DNA from: Bryobacteraceae bacterium
GTDB lineage: Bacteria; Acidobacteriota; Terriglobia; Bryobacterales; Bryobacteraceae
Direction of reading: 5' to 3'
Assembly (NCBI GenBank): GCA_030041985.1
Contig: JASIAM010000137.1
Span: 1 to 64,000 of the forward strand
Length of the DNA: 64,000 nucleotides
Shown here in pieces: positions 1 through 64,000 of this stretch. Position numbers and translations under genes: made by a program. The notes under the pieces were generated by a model. The model did not search any database, was not told the DNA's origin, and saw nothing but the letters and a program-made list of their open reading frames with translations. Each line of letters starts with the position of its first letter. The first letter of the stretch is position 1.

Positions 1-157
1 GACCAGACGGTTACTTCAACAGGATGAGCCGCAACAGCGGGTGATGGCTTCGTTCGCCATATGTATACTATTTCTATCGACTATTACACATAGCCGGATT
101 TCGGTCAAGAGCGAAGATGCAAATTTCTTTCTAGATGGCTAAAACTGCATAAAAAAC

Positions 158-186
158 TTGACGCGCGAAACGTTCGCTGATATTGT
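158..186 (+). promoter_or_regulatory. Candidate sigma-70 promoter of the TonB receptor operon
   Basis: TTGACG at 158-163 and TATTGT at 181-186 are separated by 17 bases. Transcription would start near 193 and leave a leader of about 250 nt before the ATG at 444. The assignment rests on consensus match only. Confidence 0.45.
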
Positions 187-250
187 TTACTTATCCGATC
201 GACTTTTAAAGTTGGCTGGACTTAAAGACTTGCCTGCTGATTCGGTGCGC

Positions 251-395
251 GGCTGCAAAGGCGCAGCCAGGTTGTATCGCCGCAGCTAGTCCTCGTTCTG
301 TCGATTCGCCGTAATTCAGGCCGTGGTTGGTATGCAACCATCCGCGTCCCCTGAATGAGCGCTTCGCGGATATAAGCCGCAGCTTCGTGGCTTAT
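251..395 (+). promoter_or_regulatory. Structured 5' leader with three hairpins
   Basis: Three inverted repeats lie in the untranslated stretch before the TonB receptor. The first is GGCTGC/GCAGCC at 251-256 and 263-268. The second is a two-part stem, ATTCAGG/CCTGAAT at 314-320 and 350-356, enclosing TGGTTG/CAACCA at 324-329 and 335-340. The third is ATAAGCC/GGCTTAT at 372-378 and 389-395. No known riboswitch class was recognised, and a cobalamin-box-like sequence is not visible. Bases 1-157 hold no gene I can support. Confidence 0.4.
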
Positions 396-443
396 CAACA
401 ACTTTCCGGGACACAGTTTCTGCAAGCGAAGGAATCTGGCTGC

Positions 444-3400
444 ATGCGCCTTTCAAAAAACTTCTTTTTTCTTTTTCTAGCGGTTTCCGGTGCTTTTGCA
501 CAAACCACGGATGACGCCCTCATCGTCGGAACGGTTACCGATCCGACAGGCGCCGTGGTAAGCGGAGCGTCCGTCAAACTGCTCCATATCGCGACCAACG
601 CAACCACCGAGGTCCGCACGGACGATCGCGGAGAGTATCGAACACCGCCCCTCCGCATCGGCGAATACATCATCGACATCGAGTACCAGGGATTCAAGCA
701 CTTCCACCAGACCGGCGTAGTACTCAACATCGGCGATGTCCGCCAGGTGGATATTCGCCTGGATATAGGTCAGGCTTCCGACTTGGTTAATGTCACCGCT
801 GCAGCTTCCCTTCTGCAGACCGCAGATTCCACTGTGGGCACGGTCATCAACAACAAGCAAATCGACGATCTTCCTTTAAATGGACGGGACTACCTGCAAC
901 TCGCGGCATTGTCGTCCGGCACGATCGCCGCGAGCCAAGGTGTCAGCATCGGCGGTCAGGCAGGAACGCAAGTCGCCTTTCTTCTCGATGGACAGGACAA
1001 CAATAACCAGGAGATTCTGACAAGTCACTCCGGCCAGAAGGAGATCATCAAGCCTTCGGTAGATGCTATCCAGGAATTTAAGGTTGTGACCAATAGCTAT
1101 GCTGCTGAATTTGGCCGGTCGTCTTCCGGCGTGGTCAGCGTAGCGCTGAAGTCGGGTACGAACCAGATTCATGGCACGGCATATGAGTTCCTGCGCAACC
1201 AGGCCGTCGACGCGAAAAACCTCTTCGCCGCCACAGTTCCTCCCTACAAGCGGAATCAATTCGGCGCGACTGTAGGCGGCCCGGTTCAGAAAGATAAAAC
1301 GTTCTTCTTTGGCGATTTCGAGATCGCCAGAATCATTACCAGCAGCGCCGTGGTTGCTACCGTTCCAACTCTCGCCGAGCGGGCCGGCGTGTTTCCGGGC
1401 ATCATTTATAACCCTGCGACTTACAATGCGGCCACTGGAGCCAGGAGTCCATTCGCCAATAATACGGTCCCGCAAAGTCTCTGGGACCCCACAGCGGCGA
1501 GTATTTTGAGCTACATTCCATTGCCGGCCATCGGAGCCTCAGCGGCCAACTATCTGTATAACGAGCCAGCGAATGAGTTCGCCAATAAATGGGATTTTCG
1601 CGTCGATCAGATTATCAACGAAAAGCAGAACCTGTATTTCCGTTTCAGTTCTCAGGACATTAACTACCCTGTTACGTCGGCGGTGCCTCCCGTGAATGGA
1701 AACTACGAAACCGGCTCGGGCGCGCAGGTGGACAACAGCAAGAGTTTCGTCTTGGTCTATAACTCCATTTGGAGCAACAGCCTGATCAGCTCGATCCACG
1801 TGGGCTGGAATTACATCTTTTGGAACGAGGCGTTTCCGAATCAGAGTTTGACTTCGGGGACTATTCCCGGAGTCGGCAATTACCCCGGGCTCTCCAGCAT
1901 TTCGATCAGTAATTTCCAGGCGGTTGGCGTTTCCAACGTTCCCAATCAGGATGGTTCGCAGGATCGGCAGTTATCCGGAGATGTCACTTGGACAAAGGGA
2001 TCGCACAGCCTGAAGTTTGGAGTCCAAGCGTTTTGGCTACAGACCAATTTCCTGAGTTCGCAGCAGGCGAGCGGGATTTTCAGTTTCAACGGCCAATACA
2101 CGCGCAACTCGGCGACGCTAGCGGGTGGGAATCCGTTCGCCGACTTTCTGCTTGGCGATGCCTCTTCCGAGAGCCTCTCCAATATCGCGTTTTTACAATT
2201 CCGCACGCCCTGGACCAATTTCTTCGTGCAGGACGACTGGAAGGTTAGCCACCGCCTGACTCTTAACATAGGCCTTCGGTATGAAATCGACCTGCCGCCG
2301 GTGGAAAAGAACAACCGGATTGCCAATTTCGAGCTGGGTTCTTCGCCGGCACTGGTACTGGCCGGTTCGCAGGGAAGCAGTTGGGCCGATCGCGCGTTGC
2401 AGGGGACGAACTATCACGAGTTCGCTCCGCGCGTAGGATTTGCTTACAGTCTCCCCGACAACAAAACCGTGGTGCGCGGAGGCTACGGGATCTTCTATTC
2501 CAACATCATCACGAACGGCGGCATGCAATCCATGGAAATCAATCCGCCCAACCACCTCCGGGTGAATAAATCTACGAATCCCGAAGTTCCGTCGTTATTT
2601 CTCTACCAGGGATTTCCCGCTGGCACGCTTTCCACCGCCAACGCGACCAATGTCGAGCTTGTCTCCTATGACACCAACAGCGTTCCGCCCACCGCGCAGG
2701 AGTGGAACTTCAACCTCCAGCGGGAGCTGCGGCACGGCGTTCTGGTCGAAATCGGCTATTACGGAAACAAATTCGATCATGGCTACTGGCAGCTCGACGG
2801 AAACGCGCCGCCTCCCGAACCGGGTAACGTCAATTCGAACCGGCCGATTCAGACGGCGCTGGTGCCAGGCGAAGGTACGATTACCCTGGCCGACGTTCTG
2901 CGGGAAGGCAAGAACGCCTATAGCAATTACAACGCCCTACAGGCAAAAGTCGAAAAGCGTTATACCAACGGCCTGACGTTCATCGGCGCATACTCCTACT
3001 CGAAGACAATGGGGGTTGGGGACGCCTCCGGAGTTCAGAATCCACTCGACTGGAGCGCCGATCGAGCGGTCTCCAATACGGACATGACACAGCATTTTGT
3101 AGGGAGCGCCGTTTATGCGCTGCCATTTGGGAAAGGCAACGCGCTCGGATCGCACTGGAACCGGGTCGCTAACGCGATTCTGGGCGGGTGGAGCATCGCT
3201 CCGATCGTGACTGTCGACACGGGCACGCCCTTCAACGTCACGGTTCAGGGAGACCCATCCAACACCGGCACGCAGAGCAACACCGGCAATAACGACCGCC
3301 CGAATGTTGTGGGTTCCTGGCGCCTCGCGAATCCGGCTGTGCAGGAGTGGTTCAACACGGCGGCTTTCGTTGCGAACGCGAAGTACGCGTTCGGTAACGC

Positions 3401-3632
3401 CGGGCGGAACATTCTCCGTGCGCCTGGGCTTATCAATCTCGACGTCGGCGCTCACAAATCATTCCAGATCACGGAGCGGATCACGGCTCAGCTCCGCCTG
3501 GAGTCCTTCAACGCAACCAACACCCCGGCGCTCGGCGTTCCCAATGCAGTCGTAGGCAGCCCGACGTTTGGGGAGATCACATCCGCGGGCGCCGCCCGGC
3601 AAAACCAGATTTCCCTCAAACTGCTTTTCTGA
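444..3632 (+). CDS. TonB-dependent receptor, Oar-like, with carboxypeptidase-regulatory N-terminal domain
   Basis: This is an outer-membrane beta-barrel receptor of about 1062 residues, probably for uptake of an oligosaccharide, peptide or metal complex energised by TonB. A signal peptide ends at A-F-A-Q about 20 residues in. A carboxypeptidase-regulatory-like fold follows (G-T-V-T-D-P-T-G-A-V-V-S-G-A near residue 30), then a plug (L-P-L-N-G-R-D-Y, G-G-Q-A-G) and a long barrel ending in a hydrophobic residue plus Phe, typical of outer-membrane proteins. The ATG at 444 is preferred over the in-frame ATG at 327 because it directly precedes the signal peptide and has GAAGGA about 10 bases upstream. 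This architecture is strongly expanded in Acidobacteriota. It heads a run with the rhodanese-like, DUF6152 and GHWEGD genes. The substrate cannot be told from sequence. Confidence 0.93.
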   Translation: MRLSKNFFFLFLAVSGAFAQTTDDALIVGTVTDPTGAVVSGASVKLLHIATNATTEVRTDDRGEYRTPPLRIGEYIIDIEYQGFKHFHQTGVVLNIGDVRQVDIRLDIGQASDLVNVTAAASLLQTADSTVGTVINNKQIDDLPLNGRDYLQLAALSSGTIAASQGVSIGGQAGTQVAFLLDGQDNNNQEILTSHSGQKEIIKPSVDAIQEFKVVTNSYAAEFGRSSSGVVSVALKSGTNQIHGTAYEFLRNQAVDAKNLFAATVPPYKRNQFGATVGGPVQKDKTFFFGDFEIARIITSSAVVATVPTLAERAGVFPGIIYNPATYNAATGARSPFANNTVPQSLWDPTAASILSYIPLPAIGASAANYLYNEPANEFANKWDFRVDQIINEKQNLYFRFSSQDINYPVTSAVPPVNGNYETGSGAQVDNSKSFVLVYNSIWSNSLISSIHVGWNYIFWNEAFPNQSLTSGTIPGVGNYPGLSSISISNFQAVGVSNVPNQDGSQDRQLSGDVTWTKGSHSLKFGVQAFWLQTNFLSSQQASGIFSFNGQYTRNSATLAGGNPFADFLLGDASSESLSNIAFLQFRTPWTNFFVQDDWKVSHRLTLNIGLRYEIDLPPVEKNNRIANFELGSSPALVLAGSQGSSWADRALQGTNYHEFAPRVGFAYSLPDNKTVVRGGYGIFYSNIITNGGMQSMEINPPNHLRVNKSTNPEVPSLFLYQGFPAGTLSTANATNVELVSYDTNSVPPTAQEWNFNLQRELRHGVLVEIGYYGNKFDHGYWQLDGNAPPPEPGNVNSNRPIQTALVPGEGTITLADVLREGKNAYSNYNALQAKVEKRYTNGLTFIGAYSYSKTMGVGDASGVQNPLDWSADRAVSNTDMTQHFVGSAVYALPFGKGNALGSHWNRVANAILGGWSIAPIVTVDTGTPFNVTVQGDPSNTGTQSNTGNNDRPNVVGSWRLANPAVQEWFNTAAFVANAKYAFGNAGRNILRAPGLINLDVGAHKSFQITERITAQLRLESFNATNTPALGVPNAVVGSPTFGEITSAGAARQNQISLKLLF

Positions 3633-3660
3633 AACGCAGACACACGAAAGGAACATAGAC

Positions 3661-4095
3661 GTGAAAACACTCGCACTTACTCTTCTTGCCACGGCGGTGC
3701 TGTTTGGCCAGCAAGGAGAGGGCAAAAAGAAAGGGCCGGCCTCGCAGGCGCATGTACTGACGAACGCCGAATTCGATGCCCTGCTCGCCCATCCGGACGA
3801 GTTGCTCCTCATCGACGTCCGCAGGCCGGACGAGATCACATCGAACGGCGGATTCCCGGTCTATCTGAGCATTCAGGCGAATCAGCTCGCGCAGAGTCTG
3901 GCATGGATACCGCGGGACCGGACGATCGTAACCGTGTCCAATCACGCGGCTCGCGGCGGCGCCGCGGCGGATACGCTGGCCAAAGCCGGTTTCAAGGTTG
4001 CCGGCACGATTGGCGCGCAGACGTACGAGCAGGCCGGAGGAAAGCTCGCCAAAATCGTTACGCGTCCACCCAATCCCAACGAGAAGAAAGAATAG
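3661..4095 (+). CDS. Secreted rhodanese-like domain protein lacking the catalytic cysteine
   Basis: About 144 residues from a GTG at 3661, preceded by AAAGGA at good spacing. The product has a short hydrophobic signal segment, then one rhodanese homology domain with the L-L-L-I-D-V-R motif and a loop ending A-A-R-G-G. In active rhodaneses the loop is C-x-x-G-x-R/T. Here the Cys position holds Ser (V-S-N-H-A-A-R), so sulfurtransferase activity is not expected. It lies 28 bases after the TonB receptor and 24 before DUF6152, so cotranscription is likely. The role could be binding or scaffolding in the periplasm; this is inference. Confidence 0.75.
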   Translation: MKTLALTLLATAVLFGQQGEGKKKGPASQAHVLTNAEFDALLAHPDELLLIDVRRPDEITSNGGFPVYLSIQANQLAQSLAWIPRDRTIVTVSNHAARGGAAADTLAKAGFKVAGTIGAQTYEQAGGKLAKIVTRPPNPNEKKE

Positions 4096-4119
4096 AGTCC
4101 CACATTTTGAGAGGAATCC

Positions 4120-4527
4120 ATGAAAACGAGAAATCTGATCTTGACTATGGGCCTCCTTGCAGCCACGCCGGCTTTCGCTCATCACTCGTTCGCGGCCGAG
4201 TATGACGGGAACCAGCCCATCAAAATCCGTGGACGGCTGACGAAACTCGAATGGACGAACCCCCACGCGTGGCTTCATGTCGACGTGAAGGACGCGGACG
4301 GAAAAGTCGTGAATTGGTCCATTGAATTCGGCGCTCCCAATGCGCTTCTACGGCGCGGCCTGCGCAGGGACGATTTTCCGGAAGGCATCGAAGTGGTGGT
4401 TGATGGCTATCGCTCGAAGAAGCCAGGCGCGGCTGTGATCAATGCAAAGAGCGTTACGTTGCCTGACGGCCGCAATCTGTTTACAGGGTCCTCAGGCACG
4501 GGCGCCCCGGGCGACCCCGAACAGTAG
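4120..4527 (+). CDS. DUF6152 family periplasmic protein
   Basis: A 135-residue exported protein with RBS GAGGAA before the ATG. The signal peptide ends A-T-P-A-F-A, so signal peptidase I should cut directly before H-H-S-F-A-A-E-Y-D and expose a His-His N-terminus. The rest looks like a compact beta domain of OB-fold type, with W-T-N-P-H-A-W-L-H-V-D-V in the middle and a T-L-P-D-G-R-N-L-F end. Function is unknown. The N-terminal His pair plus the internal H-x-x-x-H suggests metal binding, which is inference. A close paralogue is at 9227-9649, also beside GHWEGD genes, so the two families probably work together. Confidence 0.85.
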   Translation: MKTRNLILTMGLLAATPAFAHHSFAAEYDGNQPIKIRGRLTKLEWTNPHAWLHVDVKDADGKVVNWSIEFGAPNALLRRGLRRDDFPEGIEVVVDGYRSKKPGAAVINAKSVTLPDGRNLFTGSSGTGAPGDPEQ

Positions 4528-4542
4528 AGGTCACAGATACCG

Positions 4543-5319
4543 ATGAAGCAAACCTTCTCGAGGCCGAAAACGCCGGCTTGGCTGCTGGCCGCAGCCATTG
4601 CTTGCTGCCCGCTTCTTTTCGCAGAGGCGCCGGCCGGATCTCCAGCCATTCCGCGTGCGGCGGACGGCAAGCCTGATCTCTCCGGCATCTGGCAGGTTCT
4701 GAACCCGGCCAACTGGGACATTCAGGACCATCAAGCGCAGCCGGGCGTTCCCGCCGGACAAGGCATTGTCGAGGGAAATGAGATTCCCTACCAGCCTTGG
4801 GCGCTGGCGAAGAAAAAAGAGAACTACGAGAAACGCGAGCAGCTCGATACTGTGACGGCGAAGTGCTATCTGCCGGGTGTGCCGCGGATCAATTATCTCG
4901 GCCTGCCGTTTCAGATTTTTCAGGACTCGAAGGTCATCACCGTTTTGTACGAATATGCCCACGCCAATCGCGACATCTATCTGAGCAACGCCGAGCATCC
5001 TAAAGGCCACATCGATTGGTGGATGGGGGATTCGCGCGGCCACTGGGAAGGGGATACGCTCGTGGCCGATGTCATCGACTTCAACGACCAAACCTGGTTT
5101 GACCACGCCGGAAATTTTCACAGCGATCAGTTACACGTCGTCGAGAAATATACGCTTGCGGACCACGACCACATGAACTACCAGGTCACCATCGAAGATC
5201 CGAAGGTTTTCACCCGTCCCTGGAACATGAACGTAGTGCTCTACCGGCGGACAGAAAAGAATGTCCAGCTCCTGGAATATGAGTGCTACGCATTCCCTCT
5301 CGAAAAGTATTATCCGTAG
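4543..5319 (+). CDS. Secreted GHWEGD-family protein (copy 1)
   Basis: 258 residues with a signal peptide ending near F-A-E-A. The family pattern runs in order: D-G-K-P-D-L-S-G-I-W, I-P-Y-Q-P-W-A, C-Y-L-P-G-V-P-R, W-M-G-D-S-R-G-H-W-E-G-D-T-L, G-N-F-H-S-D, E-D-P-K-V-F-T-R-P-W and a C-terminal Y-E-C-Y. Two cysteines (in C-Y-L-P-G and Y-E-C) recur in the copies, suggesting a disulfide. I know no assigned function; copies are common in Acidobacteriota. It is 15 bases after DUF6152 and probably in the same operon. Other copies are at 5347, 10809, 11588 and 50573, with a fragment at 50368. Confidence 0.85.
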   Translation: MKQTFSRPKTPAWLLAAAIACCPLLFAEAPAGSPAIPRAADGKPDLSGIWQVLNPANWDIQDHQAQPGVPAGQGIVEGNEIPYQPWALAKKKENYEKREQLDTVTAKCYLPGVPRINYLGLPFQIFQDSKVITVLYEYAHANRDIYLSNAEHPKGHIDWWMGDSRGHWEGDTLVADVIDFNDQTWFDHAGNFHSDQLHVVEKYTLADHDHMNYQVTIEDPKVFTRPWNMNVVLYRRTEKNVQLLEYECYAFPLEKYYP

Positions 5320-5346
5320 GCGCGCAGCCGAAGAAGGCAGGTTTCC

Positions 5347-6357
5347 ATGAAAAAACAACGAATCGATCCTTTGTGGGGTCAGGCCTTCCGGCCTGCCGCC
5401 GAGCTTCAGCCCGGCGCAACGCCGCAATTTTTCATCCCTGGTTGTGCCGGTCCCGTATGGCCGAGATGGGGGAGTCGCGTCATCCGTCTGGCAGCGATAC
5501 TCACGGCTCTCTCGGTCTGCGGCCCGGTCTTCGCGCAGGAGGATCAGCCTCAGCCGAATCAGCGCCAGAGGCGGCGTGAGCAAGTGACTCCCGCGCCGTG
5601 GCCGCCGCTGCGTCTTCCCGATGGCCAGCCGGATATTTCGGGTTACTGGGATCCCGCCATCGGTGGCACCTATTCGCTGACGAACCCCTCGCGCGGAGGC
5701 GTAGGTTTGCAGGATCAACTGGGAATCCCGCGCAAGAAGAATCCCAGCCGCATCATCGACCCCGCGGATGGCGAGATCCCTTATTTGCCGTGGGCTCGCG
5801 AAAAGCAGAAGTACATCGCAGCGAATATTAACGAGCCGGTCAAAGAGGAGTTCATCGATCCGCAGGCGCGCTGCCTTCCGGATGGGCCGATTCGCGCGAC
5901 CTTCTGGCATACCGTGCACATCCTCCAATATCCGGGCTACGTAATTTTCAATTACGAGGGGAACCACCCCCATCGGATTGTGCCTCTCGACGGCCGTCCG
6001 GCGCTTGGCGACAGCATTAAGCTGTGGATGGGCGATTCACGCGGCCATTGGGAAGGGAATACCCTGGTGATCGATGTGCGCAATAACAATTCGAAGTCGC
6101 GCCTGAGCAACGTGGGGGACTTCGCGAGCGAGAACCTGCACATCGTCGAGCGGTATACGTTCCTCGATGGAAAATCCATGCGGTACGAAGCCAGAATGGA
6201 TGATCCGGCAGTGTACACGAGGCCGTGGACGATCGCCTCCGATTTCCATCGCACGCACACCGATCCCACCTACGAGCAGTGGGAAGAGGCCTGCCACGAG
6301 GGAGAGCGGAATGTCGACGATTCGCTTGACCTCTCGCGCGCCGCTACAGCGAAATAG
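5347..6357 (+). CDS. Secreted GHWEGD-family protein (copy 2) with REP-encoded N-terminal extension
   Basis: 336 residues. The family core is present (D-G-Q-P-D-I-S-G-Y-W, W-M-G-D-S-R-G-H-W-E-G-N, R-M-D-D-P-A-V-Y-T-R-P-W, and a final E-E-A-C-H-E-G-E-R-N). The hydrophobic signal core (I-R-L-A-A-I-L-T-A-L-S-V) ends at V-F-A-Q only about residue 64, which is long for a signal peptide. The extra N-terminal part is translated from the REP-like element at 5373-5416 (W-G-Q-A-F-R-P-A-A-E-L-Q-P-G). No in-frame ATG or GTG was found between 5347 and the hydrophobic core, so the extension appears to be translated unless CTG is used. It lies 27 bases after copy 1. Confidence 0.82.
   Translation: MKKQRIDPLWGQAFRPAAELQPGATPQFFIPGCAGPVWPRWGSRVIRLAAILTALSVCGPVFAQEDQPQPNQRQRRREQVTPAPWPPLRLPDGQPDISGYWDPAIGGTYSLTNPSRGGVGLQDQLGIPRKKNPSRIIDPADGEIPYLPWAREKQKYIAANINEPVKEEFIDPQARCLPDGPIRATFWHTVHILQYPGYVIFNYEGNHPHRIVPLDGRPALGDSIKLWMGDSRGHWEGNTLVIDVRNNNSKSRLSNVGDFASENLHIVERYTFLDGKSMRYEARMDDPAVYTRPWTIASDFHRTHTDPTYEQWEEACHEGERNVDDSLDLSRAATAK
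5373..5416 (+). repeat. REP-like double hairpin inside GHWEGD copy 2
   Basis: A TGGGGTC lead precedes hairpin CAGGCC-TTCC-GGCCTG (5380-5395), spacer CCG, and hairpin CCGAGC-TTCA-GCCCGG (5399-5414, one A/C mismatch). The same layout recurs at 20216-20259 and 32337-32380 with different but still pairing stem bases. Confidence 0.7.
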
Positions 6358-6426
6358 CCGCGCACGGTGAACACCGAAACACGCGCCCGCCGGCCAGCGC
6401 CGCCGGCCCGGTAAGCTGTTATAGAA

Positions 6427-7659
6427 GTGCCCACCTACTTTCACCTCGACATGGATGCCTTCTTCGTGTCAGTGGAAGAGCTGTTCGATCCTGCTCTCAA
6501 GAGAAAACCCGTCGTAGTAGGCGGGCGGCCCAATGAGCGCGGCGTGGTTTCCGCCGCCTCCTATGCCGCGCGCCAATTCGGGGTCCACTCAGCCATGCCT
6601 CTCCGCACCGCTTACAAGCTTTGTCCCCAAGCGATCTTCGTGGATGGCCATCCCGAGCGCTACCGCGAATATTCGGGCAAAGTTTACCAAGCCCTCCAGT
6701 CGTTTTCACCGCTGGTCGAGATGGCCTCCATCGATGAAGCGTACCTGGATATGACCGGCACCGAGCGCCTGTATGGACCGCCCCTGCGCGCCGCCTACTT
6801 ACTGCACGAGCGCATTCTGCGAAGCACACAGTTGAACTGCTCGATTGGCATCGCCGCCTCCCGCCTCGTGGCCAAGATCAGCTCCGATCTCGCCAAACCC
6901 AACGGCGTTCTCTGGGTGATTCCCGGCCACGAAGCCGCATTCCTCGCGCCGCTCGACGTGCGCAAAGTCCCCGGGGTTGGCAAAGTGACCGAAAAGAATC
7001 TCCATGCCCTGGGCATTCGCAAAGTAGGCGACTTAGCGAAACTTGAGGAATCGTTCCTGGCCGAACGCTTCGGCAAATGGGGGCTGGCCCTAGCCGGAAA
7101 GTCTCGCGGCCTCGATGCCGGCGGCTGGTTCGATACCGCCATCGGTGAAGACACGGGACCGAAATCCATCAGCCACGAGCACACTTTTTCTGAAGATACA
7201 GCCGATATCGCGCAGCTCGAAGCCACCCTGGCCCGCCTTTCGGAAATGGTCGGCCGCCGCTTGCGAGAGCATCGCCTCCACGCCGGCGCCATCCAACTCA
7301 AGCTGCGCTACTCTGACTTCTCCACCATCACCCGCGCGCGCTCTCTGAGCCGCGCTACCCAACTCGATACCGAACTGTTCCAGCAGGCACGCGAGTTGTT
7401 CCGCCGCAACTGGCGCACCGGCGCGCCTGTGCGCTTGCTGGGCGTGCACGCCTCCGGTTTCGAGGAAGAGGCCCCGCAAATGGATCTCATCGGCGAGGAA
7501 CATCACGAGCGTTGGAAGCAGACACTGGCGGCCGCCGACCGCTTGCGCGAGCGCTTCGGCGAATCGGCCGTCTCTCTCGCTGCCGGCATGCGCGGCCAGT
7601 TCCGCGAACGCACCCATGAAAATCCCGCGGGCCTCCCCGGCAAGAAGCCCAAGGGTTGA
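6427..7659 (+). CDS. dinB: DNA polymerase IV (Y-family translesion polymerase)
   Basis: 410 residues from a GTG at 6427. The N-terminus carries the first metal-binding Asp (F-H-L-D-M-D-A-F-F), followed by A-S-Y-A-A-R, Y-R-E-Y-S and the catalytic S-I-D-E-A-Y-L-D. The thumb helix-hairpin-helix (K-V-P-G-V-G-K-V-T) and little-finger domain follow. Length matches the family. It copies past damaged bases and has no proofreading domain. Only about 70 bases separate it from copy 2; that gap holds a GC-rich GCCGGC inverted repeat but no clear promoter. No LexA box was recognised. Confidence 0.96.
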   Translation: MPTYFHLDMDAFFVSVEELFDPALKRKPVVVGGRPNERGVVSAASYAARQFGVHSAMPLRTAYKLCPQAIFVDGHPERYREYSGKVYQALQSFSPLVEMASIDEAYLDMTGTERLYGPPLRAAYLLHERILRSTQLNCSIGIAASRLVAKISSDLAKPNGVLWVIPGHEAAFLAPLDVRKVPGVGKVTEKNLHALGIRKVGDLAKLEESFLAERFGKWGLALAGKSRGLDAGGWFDTAIGEDTGPKSISHEHTFSEDTADIAQLEATLARLSEMVGRRLREHRLHAGAIQLKLRYSDFSTITRARSLSRATQLDTELFQQARELFRRNWRTGAPVRLLGVHASGFEEEAPQMDLIGEEHHERWKQTLAAADRLRERFGESAVSLAAGMRGQFRERTHENPAGLPGKKPKG

Positions 7660-7663
7660 ACCC

Positions 7664-7686
7664 AGTGATACAGCGCAGTGATACAG
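7664..7686 (+). repeat. Short tandem direct repeat
   Basis: AGTGATACAG occurs at 7664-7673 and again at 7677-7686 with CGC between. It sits just after dinB and just before a gene remnant that has no start, so it may mark a deletion or slippage junction. Confidence 0.5.
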
Positions 7687-7689
7687 TAA

Positions 7690-8073
7690 GTCGAGCAGCC
7701 AAATGCCGATCCGGATAACCGCTTCGACGGCACATGGGAAACCGTCCTTTCCTGCAAGAACACCGCGGGCGCTCTGGGATACTCCTTTAAGTTTCCTTCC
7801 CTCGTAGAAAACGGAGTTCTGCACGGCCAAAAGGGCGACAAAGGTAAGCCCGGGTGGCTGCAGTTGGACGGTAAAATCCTCTCTGATGGCTCGGCGGATC
7901 TCTACGCCGATGGCCTTGTCGGCGCGTCCGAAGTGGCCGTCGGACGGCGTCCCAAGGGCACTGCTTACGGCTACCACATAGATGCGAAATTCTCAGCAAC
8001 CTCGGGAACCGGCGAACGTGTGGAAGGCCGCCCCTGCTCCGTTACTTTTGCCAGGAAAGACAAACAGCACTGA
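7690..8073 (+). pseudogene. 5'-truncated remnant of a small secreted-protein family
   Basis: The reading frame is open from a TAA at 7687 to the TGA at 8071-8073, but the homologous-looking part starts at once (F-D-G-T-W-E-T-V-L-S-C) with no ATG or GTG in frame before it. A GTG at 7678 meets the TAA three codons later. The sequence is a compact repeating beta pattern: N-G-V-L-H-G, K-P-G-W-L-Q-L-D-G, D-G-S-A-D-L-Y-A-D-G-L-V-G, Y-G-Y-H-I-D-A-K-F and G-R-P-C-S-V-T-F. I recall similar unnamed secreted proteins from alphaproteobacteria, from memory only. The signal peptide appears lost. A 69-residue product from the ATG at 7864 is possible but would be a partial domain. Confidence 0.5.
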
Positions 8074-8098
8074 TATGTCGCGTAGTCCCAACCCAAAA

Positions 8099-8128
8099 TT
8101 GACGCCAGTGTTCCCACAACGATATAAT
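8099..8128 (+). promoter_or_regulatory. Strong sigma-70-like promoter of the VOC/DUF6152 operon
   Basis: TTGACG (8099-8104) and a perfect TATAAT (8123-8128) are 18 bases apart. This is the best promoter match seen in the window. Transcription should start near 8135, about 90 bases before the ATG at 8223. Confidence 0.65.
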
Positions 8129-8142
8129 GCCCCCTCGACCAC

Positions 8143-8154
8143 AATGCATGCATT
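8143..8154. promoter_or_regulatory. 12-bp palindrome, candidate operator
   Basis: AATGCATGCATT begins 14 bases after the -10 box, at or just after the expected transcription start. It is flanked by CAC and GTG arms. The identical 12-mer occurs at 12548-12559 in an equivalent place before the ankyrin gene. Location suggests a repressor site or an initial-transcript hairpin. Confidence 0.45.
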
Positions 8155-8222
8155 CCGTGTGTCGATGGCGGCCTGAGATCGCCATCCACTATCATGCAGG
8201 TTGTCGGTCGCGGAAGGAACTT

Positions 8223-9191
8223 ATGAATTATCCCCTCACTGGATACCACCACATTACAGCTTGCGCCGCTGGCGCCCAGGACGACGTCAACTTTTTTACT
8301 CAGATCGTTGGCTTGCGCATGGCCAAGCAGACCGTCCTCATGGACGGAAAAATTCCCATCTATCACCTCTATTACTCCAACGCCAAAATCGAGCCCGGCT
8401 CCATCATGACCTCGTTCCCCTATAGCCGCCTGCAGGGGCGTAAGGGTTCAGGCCAGGTATCCTCTACTGCGTTTACCGTCGCGCGCGGCTCGCTGCCCTT
8501 CTGGAGCGATCACCTGCGCCGCCAAAAAATTCCGCAGCAGCCCGCGGCGGAGCGCTTCGGCCAGAAGTTCATTCGCTTCTCTCATCCCGCCGGATTGGAC
8601 TTCGAAGTAATCGAGGATAAAGACGATACGCGCGAGGCGTGGAATATGCCCGATATCCCGCTCAGCGAAGCCGTGCACGGTTTTCACGGCTCCGTCCTCT
8701 CCGTGCGCGAGGTTCCGGAAACCGAACGATTCTTCATCGAAGCCCTGGGTTTCCGCAAGACCGGTGTGGACGGCAATTATCACCGTTTCGAAACTGGTGT
8801 GGGCGGCGCAAACCGCACTGTGACGCTGCTGCATGAACCCGATCGCCCCGCCGGAAGCTGGACTTTCGGCGCCGGCACCGTGCATCACATCGCCCTCTGG
8901 GGAGCCGATGATGCCGCGCTCGCGCAGCAGAAGGCCATCTACGAGGAACTAGGTTACACCGACGCCTCCGAAATCAAGGACCGCTTCTACTTTCACTCCA
9001 TGTACTGCCGCTGTCCGGGTGGCATCCTGGTGGAAAGCTGCTGCAACGTCCCCGGGGGTTTCGAAAAGGACGAAGATGCGAAGACCCTCGGCACCGAACT
9101 GCATCTGCCACCATGGTGGACCGGGCGCAAGGAAGAAATGATGGCTTCGCTCGAACCCATCCGCGTGCCCGAAACCGCCACGCCGCACTAA
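8223..9191 (+). CDS. Ring-cleaving dioxygenase-like VOC protein (MhqO/PcpA type)
   Basis: About 322 residues starting at the ATG at 8223, which has GGAAGGAA upstream; an in-frame ATG at 8127 lies at the -10 box and is rejected. Two vicinal-oxygen-chelate modules are visible. The first begins Y-H-H-I-T-A and the second holds H-H-I-A-L-W, and G-I-L-V-E-S supplies the usual Glu, giving the two-His one-Glu metal site of Fe(II) extradiol and hydroquinone dioxygenases. It is cytosolic, with no signal peptide. It heads an operon with DUF6152, a MetE-like protein and two GHWEGD proteins, which may point to aromatic or quinone turnover. The substrate is not known. Confidence 0.85.
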   Translation: MNYPLTGYHHITACAAGAQDDVNFFTQIVGLRMAKQTVLMDGKIPIYHLYYSNAKIEPGSIMTSFPYSRLQGRKGSGQVSSTAFTVARGSLPFWSDHLRRQKIPQQPAAERFGQKFIRFSHPAGLDFEVIEDKDDTREAWNMPDIPLSEAVHGFHGSVLSVREVPETERFFIEALGFRKTGVDGNYHRFETGVGGANRTVTLLHEPDRPAGSWTFGAGTVHHIALWGADDAALAQQKAIYEELGYTDASEIKDRFYFHSMYCRCPGGILVESCCNVPGGFEKDEDAKTLGTELHLPPWWTGRKEEMMASLEPIRVPETATPH

Positions 9192-9226
9192 TCCGCCACG
9201 GCGCATTACTATAGGAAGGGTACTCT

Positions 9227-9649
9227 ATGAACACCAGATGCACCGTTTTGGCGGGCCTCGCCGGCCTCTTTCTCGCCGCTTTGCCCGTAGCCGCGCACCA
9301 CTCCTTCGCCGCCGAATACGACGGTTCGAAACCAGTCACTTTGAAAGGCAAAGTGACCCAGGTGGAGTGGATCAATCCGCACTCGTGGATCCATGTCGAT
9401 GTGGTTGGCGACGATGGAAAAGTGGTGAACTGGTCCTGCGAAACCGCGCCGCCCAATGGCCTTTACCGGCAGGGCTGGAGGCGGGATACGCTCAAACAGG
9501 GAGACGAGGTGGTCATTGAAGGCTTTCTTGCCAAAGATGGCTCCCACACCATGACTGCGCGTATGGTGCAGACCCCGGATGGAAGAAGATTATTTGCCGG
9601 GTCCGCCACCGATGGCGGTCCACAGGCCCAGAAACCGAACGATAAATGA
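9227..9649 (+). CDS. DUF6152 family periplasmic protein (paralogue)
   Basis: 140 residues, RBS AGGAAGGG. The signal peptide ends L-P-V-A-A, so the mature chain should start H-H-S-F-A-A-E-Y-D, exactly as in the copy at 4120. The core repeats W-I-N-P-H-S-W-I-H-V-D-V and W-S-C-E-T-A-P-P-N-G. It differs from the other copy by a Cys in the W-S-C-E stretch. Its stop overlaps the next gene's start (ATGA), so translation is coupled to the MetE-like gene. Function unknown. Confidence 0.87.
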   Translation: MNTRCTVLAGLAGLFLAALPVAAHHSFAAEYDGSKPVTLKGKVTQVEWINPHSWIHVDVVGDDGKVVNWSCETAPPNGLYRQGWRRDTLKQGDEVVIEGFLAKDGSHTMTARMVQTPDGRRLFAGSATDGGPQAQKPNDK

Positions 9650-10812
9650 AAATTGGTACAGAACGTATTCTCACCACCCACGTGGGTAGCCTGCCGCGGC
9701 CGCAGGATGTAGTCGATTGTCTTTTTGCCGAGGACCGCGGCGAGCCAGTCGATCCTCAGATCTTCGATTCCACCTTGCGCCGCGCTGTCGCCGCCGTCGT
9801 CGCCCGTCAGTCGGAAGCCGGCGTGGATGTGGTCAGCGATGGCGAAATGGGCAAGATCAGCTACGCCACCTACATCCGCCACCGCCTCACCGGTTTCGAT
9901 GGCGATTCCGCCCGGCCCACACCGCAGGATCTGGATGACTTCCCCGAGTTTCGCGACCGCCTGGTGAAAGCCGGCGCCTCCGCCACCTACAAGCGCCCCG
10001 TCTGCAAAGGACCCATCGCGGTCAAATCGCTCGAACCCCTGCGCCACGATATCGCCCGCTTCCAGGACGCTCTTTCGCGCTCGCGCGTGACGGAGGCTTT
10101 CATGAACTCCGTCTCTCCTGGCACGATTGCCGTCTTTCAACCCAATGAATATTACTCCACGCACGAGGCGTACGTGGCTGCGCTGGCCGACGCCATGCGC
10201 GCCGAGTATGAGACCATCGTGAATTCCGGGCTGCTCCTCCAGTTGGATTGCCCCGATCTGGCCATGGGGCGGCATAGCCGCTTCAAGAATGTGGACGATG
10301 CTCAATTTCTCCGCTGGGCCGAGTTGCATGTGGAGGCCCTCAATCACGCTCTCGCCGATGTCCCGGCGGACCGCGTCCGCTTCCACGTCTGTTGGGGCAA
10401 CTACGAAGGCCCCCACACCCACGACCTGCCGCTCACCACAATTCTCCCCATTGCCTTGAAGGCCAAACCGATGGGCATGTTGCTCGAAGCGGCCAATCCG
10501 CGGCACGAGCATGAGTGGGAAGTTTGGAAGTCGCAGAAGCTCCCCGAGGACAAAGTGCTGATCCCCGGTGTGGTCGCAACCACCTCCAATTACGTCGAAG
10601 CGCCCGAACTCATCGCGCAGCGCATCCTCCATTTCGCCGAACTGGTGGGCCGCGACCGCGTGATTGCCGGCACCGACTGCGGCTTCGGCACATTTGCCGG
10701 TTTCGGCCCCATTTATCCGTCTATCGCCTGGCTGAAAATGCAATCGCTGGCTCGGGGCGCAGCCATGGCCTCCGCGCGTTTGTGGGAACACGCCGACTCG
10801 GCCAGCAGATGA
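9646..10812 (+). CDS. Cobalamin-independent methionine synthase II (MetE C-terminal) family protein
   Basis: 388 residues. It begins T-T-H-V-G-S-L-P-R-P, typical of the MetE/UROD superfamily, and contains D-V-V-S-D-G-E-M-G-K. The zinc-site pattern is visible as F-H-V-C-W-G-N-Y-E-G-P-H and a later G-T-D-C-G-F-G. It is half the length of full MetE and lacks the N-terminal half. Such stand-alone versions include alkyltransferases such as epoxyalkane:coenzyme M transferase, so a methionine role should not be assumed. It is cytosolic and overlaps its neighbours by 4 bp on both sides (ATGA), making cotranslation with secreted partners a marked feature of this operon. Confidence 0.88.
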   Translation: MKIGTERILTTHVGSLPRPQDVVDCLFAEDRGEPVDPQIFDSTLRRAVAAVVARQSEAGVDVVSDGEMGKISYATYIRHRLTGFDGDSARPTPQDLDDFPEFRDRLVKAGASATYKRPVCKGPIAVKSLEPLRHDIARFQDALSRSRVTEAFMNSVSPGTIAVFQPNEYYSTHEAYVAALADAMRAEYETIVNSGLLLQLDCPDLAMGRHSRFKNVDDAQFLRWAELHVEALNHALADVPADRVRFHVCWGNYEGPHTHDLPLTTILPIALKAKPMGMLLEAANPRHEHEWEVWKSQKLPEDKVLIPGVVATTSNYVEAPELIAQRILHFAELVGRDRVIAGTDCGFGTFAGFGPIYPSIAWLKMQSLARGAAMASARLWEHADSASR

Positions 10813-11591
10813 GTGCCAGATCACTAATTGTGGTTACCGCGCTAGCCGTGGCGCTGGTTCAGGTTGCCTCCGCGCAATCGCCGGCCGCCCATTCGCAAAC
10901 GAAAGCCGCTTCCCTTCCCCGATTGCCCGATGGCAAGCCCGACTTGCAAGGCATTTGGGAAGCCCGCAACACGGCCGATGGCAACCTGGAAGCCCACAGC
11001 GCCGGCGCCGGTATCCGCGCGGGCGAAGGCGTAATCGTCGATCCGCCGGATGGCAAAATCCCCTATCAGGCTTGGGCCGCCGCGAAACAGCAGGAGAATT
11101 TCGCCAAACGCGCCATGCTCGACCCGGTCAATCGCTGTTTCCTGCCGGGCGTCCCCCGTATCACCTACATGCATTACCCCTTCCAGATTTTCCAAACGCC
11201 CGAGTTCGTGGCCATCACTTATGAGTACGTGCACGCTTCCCGCACCATCCATATGAAGGGGCCGCATCTGGAGGACATCGCTTTCTGGATGGGCGATTCG
11301 CGCGGCCACTGGGAAGGCGACACCTTGGTGGTTGACGTGGCCGACAATGAACCCGAAACCTGGCTGGACATGTCGGGCAATTTTCACAGCGATGCCCTGC
11401 ACGTGGTAGAACGCTATACCCGAACGTCACTCGATACCTTGCGATACGAGGCTACGATCGAAGATCCCAAGGTGTTTACCAAGCCCTGGAAAATCAGCAT
11501 GCCTCTTTACCGCGACGCCGAAAAGAACGCTCAGCTCTATGAGTACGAGTGCCACGTGTACCGGGAAAAGCAACCGGAGGCCAAAAAGTGA
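10809..11591 (+). CDS. Secreted GHWEGD-family protein (copy 3)
   Basis: 260 residues from the ATG at 10809, which overlaps the upstream stop. The longer open frame that begins inside the MetE-like gene is not used because the signal peptide (S-L-I-V-V-T-A-L-A-V-A-L, ending V-A-S-A-Q) starts here. The family motifs are intact: D-G-K-P-D-L-Q-G-I-W, I-P-Y-Q-A-W-A, C-F-L-P-G-V-P-R, W-M-G-D-S-R-G-H-W-E-G-D and a C-terminal Y-E-C-H-V. It is closer in length and layout to copy 1 than to copies 2 or 4. Confidence 0.86.
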   Translation: MSARSLIVVTALAVALVQVASAQSPAAHSQTKAASLPRLPDGKPDLQGIWEARNTADGNLEAHSAGAGIRAGEGVIVDPPDGKIPYQAWAAAKQQENFAKRAMLDPVNRCFLPGVPRITYMHYPFQIFQTPEFVAITYEYVHASRTIHMKGPHLEDIAFWMGDSRGHWEGDTLVVDVADNEPETWLDMSGNFHSDALHVVERYTRTSLDTLRYEATIEDPKVFTKPWKISMPLYRDAEKNAQLYEYECHVYREKQPEAKK

Positions 11592-12439
11592 ACGCTCGTT
11601 GGGGTCTTATGGCCGCCGCCGCTCTCGGAGCTGCAATGGTGACGCTTGCGCCCTTCGAAATTGCCGCTCAAGGCCGCGGGCGCGGCCAGCGGAAACAGGA
11701 AAAAGCCGGCCCGTTCACCAGGCTGCCCGACGGCAAGCCCAACATGCAGGGCTACTGGGAAACCAGAAACTTTTTCACGGCGTTTGACCTCGAAACCCAC
11801 GAGAAGGCCGAATTCGGCGTCCCCGCCGGTAAGGGCGTGATCATCGATCCGCCCGATGGCAAAATTCCCTATCAGCCCTGGGCCGTCGCCAAGAAAAAAG
11901 ATCTCCTCGAACACCACATGTTCGAGGACCCGCAGGCACACTGCTATCTTTCCGGCGTCCCGCGCCAGATGTACACCCCCTTCGGCTTCCAGATCCTGCA
12001 ACCCTCCGGCTACGTCGTTCTACTGTACGAGGCGTTCCATTCTTACCGCATCATTCCCTTGGACCCCCGCCCCCATATTCCCGCCGCTATCAAGCTGTTC
12101 GAGGGCGATTCCCGCGGACACTGGGAAGGAGACACGCTGGTGGTGGATGTCACCAATCAGAACGAATCCACCTGGTTCGACATGGCCGGCAATTTCCATA
12201 GCGACGCCCTGCATGTCGTCGAGCGGTACACCCCCGTCGACGCCAACACCATCAATTACCAAGCCACCCTCGACGACCCCAAGGTATTCACACGGCCCTT
12301 CACCATCGCTTTCGCGCTCGGCCGCAACCCGCAGGCCGATTACCAGCAAATGGAATACGCGTGCGTCGAAGGGGAAAAGGACCTGCAGCACTACACCGAA
12401 AGCGAAGGCGGCAAACAGAACCCTGCCGCGAAACAGTAG
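11588..12439 (+). CDS. Secreted GHWEGD-family protein (copy 4)
   Basis: About 283 residues from a GTG at 11588 that overlaps the previous stop (GTGA). An ATG at 11609 is an alternative within the signal peptide. Motifs: D-G-K-P-N-M-Q-G-Y-W, I-P-Y-Q-P-W-A, C-Y-L-S-G-V-P-R, F-E-G-D-S-R-G-H-W-E-G-D-T-L and Y-A-C-V-E-G-E-K-D. The usual W-M before G-D-S-R is F-E. It ends the coupled operon; the following 189 bases hold a C-rich run and the promoter region of the ankyrin gene. Confidence 0.85.
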   Translation: MNARWGLMAAAALGAAMVTLAPFEIAAQGRGRGQRKQEKAGPFTRLPDGKPNMQGYWETRNFFTAFDLETHEKAEFGVPAGKGVIIDPPDGKIPYQPWAVAKKKDLLEHHMFEDPQAHCYLSGVPRQMYTPFGFQILQPSGYVVLLYEAFHSYRIIPLDPRPHIPAAIKLFEGDSRGHWEGDTLVVDVTNQNESTWFDMAGNFHSDALHVVERYTPVDANTINYQATLDDPKVFTRPFTIAFALGRNPQADYQQMEYACVEGEKDLQHYTESEGGKQNPAAKQ

Positions 12440-12541
12440 CGCGCCGCTTCCAGCCCCCAATCCCCACCCCCCCCAATCCCGCTCCACCCCCTCGGAGGGG
12501 CCATGCGGTATGGAAGCCAATTTGATACGATATTCGTGTCT

Positions 12542-12566
12542 CTGCGGAATGCATGCATTTTCGCAG
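12542..12566. promoter_or_regulatory. Near-palindrome containing AATGCATGCATT, candidate operator of the ankyrin gene
   Basis: CTGCG (12542-12546) and CGCAG (12562-12566) flank AATGCATGCATT (12548-12559) with a 1-by-2 base asymmetry. A weak -10 (GATATT at 12529-12534, or TACGAT at 12526-12531) lies 13-16 bases before the 12-mer; no good -35 is visible. The 12-mer is identical to that at 8143-8154 and has nearly the same position relative to the promoter. Confidence 0.45.
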
Positions 12567-12628
12567 CCCTCTAGCCGAGACACCATCCGGCGTTGGATAC
12601 TACGGTTTGGGAGCTTGAGGAGTCGGTC

Positions 12629-14347
12629 ATGATACGTTTCCGTTGTGCGGCCGCGATCGCCGCGGTTTCTTTGATGCTGTGCCTGGCCTCTTTCGCCGCC
12701 GAGAGCAGTGCGATTGCCGACGCTGCCATGAGCGGCAACACGAACGCGCTTCATACGCTACTGGCCCGGAAAAATGTGGATGTGAACGCACCCCAGGCTG
12801 ATGGGGCTACTGCCATCCAATGGGCGGCCTATCGCAATGACCTCGAAATGGCGGACATGCTGATTGCCGCTGGCGCTAATGTAAAACTCGCGAATCGGGA
12901 TGGGGTCACTCCCATGTGGCTGGCCGCTCAGAACGGCAACGCCGCCATACTCGAAAAATTACTGGCTGCTGGCGCTGATCCCAATGAGCGCCATACCAAC
13001 GGCGAGACCCCTTTGATGATGGCCGCCAGAACCGGCAGTGTGGCCGCTCTGAACGTCCTCCTCGAACATAAGGCGGATCCGAACCTCACAGAGAATCTGC
13101 GGGGGACCACTGCCTTGATGTGGGCAGCGGAGCAGTCTCATCCGGAAGCTATTAAAATCCTGCTCGCCCATGGCGCGGATTTGAGCGCCACCTCCGCGCC
13201 CGATACCCGCAATTCCCGACTCAATATCGCGCCTACGGTCGCGCAGCGGGCTGCCCAGGATGTGAACATCGGACGGCGCAGGCCTCGCCCGGCGGCCGGC
13301 GCCTTGACAGGCGAAGGCGGAGACGATTTCACGGCCTTTCTTCGCGGGCAAGAGAAAAAAGATGGCGGCGGTTTGACGCCTCTGATCTACGCGGCCCGCG
13401 AAGGCTGCATGGAGTGCGCGAAAATGCTGGTGGAAGCCGGAGCCAACGCCAACCAGAAAAGCAACTACGGTTGGACGCCGCTTCTCACCGCGACCCAGAA
13501 TCGCCACTACCTGCTCGGCGCTTATCTGCTGGACCACGGCGCTGATCCCAACCTTGCCAATAACGGCGGCTGGCGGCCGCTGTACCTCGCTACGGATAAC
13601 CGCAACATCGAAGCCGGCGATTACCCGGTGCGCGCACCCGACATGGACCACCTCGATTTTATTAAGCTACTGATCGCCAAGGGGGCGGATGTCAACGCCC
13701 GGATCTGCGGTGCCGCATCCAGCGAAAAAGACTGTAAAGGCGATACCACCGAGACGCGGACCAACTTCACCATGCAGTGGCTTTATGAAGACGGCGCTAC
13801 TCCTTTCCTGCGCGCCGCGCAATCGGGCGATGTGACTTTGATGAAGCTCCTGCTGGCCCACGGAGCCGATCCCAAAATTCCCACGGCCCACAACGATACC
13901 GCGCTGGCTGTGGCCTCCGGCATCGGTTGGGTAGAGGGCGTCACTTTTGAATGGTCTCCGGAAGAGAGCGTGGAGGCCGTCAAAATGTGCCTCGATCTCG
14001 GCATCGATGTGAACGCCGTTGACGATCAGGGGCGCACCGCGTTACACGGCGCTGCCCACAAGGGCCGCACCGAGGTCATCCAAATCCTGGTAGATCACGG
14101 CGCTAATCTCGAAGCCCACGATTTCGGTAGCCGCGACACCTTCGCGGGCGCAATGAAGGGAAAAACCTGGATTCCTCTCGACTGGGCCAGGGGTCTTGTC
14201 CGTGTCGGCGTCCAGTCCGCCATTGCCCATCCGGACGCGGCAAATCTCCTGGTGAAACTCATGACCGACAAGGGACTCCCGATTCCGCCCCCGCCCACGT
14301 CGTCAATCTGTCTGACCAAAGGCGATAACGGCAACGGCTGCCAGTAG
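12629..14347 (+). CDS. Exported ankyrin-repeat protein
   Basis: About 572 residues from the ATG at 12629 (upstream TTGAGGAG), followed by a signal peptide ending S-F-A-A-E. At least nine ankyrin repeats are visible, for example D-G-A-T-A-I-Q-W-A-A-Y, D-G-V-T-P-M-W-L-A-A-Q, N-G-E-T-P-L-M-M-A-A-R and Q-G-R-T-A-L-H-G-A-A-H. A charged linker (R-R-R-P-R-P-A-A-G) interrupts the array near residue 220. Two Cys lie close together in A-R-I-C-G-A-A-S-S-E-K-D-C. Ankyrin arrays bind proteins; the partner is unknown. Confidence 0.9.
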   Translation: MIRFRCAAAIAAVSLMLCLASFAAESSAIADAAMSGNTNALHTLLARKNVDVNAPQADGATAIQWAAYRNDLEMADMLIAAGANVKLANRDGVTPMWLAAQNGNAAILEKLLAAGADPNERHTNGETPLMMAARTGSVAALNVLLEHKADPNLTENLRGTTALMWAAEQSHPEAIKILLAHGADLSATSAPDTRNSRLNIAPTVAQRAAQDVNIGRRRPRPAAGALTGEGGDDFTAFLRGQEKKDGGGLTPLIYAAREGCMECAKMLVEAGANANQKSNYGWTPLLTATQNRHYLLGAYLLDHGADPNLANNGGWRPLYLATDNRNIEAGDYPVRAPDMDHLDFIKLLIAKGADVNARICGAASSEKDCKGDTTETRTNFTMQWLYEDGATPFLRAAQSGDVTLMKLLLAHGADPKIPTAHNDTALAVASGIGWVEGVTFEWSPEESVEAVKMCLDLGIDVNAVDDQGRTALHGAAHKGRTEVIQILVDHGANLEAHDFGSRDTFAGAMKGKTWIPLDWARGLVRVGVQSAIAHPDAANLLVKLMTDKGLPIPPPPTSSICLTKGDNGNGCQ

Positions 14348-14442
14348 AGTGAAACCGCGGCCAAACGCACCAGTTGTGTAGCGCTGGCGGTCTCCGCCGC
14401 CGGCGCTCTGGGCCATTAAGCCTTTCCCCTAAAGCTGCAAGG

Positions 14443-14472
14443 TTGTCAGCGAAACGGTAGCGCCTGCACAAT
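14443..14472 (+). promoter_or_regulatory. Possible promoter of the TIGR03437-like/kinase unit
   Basis: TTGTCA (14443-14448) and CACAAT (14467-14472) are 18 bases apart, 16 bases before the ATG at 14489. The -10 is a 4/6 match, so this is tentative. An imperfect GC hairpin (GGCGG-TCT-CCGCC) lies just upstream near 14387-14399. Confidence 0.3.
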
Positions 14473-14488
14473 CACAACTAGAGGTGCT

Positions 14489-15235
14489 ATGCACGAGTTG
14501 ACGAATCTGTTGGTGCATCGCTGTTTATTCACGTGGTACGCGATGGCATCCGCTTGCTTTGGCCAAATCACTGGGGTCCCTGGAATCGCCGGTGCTGGCT
14601 ACGCCAATCCATTCCCGCTCCACGTAGCGCCAGGCCAATTGGTCACCATCTATCTCCAGGCCCCATCCGGCGCAAACGTCTCCGCAACCTTCTGGGGCCA
14701 GCAAGCGCAGCCCGATCGCGTTCATATCCTGACTTTGTGCGACTCGATTGAAGGGGGCGAGCCGCCGCTGATCGGTGAGGCGCCTTGCGCGCCGCTCATC
14801 TACCACGGCAATGGGCAACGGGTCTCGTGGCAGAATCCGGCGTCGGTCGGTGAGGAGTTGGTCGCCTACGCTACCGGTCTCGGCCAGACCAACCCGCCGC
14901 TCTCGACCGGCATGCCCGCCGCGAGCAGCAGCCCCGCTCTGTCGTCATTCAACCTAGATTTCAACTACCGCCCCAATGCGCTCGCCACTCAGCCGTCCAC
15001 CGCGGGACCGCCCACCAATCCCCCGCTTTTTGCGGGATCTACGCAAGGCTACGTCGGACTCTATCAGGTCAACTTTACCGTTCCTCCGCCCCCCGCCGGC
15101 CTTGAGCCGTGCTCGAATCTCGATTTCATCGCCGTCGGCCCTGTCGGTGGCCTGGTGTATTCAAACTTCACCGTGAGCGTCGGATCCTTTATCTCGTTCG
15201 ATGGGGCCGGTATATGCGTAACGACTGGTTCATGA
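14489..15235 (+). CDS. TIGR03437-like secreted protein, short form
   Basis: 248 residues, RBS AGAGGT before the ATG. A weak signal peptide ends A-C-F-G-Q. The remainder resembles the acidobacterial C-terminal TIGR03437 module standing alone: V-A-P-G-Q-L-V-T-I-Y-L, E-E-L-V-A-Y-A-T-G-L-G-Q-T-N-P-P and G-L-Y-Q-V-N-F-T-V-P. In other proteins this module sits behind long beta-propeller or repeat regions (compare 41820). Cys pairs are frequent for such a short protein. Its stop overlaps an ATG in the kinase frame (ATGA at 15232). Confidence 0.75.
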   Translation: MHELTNLLVHRCLFTWYAMASACFGQITGVPGIAGAGYANPFPLHVAPGQLVTIYLQAPSGANVSATFWGQQAQPDRVHILTLCDSIEGGEPPLIGEAPCAPLIYHGNGQRVSWQNPASVGEELVAYATGLGQTNPPLSTGMPAASSSPALSSFNLDFNYRPNALATQPSTAGPPTNPPLFAGSTQGYVGLYQVNFTVPPPPAGLEPCSNLDFIAVGPVGGLVYSNFTVSVGSFISFDGAGICVTTGS

Positions 15236-15318
15236 CAGCGCGCAATCCCCGGCCATTTGTCCGTGAAAAGTCTACAATGTATAGAGTCGAAAGCCGCACA
15301 ATTCGAGTGACGGCGGGA

Positions 15319-24510: not shown

Positions 24511-25899
24511 ATGGATAAGCATTTCACCACTTCAGCCGAGGCAACTCCGGCTCTGGCCCGCCCGGAAGGCAGCGCCCGGCCGGAAGTGAACGGCCACCCC
24601 GAGGTGAACGCTCCGCCTAAAGCAAAAACTCTGCCCGAACTGGAATCGCTGGTGCGCTCGCCGCAGCCGAAGAAAAAGCGCGGCTGGGTATGGTTGCTTG
24701 TGCTGGTGGTTGCCGGTGGCGCTGCCTATCTGTTGCGGCCACAACTCCGCGAACTGCAGGCCCGGCTTACACAACCTCCTTCCAATAAAGATAAGGGCCG
24801 CGGCGAAGGACGCAACCAAAAGAACCAGATACCGCCGGCGGTGGCCACTCGTGTGACCAGGGGGAGCATTGGCGTCTACTATGAAGGCCTCGGCGCAGTG
24901 ACGCCCATCTATACCGACCTTATCCAGAGCCGCGTGACTGGCCAGCTCATGAGCGTGCACTTTAAAGAAGGCGACCTGGTGAAGGAAGGCGACCTGCTGG
25001 CGGAAATCGATCCCAAGCCCTACCAGGCGGCACTGATTCAAGCCCAAGGCAACCTGGTCCGCGACGAGGCATTGCTGGCCAATGCCCGCATCGATTTGGT
25101 CCGCTACTCGACGCTGCTCGAGCAAAACGCCATTCCGGAACAGCAGGTGGCCACCCAAAAGGCTCTCGTGCAGCAATACGAGGGCACCGTGACGAACGAT
25201 CAGGGCGCCGTCGACGCCGCCAAAGTCAACGTCGACTATTGCACCATTAAGGCGCCGATTTCCGGATTGGTCGGTCTGCGCCTGGTCGATCCGGGTAATA
25301 TTGTGCAAGCCGGCTCCGCCAATGGAATGCTGGTGATTACCCAGATGCAGCCGATGAGCGTGATCTTTACGCTCTCGGAGGATCTGCTTTCCCCGGTACT
25401 CGCGAAGTATCGCGCCGGCGCCGCTCTGGCCGTGGACGCTTACGATCGCGAAAAGACAAAACTCATTGCTCAAGGGCGGCTCACCCATATCGACAACCAG
25501 ATCGACCAGACCACCGGCACTTTAAAGCTGCGCGCAGAGTTCGATAACAAAGATAACGCCCTGTTTCCCAATCAATTCGTGAACGTAAAGCTGCTGGTAC
25601 AGGAAAAAACGGGTGTTACGCTGCTCGCGACCGCCGCCATACAGCGCAACGGCCAAAACACCTATGCTTACGTGGTCAAGCCCGATTCGACAGTCACCAT
25701 CAAGCAGATCGGTACCGGCGTGACGGAAGGCGACCAGACGGAAGTGACCTCGGGGCTGGCGCCGGGGGACGAGGTGGTCATGACCGGCGTGGATAAACTG
25801 CAAGAGGGCACAGTGGTGGACGCCCAAGTCCCAGGAGAAAGAGCCCCCGGTGAAAAAGCCACTGGCGGAAAGGCCGGCAAGCGCGGGAAGCGGAGTTAG
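24511..25899 (+). CDS. RND efflux periplasmic adaptor (membrane fusion protein, MdtA-like)
   Basis: 462 residues. A Pro/Glu-rich cytosolic start (about 1-58) leads to one membrane helix (W-V-W-L-L-V-L-V-V-A-G-G-A-A-Y-L-L). The adaptor body follows: barrel-sandwich hybrid (L-M-S-V-H-F-K-E-G-D-L-V-K-E-G-D-L-L), coiled-coil hairpin (about 185-240), lipoyl return (T-I-K-A-P-I-S-G-L-V-G) and beta-barrel with G-T-L-K-L-R-A-E-F. A Lys/Gly-rich tail ends the protein. It bridges the two pumps encoded next to the outer-membrane factor. The operon order adaptor-pump-pump-OMF matches mdtABC-type systems. Confidence 0.95.
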   Translation: MDKHFTTSAEATPALARPEGSARPEVNGHPEVNAPPKAKTLPELESLVRSPQPKKKRGWVWLLVLVVAGGAAYLLRPQLRELQARLTQPPSNKDKGRGEGRNQKNQIPPAVATRVTRGSIGVYYEGLGAVTPIYTDLIQSRVTGQLMSVHFKEGDLVKEGDLLAEIDPKPYQAALIQAQGNLVRDEALLANARIDLVRYSTLLEQNAIPEQQVATQKALVQQYEGTVTNDQGAVDAAKVNVDYCTIKAPISGLVGLRLVDPGNIVQAGSANGMLVITQMQPMSVIFTLSEDLLSPVLAKYRAGAALAVDAYDREKTKLIAQGRLTHIDNQIDQTTGTLKLRAEFDNKDNALFPNQFVNVKLLVQEKTGVTLLATAAIQRNGQNTYAYVVKPDSTVTIKQIGTGVTEGDQTEVTSGLAPGDEVVMTGVDKLQEGTVVDAQVPGERAPGEKATGGKAGKRGKRS

Positions 25900-25902
25900 G
25901 CA

Positions 25903-28900
25903 GTGAGTCCTTCCCGGATTTTTGTTCTCCGGCCGGTCGCTACCTCTTTGTTGATGGTCGCCATCCTGCTGGCCGGAGCGGTTGGCTTTCGTCAACTGCC
26001 CGTATCTGCCTTACCGGAAGTAGATTACCCGACCATACAGGTCACCACGTTCTACCCGGGCGCGAGCCCCGACGTGATGTCCTCATCAGTAACTGCACCG
26101 CTTGAGCGGCAGTTCGGCCAGGTGCCGGGCTTGAAGCAGATGACCTCCATCAGCTCCGATGGCTCCTCTGTGATCACGCTCGAATTCAACCTCAGTTTGA
26201 ATATCGACGTCGCCGAGCAGGAAGTGCAGCAGTCTATCAACGCCGCCGGCACATTCCTTCCGGTCGATCTGCCCGTGCCCCCGGTCTATAGCAAGGTGAA
26301 CCCCGCCGATACGCCGATTTTGACACTGGCACTCAGTTCCAAAGAAGTACCGCTTTCCAAGGTAGAAGACCTGGCGGATACCCGCCTGATGCCCAAAATT
26401 TCGCAGTTGGCCGGCGTAGGCCTGGTGAGCATCAGCGGAGGACAGAAGCCCGCCGTCCGCATCCAGGCCAATCCCACGCAGCTCGCTTCCTACGGCTTGA
26501 ACATGGAAGACCTGCGCAACGCCCTGATTGCCGCCAGCGTGAACCAGGCAAAAGGCAACTTCGATGGCCTGCACCAAGCCTACCAGATCGGCTCCAACGA
26601 CCAGTTGGTGTCCAGCGCCGACTACGCCCCGCTGGTAGTCGCCTATCGCAATGGCGCGCCGGTGAAGCTGACGGACGTGGCCACCGTCATCGACGATGTC
26701 GAAAATGTGCGGCAGGCCGCATGGAAGAACGAGACTCCAGCCGTCATCATGAACGTGCAGCGGCAGCCCGGAGCCAACATTATCGAGGTGGTGGACCGCA
26801 TCAAGACCCTGCTGCCGCAACTCACTGTGACGCTGCCGAAAACGGTGGATGTGTCGGTTTTGACGGACCGGACCAACACGATTCGCGCATCGGTGGCAGA
26901 TGTCGAGTACGAGCTGGTGCTGACGGTGCTGCTGGTGGTGATGGTGATCTTTCTATTTCTGCGCAGCATGGCGGCCACAATCATCCCCAGCATCGCGGTT
27001 CCGCTCTCGCTGGTGGGAACCTTCGGCGTGATGTACCTGTTGGGCTACAGCCTCAATAACCTGACGCTGATGGCGCTCACGATCTCGACAGGCTTTGTGG
27101 TGGACGATGCCATCGTCATGATCGAGAACATTTCCCGCTATATCGAGGAGGGAGAATCCCCGCTCAAGGCGGCGCTGGATGGTTCCGCGCAGATCGGCTT
27201 CACCATCGTTTCGCTCACTATCTCGCTGATCGCGGTGCTGATTCCGCTGTTGTTCATGGGTGATATTGTGGGGCGCCTGTTCCGGGAATTCGCCGTCACG
27301 CTGGCGGTGACGATTCTGGTTTCGGCGGTGGTTTCGCTCACGCTCACGCCCATGATGTGCTCCAAGCTGCTAAAGCATAAGCCGGAATCCCAGCAGACCT
27401 GGTTCTACCGCGCCTCTGAGCGCGCTTTCGATGCGGTCATCGCGCTATACGGGCGCACCCTCCGAGTCGTGCTTCGTTTTCAGGGCATGACGCTGCTGGT
27501 TGCCGCCGGCACATTAGCCCTCACCATCCTCATGTTCCTGTGGATTCCCAAGGGCTTCTTTCCCATCCAGGACACCGGCGTGATTCAGGGTATTTCGGAA
27601 GCGGCTCAGGATGTTTCCTTCCAGCAGATGAAGGATTTGCAGCAGTCTTTGACCAAGATCATCCTGCGCGATCCGGCGGTGGAGAGCTTGTCATCCTTCA
27701 TCGGCGTTGACGGCACCAACACCACCCTCAACAGCGGGCGCATTCAGATCAACCTCAAGCCTCTCGAAGAGCGCCAGATCAGTGCGAGTGATGTCATCCG
27801 GCGTATACAGCCGCAACTGAATGGGATCTCGGGCATTACTCTTTTCATGCAGCCCGTGCAGGATCTGACCGTCGAGGATCGCGTGAGCCGCACGCAGTTT
27901 CAGTACACGCTCGAAGACCCCAATGGGGAGGAGCTGAATACGTATGCTCCCCTTATGGTGCAGAAGCTGCAGCAGCAGCCGGAATTGCGCGATGTGGCCA
28001 CCGACCGGCAGGTAAAGGGACTGCAGGCCCGTTTGGTGGTGGATCGCAACACCGCCGCACGCTTCGGACTCACCGCATCCAGCGTGGACCAGATGCTGTA
28101 TGACGCCTATGGCCAGCGCGAAATCAGCACGATGTTTACGCAGTTAAATCAGTATCACGTGATTTTGGAGGTCAAGCCGGATTTTCACAGGAATCCGCTG
28201 GATCTGTCGGCCCTGTTCGTACGCACGGGAGCCGGAAGCGCCTCGACCTCACCCGGCGTGACTTCCGGCGGCTCCGCTACCCAGGCGCAAGGCGGCCCTT
28301 CGAGCGCCAACGCGGCGGCAGTCAACAGCGGCACAGCTTCCTCTCTGGGAGGAATCTCGTCCACCAATGCCGCCTCCAGCAGCACGTTTTTCGGCGCCAT
28401 TCAGTCCAATTCCGCGTTCCCCGTCAGCCAGATTCCCTTGAATGCGTTTACCAAGGTCGAGTTGCGCAGCGTCCCGATTACCATCAGTCATCAGGGCCAG
28501 TTCCCGGTAGTGACGCTGTCGTTCAATCTGGCGCCGAATGCGTCCTTGGGCGATGCAGTCACGGCCGTGAACCGGGTGAAGAATGAAATCGGAATGCCGC
28601 TCAGTATTCAGGCGGCGTTTCAGGGGACTGCGGAAGCGTTTCAGAATTCTCTGGCCAATGAGCCGGTGTTGATTCTCGCCGCCATCATCACAGTTTATAT
28701 CGTTCTGGGCGTGTTGTACGAGAGCTATATTCATCCCCTCACCATTCTGTCCACTCTGCCTTCCGCGGGCGTGGGCGCGTTGCTCGCTCTCCAGCTTTTC
28801 CACCAGGATTTCAGCGTGATCGCCCTCATCGGTATTGTGTTGCTCATCGGTATCGTGAAGAAAAACGCCATCATGATGATCGATTTCGCGCTCGAAGCCG

Positions 28901-29208
28901 AGCGGAAGCATGGCATGATGCCGCTCGATGCCATTTACCAGGCCTGCCTGCTGCGCTTCCGCCCCATCATGATGACCACCATGGCAGCGCTGCTGGGAGG
29001 CGTGCCCCTGGCTTTCGGATCGGGTACGGGTGCCGAATTGCGCCGGCCGCTGGGTATCAGCATCATCGGCGGGCTGATTTTGAGCCAGCTTCTGACCCTC
29101 TACACTACGCCGGTAATTTATCTCTGGTTTGGCCGCCTGGGATCCCGCACTGCCCACAGTCCCGCGTACGAGCCGGATATGGGGCCGCTCGGAGTGGAAC
29201 AGGCATGA
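25903..29208 (+). CDS. RND efflux pump subunit (MdtB-like) with low-complexity periplasmic insertion
   Basis: 1101 residues from a GTG 3 bases after the adaptor stop. The HAE1/HME-type architecture is intact: first helix, porter domain with [10 protein letters not shown], helix 4 with [13 protein letters not shown] (proton-relay Asp pair) and C-terminal repeat with [15 protein letters not shown]. Unlike its partner it carries an extra Ser/Gly/Ala/Thr-rich stretch at about residues 775-838 in the second periplasmic loop. It overlaps the next pump gene by 4 bp. It probably forms a mixed trimer with that product, as MdtB and MdtC do. Confidence 0.95.
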
Positions 29209-32200
29209 GCACGAATATTTCCGACCCGTTCATCCACAGGCCGGTAGCCACCACGCTGCTTCTGGTCGCGGTTGCCATGGGCGGCGGCGTGGCCTTTCAG
29301 TTGCTCCCTGTGTCGGCACTTCCGCAAGTGGATTTTCCGACTATTCAGGTACAGGCCCAACTGCCCGGCGCCAGTCCCGAAACCATGGCTACCAGTGTGG
29401 CCACACCGCTCGAGCGGCAATTCGGGCATATTGCCTCGGTGACCGAGATGACCTCCTCCAGCAGTCTCGGTAGCACTTCCATAGCCCTTCAATTCGATCT
29501 CAACCGCAACATCGATGCGGCCGCCAGAGACGTGCAGGCGGCCATCAACGCCGCCCGTGGCTATCTGCCCACCAATCTGCCGAGCAATCCCACCTATAGA
29601 AAAGTAAATCCCACCGATTCGCCGATCTTCCGTTTCGCGCTCACTTCCAATGTGCTGACGCAAGGCCAGATGTATGACGCAGCGTATTCCGTCATGGCGC
29701 AGAAACTTTCGCAGGTGCCCGGCGTCGGACAGGTATACGTGGGCGGCAGCGCGTTGCCCAGTGTGCGTATCGAGCTCAACCCCATGCAGCTCAACAAGTA
29801 TGACATCGGCCTCGAGCAGGTGCGCACGGCCATTGGTGCGCAGAACGCCAACACGCCCAAGGGTCATCTCTCCGATCAAACGCGAACTTACGAACTGGGC
29901 GCCAATGACCAGATGTTCACCGCGGCCGAATATGCACCTTTGGTTATCGGCTATAACAACGGCGCCCCCGTGCGTGTATCAGACGTAGGCGAGGCGGTGA
30001 ATTCGGTGGAAGATCTCCGCAACTCCGGCTACTCCAACGCCAAACGATCCATCGTGGTGACCATCCTCCGGCAGCCTGGCGCCAACATCATCCAGACCGT
30101 GGACGGAATCCGCGCGGCGCTTCCCCAACTGGAGGCCGCCATTCCGCGCTCCATCACTACCACGATCATGGATGATCAGACCGTGACCATCCGCGCGTCC
30201 GTACTAAACGTCGAGGAAACGATGTTGATCTCGATGATCCTGGTCGTCCTGGTGGTTTTTGTCTTCCTGCGAAATGGGCGCAGCACGTTTATTCCCGGTG
30301 TGGCGGTTCCTGTGTCGTTGATCGGAACGTTTGGCGTAATGTACCTGGCGGGTTTCACGCTGGACAACCTTTCCCTAATGGCTTTAACCATCTCCACCGG
30401 ATTCGTGGTGGATGACGCCATCGTGGTGATCGAAAACATCACGCGGTACCTGGAACAGGGAATTCCACCGTTCCGCGCGGCCCTGAAGGGCGCCGGAGAA
30501 ATCAGTTTCACAGTGCTGACCATCAGCATCTCCCTGATCGCCGTCTTTATCCCGCTCTTGTTGATGGGTGGCCTTGTCGGCCGGCTCTTCCGCGAATTCT
30601 CGATCACCCTGTCTGTGGCCATTGCAATGTCCATGGTGGTCTCGCTCACTGCCACACCGATGATGTGCGCGCATCTTCTCAAAGAGCAAAAAGAGCATGG
30701 CTGGCTGTATCGCGCCACCGAGCGCGTCTTTACAGGGATGGTGAATGCCTATGGCCGCACTTTGACGGCGGCGCTGCGTTGGGCGCCGGTCACGCTGCTG
30801 ATTCTCATCGGCGCTATCGTGCTTAATGTTTATCTGTTCATTCATGTGCCGAAGGGCTTCTTCCCGCAACAGGACACCGGCCGCTTGAGCATGAGTATTC
30901 AGGCCGATCAGGACACCTCCTTCCAGGCGATGGATGGAATTTTGAAGCAAACTGTGGGGATTATTCTGAGCGATCCCGCCGTGGCCTCCATTCAAACCTA
31001 CACCGGCGGCGGCGTTACCAGCCAGGCGCGCGGCTTCGCGGTCCTCAAGCCGCTCGCGGAGAGAAAGATCAGCGCCGATCAAGTGATCGACCGCCTGCGG
31101 CCCCGCCTCAATCGCGTCCGGGGAGCTTATCTTTACATGCAAAACACCCAGGATGTGCGGGTCGGCGGCCGCCAGTCCAACGCGCAGTATCAATACACCA
31201 TGCGCAGCGACAATTTGGCCGATCTCAACGATTTCGCCCCCAAGATGCTGGACGCAGTGAAGAAAATTCCCATCATTGCGGACGTGAGCAGCGATCAGTT
31301 GAACCGTGGGCTGGAGTCGTACGTAGACTATGACCGGGCCACCGCCGCGCGTTTCGGAATCTCGTCGCAGTTGATCGACAATGTGCTGTACGATGCCTTT
31401 GGCCAGCGCCAGGTCTCCACCATGTATAGGACGCTGAACCAGTATCACGTGGTGATGGAAGTCGCTCCTCAATACTGGCAGAACCCGCTGTCTCTCCGCA
31501 ATATCTGGGTGGCGGCGCCTGGTGGCCAGGAAGTGCCTTTAAACGCCTTCGCGCACTGGGCTAATGACACAGCGCCCATTGCCATCCCCCATCAGGGCCT
31601 GTTCCCTGCTTACACGATTTCTTTCAATCTGCTTGCCGGCGTTGCGTTGGGCGATGCCGTGGATGCCATTGACAAAGTGGCTGTGCAGGTCGGACAGCCA
31701 GCCAGCATTCAAAGCGGATTTGCCGGCACTGCACAAACCTATCAGGACTCTCTGCGCAACGAGCCCATTCTCATCGCTGCCGCACTCATCAGTGTTTACA
31801 TCGTGCTGGGCATTCTCTATGAAAGCTACATTCATCCGATCACCATTCTCACGACGCTGCCTTCGGCGGGCGTAGGCGCGCAATTGGCTCTGCTGCTTAC
31901 CAATACGGACTTGAGCCTCATCGCCGTGATCGGGATGATCCTGCTGATCGGCATTGTGAAGAAGAATGCCATCATGATGATCGATTTTGCTCTCGCAGCC
32001 GAACGGGTGGAAGGCAAGAATTCGCGCGATTCCATCTTCGAGGCCTGTCTGCTGCGGTTCCGCCCCATCATGATGACCACCATGGCGGCCCTGCTGGGCG
32101 CTGTGCCCCTGGCACTGGGTACCGGAATTGGCTCCGAACTGCGCCGTCCGCTGGGCATCACCATCATCGGCGGCCTGCTGGTGAGCCAGGCGCTGACTTT

Positions 32201-32303
32201 GTATACCACCCCGGTGGTTTACCTCTACTTCGACCGCCTGCAGCATTGGATTCGGTCGCGCCGCCGCGCCGGTGAGATGGCTCTCTCGGGCGCATACGAC
32301 TAA
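29205..32303 (+). CDS. RND efflux pump subunit (MdtC-like)
   Basis: 1032 residues, the usual length. It starts [12 protein letters not shown], has [11 protein letters not shown] in the porter domain, the proton-relay helix [13 protein letters not shown] and the mirrored [13 protein letters not shown]. It lacks the insertion of its partner: [15 protein letters not shown] runs straight through. It is translationally coupled to the pump upstream and followed after 6 bases by the outer-membrane factor. Confidence 0.95.
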
Positions 32304-32309
32304 TGCATC

Positions 32310-33878
32310 ATGAAATATCGGACTAACAGCCTTTCAGTGGGGTCAGGGCTTCTGCCCTGCCGCCGGGCTTCTGCCCGGCGCTCGGCGTGCGTTACGAACC
32401 GGCCTGTGTCTCAAAGTTGCCGCAACTTCGCCCGCCGCGCTGTCGCCCTCTCGATCGCCTCGGCCACTATGCTGATCCTGACTGGTTGCGTGGTAGGGCC
32501 GAAATACGAGCGCCCCTCCGCCCCGGTGCCCGAGGCTTTTAAGGAGCCACCGCCCGCAGGTTGGAAGGTGGCTCAGCCCAACGAAGGCCAGATTCGCGGG
32601 AAATGGTGGGAGGTCTTCAACGACCCGGATCTGAATGCGCTCGAAGAGCAGGTAAGCATTTCCAATCAGAATGTGCTCGCGGCGGAACAGCAGTACCGCG
32701 AAGCCAAGGACCTCATCCGTATCGCCCGCGCCAATTTGTACCCAACCGCCACGGCCGGCGCGAGTACCACCATGTCTCACCAGCCGCTGCTTGTGGGTGG
32801 GCAGGCCGAAACGGGCAGCCGCATTACCAGCTACGAGACGATTGGCGACCTCTCCTGGACCGCGGACATCTGGGGCAGCATCCGCCGCGGGATACGCCAG
32901 GACGTCGCCCTGGCGCAGGCGAGCGAAGCGCAGCTCGAAAACGCCAGGCTCTCCTATCAGACCGCATTGGCCAGCGACTATTACGCGCTGCACGGGATCG
33001 ATGGCGATATCGATCTTCTGAAGCGCACTGCCGAACAATATCAGGATTACCTGACCCTGACCACGAACCGCATGCGCTCCGGCGTGGCCTCGGGCTCCGA
33101 TGTGGCGCAGGCCGAAACGCAGCTTGAGACCGCCAAAGTGGCTTTGGTGGATGAAGGTGTAGCCCGCACCCAGACCGAGCACGCCATTGCCGTTTTAATT
33201 GGCAAGCCCCCAGCCGAGTTCTCCATTCCAGCTAAGGTCTTGCACGGAGCGCCGCCCGAAATTCCCTATGGAATGCCCTCCGCGCTGCTCGAACGCCGTC
33301 CCGATGTTGCCGCCAATGAACGCCAGATGGCCGCCGCCCTGGAACAGGTGGGAATCACCCAGGCATCTTTCTACCCGAACCTTACTCTAAGCGCGAGCGG
33401 TGGCTTCGAGCCTTTGATTACCAATCCGCTCTCGTGGGCGACCCGCTTATTCTCCCTGGGGGCCAGCTTAACGGAAACCGTCTACGATGCCGGTAAGCGC
33501 CGGGCCACCGTGGACCAAGCCAAAGCTGCCTACGAAGCTACCGTCGCCAACTACCGCCAGACGGTGCTCAGCGCTTTCCAATCGGTGGAGGACAACCTTT
33601 CCGCACTACGCGTTCTCGCGGACGAAGACCAGGAACAGGATCGGTACGTTACCGCCGCTGAAAAGGCGCTCAGCCTTACCACGCTGCAATACAAAGCGGG
33701 AACCGTGGATTACCTGACGGTCATCACTTCCCAAACTGCCGCCTTCACCGCAGAAAAAGGGGCGGTGGATCTTCTCACCCGCCGCATGCAATCCGCCGTA
33801 TTGCTGATTCAGGCCCTCGGCGGTGGTTGGGATGCCTCGCAGTTGCCGAAACCGGAAACGCTGCGGGCCAGCAGCTAG
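32310..33878 (+). CDS. Outer-membrane efflux lipoprotein, NodT/TolC family
   Basis: 522 residues. Lipobox L-T-G-C near residue 58, then V-V-G-P-K-Y-E-R-P, the typical NodT start. Two long TolC-type repeats carry W-W-x-x-F-x-D-P-x-L and A-L-L-E-R-R-P-D-V-A-A-N-E-R. The first 55 residues are unusually long and basic for a lipoprotein signal because a REP-like element (32337-32380) lies inside it, read as V-G-S-G-L-L-P-C-R-R-A-S-A-R-R. A start closer to the lipobox would be the ATG in A-T-M-L-I-L, which leaves too short a signal, so the long form is kept with some doubt. It closes the RND export channel. Confidence 0.92.
   Translation: MKYRTNSLSVGSGLLPCRRASARRSACVTNRPVSQSCRNFARRAVALSIASATMLILTGCVVGPKYERPSAPVPEAFKEPPPAGWKVAQPNEGQIRGKWWEVFNDPDLNALEEQVSISNQNVLAAEQQYREAKDLIRIARANLYPTATAGASTTMSHQPLLVGGQAETGSRITSYETIGDLSWTADIWGSIRRGIRQDVALAQASEAQLENARLSYQTALASDYYALHGIDGDIDLLKRTAEQYQDYLTLTTNRMRSGVASGSDVAQAETQLETAKVALVDEGVARTQTEHAIAVLIGKPPAEFSIPAKVLHGAPPEIPYGMPSALLERRPDVAANERQMAAALEQVGITQASFYPNLTLSASGGFEPLITNPLSWATRLFSLGASLTETVYDAGKRRATVDQAKAAYEATVANYRQTVLSAFQSVEDNLSALRVLADEDQEQDRYVTAAEKALSLTTLQYKAGTVDYLTVITSQTAAFTAEKGAVDLLTRRMQSAVLLIQALGGGWDASQLPKPETLRASS
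32337..32380 (+). repeat. REP-like double hairpin inside the outer-membrane factor gene
   Basis: GTGGGGT lead, hairpin CAGGGC-TTCT-GCCCTG (32344-32359), spacer CCG, hairpin CCGGGC-TTCT-GCCCGG (32363-32378), both perfect. It is read in a different frame from the other two coding copies. Confidence 0.75.
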
Positions 33879-33893
33879 CTTCTGTCCAGGGCA

Positions 33894-34330
33894 AACATCC
33901 GAATTGAAGGCGAAACCGCGAGCGTTGTGCTCGGGACAGGCGGCGCCGGCATACCTGACGATAGCTGCTGTACGCCGACGGCAGCCTGGTCGATCGGGAG
34001 CGTCCAGCGCAGGCCGGGGAATCGCTGCGTTTATTGGCGGCCGGCCTGGGGTGCTTTACCCGCAGCCTCCGACTGGACTCCGCGGACCGGCACCGCCGGT
34101 TTCGCAGCCGATCTATAAGCTGATCTTGGGGATCAACAATCGCGCCGTGCCGGAGTTCGCTGCCGAATACGCGCCCGGACTGGTGGGGGTCGAGCAAATC
34201 ACGTTCACCGTGCCATCCGACGCGCCGGCCGGCAAAGACATTCCCTTAGTGCTGGGAATGGAAATCGGCCCGAAAACCATTTACTCCAACCGGGCAAGCT
34301 TTCCGGTGGCGCGGCTGGAATCACGCGCGA
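33894..34330 (+). pseudogene. Frameshifted TIGR03437 C-terminal remnant
   Basis: Pieces of one TIGR03437 module appear in different frames. Around 33967-34050 the frame gives L-Y-A-D-G-S-L-V-D and L-R-L-L-A-A-G-L-G. From about 34051 the match continues in the next frame as G-V-L-Y-P-Q-P-P-T-G, then P-G-L-V-G-V-E-Q-I-T-F-T-V-P and I-Y-S-N-R-A-S-F-P-V-A. No start, signal peptide or N-terminal part is present. The 3' end overlaps the end of the opposite GT39 gene by about 50 bases. No other gene was seen between 33879 and 34280. Confidence 0.6.
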
Positions 34331-35948
34331 GCAGGAAGAACCTGCCAGTAGCCAATGGGACCAGCCGATGACTGGCCTGTGAGACCGGCTCGACCGCGCT
34401 TCGCAATTCGCCCGGCAGGTAGAAATCCGTACGCGGATGGGCGGCAACGAGACCGGCCACTTCTGCTGCGGAATCGGCCACGATCGTCGTGGCCACCGGC
34501 TCAGTCGAATTTAATCCCCAGGCGCGCAGCCGGCGGCGGAATTCCGGCAACAACTTTTCGATTTCATTGAATTGCGCGGCGCGGACGGTGATCCCCAAAT
34601 ATCCGTAGTGCGGGGCGTAGCGCAGGACCACACCGCGGGTATCTATAAAACAATAACGAATGCTCGGCAGGGGCAACACCGTGGCGGAGAACTCGTCATC
34701 GGTGTTAACGGCAATCAGCTCATTTGAGCGGGAAAGGCCACTGTAATACTGCAAGGCCTCGGCGGCGGGAAGCGGCGGCGCCGGGCGCCCATAGGTGAGG
34801 GCCCAGGCCGGCCCGGTGAACACGACCTTTGCACAGTATATAGCGGCGAGAGCCGCAGCCATGGCCTGTGGCCGCCTGCCGTGTGACAACGAACCATAAC
34901 CGGTTGCCGCCAACGCCAGGGGTGGAATCAATTGCATCATGTAGGGCAGGTTTCGATAATGAAACGTCACCAGAGAGGCTGTCGCGACGAGCATCCAGCC
35001 GAGCAGTAGAGCGGCCTCCTCTTTACGCCGGAGCGCCGCGCGCACAACTGGAGGCAGCGCCAGCAGCACCAGGAGGCACAGGACGGGATCGGTCAATAGA
35101 AGGCGCTTGCCATAAAACCGCAGTGGACCTTCAACGGAAGTGCCCGGCGGATGGAAGCCAAAGCCCAGGAGCTGGATCTTCACGTAGTCGGTCCAAAACC
35201 AGCGGCCATGGGCCAGCAATTGATACAGGTGCCACGGCGCGGCCAGGAGTACGCCCAGCACGGCTGCTTTCCAGAGCGAGAAGGCTGGCCGGCGGCGGGT
35301 CAAGAGGTGAAACACGGCAACGGTAGCCAGTGGCAGCAGGCCGGCGACGTTTTTGGCCATGATGCCCGTAGCAAGAACGGCAGCGAATATCAGCATGCTG
35401 CGGGTGCGGGAGAGCGCAGGATCGCGCAGGAATATGAGTAGAGCCGCGATAATGGACATGTCCAGGAGCATGTCCGTATTGGCAATTCGCGAATAGGTGT
35501 GCCACGTGGGATCGGCGATGAGCAGCAGGGCGCAGGCCACGCCGTTCCAGAGCGAGTGTGCCTCCTGCGCCCAAAAGAACAGGAGCAAGGTAGCTGCGGC
35601 CGCTGCCAGCAAGACCGGCAAACGCAGGGCAAATCGCGAAAAACCGCAGAGCTTCAGCGACACTGCCGAAATCCACACCAGCAAGGGCGGGCGGTTCATC
35701 ACGTAGCGGCCCATGAACTTGGGGGTCATCCAGCCGCCATGGCTAGCCATGCGAAGGGCGCTGTTGGCATACACTGCCTCGTCCTGAGCCCGCATGGCAT
35801 CGACGGGATCGGCGAAAGCCTCCGCGACCCAGGAGCGCTCTAGGCCAAAGCCGAGCAGCGCCGCAAAAACTGCGAACAGCGCGAGGCCGCCTAGAGTGCA
35901 CCCAGCCATGCGGTGGGCCGATGTGGCGGATTCTGTTCGCTTCACCAT
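34281..35948 (-). CDS. Membrane glycosyltransferase, family GT39 (ArnT/PMT type)
   Basis: 555 residues with about ten or more membrane helices. The first periplasmic loop holds the acidic catalytic pair region (A-Q-D-E-A-V-Y-A-N-S-A-L-R-M) after helix 1, as in polyprenyl-phosphate-sugar transferases. M-N-R-P-P-L-L-V-W and S-R-I-A-N-T-D-M-L-L-D are also typical. It should transfer a sugar from a lipid carrier to lipid A, protein or another envelope acceptor; the acceptor is unknown. No other glycan genes are next to it. Confidence 0.88.
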   Translation of the reverse strand: MVKRTESATSAHRMAGCTLGGLALFAVFAALLGFGLERSWVAEAFADPVDAMRAQDEAVYANSALRMASHGGWMTPKFMGRYVMNRPPLLVWISAVSLKLCGFSRFALRLPVLLAAAAATLLLFFWAQEAHSLWNGVACALLLIADPTWHTYSRIANTDMLLDMSIIAALLIFLRDPALSRTRSMLIFAAVLATGIMAKNVAGLLPLATVAVFHLLTRRRPAFSLWKAAVLGVLLAAPWHLYQLLAHGRWFWTDYVKIQLLGFGFHPPGTSVEGPLRFYGKRLLLTDPVLCLLVLLALPPVVRAALRRKEEAALLLGWMLVATASLVTFHYRNLPYMMQLIPPLALAATGYGSLSHGRRPQAMAAALAAIYCAKVVFTGPAWALTYGRPAPPLPAAEALQYYSGLSRSNELIAVNTDDEFSATVLPLPSIRYCFIDTRGVVLRYAPHYGYLGITVRAAQFNEIEKLLPEFRRRLRAWGLNSTEPVATTIVADSAAEVAGLVAAHPRTDFYLPGELRSAVEPVSQASHRLVPLATGRFFLLARDSSRATGKLARLE

Positions 35949-36118
35949 CCTAGTACGGCAGCCGCATCAAGGATTCTATCCCAACAGCCGTGGTTCGTCC
36001 TCTTCGCGCCCGGCACGCGGCGCGACCGATGATCGGACTATTTCATGCGGCTTCGGGCAGGCATTGCCGACGATCAGTGCTTTCGGCCGAGATACCCGTC
36101 GCGGAGGCTTCTGTCCGG

Positions 36119-36547
36119 CTACAGCCGCACTTCAATTTCGCGCTCGCCGCACGCCGTGGCCCGCAGGCGAATCTCGCTGTGTTCGGGGGGCAGGATCTGC
36201 GGGAAGCGTTCGCCCCACTCCACCAGCACGATGGCTTCGCGGTCAAACAGGTCTTCCAGGCCCAAAGTCGCAAGCTCGCTTGCCTCTTCCAGCCGGTAGA
36301 GATCCGCATGAAACACGCGTCCCTCATCTCCATATTCGTGAATCAGGGTAAACGTGGGGCTGGAGACCTCCTCGGGAGAAGCCGCGCCGAGTCCTTTGAC
36401 AATGCCCTTGGCGAGCGTGGTTTTCCCCGCGCCTAACGGGCCAATGAGTAACACGACTCGCTTGGCGGGAAGCTCGCGCGCGATCCGCTGGCCGAGCGCG
36501 ATGGTCTCTTCTTCAGAGGCCGTGCGGTAGACCGTCACAGGGGGCAT
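36119..36547 (-). CDS. tsaE: tRNA threonylcarbamoyladenosine biosynthesis ATPase
   Basis: About 142 residues from the ATG at 36547 (an extended frame to 36604 lies inside the neighbour; a GTG at 36538 is also possible). P-loop G-P-L-G-A-G-K-T-T-L and the downstream S-S-P-T-F-T-L-I-H-E-Y and H-A-D-L-Y-R-L segments are diagnostic. It energises the TsaB-TsaD complex that makes t6A37 in ANN-reading tRNAs. Its start overlaps the end of the NnrDE gene by 35 bases, a pairing seen in many bacteria. Confidence 0.95.
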   Translation of the reverse strand: MPPVTVYRTASEEETIALGQRIARELPAKRVVLLIGPLGAGKTTLAKGIVKGLGAASPEEVSSPTFTLIHEYGDEGRVFHADLYRLEEASELATLGLEDLFDREAIVLVEWGERFPQILPPEHSEIRLRATACGEREIEVRL

Positions 36548-38069
36548 GGTCAACGGCAGCGCGCTCGATCGCGCGGGGAAGATAACGCAGGATATCGGTA
36601 GCAATGAACGGCTGTTCGCCTAACTCGCGTGCGCCAATCTCACCGGCCAGTCCACCGAGATAGACGGCCGCGGCCACTGCTTTGTAGGGCCGGCCGGGAA
36701 ACTGCGCGAGGAATCCCGCAATGAGGCCGGTCAAAACGTCGCCCGTGCCGCCCGTGCCGAGCGCCGGGGTACCCGTGGGATTCACCCAGACCGCGCCGTC
36801 AGGAAAACCGATGGCCGTGCGCTGGCCTTTGAGCACCAGCACGACCCCATGCTCCATGGCGTACTCGCGTGCGGCGCCCACGCGGTCCTTCTGCACTTCC
36901 GCGATGCTCTTTCCGGTCAAGCGGGACATTTCGCCGGGATGCGGCGTGAGCACCCGCAGTTTGCCCTCGCCCTGAATGCCGGAATGGAGCGCATCGGCAT
37001 CGATGACCATGGGTTGCTCGAGAGCGGCTGCGGCCCGCGCCACCAGCGCTGCGGCGTCGGGGTCGCGGCCCATGCCCGGTCCCATGGCGATTACTGTCAT
37101 GCCGCGCGTGAGCTGGTCGAGCGGTACGCCGCGCGCAATGCCGCCGGAATCGTTCTCGGCGAGCGGCTCCGTCATCAGCTCTGGTGCGTGCGCCGCGATT
37201 ACCGGAATCGCGCTGGCGGCAGAAGCTACCGTGACCAGGCCCGCACCGGCGCGCAAGCTGGAAATGCCGCTCATGGCCGGAGCGCCCGTTTTCCCCCGCG
37301 AGCCACCGATTACCAGAACATGGCCGAAAGTTCCTTTATGGCCCCAGCGCGGCCGCGGCCCGAGCAATTCGCGAAACATCGAAGGTTCGATCACCGAAAG
37401 AAAAATCGAGTCATCGTCTTCGTAATACGCGGCGGGGCTGCCGATGGCCGCCACGATCAACTCGCCCACGTGATCGCAATTCGGCGGTAATACCTGGCCC
37501 ACCTTGGGAGCCGTGAAGGTGACTGTGTAGTCCGCGCGCGCAAACTCCCCCACCGGGTCGCCGGAATCGCTGGGCATGCCGGAAGGAATATCTACAGCGG
37601 CCACTTTGGCGAGCGGAAATCCCGAGTTAATTTCCCGAATGCCTTCGAGCGAAGGCCCGGCCGCGGGGCCGCTGATGCCCGTTCCGAGCAGGGCATCGAT
37701 TACCAGGGTGGCGTGGCGCGCGCGCGGAGGAATTTCGTGCGCAACCGGGCAGCCGCATGCGCGCAACATTTGATAATTGGCCGCGGCATCGCCTTTCAGA
37801 GCTTCCGGCGCCCCGCCCAACAGCACCACATCGAGCGACGCCGGATGAATGCGCGTAGCAAGCTGCCGCGCGGCCACCATGCCGTCGCCGCCGTTGTTGC
37901 CCTTCCCACAGAGAACTACGATTCGCTGGCTACTCAGCGGGGCAAAGCGCTTTTCCAGGAATTCCACCACCCGGTGCCCGGCGTTTTCCATGAGCACGAT
38001 TCCCGGGATGCCGGCTTCGATCGTCCGCCGGTCAACCTCGCGCATCTGGACGGCGGTGAGGGCCTTCAT
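36513..38069 (-). CDS. nnr: Bifunctional NAD(P)H-hydrate epimerase/dehydratase
   Basis: 518 residues combining the YjeF N-terminal epimerase (about 1-215, with L-C-G-K-G-N-N-G-G-D-G and the D-A-L-L-G-T-G-I-S-G loop) and the ribokinase-like ADP-dependent dehydratase (about 225-505, with V-L-T-P-H-P-G-E-M and G-T-G-G-T-G-D-V-L-T-G). It repairs hydrated NADH and NADPH. It is cytosolic and lies between the PP2C phosphatase and tsaE in a minus-strand group. Confidence 0.96.
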   Translation of the reverse strand: MKALTAVQMREVDRRTIEAGIPGIVLMENAGHRVVEFLEKRFAPLSSQRIVVLCGKGNNGGDGMVAARQLATRIHPASLDVVLLGGAPEALKGDAAANYQMLRACGCPVAHEIPPRARHATLVIDALLGTGISGPAAGPSLEGIREINSGFPLAKVAAVDIPSGMPSDSGDPVGEFARADYTVTFTAPKVGQVLPPNCDHVGELIVAAIGSPAAYYEDDDSIFLSVIEPSMFRELLGPRPRWGHKGTFGHVLVIGGSRGKTGAPAMSGISSLRAGAGLVTVASAASAIPVIAAHAPELMTEPLAENDSGGIARGVPLDQLTRGMTVIAMGPGMGRDPDAAALVARAAAALEQPMVIDADALHSGIQGEGKLRVLTPHPGEMSRLTGKSIAEVQKDRVGAAREYAMEHGVVLVLKGQRTAIGFPDGAVWVNPTGTPALGTGGTGDVLTGLIAGFLAQFPGRPYKAVAAAVYLGGLAGEIGARELGEQPFIATDILRYLPRAIERAAVDHAPCDGLPHGL

Positions 38070-38082
38070 ACGCGCCGGGCTT

Positions 38083-39972
38083 TCATATACGGCGAGCTAT
38101 CAGCATGGTCATATCGTCCTGCAGTTCCGAAGAGCCAGTCCATTGGACGACCGCCTCCATCGCGCGGTTAATGATTTCGGCGGAATCTTCCCGCGCGTGC
38201 CGCAACAAAAGGTCCTGCAGACGCTGCTCGCCGAACATTTCGCCATAAACATTTTCTGGCTCGACCATGCCATCCGTATAGGCCACCAGTATATCGCCTG
38301 GTTCGAGTATGATCCGTTGCTCTTCGTACCGCGCAAAGGGAAAGGCGCCTACCACCGTGCCCGTGGTATCGAGCGGTTCGATGGTTTCATTGCGAACCAC
38401 CAGCGGCGGCAGATGGCCCGCATTCGTATAAGAGACGGCGTGCTCCACATCGTCATACAGGGCGAAATAGAAGGTGGCGTATTTTTCCGGAGCCGTGTTC
38501 GCATAGAGCTGGCGATTGAGCGCAGCCACCAGAGAGGCCGCAGACAAGTGGTCCGGCCGGTTGCCGTTGGTGGCTGTCAACTGGGTGCGCATGTTCGATT
38601 GAATGGCGGCCATGAGCAGTGCGGCGGAGATTCCTTTGCCCGCTACGTCGCCAATGGCGAACGCTACGGCCCGCTCGGAAATCGATAGGAAATCGTAATA
38701 GTCGCCCGATACCGAGCGCGCCGGCTGGCACACACCAGCCAGAGTGAGGCCGCGTAGCGAGGGCGCTGCTTTCGGAAACAATTGCGCCTGCACCTCGCGC
38801 GCAATCGCCAGTTCCGATTGCAATCGCTCGTTTTCCTTGGCGACAGCGATCAGCCGTCCCAAGTTGTGGGTCATCGTGTTGAACGAAGCGCCCAGTTCCG
38901 CCAACTGGTCGTTACCGCGCACCGGAATGCGATACGAGAAATCCCCTTCCTTCACCCGCAGCGTGCCCTGGTAGAGCTCGTTGACGGCGCTGGTCATCGT
39001 GCGGCTGAGGCGAACCCCGAAGAATAGCGAAGCCAACTCGACCAGCAGAAACAGAATCGCAACGATGACAAAAATCTCCGTGAGGGCCTGCGCCCACTGC
39101 AGTTTCTGTCCGAATATTTTGCCCAGCACAGCCGAGAATCGCGTATCGACGAGCAGATAACCGGAGGGGCTTTCATGCGGCGAATCCCAGGATTCGAGCG
39201 GCACCGGGTAGAGAAACGAAATCTCCATATCCAAAGGATTCTGTTTTGGGGGAAGAACAGTCGCCGTGGTGTGCATGGTGTAAGGGACCAGGTCGACATC
39301 GCCCAGACCCGGGATCAATCGCGTCAAAAGATCGTGCGTCAGTGGAGCCAGTAGAGTAATTTCATTCTGGTTGAAGCGCTCGTGAACCCAAGCGTAGACG
39401 TGATTGTCTTTGACGATCAATCCGCTGTCCTGAGGCCACTCGCCGGGGGGCGGCTGGAGCGTGGAATCGGGAGGATAACGGGCCTCGGTTTCCCCGCGGA
39501 TTAGCAGATCGAAGCTGGGGAAACGAGTGCGAATGAAAGGCGCCATGCGTGCGGCAAATTGTTTGGGGTCGCCGCCGGGAAGCCGCAAGCCCTGCACCGA
39601 TCCTGTCAGAAAGGTCACCCGCCGCGACAGTTCGTTGTCCACCATATACACCGCCATTTGGCCCATGACGGCGTACGCGGCGATTCCCGCCAGGGTAAGA
39701 ATGAGAACGACCGGGACGACGGCGATCAACAGGTAAGCAGCGATGAGGCGGTTGCGCAACCGCCAGATGGCCTTCCCAAGCGAGCGCCGCAGCAGGCGGA
39801 TGAGGGCGATCAACGCCGCGAACAACGCTGCGACCGCGGCCAGCGAAGCCAAGCCGGGCGCAGCGCCGGTGAAAAATAGGGTGGCGTAAACGGCTGCGAG
39901 GATCAGAAAGGCGATCCCCGGTCCGCCCAGGCGCGACCCAAGAGCGCCTCGCCACTGCCCCAGTTCCCGCAT
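38083..39972 (-). CDS. Membrane PP2C-type Ser/Thr phosphatase (RsbU/SpoIIE family) with HAMP domain
   Basis: 629 residues. Two or three N-terminal helices (about 15-60 and 70-105), an extracytoplasmic sensor region (about 110-280), another helix (L-T-E-I-F-V-I-V-A-I-L-F-L-L), a HAMP-like segment ending F-N-T-M-T-H-N-L and a short coiled coil precede the SpoIIE domain (about 400-629). That domain has S-V-S-G-D-Y-Y-D-F, A-I-G-D-V-A-G-K-G and Y-T-D-G-M-V-E metal-binding Asp residues. It should dephosphorylate an anti-sigma antagonist in a partner-switching circuit; no such gene is near. Confidence 0.93.
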   Translation of the reverse strand: MRELGQWRGALGSRLGGPGIAFLILAAVYATLFFTGAAPGLASLAAVAALFAALIALIRLLRRSLGKAIWRLRNRLIAAYLLIAVVPVVLILTLAGIAAYAVMGQMAVYMVDNELSRRVTFLTGSVQGLRLPGGDPKQFAARMAPFIRTRFPSFDLLIRGETEARYPPDSTLQPPPGEWPQDSGLIVKDNHVYAWVHERFNQNEITLLAPLTHDLLTRLIPGLGDVDLVPYTMHTTATVLPPKQNPLDMEISFLYPVPLESWDSPHESPSGYLLVDTRFSAVLGKIFGQKLQWAQALTEIFVIVAILFLLVELASLFFGVRLSRTMTSAVNELYQGTLRVKEGDFSYRIPVRGNDQLAELGASFNTMTHNLGRLIAVAKENERLQSELAIAREVQAQLFPKAAPSLRGLTLAGVCQPARSVSGDYYDFLSISERAVAFAIGDVAGKGISAALLMAAIQSNMRTQLTATNGNRPDHLSAASLVAALNRQLYANTAPEKYATFYFALYDDVEHAVSYTNAGHLPPLVVRNETIEPLDTTGTVVGAFPFARYEEQRIILEPGDILVAYTDGMVEPENVYGEMFGEQRLQDLLLRHAREDSAEIINRAMEAVVQWTGSSELQDDMTMLIARRI

Positions 39973-40033
39973 AGCTACAGGCTAACGTACCCTGGGGAAA
40001 AGAATGAGCCGGCTGGTGCGGTACCATCGAGGC

Positions 40034-40252
40034 ATGACAGGACTGCTCGAGGAAGCCTTGCGCCGTGTGAACGGCCTCCCGCCGGATGAGCAGGATGCCA
40101 TCGCCGCGCAGATCATCGAAACGCTCGACGATGAGGATGCGTGGGATCGCAGTTTCCGCGAGAATCCTCACCTCTTGCGTTCCTTAGGCCGGGAAGCATT
40201 GGACGAGCACCGCCGCGGTGAGACACGAGCCCTTGATGAGTTGCTTGGATGA
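40034..40252 (+). CDS. Antitoxin of a type II toxin-antitoxin pair
   Basis: About 72 residues from the ATG at 40034 rather than an in-frame start 30 bases earlier. The sequence L-L-E-E-A-L-R-R-V-N-G-L-P-P-D-E-Q-D resembles short addiction-module components that pair with ParE/RelE toxins. The acidic C-terminal half would wrap the toxin. Its stop overlaps the toxin start (ATGA), the classical coupled arrangement. No autoregulatory palindrome was identified upstream. Confidence 0.7.
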   Translation: MTGLLEEALRRVNGLPPDEQDAIAAQIIETLDDEDAWDRSFRENPHLLRSLGREALDEHRRGETRALDELLG

Positions 40253-40509
40253 AGTCGTTCACTTCGCGGCGGTTCCGCGAGATGTACGATAGCCTTCCAG
40301 AGGACGTCAAACTACGGGCCAAGCGTGCGTACCAGCTATTTCGGAGCAATCCTGCCCACCCTAGTCTCAACTTCAAGAAACTTGACGAGCAGGACAATAT
40401 TTATTCTGTACGCGTAGGACTCGGTTACCGCGCGCTCGGCCAGAAAGATGGCGAAGATCTTGTTTGGTTCTGGATCGGCCCCCACGCGAAATACGACAAG
40501 TTAGTCTGA
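40249..40509 (+). CDS. RelE/ParE-superfamily toxin
   Basis: 86 residues, basic. S-R-R-F-R-E-M-Y-D-S-L-P, A-Y-Q-L-F-R-S-N-P-A-H-P-S-L-N-F-K-K and Y-S-V-R-V-G-L-G-Y-R-A-L are typical of the RelE/ParE fold, and the end W-F-W-I-G-P-H-A-K-Y-D matches RelE-type mRNA interferases with a C-terminal His/Tyr. An mRNA-cleaving activity is likely but not proven. Downstream bases up to 40647 hold nothing recognisable. Confidence 0.78.
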   Translation: MKSFTSRRFREMYDSLPEDVKLRAKRAYQLFRSNPAHPSLNFKKLDEQDNIYSVRVGLGYRALGQKDGEDLVWFWIGPHAKYDKLV

Positions 40510-40647
40510 TCGGACCGGGTTCCTTGCTCCATCCCCAATGCCCAGAGGCGAGCAGAAGGGCGGCAAGCGCAAGCAGGAGGCGTGCCAGGCGTTTCGGACC
40601 ATCGCTTGGCCGGCGAAAAGCGCGTAGCCTGCATACGGCCGCGCAGC

Positions 40648-41283
40648 TCAGTGGTTCACCGGGAAAGGAGCCAACGCGGGCTTGGCTCCCGCGGGCAGCG
40701 AGGTGCGCGCGGTGTTCATCACCATCGACAGAAACGTGTAATAGCCTTCGAGGCTCGCCGCTTCCACCACTCCCGGTTCGCCGAACTTAGCCAGGGCGCG
40801 GGCGTACGTCGGGTCGCTCACGCTCTGGTTGTGCAGCAGTTCCGTGCAGAAGTCGTAGAGGATTTCTTCATCCTCCGCCATGTGTTCGGGACGCCGCCCC
40901 TGGGCAATCGCGGAAACGATCGCAGGGCTGAGCTTCTCCTGCGCCGCCAGCGTGCTGTGGGCGTTCCACTCATAGTTGTTGGTCCAATTGCGCGCCGCGA
41001 TCAAAATGGCCATCTCCGTGAGCTTGCGGCTCAGAGCGCTGTTATTCAGGTTGTGCAGCCGGATCTGTAAGGCCGGAATGACATAATCCGGATCGCGCAA
41101 CAGCACGGCAAATGGCCCTCCGGTCAGATCGGTTTTGCGGATTTGTTTGTACTCGGCGACAGTCTTCTTTTGTGCTGCGGTCATCTTTTCCGGGGCAATC
41201 GGCGGCAGGCGATTCTGTGCTCTGGCGTTTACCGTGGGCAGCAATGCCAGGGCGAAAATGGTGGCAAGATGGTGTCTCTTCAT
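40648..41283 (-). CDS. Exported carboxymuconolactone decarboxylase-family protein
   Basis: 211 residues with signal peptide ending V-N-A-R-A-Q. The CMD helix pair is visible: L-T-E-M-A-I-L-I-A-A-R and Y-E-W-N-A-H-S-T-L-A. It has the Glu and His of the decarboxylase subfamily and lacks the C-x-x-C of AhpD peroxidases. Such proteins in Acidobacteriota often carry signal peptides, and the substrate is unknown. It is transcribed alone. Confidence 0.85.
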   Translation of the reverse strand: MKRHHLATIFALALLPTVNARAQNRLPPIAPEKMTAAQKKTVAEYKQIRKTDLTGGPFAVLLRDPDYVIPALQIRLHNLNNSALSRKLTEMAILIAARNWTNNYEWNAHSTLAAQEKLSPAIVSAIAQGRRPEHMAEDEEILYDFCTELLHNQSVSDPTYARALAKFGEPGVVEAASLEGYYTFLSMVMNTARTSLPAGAKPALAPFPVNH

Positions 41284-41462
41284 TTCACCCTTTTATAGAC
41301 TGTGTGCAATGCGGAGTCAAACCCCGCATTCCTGATGCGGCGCTTGCACCGCTGGTGCCGCGAACGCAGCCGCCAGAACGCAGATGAACAACAGGGAAAT
41401 CAGTGGTAATCTACGTTTATCCGGAATTAGGAACGGTTTCCGTATTTTCGTAGGAGTAAACA

Positions 41463-41816
41463 ATGACCAGCGCAACCACCTTCATTAACACGAACGAACT
41501 GCCTCGCGTCCAAGGCCCGCAAGGCGAATTTACGGAGATTCTCAATGGGGAGTTAGTGGGCGCCAAGAACGTATTGGGCACTCTGCGGTGGCTCGCTTCC
41601 GGTGAAACCTTCGCGGCGGAGAATTTGGATAAGCACCAGCTTATTTATCTGATGGAGGGACGCGGCACCATCCGCCTGGATAACCGGGATTACCAGGTCA
41701 CGCGCGGCGCCGGCGTATATCTCGGGCCTTCGGAAACGGCCACCTTGCGCGCGGCTGATAATGCATCCATGAAGCTGTTTCACCTGGTGGTGCCTCGCAT
41801 TCCGAAACAGGAGTGA
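41463..41816 (+). CDS. Small cupin-domain protein
   Basis: 117 residues, RBS GTAGGAG before the ATG. One cupin barrel: K-H-Q-L-I-Y-L-M-E-G-R-G-T-I-R-L as motif 1 (His present, fewer metal ligands than usual) and G-A-G-V-Y-L-G-P-S-E-T-A as motif 2, in which the usual His is missing. Metal binding is therefore uncertain. It lies 3 bases before the next gene and is likely cotranscribed. Confidence 0.8.
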   Translation: MTSATTFINTNELPRVQGPQGEFTEILNGELVGAKNVLGTLRWLASGETFAAENLDKHQLIYLMEGRGTIRLDNRDYQVTRGAGVYLGPSETATLRAADNASMKLFHLVVPRIPKQE

Positions 41817-41819
41817 CAT

Positions 41820-43946
41820 ATGGCCTTGTTTGGGCCGGCAGTAATCTGCTCGTTTCTCTTAGCCGCCGCTGCAAGCGCTTCGAACATATTGGCACAGTTT
41901 CCGAACACGGGCATCAACGCCGTCCAGATCGATTCTGCCGGCAATATCTATGCCGCCGGTTTTCAGGGAACCGTTGGCGTGTCCAACACCTACGACGCAT
42001 TTGTCTCGAAACTCAGTCCGGATGGCTCACAGGTTCTCTACACCACTACCTTTGCCGGGAGCAAATCGGATATCGCGGTGGCTTTGGCAATCGATTCCAC
42101 GGGCGCGGCCTATATTCTCGGTGAGACACAGTCACCGGACTTTCCAGTTACGGCCGGCGCGCTGCAGACGACTCTGCTTGCGCCTAATACTCAGGGCTTC
42201 GTGGCTAAGGTCGGTCCAAACGGAAACGTGGTTTATGCCACATTCATCGGCGGCAGCTCGGATATAACACCCAGCGCCGGAGGCCTGCTGGTGGATCCCG
42301 CCGGCGACGTATTTGCTTCTGGTGAGTCAACCGGGGGCGCCTTTCCAACTACCGCCGGAGTGCCACTCACCGATACAGACGCTGGAGCCTATTTCCTGCT
42401 GAAGCTCGACCCAACTGGAAGCACGCTGCTCGCATCGATGCGAGGGATGGGAGGACTGATCGCATCCGATGCCAGTGGCAGCGTCTATATAGCGGGCGTG
42501 CAGTTTTCCGATCCCACGATGATACCGGTCACTCCCGGAGCTTATCAGTCGAGTTACCAGCTTAATTCCTGCTCCGGCGATGACCAACTGGCGTTCCCCT
42601 GCCTGTATCAGTATGTGGCGAAGCTTGACTCCAATCTTTCGCAAATCTTTTACGCTACTTATCTCACTGGATCCTACGGCGCGTTCCCCTCCGCAATCTC
42701 GGTTGATGCGGAAGGTGATGTGTGGATTGCGGGAACTACTAACTCACCGGACTATCCGGTTACCGGCCAGTTTCAGCCCTTTTACCTCGCCAGCGCTCCA
42801 CCGGGGCCTCAGGGCTTTATGGGCACCGTCTACCCGCCGCCGGCCAGCGGATATATCACGGAAGTGACGCCTACCGGATCAGCTCTATTCTATTCGACCT
42901 ACTTTAGTGGAAGCGTGACGGATACCATTACTTTTGCGGCAGTCACCACTAGCGGGATCTATTTTGCCGGGCAGGCGGGTTCTCCCGACTTGCCTGGTCT
43001 CGAAGGAGTGCCTCTGGCGTGCATGCCAGAGAGCTACGCTACAGTAATTACCCCGGACGGATTAACCCTCACCGCGACGCGCAGCGTGCCCGGCAACGTG
43101 CTGGCATACAATCCGATTACCAACATGTTTCTTTCCTGGACCGGTACCGCTCTGGTCAGTTCCGATCCACTGGCCCCGCAGACGCCGATCGCATGCATTC
43201 TGGATGCGGCCGATCTGCTTCCTGTAAGCTCCATTGCGCCCGGCGAATTGTTGTCCATCTTCGGCGCGAACTTTGATAACGGAACATCCGCCGCTGGTTC
43301 GGCGCCGTTTCCGCCCGCACTCGGCGATGTCACTGTTACATTAAATGGCCTCTCCGCCCCTTTGCTATATGTATCGCCGCAGCAAATCAACTTGCAGGCG
43401 CCTTTCGAAATCGCGGGCAGCCAGCAGGCCGTTCTCAATCTAAGCACATCTCAGACGAATATATCGGACTCACGAACTTTGGGCGTGACTGCGAGCAATC
43501 CAGTAGCATTTCTCGACACCGTGACACCCCGGGTGTCTGAAGATTGGTTCCACTGCCCCTTGAATGGCGCAGTGTACGGGGGCGGACCGCTCCCGCTCGC
43601 TTACAACAGCGACGGTTCCCAGAATACCTGTTTGAATCCGGCGGCTGCCGGCTCGGTGGTCCGTATCCTTTTGCAGGGTCTGGGAGTGACCAGCCCCCCA
43701 CAACTCACTGGCTTGGTCAACTCGAACGCCTACGTGTCTTTAAACCTGCCTGTCACTTTCAATTCGGGCAATTCGGGTTCGGAGACTGGAACGATTGTCG
43801 ACGCAGTCGCGCTGTCCGGCGCAGCGGCCGGCGTGTGGGCGGTGGATCTCACTCTGCCCGCGGCAGACCTCGGCGCGAACCCAATCTCGCTTTCCGTGAA
43901 TTCCGTTCCCGTTCGCGACGGCATTCTTACTATTTGGACGCACTGA
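41820..43946 (+). CDS. Secreted SBBP-repeat beta-propeller protein with C-terminal TIGR03437 module
   Basis: 708 residues. The signal peptide is A-V-I-C-S-F-L-L-A-A-A-A-S-A-S. Beta-propeller-like SBBP repeats follow (I-D-S-A-G-N-I-Y-A-A-G, I-D-S-T-G-A-A-Y-I-L-G-E-T, V-D-A-E-G-D-V-W-I-A-G-T-T-N-S). From about residue 470 comes the TIGR03437 module: S-S-I-A-P-G-E-L-L-S-I-F-G, L-N-G-L-S-A-P-L-L-Y-V-S-P-Q-Q-I-N and a P-I-S-L-S-V-N end. GGAG lies 10 bases before the ATG. The last 17 bases overlap the opposite cyclophilin gene. Adhesion or surface binding is the usual guess. Confidence 0.88.
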   Translation: MALFGPAVICSFLLAAAASASNILAQFPNTGINAVQIDSAGNIYAAGFQGTVGVSNTYDAFVSKLSPDGSQVLYTTTFAGSKSDIAVALAIDSTGAAYILGETQSPDFPVTAGALQTTLLAPNTQGFVAKVGPNGNVVYATFIGGSSDITPSAGGLLVDPAGDVFASGESTGGAFPTTAGVPLTDTDAGAYFLLKLDPTGSTLLASMRGMGGLIASDASGSVYIAGVQFSDPTMIPVTPGAYQSSYQLNSCSGDDQLAFPCLYQYVAKLDSNLSQIFYATYLTGSYGAFPSAISVDAEGDVWIAGTTNSPDYPVTGQFQPFYLASAPPGPQGFMGTVYPPPASGYITEVTPTGSALFYSTYFSGSVTDTITFAAVTTSGIYFAGQAGSPDLPGLEGVPLACMPESYATVITPDGLTLTATRSVPGNVLAYNPITNMFLSWTGTALVSSDPLAPQTPIACILDAADLLPVSSIAPGELLSIFGANFDNGTSAAGSAPFPPALGDVTVTLNGLSAPLLYVSPQQINLQAPFEIAGSQQAVLNLSTSQTNISDSRTLGVTASNPVAFLDTVTPRVSEDWFHCPLNGAVYGGGPLPLAYNSDGSQNTCLNPAAAGSVVRILLQGLGVTSPPQLTGLVNSNAYVSLNLPVTFNSGNSGSETGTIVDAVALSGAAAGVWAVDLTLPAADLGANPISLSVNSVPVRDGILTIWTH

Positions 43947-44589
43947 CCGGTAGAAACCGCGCCGTCTTGATGTAATCCAGCTTGGGGAAGCGCTGCACTA
44001 AGTACTCGTTGGCTTCTTCTTCTACCCGGCCCGGATCAATGTCCTTTCCGACTGGCCGCATCTCGCCATAGCCGGAATAAAAACGATCGACAGCATCCAT
44101 GCCTTCGACCACTCTGGCAAACGGCACGAAGCCTTGCTGGTCCAACGTACGGTTGTCCGCCAAGTTGATAAAGATCTCAGTGGCCCGCGTGTTCTTGCCG
44201 GATTGCGCAAAGGCCAGGGTTCCGCGCAGGTTTTGCTGCTGCGGAGGATCGTCCAGAATGAACCGCTGGCGCCACACCTCGTGCACGTTGAAATCGCGAT
44301 GCACACCGAACTGCACGATGAACCCCGGCACCACGCGAAAGAAGCGGCCCTGATCGAAGTAGCGGTTACGCACCAACTCATGGAAGCGGTCCACCCCGCG
44401 CGGCGCCCAGGAGCGAATGGCTTCCACGATGACGTCGCCTTGCGAAGTGTCGAACCGCACGCGAAAAACGTCCGGCACAACGATCTTCGGCGCAGACTTC
44501 CGGCAAGAGGGCAGCAGAAAAGCAGCCGCCAAAATGACGACAAGGGTTCCGCGGGAATGAGCCACATGCCAGGATAACAGGCGCCACAC
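43930..44589 (-). CDS. Cyclophilin-type peptidyl-prolyl isomerase, predicted lipoprotein
   Basis: 219 residues from a GTG at 44589; a second GTG at 44565 would also give a complete signal. Lipobox L-L-P-S-C lies near residue 29. The cyclophilin core has F-D-T-S-Q-G-D-V-I-V-E-A, F-F-R-V-V-P-G-F-I-V-Q-F-G and G-T-L-A-F-A-Q. Residues matching the catalytic Arg (F-F-R) and Gln (V-Q-F-G) are present. It probably assists folding in the periplasm. Only 23 bases separate it from the divergent selD start. Confidence 0.92.
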   Translation of the reverse strand: MWRLLSWHVAHSRGTLVVILAAAFLLPSCRKSAPKIVVPDVFRVRFDTSQGDVIVEAIRSWAPRGVDRFHELVRNRYFDQGRFFRVVPGFIVQFGVHRDFNVHEVWRQRFILDDPPQQQNLRGTLAFAQSGKNTRATEIFINLADNRTLDQQGFVPFARVVEGMDAVDRFYSGYGEMRPVGKDIDPGRVEEEANEYLVQRFPKLDYIKTARFLPVSASK

Positions 44590-44612
44590 GCCCTCGCTAT
44601 CATAGTGGTGGC

Positions 44613-45659
44613 ATGAGCGAGACTACGCAACTTCGCAAACTGACGGCTCACGTAAAAGCGGCGGGTTGAGCGTCTAAACTCAGTCCAAAGGTGTTGGACA
44701 AAGTTCTGGCGTCCCTGCCCCGCTGGGCCAACGAAAACGTGCTGGTTGGGTTTGACACTGCCGACGATGCCGGCGTGTACAAGCTGACGCCGGAGCTCGC
44801 CCTTGTGCAGACCGTAGATTTTTTCACGCCTATCGTGGACGATCCTTACACTTTCGGCGCCATCGCCGCGGCCAATTCGCTCAGCGATGTGTACGCCATG
44901 GGCGGGCAGCCACTCTCGGCGCTTGCTATCTTGGCTTATCCGGCCAAAGGCGATCTGGACGATCTCCAGCAGATTCTCAAAGGCGGCTCGGAAAAAATGC
45001 GCGAGGCCGGCTGCTCCGTGCTTGGCGGACACAGCGTGGCCGATGACGAAATCAAGTTCGGATATGCCGTAACCGGGCGCGTGCATCCCGCTCGTTTCAA
45101 AACTAACGCTGCCGCGCAGCCGGGGGACGCCATTGTATTCACTAAGCCCATCGGCACGGGCGTCATCAGCACCGCGCTGAAGCGGGGCATCGCGGGCGAT
45201 GCTGATGTTGCAGAGGCAACTCGCTCCATGCTCACGCTCAATCGCCTCGCCGCGGAGCAGATGCTGCGCTTTGAAGTCCACGGCTGCACCGATGTCACTG
45301 GATTCGGTCTGATCGGCCATGCACGGGAAATGGCCCTGGCGAGCAACGTCACTATCGAAATCGCGGCCGATCAGGTTCGCCTGCTCCCCGGAGCGCTGGA
45401 GTACGCGGCGCAGGGCGCCTTACCCGGAGGACTTAAAAACAATCGCGATTTCGCCTCGTGCGATGTGGAAGCGGCGTCTCCGCTATCCGGCCCGATGGAA
45501 GATCTGCTATACGATCCGCAAACCTCCGGCGGATTACTGATCACTCTTCCCGAAGCCGATGCCGCCGCACTCACGCAATCGTTCGAAGCGGCATACCGGA
45601 TGGGCCGCGTTGTCCCGCGCGGCGCCAAACCCATCCGTCTCATCAGCACTGCCGGATGA
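44613..45659 (+). CDS. selD: Selenide, water dikinase containing selenocysteine at the active site
   Basis: Makes selenophosphate from selenide and ATP. The ATG at 44613 opens a frame whose codon 19 is TGA (44667-44669). On both sides the protein is typical SelD: K-A-A-G-(U)-A-S-K-L-S-P-K-V-L. E. coli SelD has G-A-G-C-G-C-K-I-S-P there, so TGA stands where catalytic Cys17 is, and Ser replaces the second Cys. Reading resumes without shift through G-F-D-T-A-D-D-A-G-V-Y, L-A-I-L-A-Y-P and the C-terminal A-I-M lobe. Starting at the GTG at 44691 instead would delete the catalytic segment. Total length is about 348 residues including Sec, matching the family. A SECIS-like hairpin follows the TGA. 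DUF72 overlaps its stop by 4 bp. Confidence 0.93.
44667..44669 (+). other. selD: UGA codon read as selenocysteine
   Basis: In-frame TGA between conserved SelD sequence on both sides, at the position of the catalytic Cys/Sec of the family. Known selD genes use either Cys or Sec here, which makes recoding the simplest reading. Confidence 0.9.
44677..44705 (+). promoter_or_regulatory. Bacterial SECIS-like hairpin in selD
   Basis: Six perfect pairs GTCCAA (44683-44688) and TTGGAC (44694-44699) close a five-base loop AGGTG. A 2-by-2 internal loop and a lower stem AACT/AGTT (44677-44680, 44702-44705) extend it. The apical loop begins about 20 bases after the TGA and has G in its second position, which fits the bacterial SECIS rules (loop 16-37 bases after UGA, G within the first two loop bases). 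Confidence 0.8.
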
Positions 45660-46393
45660 CGACGCACCGGCAGGCGGCCGTCCGCATCGGCACTTCCGGC
45701 TGGCATTATCCGCACTGGCGAGGCCCGTTTTATCCAGAGAATTTTTCAGCATCGAAGATGCTCGATTTCTACGCGCGGCAATTTGATACCGTCGAGCTGA
45801 ACAACACCTTCTATCGCCTGCCACCGGAAACAGCTCTCGACGACTGGCGTGGACGGACGCCGGCAGGCTTCCTGTTTGCCGCCAAGGGCAGCCGCTTCCT
45901 CACGCACATGAAGAAGCTGAAGGAACCCGAGCCAGGTATCGCAAAGTACTTTGAGCGAGTGGAACGGCTAGGGCCGAAGCTCGGTCCCGTCTTGTTTCAA
46001 CTGCCGCCCCATTGGGGTGTGAACAGCGAACGCCTGGAGGCCTTTCTCGCGGCGCTGCCCCGCGGCCATCGTTACGCATTCGAACTGCGCGATCCCTCCT
46101 GGCATGTGCCGGAGGTGTACCGGATTCTCCGCCGTCATCGGGCCGCCTTCTGCATTTTTGAGATTGCCGGCTTCCAATCGGGAATCGAAATTACGGCCGA
46201 TTTCACCTATGTGCGGCTGCACGGTCCCGGCGGCGCTTACCAGGGAAGCTACCCGGGCGGCAAGTTGGAGGAGTGGGCCGAGCGCATCCGCCAATGGCGG
46301 AAGGAATTGCAATCCGTCTATGTCTATTTCGATAACGACCAGGCGGCTTATGCTGTCGCGAACGCCCTGGCGCTGAAGCGGCTTATCGAATAG
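45656..46393 (+). CDS. DUF72 (YecE-like) protein
   Basis: 245 residues. ATG at 45656 overlaps the selD stop (ATGA). The TIM-barrel DUF72 start R-I-G-T-S-G-W-H-Y-P-H-W-R-G-P-F-Y-P is clear, as are V-E-L-N-N-T-F-Y-R-L-P, F-A-A-K-G-S-R-F-L-T-H and V-Y-V-Y-F-D-N-D-Q-A. Biochemical role is unknown for the family. Coupling to selD is notable but may be accidental. Confidence 0.9.
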   Translation: MTTHRQAAVRIGTSGWHYPHWRGPFYPENFSASKMLDFYARQFDTVELNNTFYRLPPETALDDWRGRTPAGFLFAAKGSRFLTHMKKLKEPEPGIAKYFERVERLGPKLGPVLFQLPPHWGVNSERLEAFLAALPRGHRYAFELRDPSWHVPEVYRILRRHRAAFCIFEIAGFQSGIEITADFTYVRLHGPGGAYQGSYPGGKLEEWAERIRQWRKELQSVYVYFDNDQAAYAVANALALKRLIE

Positions 46394-46474
46394 CGAAACA
46401 CTATTTCCTTCGCGGTACACTGATCTTCAAAATATGAGAATCCTTCGTATAGGTTCCTCCTAACTCAGCTCTCC

Positions 46475-47431
46475 ATGAGATTCTTTTTGGGGTTGGACGG
46501 AGGGCAGTCGAGCACCTCCGTGGTGATCGGCGATGAAACCGGGCGCATCATCGGCGCAGGCCGCGGAGGTCCCTGCAACCACGCAGCCGCGGAAGAAGGC
46601 CGCGAGCGCTTACGGCGGGCGGTTACCGTAAGCGTAACGGCGGCGCGCGTAGCCGCGGGACTGGATGCGGAGGTGCGGTTCGCCGCCGCATGCTGCGGCA
46701 TGAGCGGGGGTCCCGAAGATAAACGCGCCCTACTCGAAGCCATGCTGCCGGCTGATCGGCTGGAGGTGACCACTGACGCTGCCATTGCGCTGGCGGGGGC
46801 GACGCTCTCCGGACGCGGAATTATTGTCATCGCCGGCACAGGCTCGATGGCATTTGGACGAAACGAAAGCGGTTTATCGGCGCGCGCTGGAGGTTGGGGA
46901 TATGTGTTGGGCGATGAAGGCAGCGCATTCGATATCGCCCGCCAAGCCTTGCGCGCGGCTCTGCGAATGGAGGAAGGCTGGGGCGCGGCTACGAGCCTTC
47001 GCGGCAAGTTGCTCGAAGCCGCCGGCGCGGCCAGTGCCAATCAACTGATGCATCGCTTCTATGAGCCGGCCTGGCCGCGTGATCGCATCGCATCACTGGC
47101 GCCTTTGGTGGCAGCAGCGGCGGCTGCGGGCGATCCGGCCGCGCAAGAAATCCTCGCGAACGCAGGCCAGCAACTGGCGGCGTTGGCTTCGGCTGTGCGC
47201 GGGCAATTGTGGAGTCCCGAAGAGGCCGTCGAGATCGCCTATAGCGGTGGTGTTTTTCAGAGTGAGGTCATCAGCCGGCGGTTTTGCGAACTGGTAGAAC
47301 GGGAGCCGCGTTCCACCGCCGGCCCGGCCAAACGGACGCCCGCGGAGGGAGCTTTAGCCGAGGCGTATCGAAGCGCCGGCTTGCGGGCTATTTGGCAGGA
47401 AAGAACGCAGCAATCCGATCGTTCAGAGTGA
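46475..47431 (+). CDS. BadF/BcrA-type ATPase, probable N-acetylglucosamine kinase
   Basis: 318 residues with an actin-like ATPase fold: F-L-G-L-D-G-G-Q-S-S-T (phosphate 1), T-T-D-A-A-I-A-L-A-G-A, I-V-I-A-G-T-G-S-M-A-F-G (phosphate 2) and Y-S-G-G-V-F-Q-S. Length and motifs match eukaryote-like GlcNAc kinases of the BadF superfamily. With phosphoglucomutase nearby, a sugar-recycling role fits, but the sugar is inferred. Its last 44 bases overlap the opposite MBL gene. Confidence 0.85.
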   Translation: MRFFLGLDGGQSSTSVVIGDETGRIIGAGRGGPCNHAAAEEGRERLRRAVTVSVTAARVAAGLDAEVRFAAACCGMSGGPEDKRALLEAMLPADRLEVTTDAAIALAGATLSGRGIIVIAGTGSMAFGRNESGLSARAGGWGYVLGDEGSAFDIARQALRAALRMEEGWGAATSLRGKLLEAAGAASANQLMHRFYEPAWPRDRIASLAPLVAAAAAAGDPAAQEILANAGQQLAALASAVRGQLWSPEEAVEIAYSGGVFQSEVISRRFCELVEREPRSTAGPAKRTPAEGALAEAYRSAGLRAIWQERTQQSDRSE

Positions 47432-48239
47432 ACTCCATGCCCAAATCGGGGTACTCGCGCAGCACGTTTTCGCGCATCTCGGCAGCGCTTTTCGAGCGGG
47501 CCACGTTGGCATCCCAATCGGCCATATATTTCTTCATGAATTCGATGGCCGACAAATCGTGCCGGGCTCCCGGCCCCTCATGCCCGGGAATCAGAATGGC
47601 GGGTTTTAATGCGGCAATCTGGTCCAGAGTTTTCATCCAATCTTCCCTGTCCTTACCTTTCGGCACTCCGAAGTAGACGCGGTCAAATACGGTATCGCCG
47701 GCCACCACGGCCTTTAGCGATGGGATATAGATAAAGCTGTTTCCAGGCCCATCGCCGCGCACGCCACCGGTGATGGGAAAATCCTCGCCTTCGAGGGTGA
47801 GCGTGGGGGCCGCGAGCTCTTCAGGAACCACAGGATCGGGACCGGGAATGTTGTTGCCATAAGTCGCCAGCCAGAATTTCTGCCGTGCGGGCCAAGCCGT
47901 TTTCGCCGCATTGGCGGTGGCAGGGAGCGCCACAATTTTCGCCGCGGGGAACGCCTGATGGAGCACTGCCAGCCCGAACATGTGGTCGGGGTGTGGGTGC
48001 GTCACGTAAATCAAGCTGAGATTCTTTTTGGATTCGAGGATCTCGGCGGCCAGACGGTGGGCTTCGCTCAGAGTAAACTGCGGATCTATGACCAGCATGT
48101 CCCGTTGGCCGGAGATCATGGTGGAGTTGACGTCATAGCCAACCGCACCCCGGCCGGTAAACACTTTCAACTGAAGCTGCGCCTGCGCGCATGCGGCCGC
48201 GGCTAACGCCACGGCGGCCAGAACGGTTCTCGAAAGCAT
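47388..48239 (-). CDS. Exported metallo-beta-lactamase-fold hydrolase
   Basis: About 283 residues from the ATG at 48239; an in-frame start at 48278 would overlap the pgm stop and precede the signal peptide. The signal peptide ends C-A-Q-A-Q. The zinc motif is T-H-P-H-P-D-H-M-F-G-L, with later A-G-D-T-V-F-D and I-P-G-H-E-G-P. Resembles subclass B2/B3-like and general MBL hydrolases; there is no evidence that it acts on antibiotics. Confidence 0.88.
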   Translation of the reverse strand: MLSRTVLAAVALAAAACAQAQLQLKVFTGRGAVGYDVNSTMISGQRDMLVIDPQFTLSEAHRLAAEILESKKNLSLIYVTHPHPDHMFGLAVLHQAFPAAKIVALPATANAAKTAWPARQKFWLATYGNNIPGPDPVVPEELAAPTLTLEGEDFPITGGVRGDGPGNSFIYIPSLKAVVAGDTVFDRVYFGVPKGKDREDWMKTLDQIAALKPAILIPGHEGPGARHDLSAIEFMKKYMADWDANVARSKSAAEMRENVLREYPDLGMEFTLNDRIAAFFPAK

Positions 48240-48255
48240 AAAGCGAATTATATCG

Positions 48256-49905
48256 TCACTTGCCGATGATTCGGGCAATCAGCTCTTGCGCCTGATGCTG
48301 AATCTGATGCACGTGCTCTTCGCCGGCAAAACTTTCGGCATAGATTTTGTACACATCCTCGGTGCCCGAGGGCCGCGCGGCGAACCAGCCGCGGGCGGTG
48401 ATTACCTTGATACCGCCAAGCGGCGCGCCATTGGAAGGAGCTTTGGAAAGGACCGATGTCACCGGGTCGCCGGCCAGTTCACGCACCGAAACCTGTTCCG
48501 GCGTGAGGAATAGCAATTTGGCCTTCAGCTCCGGTGTGGCGGGCGCGTCGATCCGTTCGTAAACAGGCGCTCCGAACTGTTCTGTGAGTCCGGAGTAAAT
48601 CTCTCCGGGGTCTTTGCCGGTGCGGGCCAGCATCTCGGCAGCGAGTAGTCCCATAATCAACCCGTCCTTATCGGTAGACCAGACACCGCCATCGCGAGTG
48701 AGGAATGAAGCGCCGGCGCTCTCCTCTCCTCCGAATCCAAGGGAGCCATCGAGCAGCCCTTCGACGAACCATTTGAAACCCACGGGCACTTCCACCAGAG
48801 GACGTTCGAGCATCACCGCGACACGATCAATGATGCTGCTCGACACCATGGTTTTGCCAACCCCCGCGGCCTTGCCTTCACCCGCGCTCCATTTGGGCCG
48901 GTTCGCGAACAGATAAGAAATCGCCGCGGCCAGGTAGTGATTGGGGTTGAGCAGACCCAAACTGCGCGTAACGATACCATGGCGATCGTGATCGGTATCG
49001 CAGGCAAAAGCCAGATCGAATTGATCCTTGAGGGCGATCAAGCTCGCCATGGCATACGGAGAGGAACAATCCATGCGGATCTTTCCATCCCAATCGACGG
49101 TCATGAAGCGAAAGGTTGGGTCGGCCCAATCGTGCTTCACGTCGAGCGAAAGCCCGTAGCGTTCGGCGATGCGGCCCCAATAGGCGATGCCCGCGCCGCC
49201 AAGCGGATCGGCGCACAGTTTCAGGCGCGCCCCGCGGACCGCTTCCATGTCCACGATAGTGGGCAGATCGGCAACATATTCGGAGATGTAGTCGTGGCGG
49301 CGTGCGCCGCCCAACGCCGCGCGAAACGGGCAGCGGCGAACTTCGCGCAAGCCACCCGCTAGGATGGCGTTGGCGCGATCCTCGATCCACTTGGTAACGT
49401 GCGTATCGGCCGGGCCTCCGCTGGGTGGATTGTATTTGAAGCCACCATCATCGGGCGGGTTATGCGACGGCGTGATCACGATGCCATCAGAAAGTCCATC
49501 GCGGCGGCTGCGGTTGTAGTTGAGAATGGCGTGTGACAGCGCCGGCGTGGGGGTATAGCCGAGATCCTGATCCACCAGCACTTCGGCGGAATTGGCCGCT
49601 AAGACCTCTAACGCGCTGGCAAATGCCGGTTCCGAAAGGGCGTGTGTGTCCTTGGCCAGAAACAACGGCCCCGGAGCACCGTTGCCGCGGCGGTACTCAC
49701 AGATCGCTTGTGTAATGGCGAGGATATGAGCCTCATTGAACGAGCAATGGAACGAGGAGCCGCGATGGCCGGATGTGCCGAAGCTCACCCGTTGCGAGGC
49801 GGCCGAGACGTCGGGTTTCTCAGCGTAATAAGCCGTGATCAGCCGGGGTACGTCCACCAGCATGGAAAGCGGCGCGGGTTTCCCCGCGAGCGGATGAGGT
49901 GCCAT
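48256..49905 (-). CDS. pgm: Phosphoglucomutase, alpha-D-glucose-phosphate specific
   Basis: About 549 residues from the ATG at 49905 (a TTG three codons earlier is less likely). F-G-T-S-G-H-R-G is at the N-terminus, the catalytic phospho-Ser lies in [11 protein letters not shown], the metal loop is D-T-D-H-D-R-H-G and the sugar loop G-G-E-E-S-A-G-A. Interconverts glucose-1-phosphate and glucose-6-phosphate for glycogen, trehalose and nucleotide-sugar metabolism. It is the last-entered gene of the minus-strand pair with the MBL protein 16 bases downstream. Confidence 0.96.
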
Positions 49906-49930
49906 GGATACCAAGGTACTACGAGATATA

Positions 49931-50248
49931 ATGGCGCCAACACCACACTATCAAGGCAAGCCGATTCTCTATTGCGTGGGAAACTTCGCAATGGATTGGA
50001 TCAGGATGCGGCCGAACAAGGAAGGACTCGCGATCCGGGTGGTAGTTGAAGGCAAAAAGGTATCGCGCGTCTCGTTTGTACCGCTGACTCGGGATGATGA
50101 CAACAAAGTAGTCATGTTAGACCCCAATGCCAAAGATGGCGCAGCCTTAGTGCAAAAAGTCAGAGATCTCTCCATCGGCGTCCCGCTGGCAGTCGATGGC
50201 CGCGAGGTCGTACTCATTGACCACACGAAGCCGCCGGCGGGCAATTAG
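49931..50248 (+). pseudogene. Remnant of the C-terminal part of a CapA-type (poly-gamma-glutamate synthesis) protein
   Basis: About 105 residues. Y-Q-G-K-P-I-L-Y-C-V-G-N-F-A-M-D-W matches the last metallophosphatase segment of CapA proteins, and the following beta strands (G-L-A-I-R-V-V-V-E-G, S-F-V-P-L) match the end. The metal-binding N-terminal two thirds is absent, and the frame begins inside the divergent pgm start. Translation from 49931 or 49904 is possible but the domain cannot be complete. Confidence 0.6.
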
Positions 50249-50367
50249 CCCCAAGCAACCTTGCAGTTGCCGACGGCGTCGGCGCTGCGATTCCGGCAAC
50301 CGCTCAGCCGCCTCGCTCGCTGCAGCCGTCGCGGGCTGGCAGTGGGGGGATGTAGAGTGAAGGCCCT

Positions 50368-50538
50368 CTATCGAATATGACCTTTCGAAAAATCCTTATT
50401 GTTCTCTTCGCAGGAGTACTCCATGATGTCCCAGTCCGGACGCAGCGTGAAGACGCGAGTATTCTTCCAGGGTGCCGTGTAGGTTTTCGGATCGTTGATA
50501 AGGATTTCGTATAGGATATGAGTCGCGTCCGTCCGCTG
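50368..50538 (-). pseudogene. C-terminal fragment of a GHWEGD-family protein
   Basis: About 56 codons on the minus strand after an in-frame stop: L-I-N-D-P-K-T-Y-T-A-P-W-K, then D-I-M-E-Y-S-C-E-E-N-N-K-D and a TAG at 50368-50370. This is the end of the family (compare E-D-P-K-V-F-T-R-P-W and Y-E-C-Y in copy 1). There is no start or signature motif. It lies directly behind the complete copy at 50573, so it may be left from a tandem duplication. The remaining bases between 50249 and 50572 show no gene. Confidence 0.6.
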
Positions 50539-50572
50539 CTAGCACCCACCCGTTCGGAGCCGATTTCCATTG

Positions 50573-51613
50573 TCAGTGAGTGCGGTCGTAGCGGGCATCA
50601 CCCTCCGCGGCGCTAAGAGTAAAGTGAGTTACCCGGCCACTCGAATCCAGGTAGAACTGTATCGTCCCGGCGGTCGAGTCGAATCTGGTCTCGGTCTGCG
50701 GAATCAGTGGAAAATCCTTCATGTACAGTTCTCCGTCCTTCACGCTTATGATTTGATCCGGACCAAAAAAGTCCCTGGAGGAAATGACTCCATCGCGAAA
50801 CTTATATTCGCCCGCGTATCTGGCCAGCATGGCTGTGCTGGGATGGGTGGCAGCTTTCGCCGTCCCCACCAGATGCTCGGTGTCGCGCTCGTCTTCGGCG
50901 CAAACGTACTCCAACATGTCCGTATCCGCCGCGTAGTTAACCCCCACGGAGATGGTCAACGGTCGGATCAACGTCTCGGGATCGTCGTAGGTGACCTGAA
51001 CCTGCATGTGTCCGAAGTCGGCGCGGCGGAACTTCTCGGTCACGCGCAGACTCTCCGAATGGGGATGCCCCACCATATCGAGCCAGCTTTTGTCGTTGAA
51101 CCCGGCTGTTTCCACGACCAGCGTGTCGCCTTCCCAATGCCCGACTGAGTAGCCCATCCAGGTTGGATTCGGATCTTCAGGCAGTTTGCGGCCGTCCGTA
51201 TAGATTTGCCTGAAATCACCGAGTTCGTAGAGCAGCGCGATCACGTTGGGCGACTGGACGATTCGGTAGAACCGTGTGGACCCCGCGGCGAAAATCGCTT
51301 GCGGACCCGCCGGCAGGCAGTGTGTCACCGGATTGTCGTGCCTTAAATTTACCGCCCGCTGAAGGAATAGCGCTGCCGCCGCCGGCCGGAAAATTCCTTC
51401 ATCCTTGATATCTTGGATCACGTCAAAACGATACGGAGTTAGCTCGGGCTGCCACAAACCAGACAGATCCGGTTTTCCGTCCGGCATCCGAGGGACGGGC
51501 GCCGTCAGGTTCGGTTTCCCATCGGATGTGCGCGGAATTCCGGGAGTCGGCAGATTCAGCCACTGGCCAAAGGCCGACGCACTAAAGACCAAGGCTAGGC
51601 TTAAGGTACGCAT
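50573..51613 (-). CDS. Secreted GHWEGD-family protein (copy 5) with C-terminal extra domain
   Basis: 346 residues, signal peptide ending S-A-F-G-Q. The PDLSG-L-W element, C-L-P-A-G-P and W-M-G-Y-S-V-G-H-W-E-G-D-T-L are present, but the usual D-S-R of the signature is Y-S-V. After the C-terminal E-Y-V-C-A-E-D-E-R-D the protein continues for about 90 residues (L-A-R-Y-A-G-E-Y-K-F, D-G-E-L-Y-M-K), resembling DUF3471-type beta domains attached to serine hydrolases. Copies 1-4 lack this part. It is on the same strand as the DUF1552/DUF1592 pair upstream, with a 53-base gap. Confidence 0.82.
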   Translation of the reverse strand: MRTLSLALVFSASAFGQWLNLPTPGIPRTSDGKPNLTAPVPRMPDGKPDLSGLWQPELTPYRFDVIQDIKDEGIFRPAAAALFLQRAVNLRHDNPVTHCLPAGPQAIFAAGSTRFYRIVQSPNVIALLYELGDFRQIYTDGRKLPEDPNPTWMGYSVGHWEGDTLVVETAGFNDKSWLDMVGHPHSESLRVTEKFRRADFGHMQVQVTYDDPETLIRPLTISVGVNYAADTDMLEYVCAEDERDTEHLVGTAKAATHPSTAMLARYAGEYKFRDGVISSRDFFGPDQIISVKDGELYMKDFPLIPQTETRFDSTAGTIQFYLDSSGRVTHFTLSAAEGDARYDRTH

Positions 51614-51666
51614 CGGCTAAATGATAAACCCACGCGCACACGGAAGCTAGCGGCGCCGCGCGTTAA

Positions 51667-53004
51667 CTACACATCCGCTATGGTCCCGGTGCTGTCGCCA
51701 AATTTATCGCGCTCCACTCCCACCTTCTGCAGCAGTGTCAGGTGGAGATTGGCGATCGGGGTGCGCTCCGGCAGTGCGAGGTGCTGGCCACCAAGCTTCA
51801 TCTTGCCGTTGCCGCCGCCCACCAGGATGTTCGGCTCCGGGTAGTTGTTGTGCAGGTCGCTGTTGCTCATGTTTGAGCCGTACAGGAAAATCGAGTGGTC
51901 GAGCAGCGTTCCCGGGCCGTCCTGCGTCTCTTCGAGCTTCTTAATAAATGCGGCGAACTGCTCCAGATGCCAGGTTTGGATTTTCACTAGCTTTTTGATT
52001 CTCTCCAGGTCATTGGCATGGTGGGAGACGGGATGAAACGAATCCGGAACCCCGATGTGGTTGTATGTCCGGTTGGTGCCTTCCGCGACCATGATATAGG
52101 AAGCCACGCGCGTCAGATCGGCCTGATAGGCGAGTGCAATCAGGTCGAACATCAAATTGACCTGCTCCGGGAACGAGTCCAGTTCTCCCACGGGGGCTTC
52201 GGGAATTTTGAGCTCGGAGAGGTCCTTGGCCTCGGCCTTCTGGGTGCGCCTTTCGATCTCTCGTACGCTATCAAGGTACCCGTCGAGCACGGCCTTGTCC
52301 CGGTTTCCCAGGTCGCGTTGCAGGCTCTTGGCGCCGTCCAGGATCAGGTCGAGAAGGCTGCTGGTCTCGTGGCTGATCGAAGCGCGCTCCTGCGGCGTGT
52401 CGCCCTCGCCGAACAATTGCAAGAAAACCTTCCGCGGGTTCGGCTCCATCGGCAAGGGAGAGTCCGCGTCGCGGAAGGAGAGCGTGGTATAGGATCCGCC
52501 GCTGCCCGCCGCCGATTGCACGATGGTTTCCGAGGCGACTTCGAGCGAGGGCAGCCGCGTTTCCTGGCCGATAATCTTCGCCATCACCTGGTCGAGAGTG
52601 GTGGCCATGTGCGCGCGCGGAGCGCCTACGTCCGGACGGGTCGCGCTGAGCCAGGTAGCCGGAGTGAACGCATGCACCGAGCCCGCCGTAGCCTTGTTCT
52701 CCAGGTTCCCGAACGACGAAACGTACTTCTTATACGGCTCGAGCGCCGCCAGGATTGGGCTGAGTTTGAAATCCGCACCGGCGCCGGAGGGAGTCCATTT
52801 GTCCATGGCCGGACCGTGCGCGGTATTGCCCATGATTGCGCCGTGCGGGAGGTAAAAGAAGCCCATCCGCAGCTTGGGCACGGCAGCAGTTTGCGCAAAC
52901 GCCGTGCCGGCAGGCGCCATCGCATCCAGGAACGGCAAACCCAAGGTGACTCCCGCGGCTTTCAAAACCGCGCGTCGGGGAATGTGCTTCTTCGTAATGA
53001 ACAT
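51667..53004 (-). CDS. DUF1552 family exported protein
   Basis: 445 residues with AGGAGG four bases before the ATG, one of the best ribosome sites in the window. A Tat-like start (K-K-H-I-P-R-R-A-V-L-K-A-A-G) precedes a hydrophobic stretch. F-Y-L-P-H-G-A, F-G-N-L-E-N, T-L-D-Q-V-M-A and F-L-Y-G-S-N-M-S-N-S are typical of DUF1552, an alkaline-phosphatase-like or DUF1501-related fold. It follows the DUF1592 gene by 22 bases, the constant pairing seen in Planctomycetes and Acidobacteriota. Function unknown. Confidence 0.92.
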   Translation of the reverse strand: MFITKKHIPRRAVLKAAGVTLGLPFLDAMAPAGTAFAQTAAVPKLRMGFFYLPHGAIMGNTAHGPAMDKWTPSGAGADFKLSPILAALEPYKKYVSSFGNLENKATAGSVHAFTPATWLSATRPDVGAPRAHMATTLDQVMAKIIGQETRLPSLEVASETIVQSAAGSGGSYTTLSFRDADSPLPMEPNPRKVFLQLFGEGDTPQERASISHETSSLLDLILDGAKSLQRDLGNRDKAVLDGYLDSVREIERRTQKAEAKDLSELKIPEAPVGELDSFPEQVNLMFDLIALAYQADLTRVASYIMVAEGTNRTYNHIGVPDSFHPVSHHANDLERIKKLVKIQTWHLEQFAAFIKKLEETQDGPGTLLDHSIFLYGSNMSNSDLHNNYPEPNILVGGGNGKMKLGGQHLALPERTPIANLHLTLLQKVGVERDKFGDSTGTIADV

Positions 53005-53026
53005 GGTTCCTCCTGAGATCTTACGC

Positions 53027-55453
53027 TCACTTTACGGCGCTGCCTGCGGCCTTTGCCACAACGGTGTTTGGTTCTGGCTCCGGAGCCTGTTTGCGGAATG
53101 AGTCGCTCTTGACGATCCCCAATATGATCGACGACAGCTTGTAATTGTCTTTCGCCGCGGCGCGCACGATGGCGCGAACCTGCGGCATATCGAAGTAGTC
53201 CAGCCGCCGGTTGACACCATACATCATGAGCTTCTCGGTGAAGGTGCGGGCGAAAATTTCGGGACGCGCTGCCAGTTGCGCCCTGAGTTCCTTGACACCG
53301 TTGATGGCAACGCCCGTCGGCAGCACGGTGCTGGCATCGATCGGGACGTGCGCCTGGCTGTCGATCGTCCGCCATTGACCGGTCGCATCGTAATTTTCCA
53401 ACGCCAACCCAATTGGGTCGATCACCCCGTGGCACATGTTGCAGGACGCCTTGGAGCGATGTTGTTCGAGCCGCGCGCGCACGGTCTTTGGCTGTTTGCC
53501 GGCCTTTTGAGAGAGGTCCGTGGCTGTGTCCGGCGGAGGCGGAGTCGGCGGCGTGCCGAGGAGTTTATCCAGCACCCATGCTCCCCGCAGCACTGGAGAG
53601 GTGCGGTCGCCGTATGAGGTCCGCAGCAGAATTGCGCCTTTGCCTAAGACACCCCAGCGCTCCTGGGGAAGCGGCGAGACCCTGCGAAACTGCGAGCCCC
53701 TGACGCCGGGAATCCCATAGTGGCGCGCCAGGCGCTCATTTAAGAATGTGTAGTCGGCGGTCAAGAGGTCCAGAGCGCTTCGATCTTCCGAAAAGATGCT
53801 GCCGGCGAACTCTTCGGCCTCTGTCAGGAAATCATGCCGCAGTTGCTCATTGAATCCGGGGAACAACTTCGGGTCGGGTACCACTTGCTCGAGATTGGTG
53901 AGGTTCAGCCACTTCATGGCAAAACTGGTGACCAGACTGGAGGCCTTAGGATCCGCCAGCATGCGCTTCACCTGCTTTTCCAGCACGCCCGGCCGCGTCA
54001 GTCCGTTCGCCGCCGCCAGCGTCAAGAGTTCGTCGTCCGGACCGGTGTTCCATAGGAAGAAGGAAAGCCGGGAGGCCAGTTCCAGATCGGTGAGAAAGAA
54101 CTCGGCATCCCCCGCAGTGCCCTTCGGCCCGCGAATGGCGCGATAGAGGAACTGCGGGCTGGCCAGCACCGCGGCCACTACCTTCTCGATTCCCTCGTCG
54201 AAGCTTCCGCCATCGCGCCTTCCCGCTTCATAAAACGGCATGAGCCGGTTCATGTCTTCCGGGGTGACCGGCCGCCGGAATGCCTGCCGCGCCAGGTGTT
54301 CGGTGATCTGCCGGGCACAGGCAGCTTCTCCCACACTCTTGGGATCGCAAACGAAGATGAGGGCCCGGCTGGGGGTTTGCGAAACGCCTGTCGGATGAAA
54401 CGGCCCAGCGATCTCGACCCCATCGCGCAATTGGGCAATGCGATCCAGGACCGCCTGACCGCCAGTCAACCCTCCGTACGGTTGCAACTTTTCGTAGATT
54501 TCGCCCGTGTCGAAGTGCGGACGATCAATGAATGCTACGGCCACGTCGCGCACTCCCGCTTTTACCTGCACGGGGATCTTCGAAAAACGATCCATAATCT
54601 GCGCCCGGCCGGTTCCCGCTTTCCGATCGGCCAGGGCCAGATCCGCCGCTCCGCCGATTGAGCGCCGAAACACAAGCCTGCCATCGATCAGGATGACCAG
54701 CGTGCACTCGTTCTCCAGGGCATTGCTATACGGGCCCACTCCCAGGTCCGTGATGGTGATCCGATACTCCCCGTCGGCCGGGAAGTTGTGGTGGAACCGG
54801 ACGCCGCCGCGCGTGCCGGGAGGCAGTGGATTTTCCGGGTCCTGGTTGGCCGCAACGGAGTACTTGACGCTGGAAACTCGTGGATTCGCGCTGCCGACTG
54901 CGAGCCTGGCCACATGACGCGCCACGGTAACGTATTGATCGAGGAATGTGGGCGACACGCTCAGGGCGTCGGCGATGTTGTCGAAGCCGTCCACCTGGAT
55001 ATCCTGCGGTAGAACTTCGTTCGCATCGATTTCCACGCCCACCAAAGCTTTCACAGAGGCAGCGTACTCGGTGCGGTTGAGGCGTTGGATGGGCACAGCC
55101 CCCGCCTTCGGACCTTTGGTATTCGCGTCGAGTGTGTTCTCCAGCCAGGCCACGAACGCATCCGCAGCCTGCAGATCGGGTTGTGGACTGCCTGGTGGCG
55201 GCATCTGATGCCCGCGCAACTTACGCAACGCCTTTTCCCACACGTCCGCGTCGTCCGCGGCGGCATTCAGGTTCCGTCCCTCCAATACCAGCCCGCCGGT
55301 CTTCAGGCGCGCGCTGTGACACGTAATGCAATAGTTGTTGATCAGCGCCTGATATTGATTTCCCGCAGGAGTCTGGGCAACGGCTGCAGTCCGGAGGGCG
55401 GGAAAAGCAGCGATCAAACCTACAACCGCAACCGTATGAATAAAACGCTTCAT
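53027..55453 (-). CDS. DUF1592-type multidomain c-type cytochrome (DUF1587/1592/1588/1585)
   Basis: About 808 residues from the ATG at 55453 (a TTG three codons earlier is rejected). After the signal peptide a PSCyt1-like heme segment has C-I-T-C-H. Order then: DUF1587 (R-L-N-R-T-E-Y), DUF1592 core (F-F-L-W-N-T-G-P), DUF1588 (G-I-P-G-V-R-G-S-Q-F) with a second heme-type C-N-M-C-H, and DUF1585 (F-T-E-K-L-M-M-Y-G-V-N-R-R). These proteins are thought to act with DUF1552 partners in periplasmic redox chemistry; the substrate is unknown. Confidence 0.93.
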   Translation of the reverse strand: MKRFIHTVAVVGLIAAFPALRTAAVAQTPAGNQYQALINNYCITCHSARLKTGGLVLEGRNLNAAADDADVWEKALRKLRGHQMPPPGSPQPDLQAADAFVAWLENTLDANTKGPKAGAVPIQRLNRTEYAASVKALVGVEIDANEVLPQDIQVDGFDNIADALSVSPTFLDQYVTVARHVARLAVGSANPRVSSVKYSVAANQDPENPLPPGTRGGVRFHHNFPADGEYRITITDLGVGPYSNALENECTLVILIDGRLVFRRSIGGAADLALADRKAGTGRAQIMDRFSKIPVQVKAGVRDVAVAFIDRPHFDTGEIYEKLQPYGGLTGGQAVLDRIAQLRDGVEIAGPFHPTGVSQTPSRALIFVCDPKSVGEAACARQITEHLARQAFRRPVTPEDMNRLMPFYEAGRRDGGSFDEGIEKVVAAVLASPQFLYRAIRGPKGTAGDAEFFLTDLELASRLSFFLWNTGPDDELLTLAAANGLTRPGVLEKQVKRMLADPKASSLVTSFAMKWLNLTNLEQVVPDPKLFPGFNEQLRHDFLTEAEEFAGSIFSEDRSALDLLTADYTFLNERLARHYGIPGVRGSQFRRVSPLPQERWGVLGKGAILLRTSYGDRTSPVLRGAWVLDKLLGTPPTPPPPDTATDLSQKAGKQPKTVRARLEQHRSKASCNMCHGVIDPIGLALENYDATGQWRTIDSQAHVPIDASTVLPTGVAINGVKELRAQLAARPEIFARTFTEKLMMYGVNRRLDYFDMPQVRAIVRAAAKDNYKLSSIILGIVKSDSFRKQAPEPEPNTVVAKAAGSAVK

Positions 55454-55599
55454 GGACGGCAAACTACCGAGTATGTTACCAAAGCAGCTTCATCTGAGAC
55501 AGGGCCAGGGGACCCGGGCTCCGCGAAAGCGCTAGGGTAGTGCCCACGAACTGGCTGGACAAATCTCAGGTTTGATGCCGTGCCTCAAGGCTTTTGTGG

Positions 55600-55619
55600 G
55601 GCAGGCGTTTCCGCCTGCC
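55600..55619 (+). repeat. Single REP-like hairpin in the hutU-DUF1592 gap
   Basis: TTTTGTG precedes GGCAGGCG (55600-55607), loop TTTC and CGCCTGCC (55612-55619), an 8-bp perfect stem. The TGTGGGG-like lead resembles the other REP-like copies, but the second hairpin is absent. Being between two minus-strand genes, it could also slow or end transcription. Confidence 0.55.
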
Positions 55620-55659
55620 AATCGCGCGAAGAGCGGCGGTACTCCGCGAAACAGCTTGC

Positions 55660-57372
55660 TCACGTATTGGGCAGCAGCGGTAGTTTCAATTTAAATTTGC
55701 GCGCGGTCTCTTCGGCGGCAGCGTAGCCCGCATCGGCGTGCCGCATGACACCGCTGGCTGGGTCGTTGAAGAGGACACGCTCGATCCGCCGCGCGGCCGC
55801 ATCGGTTCCATCGCATACAATCACCAGGCCGGCGTGCTGCGAATACCCCATGCCCACTCCGCCTCCATGATGAAAGCTGACCCAGGTAGCGCCGCCGGCA
55901 GTGGCGAGCAGCGCGTTTAATACCGGCCAGTCGGAGACCGCATCCGACCCGTCACGCATGCTCTCGGTTTCCCGATTCGGACTCGCCACAGAGCCGGAAT
56001 CGAGGTGGTCGCGGCCAATCACAATCGGAGCGCGGAGTTCGCCTTTCCGCACCATTTCATTAAAAGCCAAGCCAGCCGCGTCTCTTTCCCCGAGTCCCAG
56101 CCAGCAGATCCGCGCCGGCAACCCCTGGAAAGCGATGCGCTCCCGCGCCATCTCGAGCCATCGATGCACGCGCCGGTTTTGCGGAAACAGCTCTTTGACC
56201 TTGGCGTCTGTTTTGTAGATATCCTCCGGATCGCCGGAAAGGGCCACCCAGCGGAAAGGGCCTTTGCCTTCGCAAAACAGCGGCCGAATGTACGCGGGCA
56301 CGAATCCGGGAAAATCGAAAGCATTGGCCACGCCGTATGCGCGCGCGGCCTGCCGGATGTTATTGCCGTAATCCACCACCGGCACTCCCATCTCGTGGAA
56401 ATCCAGCATGGCGCGGACATGAACCGCGCACGAACGTCCGGCTGCGTCGCGCAATTCCCGATGCCGGCCGGGGTCCTGCGCGGCCTCTTTCCATTCATCC
56501 ACCGTCCATCCCACCGGCAGGTACCCATGCACCAGGTCGTGCGCCGAGGTCTGGTCAGTAACCAAATCCGGCCGTTTGCCACCGCCTTTGACACGCTTGA
56601 CTATTTCGGGGAGGATCGCAGCCGCGTTGCCTAGCAGGCCGATCGAAACCGCTTCCCGCCGCGCGCAGTGCGCTTCCACTTCCCGCAGCGCTTCGTCGAG
56701 ACTGCCGGCCTGTTTATCCAGATACCGGGTACGCAGACGGAAATCAATGCGCGATTGCTGGCATTCCACTACCAGCGAAACCGCTCCCGCGAAGCTGGCA
56801 GCCAGCGGCTGGGCGCCACCCATACCGCCCAATCCGGCTGTCAGAATCCAGCGGCCCGTCATGTTCCCGCCGTAATGCCGCTGCCCGGCTTCGGCGAATG
56901 TCTCATAGGTGCCCTGGATAATTCCCTGCGAGCCGATGTAAATCCAGCTTCCCGCAGTCATCTGGCCGTACATCATCAGGCCTTTGCGATCAAGTTCGTC
57001 AAATATTTCCCAGGTGGCCCAGGCGGGAACCAGATTCGAGTTGGCGATAAGCACGCGCGGAGCATCGGGATGTGTGTGGAAAACGCCGACTGGCTTGCCG
57101 GATTGGACCAGTAACGTTTCGTCGGCTTCGAGAGCGCGCAGCCGCCTCAGAATTTCATCGAAGCAAGCCCAGTTGCGCGCCGCCCGGCCTATGCCGCCAT
57201 ACACGACCAGGCTTTCCGGGCTCTCGGCCACTTCCGGATCGAGATTGTTCTGGATCATGCGATAAGGGGCTTCCGTTAACCAGCTCTTGCAGGTGAGCTG
57301 AGTACCGCGCGGTGCCCGGATATGCCGCGCCGGATCGGTACGCAACGATTCGATGGTTGAGCTTTCCAGCAT
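55660..57372 (-). CDS. hutU: Urocanate hydratase
   Basis: 570 residues, slightly longer than the usual 555. RBS GAGGAAAC before the ATG at 57372. Converts urocanate to imidazolonepropionate with tightly bound NAD+. Characteristic segments include [29 protein letters not shown] and [15 protein letters not shown]. It is transcribed away from hutH across a 115-base gap with a possible TATAAG -10 box for hutU on the minus strand. Confidence 0.97.
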
Positions 57373-57487
57373 CTTTTGTTTCCTCGAAGAGACGCTACTT
57401 ATATTAGAGCGCTACTTTTTCCAGTGCCGGCGGAAACCCCGGCCGCTTGGGATGCTGATTGGGTATTCTGTGAATGCAGAATTCCCC

Positions 57488-59017
57488 ATGGTCGCTTTAC
57501 TGGAAATTTCGGGCCAGCCGTTTACTTTGGAGCAGATCGCGCAGGTTGCGCAGGCAGCGCTTGAGCCAAAGTTATCCCCCACCTTATCCGAAGCCGCGTA
57601 CCGCCGTATCGCAGCGGCCCGCGAAGTTGTGGAAACTTTGCTTCGCAACGGCAAAGTGGTTTATGGCGTGAATACCGGCTTTGGAAAGCTGGCAGACGTG
57701 CGGATTCCCACAGATGAGCTGGATGAGCTGCAAGTGAATCTCGTCCGCAGCCACGCTGCGGGCATCGGAGCACCGCTATCGGAAGAAGAAACGCGTGCGC
57801 TCATGCTGCTGCGGGCCAATGTGCTCGCTACCGGTTATAGCGGCTGCCGGCCCGTGGTGGTCGAAACCCTGCTGCAGATGCTGGCTCGTGGCGTGACACC
57901 ACGCATCCCGCAGAAAGGCTCGGTAGGCGCAAGCGGCGATCTGGCGCCTCTGGCTCACCTGGCCCTCGCGCTGATCGGTGAAGGCGAGTGCCTGTGGGAA
58001 GAAAGATGGGTCGCAAGCAGCGAAGCTTTGCGCGCGAGCGGCATCGCGCCCCTTCATCTCCGTGCCAAAGAAGGGCTGGCGCTGCTCAACGGCACCCAGG
58101 CCATGGCGGCCGTGGGCGCGCTCGCGTTGCTCCGGGCCGAGCGCGTCGTAAAACTCGCGGATCTGGCCGGCGCTATGTCACTGGAGGCATTGCGCGGCAC
58201 TCCGGCCGCATTTGATCCGCGCATTCACAGGGCGCGGCCCCATAAAGGCCAGGAGGCATCGGCGGCACACCTCCGTGGTTTGCTCGAAAACAGCGAGATT
58301 CGCAAATCGCACTTGTACAATGATCCGCGCGTACAGGATGCCTACTCTTTGCGCTGCATGCCCCAAGTGCATGGCGCTGTTCGGACGGCTCTGGCGCACG
58401 CGCGCGAGGTGGTCGAGATCGAAAGCGGATCGGCTACCGACAATCCGCTGGTGTTCGCCGAGACGCGCGAGATCGTAAGCGGCGGCAATTTTCACGGTGC
58501 GCCGCTCGCCGCGGTGTTTGATTACGCGGCCATCACGCTCACTGATCTGATGAGTATCATGGAACGCCGCATTGACCGGCTGATCAATCCCGACCTGAAT
58601 GACACTTTGCCTGCCTTCCTCAGTGCCCATCCGGGCGTCTCTTCCGGCTACATGATCGCGCACGTGTGTGCGGCCTCGCTGCTAAACGAAGCCAAGGTGC
58701 TGGCGCATCCGGCCAGCGTCGATAGCGTTCCCACCTCAGGCGGCAAAGAGGATCACGTATCTATGGGAATGACCGGCGCTCTAAAGCTCCGCCAGATCGT
58801 CGAGAATGCCGAACACGTCCTGGCCATCGAATTGATCACTGCCGCGGAAGGTCTCGACTACCGCCGGCCGCTGCGGTCCTCGGAGCCCATCGAAAAAGCC
58901 TTCACGCACATTCGCGCGATCGTGCCGAGACTGACCGCGGACCGTAGTCTCTCGCACGGCATCGAATCACTCGCCCGGGCGATCCGCCGGAGCCAATTGG
59001 ATGGGTTCCTTGAATAA
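57488..59017 (+). CDS. hutH: Histidine ammonia-lyase
   Basis: About 509 residues from the ATG at 57488; the open frame runs back to 57353 through the hutU start, which is rejected. The MIO prosthetic group forms from Ala-Ser-Gly in [22 protein letters not shown] and the late [11 protein letters not shown] are also diagnostic. Deaminates histidine to urocanate, the first step of the pathway. Its end overlaps hutI by 17 bases. Confidence 0.97.
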
Positions 59018-60314
59018 AGAAATCCACCGTCCGGCTCCGCAACCGCTGGCCGTCGTGAACTGCGGCGAACTGATTACCTTGGCGGGACCGGCCCGTCCTC
59101 GCGTGGGCGCCGAGATGCGGGAACTCGCCGCGATTCGTAGCGGCGCTATGCTCATCCGAGAAAGAAAGATCGAGCGCGTGGGCCGCGAGTCCGAAATCGC
59201 TCCATTAATCTCGCCCCAACACCAGGCAGTCGATGCCCGAGGCCGCGTGGTGCTGCCCGGCTTTGTGGATGCGCACACGCACCCGGTCTTCGCAGCCACG
59301 CGCGTGGACGAATATGCAATGCGCGCAACAGGCGCAAGCTACGAAGAGATCGCCGCTGCCGGCGGTGGCATCCGCTCCACCGTTCGCAAGACCCGCGCTG
59401 CGCCCGAGCAGGAACTGCTGGAAACCGCCCGGCAGCGCCTTCACTGGTTCCTGCGTGGCGGAACCACCACTCTCGAAGCCAAATCCGGCTACGGCCTCTC
59501 CCTCGAATCCGAGCGCAAAATACTGCGCGTCATTCGACAGTTACAGGAAGAGAAATGTCTGCGCCTCGTGCCTACGTTTCTGGGCGCGCATGAAGTGCCT
59601 GACGAATTTCGTAGCCAGCCCGAAGATTACGTCAACCTCCTGGTTACGGAAATGCTGCCCGCCGTGGCTGCCGAAGGTTTGGCCGAATATTGCGACGTGT
59701 TCTGTGAACCGAAGGTCTTCCCCGTGGCTGCCGCGCGGCGCATTCTCGATGCGGCCCGTGCGCTTGGCTTGGGGATTCGCGTCCATGCCGATCAGCTCAC
59801 TCGTTCGGGCGCTGCGGAACTGGCCGCATCGGTGGGCGCAGCCACCGCTGATCACCTGGAGCAGATCGATCCCGAAGGCATTCGTGCCTTGGCCTGTGGA
59901 AACGTACAGCCAGTGCTGCTGCCCGCTTCGGTGTACACGCTCGGTTCGAAGCAGTTTCCTCCGGCGCGCGCCATGATCGAAGCTGGTTTGGCGGTTGTTC
60001 TCGCTACAGACTTCAATCCGGGGTCATCGCCCACTCCTTCCATGCCGTTCGTGCTCTCTCTCGCGTCCACCCAGATGCACATGGCGCAGGCGGAAGCGAT
60101 TACTGCTGCTACCATCAATGCTGCGTACAGTCTCGGAAGAGGGTCTGCAATCGGATCGCTCGAAGCCGGCAAACAGGCCGATTTCGTAATCCACGATTGC
60201 CATGATTATCGCGAGATCGCTTATTTCGCGGGAATCGAGCCGGCCATCGCCACGTACCTCGGCGGCCAATGCGTCTATTCCCGCCATGACTGCTTTGACC
60301 ACGGCATGCTATGA
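59001..60314 (+). CDS. hutI: Imidazolonepropionase
   Basis: 437 residues, amidohydrolase fold. Metal ligands in [22 protein letters not shown] and A-T-D-F-N-P-G. Converts imidazolonepropionate to N-formimidoyl-glutamate, third step of histidine breakdown. It overlaps hutH by 17 bases and hutF by 4, so expression is tightly linked. Confidence 0.97.
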
Positions 60315-61738
60315 CCACCACGCTTGAATCTGGCTGGTTTGAATCTGGCTGGTTGCCTGACCTCTTATATCGCGATGGCCGCTTCGTGAGCAACGTCGCC
60401 ATCTTCGCGGATCGCCAGGGCCGGATCACGCGCTTCTCGGAATCCCCCGAGGATTTGCGCGCTGCCCGCCGGCTGCCGGGGCGGGCGATGCTCCCCGGTC
60501 TCATCAACGTGCATTCCCATTCCTTCCAGCGCGCCATCCGTGGCCGCACCGAACACCGCACCAGCGCCAGCCACGATACCTTCTGGACATGGCGGGAAGC
60601 CATGTATCACACGGCCAGCATGCTTTCGCCGGAAGACATCTACGATGTGGCCCGCATAGCATTTCTCGAAATGCTCGCCAGCGGCATCACCACCGTGGGT
60701 GAGTTTCATTACCTGCATCATCAGCCCGATGGCACTCCTTACGAGGAACGCAATCTGCTGTCCGCTCAGGTGCTGCGCGCCGCTTGTTCAACCGGGTTGC
60801 GCATTGCTCTGCTGCGCACCGCCTACGTGCGCGCAGGCTGGCGCAGCGAGCCCAATCCCGGCCAGGCTCGTTTCCTGACACCCTCGGCGGAGCAATTCAT
60901 CGCTGATACCGAAGCTTTGCGCGCCTCGGTCGCGCGCTCGCAGGATTTCGCCGGGAGCGCCTGGGTGGGAATCGCTCCGCACAGCATCCGCGCCGTCCCG
61001 CTCCCCTACTTGCTCGAAACCGTGCGCTACGCGCGCGAGCACAGCCTGCCCGTCCACATGCACGTGGCCGAACAGCCCGCGGAAATCGAAGCCTGCCAAA
61101 GCGAATACGGATTGCGCCCGATCGAATTACTCGAGCAGCACGGAATCCTCGACCCATTTTTTACGGGCGTGCATGCGATCCACATCACGGCAGGCGAAAT
61201 CGCGGCGCTGGCCGCGGCTCGCGCGCACATTTGCGCTTGCGGAACCACGGAGCGAAACCTTGGGGATGGCATCGGACCCGCGCAGGATTGGTTCGCAGCC
61301 GGTGTGGCCACGTGCTTTGGCGCCGACAGCAACGTGCAGATCAATCTGCTCGAAGATGCGCGCCAGTTGGAGTATCACTTGCGTCTGAAACTCCTGGAAC
61401 GGGCCGTTTTGGCCCCTGGCACGGATCGCGAGAGCCTCGCCCAGCGCCTGTTCACCAGTGCCACGGAAACGGGTGCACACAGTTTGGGTGCGCCCGGAGG
61501 CACACTCGCACCCGGCCGTCCGGCCGATTTCTTCACCGTGGCTCTCGACGATCTGTCGCTCGCCGGGGCTGATGCGCAGTCGCTGTTAACCCACATCGTA
61601 TTCTCCGGCGAGCGCACCGCGATCCGGGAAGTCTACATGGGCGGAAAACCGGTCATCGAGGACGGCCGCCATCCGCTCCAGGCAGAAATTGTCGAGCGCT
61701 TTCGTGCCGTCGAGCGCCGGCTGTGGGGTGCATTATGA
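60311..61738 (+). CDS. hutF: Formimidoylglutamate deiminase
   Basis: 475 residues, amidohydrolase fold with [18 protein letters not shown], the G-V-H-A-I-H-I-T His and [10 protein letters not shown]. It hydrolyses N-formimidoyl-glutamate to N-formyl-glutamate and ammonia, placing this organism on the five-step route rather than the HutG formimidoylglutamase or glutamate formimidoyltransferase routes. Overlaps the M20 gene by 4 bp. Confidence 0.94.
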
Positions 61739-62865
61739 GAAGACCAGTTGCCAATTTGCTCTGCGACCTTGTCGGGATTCCTTCGGTTTCGGCCGCCGGT
61801 AATCAGGGAGTCCTCGACTATGTAGCCAGTTGCCTGGACCAGCGCCAGTGGAGCATTCAGACTTTCCCCTACACCGATGCCGCGGGAACGCCCAAAGCCA
61901 ACCTCGTGGCGCTCACCCGAAACGCTTCCGGCCGCAGCGCGGAACTGGCCTTCGTCTGCCATTCCGATACCGTGCCCTTCGATCCCGCCTGGGAGTCCGC
62001 CGTGCATCCCGAGCTGTGTGACGGCCGCATTTATGGACGCGGCAGTTGCGATGTGAAAGGATTTTTGGCCTGTGTGCTGGCTGCCGTTGAGCGCCTGGAT
62101 CTCGCACGGCTGCGCAAGCCCTTGGCCCTGATCGTCACCGCGGATGAAGAGGTGGGCTGCGTAGGCGCGAAACGCCTGGCCGCCGCGCGTCCCCTTTCCA
62201 CACGCTATCTTCTGATCGGCGAACCCACAGGCATGCGGCCCGTGCGCGCCGGAAAAGGTTATGCGCTGGCCACCATCACGGTGCGCGGCCGGGAAGCGCA
62301 CAGCGCGTTTCCGGCGGCGGGCCGGTCCGCCATCTTTGACGCCGCGCGCGTCATTTCCGCGCTCGAGCGTCTCGCGGCCGAACTGGAACAGGAGCAGGAC
62401 CCTGCGTTCGACCCGCCCTTCTCCACGCTCAACATTGGTCTCATCGAAGGCGGCACCGCCAAAAACATTGTTCCCGGCGAATGCCGTCTGACCGTCGAAT
62501 GGCGGCCGATTCCCGGCGCCCACCCCGGCCGGGTTCCGGAGTGGATCAGCCGCGCGCTCGCCGATCTACGGAAATCTTTCCCCGGGTTCTCCGCTGAACT
62601 CGAAGTCCTGCGCATGGACCCGCCCTTTGCGCCCTCCCCAACGCACCGGTTGCAGGACCTATTGACGGCCCTGACCGGTCACCAGGCCACCACCATCGCT
62701 TTTGGCTCGGAGGCGGCGCATCTCCAAGCTCTCGCCGAAGAGGTCATCGTGATCGGCCCCGGCGATATCACTACGGCGCACCGAACCGGCGAGTTTGTGC
62801 CTGTCACAGAGTTGGCCGCGTGCTTCGCCTGTTTGCGAAAAACCATCGCGCGCTTGTGTTATTGA
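61735..62865 (+). CDS. M20-family deacylase (ArgE/DapE type), candidate N-formylglutamate deformylase
   Basis: About 376 residues from the ATG at 61735, which overlaps the hutF stop. M20 zinc motifs: F-V-C-H-S-D-T-V, G-R-G-S-C-D-V-K-G, the catalytic D-E-E-V-G, G-E-P-T-G and a C-terminal F-G-S-E-A-A-H. Homology alone would give acetylornithine deacetylase. Its position as last, translationally coupled gene behind hutF, where a hutG deformylase would be expected, suggests that it cleaves formylglutamate to glutamate. That assignment is inference from context. Confidence 0.85.
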   Translation: MRRPVANLLCDLVGIPSVSAAGNQGVLDYVASCLDQRQWSIQTFPYTDAAGTPKANLVALTRNASGRSAELAFVCHSDTVPFDPAWESAVHPELCDGRIYGRGSCDVKGFLACVLAAVERLDLARLRKPLALIVTADEEVGCVGAKRLAAARPLSTRYLLIGEPTGMRPVRAGKGYALATITVRGREAHSAFPAAGRSAIFDAARVISALERLAAELEQEQDPAFDPPFSTLNIGLIEGGTAKNIVPGECRLTVEWRPIPGAHPGRVPEWISRALADLRKSFPGFSAELEVLRMDPPFAPSPTHRLQDLLTALTGHQATTIAFGSEAAHLQALAEEVIVIGPGDITTAHRTGEFVPVTELAACFACLRKTIARLCY

Positions 62866-62885
62866 TCTAAAAACAGCGCACGCCC

Positions 62886-64000
62886 TCACCGCGGCGCAGG
62901 GCGCAGCCGCACGCCGACTTCCTTCCCGTGGAGCAGGTCCAGAACGAGCGTGCCGCCCCGATCCGCGGCTTCCTCATAAACCTCTTCGTCATCGATCTCC
63001 ACCTGGTATGTGCGGTTCGCCTCCAGGCCTACCAGGATCACCGCATCCTGCCCTTCGTCGAGCTTTACGCGGAAGCGCGACGCGCCGAAGTAGATCACCG
63101 CGCTCCGCAGCACCAGCGGGGGAGTGCCGCTCAGGGCCACGCTTTGGACGCGGCCATCCCGGAATAACTGCGCCGCGCCATCGAAGTACCCGAACCAGTC
63201 CGCCGATTCCTCCCAGTCCGAACGCACGAAGATAGTTCCCGTCTCGGGATTGCGGTACACCAGCGGCAGCAGCGTGAAGCTCAATCCGGGCTGATAGGGA
63301 TTGGCCCAAAGGAATTCATAAGGCGCGCCCAGAGGATTGCGCAGCGCGAAACGGTCGTGCATCAGCCAGCCCTGTATATATTGGCTTTCTTCAGCGTTGG
63401 TATCGAACGCCACCATGGCCAACTCAGCCGCGCGCGCAAACGTGGCTTGCGTCACGTCCGGCTCACCCGCTTTGCGCGTGGCCGCAATGCGAAAATCGTT
63501 GTCCTCTCCCCGATAGCTGGCCGGATAGTAGCTCATCAGGTGCTCGATAGGAAAGCTCTTGAAAAAACGCGGCGCAGATTCCCGCAGATCGACATTGGTA
63601 TTGTCGCGGATGGCGTGCAGAATCTCCCACAAAGCGTAGCTATCTTCGCGCGCTACCGGAGTGCGTCCACTCGCCAGCGCCGGGGCGATTTTGCCTTCCC
63701 ACCAGGTGTGGACGGCCCACTGCAGCTCGCGATTCGGAACGTCGGGCACATCATCGTATAGCGCCACTGCCGCCAGAACCCGCGAGCGAACATCGGCCAC
63801 CCCTTCACTGGCAGCCATTTCGGCCAGCAGTTTTTGCATGCGCGCAGCTAGCTCGCGCCGCTCGGCTTCGCTCAGCAATTTCTGGCACCAGTCGAAAACT
63901 AAGGCGAGCTGACGCAAATCGCGCCCCGGTCCCAAAGCCCAATCCACCGCCTTCCTGCCTATAGCCGCGTTTCCGGAAACCTGGTAATCGAGCGCCGCGG
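62886..64000 (-). CDS. Uncharacterised helical/beta protein, 5' end beyond the window
   Basis: The frame stays open to the right edge, so the first GTG at 63947 is not the start; codons for L-D-Y-Q-V-S-G-N-A-A-I-G-R-K lie before it. At least 371 residues are visible. The N-terminal helical part (L-A-L-V-F-D-W-C-Q, Y-A-L-W-E-I-L-H-A-I-R-D-N) and C-terminal beta part recall heparinase II/III-like polysaccharide lyases or their relatives, but I cannot name a family. It converges on the hut operon with a 20-base gap. Confidence 0.7.
   Translation of the reverse strand, partial: AALDYQVSGNAAIGRKAVDWALGPGRDLRQLALVFDWCQKLLSEAERRELAARMQKLLAEMAASEGVADVRSRVLAAVALYDDVPDVPNRELQWAVHTWWEGKIAPALASGRTPVAREDSYALWEILHAIRDNTNVDLRESAPRFFKSFPIEHLMSYYPASYRGEDNDFRIAATRKAGEPDVTQATFARAAELAMVAFDTNAEESQYIQGWLMHDRFALRNPLGAPYEFLWANPYQPGLSFTLLPLVYRNPETGTIFVRSDWEESADWFGYFDGAAQLFRDGRVQSVALSGTPPLVLRSAVIYFGASRFRVKLDEGQDAVILVGLEANRTYQVEIDDEEVYEEAADRGGTLVLDLLHGKEVGVRLRPAPR

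Follow-up and report, generated by a model that had tools for sequence, protein, structure and literature searches.

The selD gene, coding for selenide, water dikinase (selenophosphate synthetase, SelD), raises the question of how its codon 19, an in-frame TGA, is read: as a stop, as the mark of an error or a mutation, or as selenocysteine (Sec). Within the window, that is the whole stretch of 64,000 nt that was analysed, selD spans positions 44613-45659 of the forward strand and would encode 348 amino acids with Sec at residue 19, up to a terminal TGA stop at 45657-45659. The TGA of codon 19 (44667-44669, forward strand) is the sole internal one and, read as U, gives the translation MSETTQLRKLTAHVKAAG-U-ASKLSPKVLDKV... 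A GGTGG motif immediately 5' of the ATG at 44613 is a putative ribosome-binding site. When TGA is taken as a stop, ORF calling with table 11 finds a start only at the GTG at 44691-44693 of the same strand, a codon that lies inside the SECIS hairpin described below and is an unlikely start, and the active site is lost, as the sequence-only reading had anticipated.

The predicted protein matches the NCBIfam model TIGR00476 (selD) over residues 9-315 with 373.5 bits (cut-off 125) and carries the AIRS and AIRS_C domains. In phmmer alignments, its residue 19 corresponds to the first, catalytic Cys of Escherichia coli SelD (3U0O, GAGCGCK), homologous over its full length (237 bits, residues 9-335), and to the active-site residue of Aquifex aeolicus SelD (2YYE, SGCAAK), placing the TGA at the catalytic codon of a complete frame as had been proposed. 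The E. coli enzyme has Cys rather than Sec, and at the position of the Ser of this protein it carries a second Cys (G-C-G-C-K). The Aquifex protein (2YYE, 2ZOD) is distant (214 bits, phmmer) and its solved chain has Cys at the catalytic site instead of Sec, but its loop S-G-C-A-A-K presents an Ala two residues past that site, like the A-S/A-A found here. The earlier remark that the usual second Cys is a Ser thus holds against E. coli but describes no peculiarity of this protein, since the position is Ser, Ala or Gly throughout the orthologs and Ala in Aquifex.

Directly after the UGA, the region 44667-44711 of the forward strand (45 nt) is predicted to fold into a SECIS stem-loop with a minimum free energy of -15.1 kcal/mol (z -3.05 relative to dinucleotide-shuffled sequences). 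Its core hairpin, GUCCAA-AGGUG-UUGGAC (44683-44699, forward strand), starts 13 nt past codon 19 and comprises a 6-bp upper stem and a 5-nt apical loop, AGGUG, which is located 19-20 nt past the UGA and has a G at its second position. The bSECIS model allows an apical loop of 3-9 nt, an upper stem of 4-16 bp, a G within the first two loop positions and a distance of 16-37 nt from the UGA (PMC13188914), and the selD hairpin falls within these limits for loop size, stem length, loop G and distance. This anatomy supports the prediction that the gene encodes a selenoprotein, a SelD of the Sec type with a bacterial SECIS hairpin.

Reading a UGA as Sec calls for dedicated machinery, and the sequence-only reading had expected a full SelA/SelB/tRNA-Sec system. 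The genome (G000) is a draft of 6.0 Mb in 355 contigs, 98% complete. Both selB (contig C38, 3177-5048; 632 aa, 358.9 bits, cut-off 242) and a bacterial tRNA-Sec gene, selC (contig C284, 1935-2025; 71.8 bits, cut-off 47; anticodon tca, i.e., UCA, with ARAGORN), were found, so that the suggested search went in favor of recoding and a genome devoid of Sec decoding could be rejected; the tRNA and Rfam scans of the 64,000-nt window itself were empty. The expectation of a full system stands for close relatives and, as far as selB and tRNA-Sec are concerned, for this genome, but no selA turned up in this draft with TIGR00474, PF03841 or the protein of the same genus at E-values up to 10. A divergent selA was sought in this way too, and the matches were weak, partial and to other proteins.

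The survey of selenoproteins beyond selD covered formate dehydrogenase and recovered a gene for a Sec-type formate dehydrogenase-N alpha subunit, FdhA (contig C279, 1736-5032, minus strand; TIGR01553, 980.8 bits, cut-off 814), of the same class as the Sec-containing enzymes of E. coli (1KQF) and Desulfovibrio. Its one in-frame TGA (4411-4409), in the context ENQARI-U-HSS, aligns with a residue written X in 1H0H, the Sec of that enzyme, and with Cys in a chain from Desulfovibrio whose name describes it as selenocysteine-containing. This UGA is followed by a hairpin, GUCCCCA-GUU-UGGGGAC, with nearly the same spacing as that of selD; although the gene itself is different, the SECIS-like hairpin has the same form. 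On its own, this fold does not stand out from what its base composition would give (z -1.87). A working Sec system is nevertheless strongly supported by the occurrence of the same kind of recoding signal in two unrelated genes. A codon-usage scan of the window for other genes spanning a TGA showed no convincing Cys/Sec-like motif, but such a scan is insensitive, as it missed selD itself because of the short stretch before its TGA.

The missing selA is the basis of the alternative that survives best, namely that the Sec system is incomplete and that, selA having been lost, UGA 19 is read as Ser from unconverted Ser-tRNA-Sec, is passed by near-cognate readthrough, or acts as a stop in a decaying selD. 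The gene is also missing from the same-genus drafts G003 and G004, and the gene of elongation factor EF-P, found near selA in relatives, sits in this genome on another contig, in different surroundings and without selA. However, selA scores above cut-off in 52 of the 61 genomes of the first ortholog set described below, including G001 and G002 of the same genus, and G000 retains selB, tRNA-Sec and two TGA-containing genes with intact hairpins. Moreover, in G001, G002 and G005 selA is close to EF-P and to an E1 dehydrogenase gene, and in G000 the latter breaks off at base 2 of contig C195, toward the expected position of selA. An assembly gap is thus the simpler account of the absence of selA and likely the right one, albeit not proven, and loss of the gene with an incomplete system appears very improbable. 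We give equally little credence to the related scenario in which part of the genus lost selA and kept selB, tRNA-Sec and the UGA genes bearing a SECIS, UGA 19 being then decoded as serine, or as Sec made by another synthase.

The reading of UGA 19 as Sec also draws on comparison with orthologs. Two sets were used: a first one of 61 genomes (G000 and 60 relatives), in which the site was readable in 35 orthologs, the selD of the window included, and a second, named set. The latter holds 80 loci, which come mostly from Bryobacterales, Candidatus Solibacter and other Terriglobia and whose genomes are partly shared with the first. The nearest named relatives belong to Bryobacterales and Candidatus Solibacter, in agreement with the acidobacterium-like lineage guessed from the sequence. 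The catalytic codon is TGA in 30 of 35 orthologs and a Cys codon (TGC or TGT) in the other 5 in the first set; it is TGA in 65 and Cys in 13 of the 80 named loci, two being not found (65/78 TGA). Alignment with Cys- and Sec-type SelD, which had been recommended, hence leaves Cys as the sole alternative at the site, no other residue occurring in either set. The same TGA, with flanks such as VKAAG-U-A[SA]KL, is shared by tens of genomes that are ~52-81% identical, and the sequencing error at 44667 that had been named as a possible undoing of the reading did not occur. In many relatives, a TGA count of two could suggest a second Sec, an interpretation that was rejected because the second is the terminal TGA stop.

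Cys-type genes are scattered among Sec-type relatives both in the first set (L021, L025, L036, L039 and L042) and in the named set (L127, L139, L142, L152, L163, L164, L167, L168, L177, L182, L183, L185 and L195), the two lists overlapping in genomes. On the SelD tree, the Sec/Cys label needs five changes, but the starred branches force only two, and we do not claim five independent conversions. Another family (f3; several of G038-G056, loci L100-L102) presents a long ORF of 750-830 aa without TGA that resembles SelD over part of its length (37-42% identity) and is possibly a fused oxidoreductase-SelD. Two relatives at least 90% complete, G028 and G053, lack a convincing selD, a selA that passes the cut-off and a strong tRNA-Sec, and may have lost the Sec trait.

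The hairpin is conserved along with the TGA, nearly all TGA genes maintaining it through their choice among synonymous codons. Orthologs with TGA pair on average 6.5 of 7 stem positions, where synonymous shuffling of these genes leads one to expect 3.3, whereas the Cys orthologs of the first set pair 3.8 of 7 (Mann-Whitney P = 2.5e-4 against the TGA genes, with rows that are not independent). Stem codons hardly change among TGA genes (AGT 26/26, CCA 27/30, TTG 27/30, GAC 29/30) while neighboring codons vary, and 94% of stem cells are paired in register, as opposed to 16-66% when partners are slid. Covariation is slight, because 4 of the 7 pairs never vary. The strength of the hairpin evidence is in the ortholog set, whose members are related, the synonymous-shuffle test on this selD sequence alone being modest (P = 0.0075). 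The coupling of hairpin and TGA is imperfect, since three of the 13 Cys genes of the named set (L142, L163, L182) still form the hairpin, which has mostly decayed in the remainder, and a small number of distant genes with TGA (L184, L200, L201, L204) lack it in this register. A 2006 study described relic hairpins 3' of Cys codons as what is left after a change from Sec to Cys (PMC1794560), and the three retained hairpins suggest that such changes are recent in these genes.

The rival idea of a sequencing error, or of a true nonsense mutation in a gene of the Cys type, with selD being a pseudogene or a truncated gene starting at GTG 44691, accords with the truncated ORF of standard gene calling and with a draft assembly, but is refuted by the joint conservation of the TGA and the hairpin and has a negligible probability, as the same TGA is present in tens of species, the frame 3' of it is intact and conserved, and a protein begun at that GTG would be missing the catalytic loop, its start codon lying within the conserved hairpin. 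We consider, with a probability of about 96%, that selD encodes a Sec-containing selenophosphate synthetase in which Sec would be inserted at UGA 19 through SelB and the SECIS and which would feed Sec synthesis. As anatomy and conservation indicate, SelB would bring Sec-tRNA-Sec to codon 19 under the direction of the hairpin. By homology, Sec19, in the mobile N-terminal loop, would take part in converting selenide and ATP to selenophosphate, which would then be used to make the Sec of SelD and of at least one more selenoprotein of this genome, the formate dehydrogenase-N alpha subunit. Sec is the only selenium use detected among the two traits looked at, Sec decoding and selenouridine, the genome having no match to TIGR03167 for the tRNA 2-selenouridine synthase (ybbB/selU).

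Sec-containing SelD was already known in some bacteria, as the sequence-only reading stated: it was described in 2006 (Zhang et al., 2006, PMC1794560), and Sec was found in 19% of the SelD genes of a prokaryote reference set in 2015, always at this position (Mariotti et al., 2015, PMC4561486). Four selenoproteins of three families were listed in Acidobacteria in 2006 (PMC1794560), and we found no paper naming Solibacter together with selenoproteins in a literature coverage that was incomplete. Bacterial Sec-SelD/SPS2 is the same enzyme with UGA at the same position of the catalytic N-terminal loop and a SECIS just 3', as here; nothing mechanistic differs, and what is particular is the lineage, Bryobacterales, in which examples are numerous and the Sec/Cys state changed more than once. 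The Bryobacteraceae Sec-SelD is therefore a well-supported further case of a selenoprotein type that has been recognized for many years, and it leaves the understanding of SelD or of the Sec insertion mechanism unchanged. Its reading as Sec corrects an annotation in which gene callers would lose the active site, and most of the sampled Bryobacterales SelD genes are selenoproteins. The group also offers a natural comparison of Sec- and Cys-type SelD genes that are close relatives, the SECIS being kept in the former and largely decayed in the latter.

Downstream, a gene for a DUF72 protein (45656-46393, forward strand) overlaps the selD stop codon (ATGA). It was rejected as a conserved neighbor, as a crude motif scan placed such a gene directly 3' of selD in 2 of the 80 loci; a similar gene follows selD at the same-genus locus L019.
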